Assembly (NCBI GenBank): GCA_945898105.1
Contig: CAMDHL010000142.1
Location: forward strand, 1-6,067
Source: Comamonas sp. lk
GTDB taxonomy: Bacteria > Pseudomonadota > Gammaproteobacteria > Burkholderiales > Burkholderiaceae_C
Length of the DNA stretch: 6,067 bases
Direction: 5' to 3'
Made by a program: the position numbers and the translations under genes. Positions 1-6,067 of this stretch are shown in pieces. Under the pieces are notes generated by a model, which did no database searches, had not been told where the DNA came from, and saw only the letters and a program-made list of their open reading frames with translations. Position 1 is the first letter of the stretch, and every line of letters starts with the position of its first letter.

Positions 1-1
1 C

Positions 2-127
2 GAATCAGGGCTGCCCTGCGGGGTACAAATCATCGGGCCGCAATTCGGCGATCTCTTGTGTATCGATATGGCCAAGAGATTGGAGAAAGAATTTTCCGCC
101 TTCCAGGCGCCGCCCGGTTATGAATGA
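2..127 (+). CDS. Amidase-signature family protein, C-terminal end (5' part outside window)
   Basis: This frame is open from the left edge and encodes 41 residues before TGA at 125-127. It contains GLPCGVQIIGPQFGD, which matches the conserved C-terminal segment of amidase-signature enzymes (GatA, indoleacetamide hydrolase and general amidases), where a 'G-LP-G-Q-(I/V)-G' stretch is followed by a helix ending near Leu-Glu. Here that helix is IDMAKRLEKEF, and the protein closes with a short tail (APPGYE). Family members hydrolyse carboxamides with a Ser-cisSer-Lys triad, normally in the cytoplasm. The triad lies in the N-terminal half and cannot be seen, so activity and substrate are unknown. 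The TGA overlaps an ATG at 124-126 that opens the frame of the thioesterase remnant, an operon-like arrangement. The family call is fairly sure and the specific enzyme is not. Confidence 0.82.
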   Translation, partial: ESGLPCGVQIIGPQFGDLLCIDMAKRLEKEFSAFQAPPGYE

Positions 128-402
128 AGACGCAACTGCGCGGGTGTCCCGTTCATCGCTAGTTAAATCTAAGTGAAGGGCAATGGACCACCACAACCGA
201 TTCAAGTACCAAATTTATCGCAGGTGCTAAGGTCGGTAGCTCGGTGGTCGGGGAGAGCATCGCCTTGCACCGGGGCAGAACCACAATGGTTTGGCAAACA
301 ATGATAAAGAATGACCAGGGGAAACTGTGCGCAGTCGTCACGCAGACCCAGTTGATTATGAATGGGAGAACTGGATCCTCGCGCTTGTCTCTACTGATTT
401 AA
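124..402 (+). pseudogene. Remnant of a PaaI-like hotdog-fold thioesterase, interrupted by TAG
   Basis: Reading the frame that starts with ATG at 124-126 gives 12 codons, an in-frame TAG at 160-162, then 79 open codons to TAA at 400-402. The later part is coherent protein: TTTTDSSTKFIAGAKVG, then GESIALHRGRTTMVWQ, then NDQGKLCAVVTQTQLIM. This is the beta-strand pattern of the C-terminal half of PaaI-type hotdog thioesterases ('T-d-s--F---a-vG', 'RGRtt-vwqt', 'd--GkL-AvvtQTQ'). A complete member has about 130-150 residues. Here the N-terminal half, with the HGG region and the central helix, is missing: only about 20 codons lie between the ATG and the TTTD strand. No start codon after the TAG would restore it (first candidates GTG 244 and TTG 262). 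The ATG overlaps the amidase stop (ATGA), so an intact gene may once have been translationally coupled to the amidase. An internal deletion plus a nonsense change is the simplest explanation. Suppression of the TAG would still leave the fold incomplete. Confidence 0.72.
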
Positions 403-412
403 GTGCTATCCT
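385..412 (+). promoter_or_regulatory. Candidate sigma70-type promoter upstream of the small membrane ORF
   Basis: TTGTCT (385-390, 4 of 6 matches to TTGACA) is followed after 16 bases by TATCCT (407-412, 4 of 6 matches to TATAAT). The -10 box is preceded by TGC, giving an extended -10 motif (TGnTATCCT). A transcript would start around 418-420 and give a leader of about 40 nt before the ATG at 460. The boxes overlap the end of the thioesterase remnant. This is pattern matching only, and chance matches of this quality are not rare. Confidence 0.35.
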
Positions 413-459
413 ATCGCTCACTAAGTTTTCCTGCCGCTGAAACTTCGGAGTTTGTCACC

Positions 460-549
460 ATGAAAAACACAGTATTAGCCATATTGGCTTTCTGGTTTGT
501 AGCGGTTTGCCTGATCTTCGTTTACACAGTTTTGATTGGCGACTTATAG
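460..549 (+). CDS. Putative 29-residue single-span membrane protein
   Basis: ATG at 460 opens a 29-codon frame ending in TAG at 547-549. It starts MKNTV and then runs through about 20 almost uninterrupted hydrophobic residues (LAILAFWFVAVCLIFVYTVL) before a short IGDL tail. This is the profile of a single transmembrane helix with a Lys near the N-terminus. A GGAG ribosome-binding site lies at 447-450, 9 nt before the ATG, and a plausible extended -10 promoter lies further upstream. No family is recognised. Bacterial small membrane proteins of this size often modulate a larger membrane complex, but nothing here points to a partner. Two alternatives remain: the N-terminal stub of a decayed membrane gene, given the neighbouring thioesterase remnant, or a chance frame. 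It converges on the DUF1989 gene with 29 bp between the two stop codons. Confidence 0.45.
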   Translation: MKNTVLAILAFWFVAVCLIFVYTVLIGDL

Positions 550-578
550 CGGTTTCGGACCGAGCGCCCTCGGCCTGC

Positions 579-1184
579 TCACCAAATCAGGTAGTGCGCA
601 TCGTGGATGATGCAGTCGGCGCCGTTGATGGGCAGCATATCTTGCGGGCAGGCAGAGAAAGCCACGACGCAGTCCATCTCGGCTCTGAAACTCACGCTAT
701 CCCCCGATTTACCCAATGGTGCTTCAAAAGATAGTTCAATACCATTTTTGACCGGTATGTTCATGAACAAATTGAATGGCGCCGGATGGACGATTCGTTG
801 GAGTCCGATGGCGGACAGTGCGTGCCCTAGGTTGTCAGTGCAATTGTCGTGAAAACCTTTAGCGCCTAGTTGCTCGTAGCGGTAGCGGTCGCAAGATGCA
901 ATCAAAGTGTCGTGAATCCCGGGCGAAGTATCTTCGATCATAGAAAGAATCACGCGGCGCTTGTTGGTGTAAAGCTTATCGCCGACCAAGGGAGTGATCC
1001 TGCACAACATGCCGCGGGTATGTTCCATGGACATGCATTCGCCAAGGTCCGCTTCGTTGAACGCCCAGAAATCCACCACCTGGGAACCGTGGGTATTGAT
1101 CACTTGGAGCGTCTGGCCTGCCTTCATGCGTGCAGCACTGCCTTTGCGAGCGGGAATTAGCTGAAGGGTTTGTAAGTTGGTCAT
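579..1184 (-). CDS. DUF1989 family protein (urea carboxylase-associated family)
   Basis: This 201-residue protein covers the full DUF1989 domain. Visible conserved blocks are an N-terminal IPARKGSAARMKAGQTLQV (10-28), the HGSQVVDFWAF segment (32-42), SMEHTR (52-57), the central EDTSPGIHDTLIASCDRYRYEQLG (84-107), FHDNCTDNL (111-119), FNLFMNIPV (137-145) and SACPQDMLPING (177-188). Conserved His/Cys residues (His91, Cys98, His112, Cys115, Cys179) are candidate metal or catalytic positions; this is inference. The family includes the two urea-carboxylase-associated proteins now known as the carboxyguanidine deiminase subunits (CgdA/CgdB). Here there is a single copy and no carboxylase in view, so that function should not be transferred. 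The start has little Shine-Dalgarno sequence and lies 27 bp after the stop of the serine hydrolase gene, so it is probably expressed from the same transcript. It is the last gene of the minus-strand run. Family call firm, reaction unknown. Confidence 0.93.
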   Translation of the reverse strand: MTNLQTLQLIPARKGSAARMKAGQTLQVINTHGSQVVDFWAFNEADLGECMSMEHTRGMLCRITPLVGDKLYTNKRRVILSMIEDTSPGIHDTLIASCDRYRYEQLGAKGFHDNCTDNLGHALSAIGLQRIVHPAPFNLFMNIPVKNGIELSFEAPLGKSGDSVSFRAEMDCVVAFSACPQDMLPINGADCIIHDAHYLIW

Positions 1185-1211
1185 AGCATGTGGTGCCGGT
1201 TATGCGGTGCG

Positions 1212-2480
1212 CTATCCCGCTGATCGCATTAGATGGATCGCCATTGCATGGTAGGCCGGAATAGAGTGCGGGTCTATCCCCAGATTGCCTGCGATATGGT
1301 GCGATCCGTAGCGCGCGATCACCATTTCGGCCAAGGGATCTATGTAGAGTGCTTGGCCATGAATCCCCCGCGCCATATAGGCACCATGCGGATTGTGCGT
1401 GATCCACCACATGTTTCGGTAGCTCCAACCGGGCAAGGTGTGGTAACCCGCAGATACAAATTTTGTTGGGTCGGCTCCTCGGGCGGTATCCGCAATGACT
1501 TCGGGGTAGAGCACTTTCTGGCCTGAAGCACGGCCCCCGTTGCGCATCATTTCCCCAAAACGCGCCAAGTCACGCAGCGTGGTGTTCAGGCCTGCGCCAG
1601 CAAATTCAGTACCTGCAGAGTCCACCGTAATGTAGGCATCGTGTTCTGCCCCTAGTAGTGACCAGATACGCTGCGATAGGTTGTCTGCTAGCGACATCCC
1701 CGTGACACGCCGGATGATCCATCCCAGCACATCCGTGTTGATTGTTTTGTATGAAAAATGAGCGCCGTGAACACCTTGCTTTTTCACGGTTGGCAGGAAT
1801 TCATAAAAGTTGTCCGGGCCCTGGTAACCCGTGGGACGAAAAAGTAACCCTCCGGCCCGGGCGTGATGCCAAATGCCTGCATCGGGGTCGGTGTAATCTT
1901 CGCTGTAATTCAAGCCGGTAGTCATATCCAGCACTTGGCGCACCGTCGCGTCGGCAAAGCCACTGCCAGCTAGTTCGGGTATATAGTGGGTGACCATGGC
2001 TGTTTCGTCGATCAGACCTTCGTAGACCAGGCAGGCGCCAATGCAGCCGATAAATGACTTGGTTACGGAAAATGCTATATGCGGCGTATCAGCGTCGAGC
2101 GCACCAGCGTAGCGCTCGTAGACTATCTTTCCGCGGTGAAGCACCACAATGCCGTCGGTGTAATTGGTCAGTAGCGACTGGTCCCAGCGCATCGGCGTTG
2201 ATGATCCGATAGGATTGAATTGCAGCGGGTCTAAATCCTGGCGCTCTGCACGCTCCAATGGCACAACCGGCCCATGACCGCGCGAGATTGATTTAGTAGC
2301 TACCAAATTTCGGTAATTACTATTGGCCCAACGGTTTTGCGGAAACCGCAGCATACTGCCATCATCAAAGCGCACGCGCCTTTCGGGGGGTGGTGGCGTG
2401 CCTACCATCCAAGCCATGTGGCGTGGATCGCTTGCTACGGCATCAAGCGGGACGGGTGCGATATTGAGCTGGGTATTCAT
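1212..2480 (-). CDS. Serine hydrolase, class C beta-lactamase/NylB-like family
   Basis: This is a 422-residue protein of the penicillin-binding-protein/beta-lactamase fold (COG1680). The nucleophile motif S-x-x-K is FSVTK with Ser138 and Lys141. The second motif is HFSYKTINTDVLGWIIRRVTG (241-261), giving Tyr244 as likely general base. It resembles the 'Y--(N/L)TDVLGW' form of 6-aminohexanoate-dimer hydrolase (NylB) and its carboxylesterase relatives rather than the Y-S-N of AmpC. The third motif is GIHGQALYIDP (372-382), with His-Gly in place of KTG. EFAGAGLNTTLRDLARFG (292-309) is the usual family segment between motifs 2 and 3. The N-terminal 100 residues, with WMVGTPPPPE and SRGHGP, also resemble the NylB-type subgroup. 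No signal peptide is visible, so a cytoplasmic enzyme is expected, cleaving an amide or ester. The chosen ATG has only weak upstream purines (AAGAAC), so the start is less certain than the family. It lies 63 bp after the dehydrogenase gene. An EstB-type esterase is an equally good label; the substrate is unknown. Confidence 0.92.
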   Translation of the reverse strand: MNTQLNIAPVPLDAVASDPRHMAWMVGTPPPPERRVRFDDGSMLRFPQNRWANSNYRNLVATKSISRGHGPVVPLERAERQDLDPLQFNPIGSSTPMRWDQSLLTNYTDGIVVLHRGKIVYERYAGALDADTPHIAFSVTKSFIGCIGACLVYEGLIDETAMVTHYIPELAGSGFADATVRQVLDMTTGLNYSEDYTDPDAGIWHHARAGGLLFRPTGYQGPDNFYEFLPTVKKQGVHGAHFSYKTINTDVLGWIIRRVTGMSLADNLSQRIWSLLGAEHDAYITVDSAGTEFAGAGLNTTLRDLARFGEMMRNGGRASGQKVLYPEVIADTARGADPTKFVSAGYHTLPGWSYRNMWWITHNPHGAYMARGIHGQALYIDPLAEMVIARYGSHHIAGNLGIDPHSIPAYHAMAIHLMRSAG

Positions 2481-2543
2481 GTTCTTGTTTTGGTTGTGAG
2501 TGGGTGAAGAAAGCTCTCTGAATTAAGCGTAGATGGTGTCAAC

Positions 2544-3710
2544 TTACCAGGCGGCCTGAAGAATTTCGAGGTTGTCTGCGGCTTTTGTTATGGGCCTCGG
2601 ATTGGAGCGCACGAAAGGGTTGGCCAAACCTTTCTCCGCGATGATGGGTAAGCGCTCTTGTGCCACCTTCAATTGAGAGATGCGCGTGGGCAACTTCAGT
2701 TCTGCTATCAATTCTTCTAGTTGGTCTGCTGCGGCACGGGAAGGGTCTCCCAGTGCAGCTGCTATTTCTTGCAGTGGCTTGGCGCAATAGTCTTGGTTGT
2801 AGCGCATTACCGTGGGCAGCAGGACGCACGAGGTTATGCCATGCGGTACACCACTATCGCCGCCCAGAGCATGGCCAAGGCCATGACTGGCGCCGTAGTG
2901 AACGCGTCGAATGCTGGTGGCAGCCAGCCATGAGGCTGTTTGCCCATTCAAACGCGCTTCTAGGTCCTTGGGGTCGATCATGTAACGGCGCAAGGCGCTT
3001 TGCATCAGGCCCAACGCCCGAATTGCCAAGGCATCCGTGAAAGCTTGCGCGTTCACTGCGCATAGCGCTTCAACCGCATGGTCGATGGCGCGTACACCTG
3101 TAGATAGCCATAAGGCATCGGGCGTAGCCAGGGTCATTGCGGGATCCAAAATGACGCTGGCTGAGCCAATGAATCGGCCTGTGAAACCATGTTTGATTCC
3201 GGTACCAGTGTTCGTGCCACCGGCCAGGTCACTAAATTCTGCGCCTGAAAGCGTTGTCGGTATCGTGATTTGACGGCACGGAGGTTCCCTGACCACGGGC
3301 ACGCGCAAACTGCCATCGGAGTTGATGGCCATATGCCAATCACTAAGTTGTTCAATCTTTTGGACATCCTCAGCTAGGCAAACCAGGGCAATCTTGACCG
3401 TATCAATCACGGTGCCGCCGCCGATGCTCACAATCAAGTCGGCGTTTGCCGCGCGCAGGGCTTGGGTGAGTGCAATGACTTTACTAAAAGGTGTGTGCTC
3501 TACACAGGCATCAAAAATGCCGACTACTTGCTTCTCGATGCCCGCCGTCGCCGAGCGAACCAGATCAGTCTTTTCATTGAGGGTGCGGCCCGTGACCACA
3601 AACACGCGCTGCGCACCGCGCTGCTCGACTTCCTGCTGCAATGCCGTTGCCACGGGAGTGCCAAAGTGCACCCGATCCATTGGTAAAAATGAAAATAGGC
3701 CAGCCTTCAT
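2544..3710 (-). CDS. Iron-type alcohol dehydrogenase family oxidoreductase, maleylacetate reductase-like
   Basis: This 388-residue protein has the full two-domain architecture of group III (Fe-type) alcohol dehydrogenases. The N-terminal Rossmann-like domain carries SIGGGTVID (95-103), which binds the NAD(P) pyrophosphate, and ITIPTTLSGAE (148-158). The helical C-terminal domain carries GVRAIDHAVEAL (205-216) and ASHGLGHALGGDSGVPHG (274-291). Aligned to FucO, the metal ligands His200, His263 and His277 correspond to His211, His276 and His290, but Asp196 corresponds to Arg207. The C-terminus (NPRPITKAADNLEIL) is typical of maleylacetate reductases, members in which this Asp is also replaced and which need no metal. 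I infer a reductase acting on a keto acid or aldehyde with NAD(P)H. The start at 3710 was chosen because AAGGAG (3716-3721) lies 5 nt upstream; a further in-frame ATG at 3746 would add 12 residues but would place this perfect site inside the gene. Two inverted-repeat structures lie in the upstream gap. It is the first gene of the dehydrogenase-hydrolase-DUF1989 run. Confidence 0.92.
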   Translation of the reverse strand: MKAGLFSFLPMDRVHFGTPVATALQQEVEQRGAQRVFVVTGRTLNEKTDLVRSATAGIEKQVVGIFDACVEHTPFSKVIALTQALRAANADLIVSIGGGTVIDTVKIALVCLAEDVQKIEQLSDWHMAINSDGSLRVPVVREPPCRQITIPTTLSGAEFSDLAGGTNTGTGIKHGFTGRFIGSASVILDPAMTLATPDALWLSTGVRAIDHAVEALCAVNAQAFTDALAIRALGLMQSALRRYMIDPKDLEARLNGQTASWLAATSIRRVHYGASHGLGHALGGDSGVPHGITSCVLLPTVMRYNQDYCAKPLQEIAAALGDPSRAAADQLEELIAELKLPTRISQLKVAQERLPIIAEKGLANPFVRSNPRPITKAADNLEILQAAW

Positions 3711-3715
3711 GTGTG

Positions 3716-3721
3716 CTCCTT
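3716..3721 (-). promoter_or_regulatory. Strong ribosome-binding site that sets the dehydrogenase start
   Basis: On the minus strand AAGGAG, in the context AAAAAAAGGAGCACAC, stands 5 nt before the ATG at 3710. It is the best Shine-Dalgarno match in the window and argues for the 388-residue form over the 400-residue one starting at 3746. Confidence 0.8.
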
Positions 3722-3753
3722 TTTTTGTCATGGCGTAAGTCGGCAATCAATGT

Positions 3754-3778
3754 CACCGTAACAAGTAATGTTGCGGTG
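3754..3778. promoter_or_regulatory. 25-bp inverted repeat, candidate operator upstream of the dehydrogenase gene
   Basis: CACCGTAACA (3754-3763), a 5-base spacer AGTAA, and TGTTGCGGTG (3769-3778) form a dyad in which 9 of 10 arm positions pair (the tenth is A against G). The nearer edge is 44 bp upstream of the ATG at 3710, a usual place for a repressor or activator site. The length and central spacer would suit a homodimeric regulator of TetR, GntR or LacI type, but no regulator gene is in the window and no convincing -35/-10 pair could be placed around it. A run of T is absent on the minus-strand 3' side, so a terminator for the enolase gene is less likely. Confidence 0.45.
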
Positions 3779-3800
3779 CACCAAAAAATGTCTGGACTAC

Positions 3801-3870
3801 TTTAGCGCCAAAATCTACACCATGCTATCCCTTGCATGACCGTTGGCTATTTTTTGGCCCAAGCGCTAAA
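3801..3870. repeat. Nested inverted repeats in the gap between enolase and dehydrogenase genes
   Basis: The outer arms TTTAGCGC (3801-3808) and GCGCTAAA (3863-3870) pair over 8 bp. Just inside, CAAAA (3809-3813) pairs with TTTTG (3852-3856). Near the centre CATGC (3821-3825) pairs with GCATG (3834-3838) around an 8-base loop. In a minus-strand transcript this gives a 13-bp stem with a bulge of about 6 nt, an internal loop and a small terminal hairpin. It could be part of a structured leader of the dehydrogenase mRNA, a processing or attenuation site after the enolase gene, or paired protein sites with DNA looping. There is no T-tract that would make it a classical terminator. The arms are short enough for chance to be possible. 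Confidence 0.3.
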
Positions 3871-3968
3871 TGTTCGGTTCGGTGCATGCCGCCGAGCGCG
3901 GGCTATCGGACGGGCAGGGGCGTGATTTGCATTTAAGGCCGGTACTGCACCGCCTGGGATGGCGGTCT

Positions 3969-5249
3969 TCAGCGGCGAAAAACACCACCACCTGCAAAGC
4001 GCGCTTGCGCGCCTAGCTGCTCTTCAATACGCAGCGCATGGTTCCATTTCACCATTCGTTCGCCACGCGCGAAGGAGCCGACCTTGAGCTGGCCGACGTC
4101 CCATCCAATTGCGAGATCGACTATGGTGTTGTCTTCTGTTTCACCAGAACGCGCCGACACAATGGCGCTGTAGCCCAGCTCTTGCGCCACTTGCCAGGCG
4201 TCCAGGGTTTCGGTCAAGGTGCCACGCTGATTGGGTTTGAGCAGCACGGTGTTGGCGGCACCCAACGCTGCGGCCTTGCGGATCAGAGCTGCACTTGACA
4301 CCAGATAGTCATCCCCCACAATTTGCAAGCGATGCCCCACCGCCTTGGTGAAACGTGTAAACCCTTGCGGATCGTCTTCTGCTAGCGGATCTTCAATTGA
4401 CACAATCGGGTATTTTTCTACCCAGCCCAGCAGCATCTCGATCAATCCATCGGAGTCCAAAACCCGCGACTCTAAGCCCAAGCGGTAATGCCCCGCTTTG
4501 CCGAATTCGGATGCCGCAATATCCAGGGCGATGGCCACCTGCTCGCCGGGAATCAAACCAGCGCGCTCTATGGATAGCACCAGCGTTTGCAGCGCTTGTT
4601 CGTTGCTGGAAAAGTCGGGCCACCAGCCGCCTTCGTCCGCAACACCATGTAGGCTGCCGCGTTGGGCCATCAAGATACCGGCGTGGCGATAAACCTCGGC
4701 CGTCCATTCCAGTGCTTGGGCAAAACTATGTGCGCCGGGGCAAACCACCATAAAGTCTTGCACGTCTACGCGTCGACCTGCATGTGCGCCGCCGCCAAAA
4801 ATCTGAATTTGCGGCATAGGCAAACGGCCCACTTGACCTTGTCCCAGATAACGGTACAAAGGCACGCCCGAGGCGGCTGCCATCGCATGCGCCGCAGCCA
4901 TCGACACAGCCAAAGTGGCATTAGCGCCCAAGCGTGATTTGTTGTCGCTACCGTCTAGCGCGATCAGTGCATGATCCAAGGCTCGTTGGTCATCGGCCAG
5001 CGTTCCCACCAGAGCGCGGGAAATTTCGCCATTAATGTGGCCCACCGCTTTCATCACATCCAAGCCCCCGAAGGCGTCGCCGCCGTCGCGCAGTTCCAGC
5101 GCTTCGCGGCTGCCTTTGGATGCGCCTGCCGGTGCAATCGCCCGCCCCATGGCGCCGTCACCAAGGACTAGTTCAGCCTCCACCGTCGGGCGACCACGGC
5201 TGTCCCAGACCCGCCGGGCGTGTATAGATCGAATCGCAAAGTCTTTCAT
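3969..5249 (-). CDS. Enolase-family protein, divergent paralogue with altered active site
   Basis: This is a 426-residue protein of full enolase length, with the N-terminal capping domain (DSRGRPTVEAE at 16-26, GSREALELRD at 46-55) and the C-terminal barrel. Relative to yeast enolase, retained residues are Ser44 (Ser39), His156 (His159), Glu206 in DEGG (Glu211), the metal ligands Asp243, Glu286 and Asp313 (Asp246, Glu295, Asp320), Lys338 (Lys345, general base), Arg367-Ser368 (Arg374-Ser375) and Lys389 (Lys396). Changed are Glu168 to Asp165, His373 to Ala366 (SARSGETED instead of SHRSGETED), and the flexible loop SGAST to AGASK (41-45). The NGGEHA motif reads FGGGAHA. Normal enolase interconverts 2-phosphoglycerate and phosphoenolpyruvate; these changes touch residues around the substrate hydroxyl and loop closure, so a different substrate or reaction is likely. 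The start overlaps the kinase stop by 4 bp (ATGA), with AAGGA (5259-5263) 9 nt upstream. The usual eno neighbours (pyrG, kdsA, ftsB) are absent. Calling it glycolytic eno would be unsafe. Confidence 0.93.
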   Translation of the reverse strand: MKDFAIRSIHARRVWDSRGRPTVEAELVLGDGAMGRAIAPAGASKGSREALELRDGGDAFGGLDVMKAVGHINGEISRALVGTLADDQRALDHALIALDGSDNKSRLGANATLAVSMAAAHAMAAASGVPLYRYLGQGQVGRLPMPQIQIFGGGAHAGRRVDVQDFMVVCPGAHSFAQALEWTAEVYRHAGILMAQRGSLHGVADEGGWWPDFSSNEQALQTLVLSIERAGLIPGEQVAIALDIAASEFGKAGHYRLGLESRVLDSDGLIEMLLGWVEKYPIVSIEDPLAEDDPQGFTRFTKAVGHRLQIVGDDYLVSSAALIRKAAALGAANTVLLKPNQRGTLTETLDAWQVAQELGYSAIVSARSGETEDNTIVDLAIGWDVGQLKVGSFARGERMVKWNHALRIEEQLGAQARFAGGGVFRR

Positions 5250-6067
5250 GTACAGATTTCCTTAGCCCAGGCCTGGGCGATGTCTTGAAGCTGCGTGGTG
5301 GGTTTCAATAGAAATGCACTGGCCACGCGCCGGACTTGATCGCGCTGCGTGTCATCGGTGATGTACTCGACCGGCGACTTACCGTCCACGCGTGCCAGAA
5401 ACAGGCCGGGCAGCAGACGCGCCGCACGCGCTTGCACTGCCTGCGGGCTTTCCCAATCCACGCACGCTAAGTAGCTGGCCGCAAAGACTTCAAAGCAGTA
5501 CAGAAAGTCTGCGCGGGCCCCAGGCGTCCAGAGGCATTTGAGCAGGAAATGGTTTAAGCAAAACGCTAGATCAAAGGCGGGATCGCTCCAGGTGGCGCAC
5601 TCGGCGTCAAGTAGCACCGGTCCTTGGTTGCCAAGCAAAATGTTTTTGGGGCTTACGTCGCCATGTACCAAGGTCTTGGCATGGCTTTGTGTTTGCTCGA
5701 CTAATGCGTGCAGCGCGGGCGCAAGTTTGGTATGGCGTGCCGCCGTGGCTACCAAATAGGGTGCTAGTCTGATTTCAAAAAATATTCGTTGAGTTGGAAA
5801 CTCAGCGGCTAAATCGGCTTGCCCAGCGGCGTAACTGTGAATGCGTCCCAGCACCTCACCTACGGTTTCGGCAGTATTTTTCTCGGCACGTCCAGCATGC
5901 AGTTCTTGCTTCCAAAGACGGTAGTCGGCAGGTTCCAGGTACTGCATCACCAGTACGCCCAGCTTTTCATGTTGCCCCAGCAATTGCGGTGCGCATCCGG
6001 GCCGAGCAGCGTGCGCTACCTGTAGCCAACGCGCTTCATAGCGATTGCGTTCCACTGGCGCTTGCCA
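5246..6067 (-). CDS. APH-family phosphotransferase (small-molecule kinase), 5' end outside window
   Basis: The frame is open to the right edge. The 273 visible residues begin WQAPVERNRYEARW and end at TGA 5246-5248. This is the C-lobe and hinge of an aminoglycoside phosphotransferase/choline kinase-fold protein: hinge VLVMQYLEP, then the catalytic loop LVHGDVSPKNILLG with Asp137 as catalytic base and Asn142 binding metal, then LLDAE with the metal-binding Asp154, then the WSDPAFDLAF segment, followed by the helical C-terminal part (numbering from the first visible residue). The GTG at 6053-6055 could be taken as a start, but the N-lobe with the nucleotide loop and ATP-binding Lys must lie upstream, and the preceding codons read as continuing protein, so the gene is truncated by the window edge. 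It would phosphorylate a hydroxyl of a small molecule in the cytoplasm. The 4-bp overlap with the enolase gene implies co-translation and a shared pathway. A resistance role is possible but not favoured by this context. Confidence 0.87.
   Translation of the reverse strand, partial: WQAPVERNRYEARWLQVAHAARPGCAPQLLGQHEKLGVLVMQYLEPADYRLWKQELHAGRAEKNTAETVGEVLGRIHSYAAGQADLAAEFPTQRIFFEIRLAPYLVATAARHTKLAPALHALVEQTQSHAKTLVHGDVSPKNILLGNQGPVLLDAECATWSDPAFDLAFCLNHFLLKCLWTPGARADFLYCFEVFAASYLACVDWESPQAVQARAARLLPGLFLARVDGKSPVEYITDDTQRDQVRRVASAFLLKPTTQLQDIAQAWAKEICT
5259..5263 (-). promoter_or_regulatory. Ribosome-binding site of the enolase-family gene inside the kinase gene
   Basis: On the minus strand AAGGA lies 9 nt before the ATG at 5249, within the last codons of the kinase gene. 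Together with the ATGA stop/start overlap it supports coupled translation of kinase and enolase-family protein. Confidence 0.6.

Follow-up and report, generated by a model that had tools for sequence, protein, structure and literature searches.

An enolase paralogue with an apparently changed substrate end to its active site is encoded with an APH-type kinase

The 6,067-nucleotide stretch of Comamonas sp. lk DNA analysed here (the window) encodes an enolase paralogue of a family that probably keeps the enolase fold and core chemistry and that appears, from its sequences, to have a changed substrate end and a kinase attached to it; this combination appears to be new. Asp165 and Ala366 are a signature of the family beyond chance, and the kinase gene that overlaps the paralogue gene, which the earlier note on this DNA had missed, is the strongest clue to the function of the paralogue. 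We tentatively propose, at somewhat less than an even chance, that kinase and paralogue form a module in which the kinase places a phosphate on O2 of some (2R)-2,3-dihydroxy acid of greater size than glycerate and the paralogue then removes the 3-hydroxyl as water. The features of the window are as follows:

579..1184, minus strand: DUF1989 protein, a candidate module member; also near the module in loci L013 and L029
1212..2480, minus strand: beta-lactamase-fold hydrolase, a candidate module member; also near the module in L013 and L029
2544..3746, minus strand: iron-containing alcohol dehydrogenase, at least 222 bp after the paralogue, a candidate module member; homologue near the module in L013
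3969..5249, minus strand: enolase paralogue of the D165/A366/W210 subfamily, 426 aa, ATG start, coordinates including the stop
4152..4154, minus strand: Ala366 codon; His in 12/12 canonical enolases, His369 of the E. coli paper (PMC6863902)
4236..4238, minus strand: Lys338 codon; catalytic base position, retained
4620..4622, minus strand: Trp210 codon; subfamily-invariant, Ala in 12/12 canonical enolases, adjoins the Glu206 loop
4632..4634, minus strand: Glu206 codon; catalytic acid position, retained
4755..4757, minus strand: Asp165 codon; Glu in 12/12 canonical enolases, Glu167 of the E. coli paper (PMC6863902)
5115..5117, minus strand: Lys45 codon; Lys in 27/128, Arg in 53, Thr in 43, no family feature
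5246..5249, minus strand: ATGA overlap of kinase stop and paralogue start
5246..6067, minus strand: APH-family kinase, PF01636 at 71.2 bits (cut-off 23.2); about 62 N-terminal residues lost at the contig end

The three motifs that the earlier note had pointed out, SARSGETED (with Ala366), QDF (with Asp165) and AGASK, are all present in the minus-strand open reading frame at 3969..5249. Its description of the SGAST loop as altered holds for AGASK and Lys45, but the serine that is changed is only the first; the second (Ser44 in Ala41-Gly-Ala-Ser44-Lys45), which aligns with the serine of the metal-binding loop, is kept. The remaining active-site segments read His156, Gln164-Asp165, Asp205-Glu206-Gly-Gly-Trp209-Trp210, Asp243, Glu286, Asp313, Lys338, Ser365-Ala366-Arg367-Ser368 and Lys389, and among these the metal ligands and catalytic residues (D243, E286, D313, K338, K389, E206 and H156) are retained. 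We take Lys338, Lys389, Glu206 and His156 to be Lys345, Lys396, Glu211 and His159 in yeast numbering, and Asp165 and Ala366 presumably stand where yeast enolase has Glu168 and His373 at the C3 hydroxyl. The protein scores 480.1 bits with the enolase profile TIGR01060 (cut-off 300) and 28.4 bits with PF13378 (MR_MLE_C), which is below that profile's cut-off of 29.4. An AlphaFold model of it has low confidence in the active-site loops (residues 41-60, 151-160 and 201-210).

When 84,980 species genomes were scanned, a relative was found encoded in 216 stretches, the best 80 of which were kept as loci, and with plasmid records and further genomes 130 paralogue loci were read; the members that were read share 52 to 98% identity with the window protein. 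When 128 paralogues (the window's included; those of L053 and L102 were too short) were aligned with 12 canonical enolases (one from E. coli), Asp165, Ala366 and Trp210 were found in 128/128 family sequences and in 0/12 canonical ones. The earlier note had considered that the Ala and Asp variants might be common in housekeeping enolases; none of the 12 has either, and His and Glu are kept in all of them. Fourteen positions are switched, with one residue in all 12 canonical enolases and another in at least 95% of the 128 paralogues, and Gly152, Gln149, Ala190, Ala204 and Pro288 are, like the three above, invariant among the paralogues. All 128 also keep Asp243, Glu286, Asp313, Lys338, Glu206, His156, Gln164 and Ser44, and Lys389 is present in 126/126 of those in which the position is present, so the metal ligands and the Lys338/Lys389 pair are intact throughout the aligned paralogues, as had been said of the window protein. 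D165, A366 and W210 likewise occur together in 120/120 among the matches listed for the window protein and in 120/120 among the matches listed for a Paracoccus member. Position 45 behaves differently: it is Arg in 53, Thr in 43 and Lys in 27 of the 128 paralogues, and Lys in 120/120 among the matches listed for the window protein. Judged by these alignments Lys45 is a local feature of the window's relatives and not family-wide, and the suggestion that it serves to match the charge of the ligand is not upheld. In a tree of 58 paralogues and 11 canonical enolases the two groups fall on the two sides of one long branch (0.97 plus 0.27) with support of 100/100, and no paralogue shares a clade with the housekeeping enolases.

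The paralogue is accompanied by an ordinary enolase. The window's assembly (G000; 2.19 Mb in 298 contigs, 77.6% complete) was searched for a second, canonical eno, as the earlier note had proposed, and has one on contig C220 at 6-1241; its product is 49% identical to the paralogue and carries SHRSGET, QEF and SGAST. Together with the separate clade, this agrees with the original view of the paralogue as a specialised enzyme and not the housekeeping enolase. Forty-three carrier genomes were found, and 33 of them (ten being left out) were examined for eno, PF13660 and PEP mutase. A separate canonical-type eno, judged by 59-91% identity to the canonical query and not by residues, is present in 33/33, in three of them (G010, G124 and G243) in pieces on two contigs. 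The PF13660 domain, which we take to mark the ordinary MOFRL-type glycerate kinase, is present in 26/33, the window's genome included. These two counts imply that plain D-glycerate is already served in such genomes without a kinase-enolase module.

Carriers are a minority in each of the samples searched. At the thresholds used, the paralogue was found in 7/41 close relatives (own genome included), in 6/369 genomes sampled from the class, where 13 passed the E-value and 7 of these were canonical by signature, and in 9/397 genomes sampled from the phylum. The order of a Rhizobium-type genome gave 25/297, and the signature was read in 19 + 2 of these 25 finds. Plasmid-borne paralogues occur in Rhizobium, Pararhizobium, Cupriavidus, Paraburkholderia, Caballeronia, Azospirillum, Paracoccus, Roseibium and Sinorhizobium. 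One locus, L142, holds a truly decayed copy.

What might the changed residues do? In E. coli enolase with SF2312 bound, the hydroxyl that stands for the C3 hydroxyl of 2-phosphoglycerate bonds Glu167, Lys392 and His369, and Gln166, Asp316, Lys392, His158, Arg370 and Ser371, among others, contact the carboxylate and phosphate (PMC6863902). By alignment Glu167 and His369 correspond to Asp165 and Ala366, and the other contact residues named here are kept, so two of the three residues that contact the C3 hydroxyl there are those changed in the paralogue. For the M. tuberculosis enzyme, replacement of Asp241, Glu163, Glu204 or Lys335 by alanine is reported to leave it non-functional and S42A to be about 5% active, and the same study lists Glu163, at the Asp165 position in family numbering, as a carboxylate contact (PMC10619443); on this account the change to Asp165 need not concern C3. 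Overall, the region that recognises carboxylate, phosphate and metal appears mostly kept and the region that recognises C3 appears rebuilt. The proposal that metal-assisted enolate chemistry would be retained with a remodelled C3 end is consistent with the sequence and with the E. coli structure (PMC6863902).

The kinase gene lies directly upstream of the paralogue gene on the same strand in 117/130 loci, and elsewhere in the locus, about 3-8 kb off, in 10 further ones of Rhizobium, Cupriavidus, Paraburkholderia or Bradyrhizobium type. Kinase and paralogue are both fragmented, side by side, in L102, and L039 and L053 are cut by contig ends, L039 with a kinase fragment and L053 with no kinase. 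Like the window's pair, 99 of the 117 adjacent pairs overlap by 4 bp (ATGA in 84, GTGA in 10 and TTGA in 5). The window kinase is 86% identical to residues 63-334 of the L015 kinase and has HGDVSPKN and LLDAE, the HxDxxxxN and D-containing motifs of APH phosphotransferases. It is a PF01636 kinase and falls in no known glycerate-kinase family, the L015 kinase having no NCBIfam match at 1e-15. Similarity did not yield its specificity: the closest solved chains are the uncharacterised 2pyw (E 5e-5) and methylthioribose kinase (E 0.013).

Other neighbours were counted within 5 kb of the module in 97 representatives (<90% identity), many neighbour genes across the loci being without annotation; the L046 kinase, found in the 80-locus survey, was missed by the gene caller in this count. 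A 2-ketoacid reductase is near the module in 38/97, PanE/ApbA in 23 and a D-2-hydroxyacid dehydrogenase (resembling PGDH and glyoxylate reductase models, under their cut-offs) in 15, and the two are never found together (P 0.012, the related loci being non-independent). PanE/ApbA, D-2-hydroxyacid dehydrogenase and threonate dehydrogenase are all absent within 5 kb in 58/97. The remaining kinds are SDR (18), acyl-CoA-ligase family (15), FAH hydrolase (14), cupin (8), extradiol-dioxygenase-like VOC (6), and L-threonate-dehydrogenase-like, DUF1537 kinase and PdxA (3 each), with an aldose-epimerase-like neighbour in 3/97, labelled from reading two sequences that have no Pfam match.

Some of these genes belong to sugar-acid metabolism. 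For example, an L-threonate dehydrogenase (NF043037, 420 bits, cut-off 350) adjoins the module in L191, and L190 has a homologue. A DUF1537 kinase and a PdxA-type dehydrogenase adjoin it in L046, L048 and L068; in L068 the kinase passes the Pfam cut-offs and, at 104 bits, misses the D-threonate-kinase cut-off of 450, and the dehydrogenase scores 342 bits (cut-off 290). Genes of kinds that process 2-keto-3-deoxy acids also occur: FAH hydrolase and SDR genes lie directly downstream in L095, L096, L101, L102, L131, L132 and L179, the L095 FAH protein scoring 352 bits with the 2,4-didehydro-3-deoxy-rhamnonate hydrolase model (under its cut-off of 500), and L192 has a HpaI/GarL-type aldolase at 274 bits (under 368.8). 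Classical dehydratases are also found, IlvD/EDD in the L179 gene run and an MR/MLE sugar-acid dehydratase in that of L178. In Rhizobium L094, L115, L116 and L118 a PEP carboxylase adjoins reductase and kinase, and this enzyme is the only PEPC match in G441 and G499. L015 has an alkaline phosphatase 4.9 kb downstream, and L096 contains a sulfatase gene.

The window's closest relatives (L012, L013, L015 and L029) have the gene order ApbA-kinase-enolase. TRAP transporter genes accompany it in L015 and L029, and L012 and L015 add genes for a 2-hydroxyacyl-CoA lyase, an acyl-CoA ligase and a GntR protein; the lyase, ligase and TRAP genes name no sugar acid. In the window's own genome, 77.6% complete, neither the close PanE/ApbA gene (best 27%) nor the 2-hydroxyacyl-CoA lyase (best 29-30%) was found. 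A reading of the whole window as one operon that takes in the alcohol dehydrogenase, hydrolase and DUF1989 genes was not adopted, since besides the window their homologues are near the module only in L013 and L029 of the 80 loci. L099 has an alcohol dehydrogenase homologue at 24% identity.

The pairing of a kinase with an enolase that has machinery for a 2-phospho-carboxylate suggests that the substrate of the paralogue arises by O2 phosphorylation of a 2-hydroxy acid. The nearby reductases suggest that in part of the lineages this acid is produced by reducing a 2-keto acid and has the (2R) configuration, a stereochemistry we infer from the reductase families. The rebuilt C3 site, the four-carbon sugar-acid genes and the 2-keto-3-deoxy-acid genes speak for a 2,3-dihydroxy acid whose C3 bears a carbon substituent, predicted to be tetronate- or aldonate-like. 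Where PanE/ApbA or D-2-hydroxyacid dehydrogenase is present, it would reduce the 2-keto acid to the (2R)-2-hydroxy acid; this step is not general, since in 58 of the 97 representatives all three types of 2-hydroxyacid dehydrogenase are absent within 5 kb. The kinase would then phosphorylate the 2-hydroxyl. In the paralogue, carboxylate and phosphate would sit on two Mg2+ sites as in enolase, Lys338 would take the C2 proton and Glu206 would help the C3 hydroxyl to leave, and the change of Glu to Asp165, loss of His at 366 and gain of Trp210 may reshape the C3 pocket for a carbon substituent. The resulting 2-phosphoenol 3-deoxy acid would yield the 2-keto-3-deoxy acid either hydrolytically or by passing its phosphate to ADP. 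The varying gene contexts suggest that substrates may differ between subclades.

It is a more doubtful proposal that the classical sugar-acid dehydratase is here replaced by a kinase that works with a true enolase rather than with an MR/MLE enzyme, in an ATP-neutral phosphorylative dehydration. If it is true, the high-energy 2-phosphoenol product would let the cell regain the ATP spent, hence the neutrality, and beta- and alphaproteobacteria would have an enolase clade that works outside PEP metabolism while annotated as glycolytic enolase.

The main rival of the larger-acid reading, which we think rather unlikely, is a dedicated route from glycerate to PEP, in which hydroxypyruvate or tartronate semialdehyde is reduced to glycerate, the APH kinase phosphorylates O2 and the paralogue dehydrates the product to PEP. 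The adjoining D-2-hydroxyacid dehydrogenase and PanE/ApbA reductases suit its reduction step. Several observations that speak for it count against a larger acid: the PEP carboxylase beside reductase and kinase in Rhizobium suggests PEP itself as the product, and in L178 and L179 the sugar acid may be dehydrated by the classical enzymes of the gene run. The operons, many of whose neighbours are unannotated, show no recognisable user of an enol phosphate, and this too counts against the larger acid. Glycerate would be set free if an FAH enzyme cleaved a six-carbon 2,4-diketo-3-deoxy acid, again in favour of the glycerate route. However, a second D-glycerate route would be redundant in most carriers, given their canonical-type eno and PF13660 domain, and the residues that hold the C3 hydroxyl in E. 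coli enolase (PMC6863902) are replaced in all members aligned. A form of the route that starts from L-glycerate would account for the remodelled C3-hydroxyl site, although the retained Lys338 would then face the wrong side of C2. Both the remodelled site and the nearby PEP carboxylase would be accounted for if a group other than hydroxide left C3, for instance sulfite from 2-phospho-3-sulfolactate with ordinary PEP as the product, but this is improbable: among the matches listed, no annotated neighbour passes a sulfonate or dehalogenase cut-off (most neighbours are unannotated, and L096 has its sulfatase), and the acidic Glu206 and Asp165 would be expected to repel an anionic leaving group. 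A specialised PEP carboxylase acting on substituted PEP was also considered and was dropped because the Rhizobium enzyme is the sole PEPC match in G441 and G499.

That the paralogue is a catalytically dead or regulatory copy is very improbable. Two of its active-site residues are changed, and in M. tuberculosis enolase alanine at the Asp165 position (Glu163) is reported to abolish function (PMC10619443); on the other hand the metal ligands, the base, the acid and the ligands of phosphate and carboxylate do not vary, position 165 still holds an acidic residue, Asp, instead of a neutral one, and a motif-bearing kinase stays beside the gene, in contrast to the decayed copy of L142. Enolase homologues have been recruited to phosphonate biosynthesis, and the earlier note had compared the paralogue to carboxyphosphonoenolpyruvate synthase. 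There is a weak resemblance between the L012 GntR neighbour and phnR (77.5 bits, cut-off 271.5) and between the window's alcohol dehydrogenase and PsrA (117.9, cut-off 423.7). The comparison nevertheless finds little to sustain it, and we consider a role of this kind the least probable of all: no phosphonate gene passes its cut-off among the annotated neighbours, the window's 77.6%-complete assembly has no match to PEP mutase (TIGR02320), and that model is over cut-off in only 1/33 carriers (G846), a count to be read with the facts that 23/33 match at E 0.001 or better and that no control genome exceeds the cut-off, whose sensitivity is thus undemonstrated.

Whichever substrate is used, the larger sugar acid that we tentatively prefer or another, enolase is treated as among the most invariant of metabolic enzymes, and a curated model labels the paralogue phosphopyruvate hydratase; a clade with two fixed active-site changes beside a dedicated kinase suggests that evolution has given this active site a new specificity. 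Asp165 and Ala366 offer automated annotation a two-residue test, and the module suggests that bacteria of fresh water and the rhizosphere carry out a metabolic step that is not yet described. We found no description of the kinase-enolase pair in the open-access literature, which was the literature searched, subscription papers lying outside it.

How does the module compare with known systems? From enolase itself (EC 4.2.1.11, TIGR01060) the paralogue differs by Asp165, Ala366, Trp210 and 11 more switched positions, by its separate clade, by its kinase linkage and by its coexistence with a canonical eno. It resembles carboxyphosphonoenolpyruvate synthase (PhpH) in being an enolase homologue diverted from glycolysis, and differs from it, in a comparison of gene content, in that no phosphonate genes were recognised. 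The serine-cycle glycerate branch (hydroxypyruvate reductase, glycerate 2-kinase, enolase and PEP carboxylase) has the same order of reaction types, and the Rhizobium loci even have the PEP carboxylase, whereas the module has an APH-type kinase and a changed C3-hydroxyl site, and most carriers also have a glycerate-kinase-type domain and a canonical eno. Four-carbon acid-sugar pathways with DUF1537 kinases (L-threonate dehydrogenase, OtnK and PdxA2) proceed by O4 phosphorylation and decarboxylation; their LtnD-type genes adjoin the module in L190 and L191 and their DUF1537- and PdxA-type genes in L046, L048 and L068, while the module is proposed to phosphorylate O2 and to dehydrate. The MR/MLE acid-sugar dehydratases of the enolase superfamily (glucarate, galactonate, fuconate and rhamnonate dehydratases) are alike in the proposed net chemistry, abstraction of the C2 proton and loss of the 3-hydroxyl from a sugar acid, from which the paralogue is distinguished by its enolase-type active site, its sub-cut-off PF13378 score and the prior 2-phosphorylation that we propose for its substrate.

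The genes for an iron-containing alcohol dehydrogenase (Fe-ADH), a beta-lactamase-fold hydrolase and a DUF1989 protein are again found near the kinase-paralogue module in the window's closest relatives, and the side of the module on which this group sits varies between loci. The module's other neighbors include PEP carboxylase, and in two Rhizobium-type genomes (G441 and G499) the sole PEP carboxylase match is the gene that adjoins the reductase and kinase genes. The positions of these features are as follows:

Window, 579-3746: Fe-ADH/hydrolase/DUF1989 group
Locus L013, 17314-20462: Fe-ADH/hydrolase/DUF1989 group
Locus L029, 193-2137: the same group, in which Fe-ADH was not seen
Plasmid locus L094, 17972-20728: PEP carboxylase gene adjoining reductase and kinase

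At loci L012, L015 and L041 the genes near the module are a 2-hydroxyacyl-CoA lyase (798 bits in L012 against NF058623, whose cut-off is 600), an acyl-CoA ligase and a GntR/FCD regulator. A phytanoyl-CoA/ectoine-hydroxylase-type dioxygenase gene lies directly upstream of the kinase in L139 (6904-7803) and nearly so in L099 (7240-8148).

Some copies are decayed or broken. Genome G034 carries, beside its canonical eno and its paralogue, a third, decayed enolase-like reading frame (contig C42, L142:8779-9984) from which the NGG, DEGG and SHRSGE motifs are all absent and whose gene run has no kinase. Kinase and paralogue are both in pieces on the Rhizobium sp. RCAM05350 plasmid (L102:8998-11321), and FAH hydrolase and SDR genes follow them.

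Three records titled Akkermansia muciniphila (L019), Bordetella parapertussis (L039) and Solirubrobacterales (L046) hold proteobacterial-type copies with 84%, 74% and 72% identity to the window protein, respectively; possibly the titles are wrong or the contigs misbinned.

The window protein (3969-5249, minus strand) scores far over the cut-off of the curated phosphopyruvate hydratase equivalog model, and the plasmid members L094, L095 and L096 are annotated as phosphopyruvate hydratase; thus, automated annotation calls the paralogue clade glycolytic enolase.
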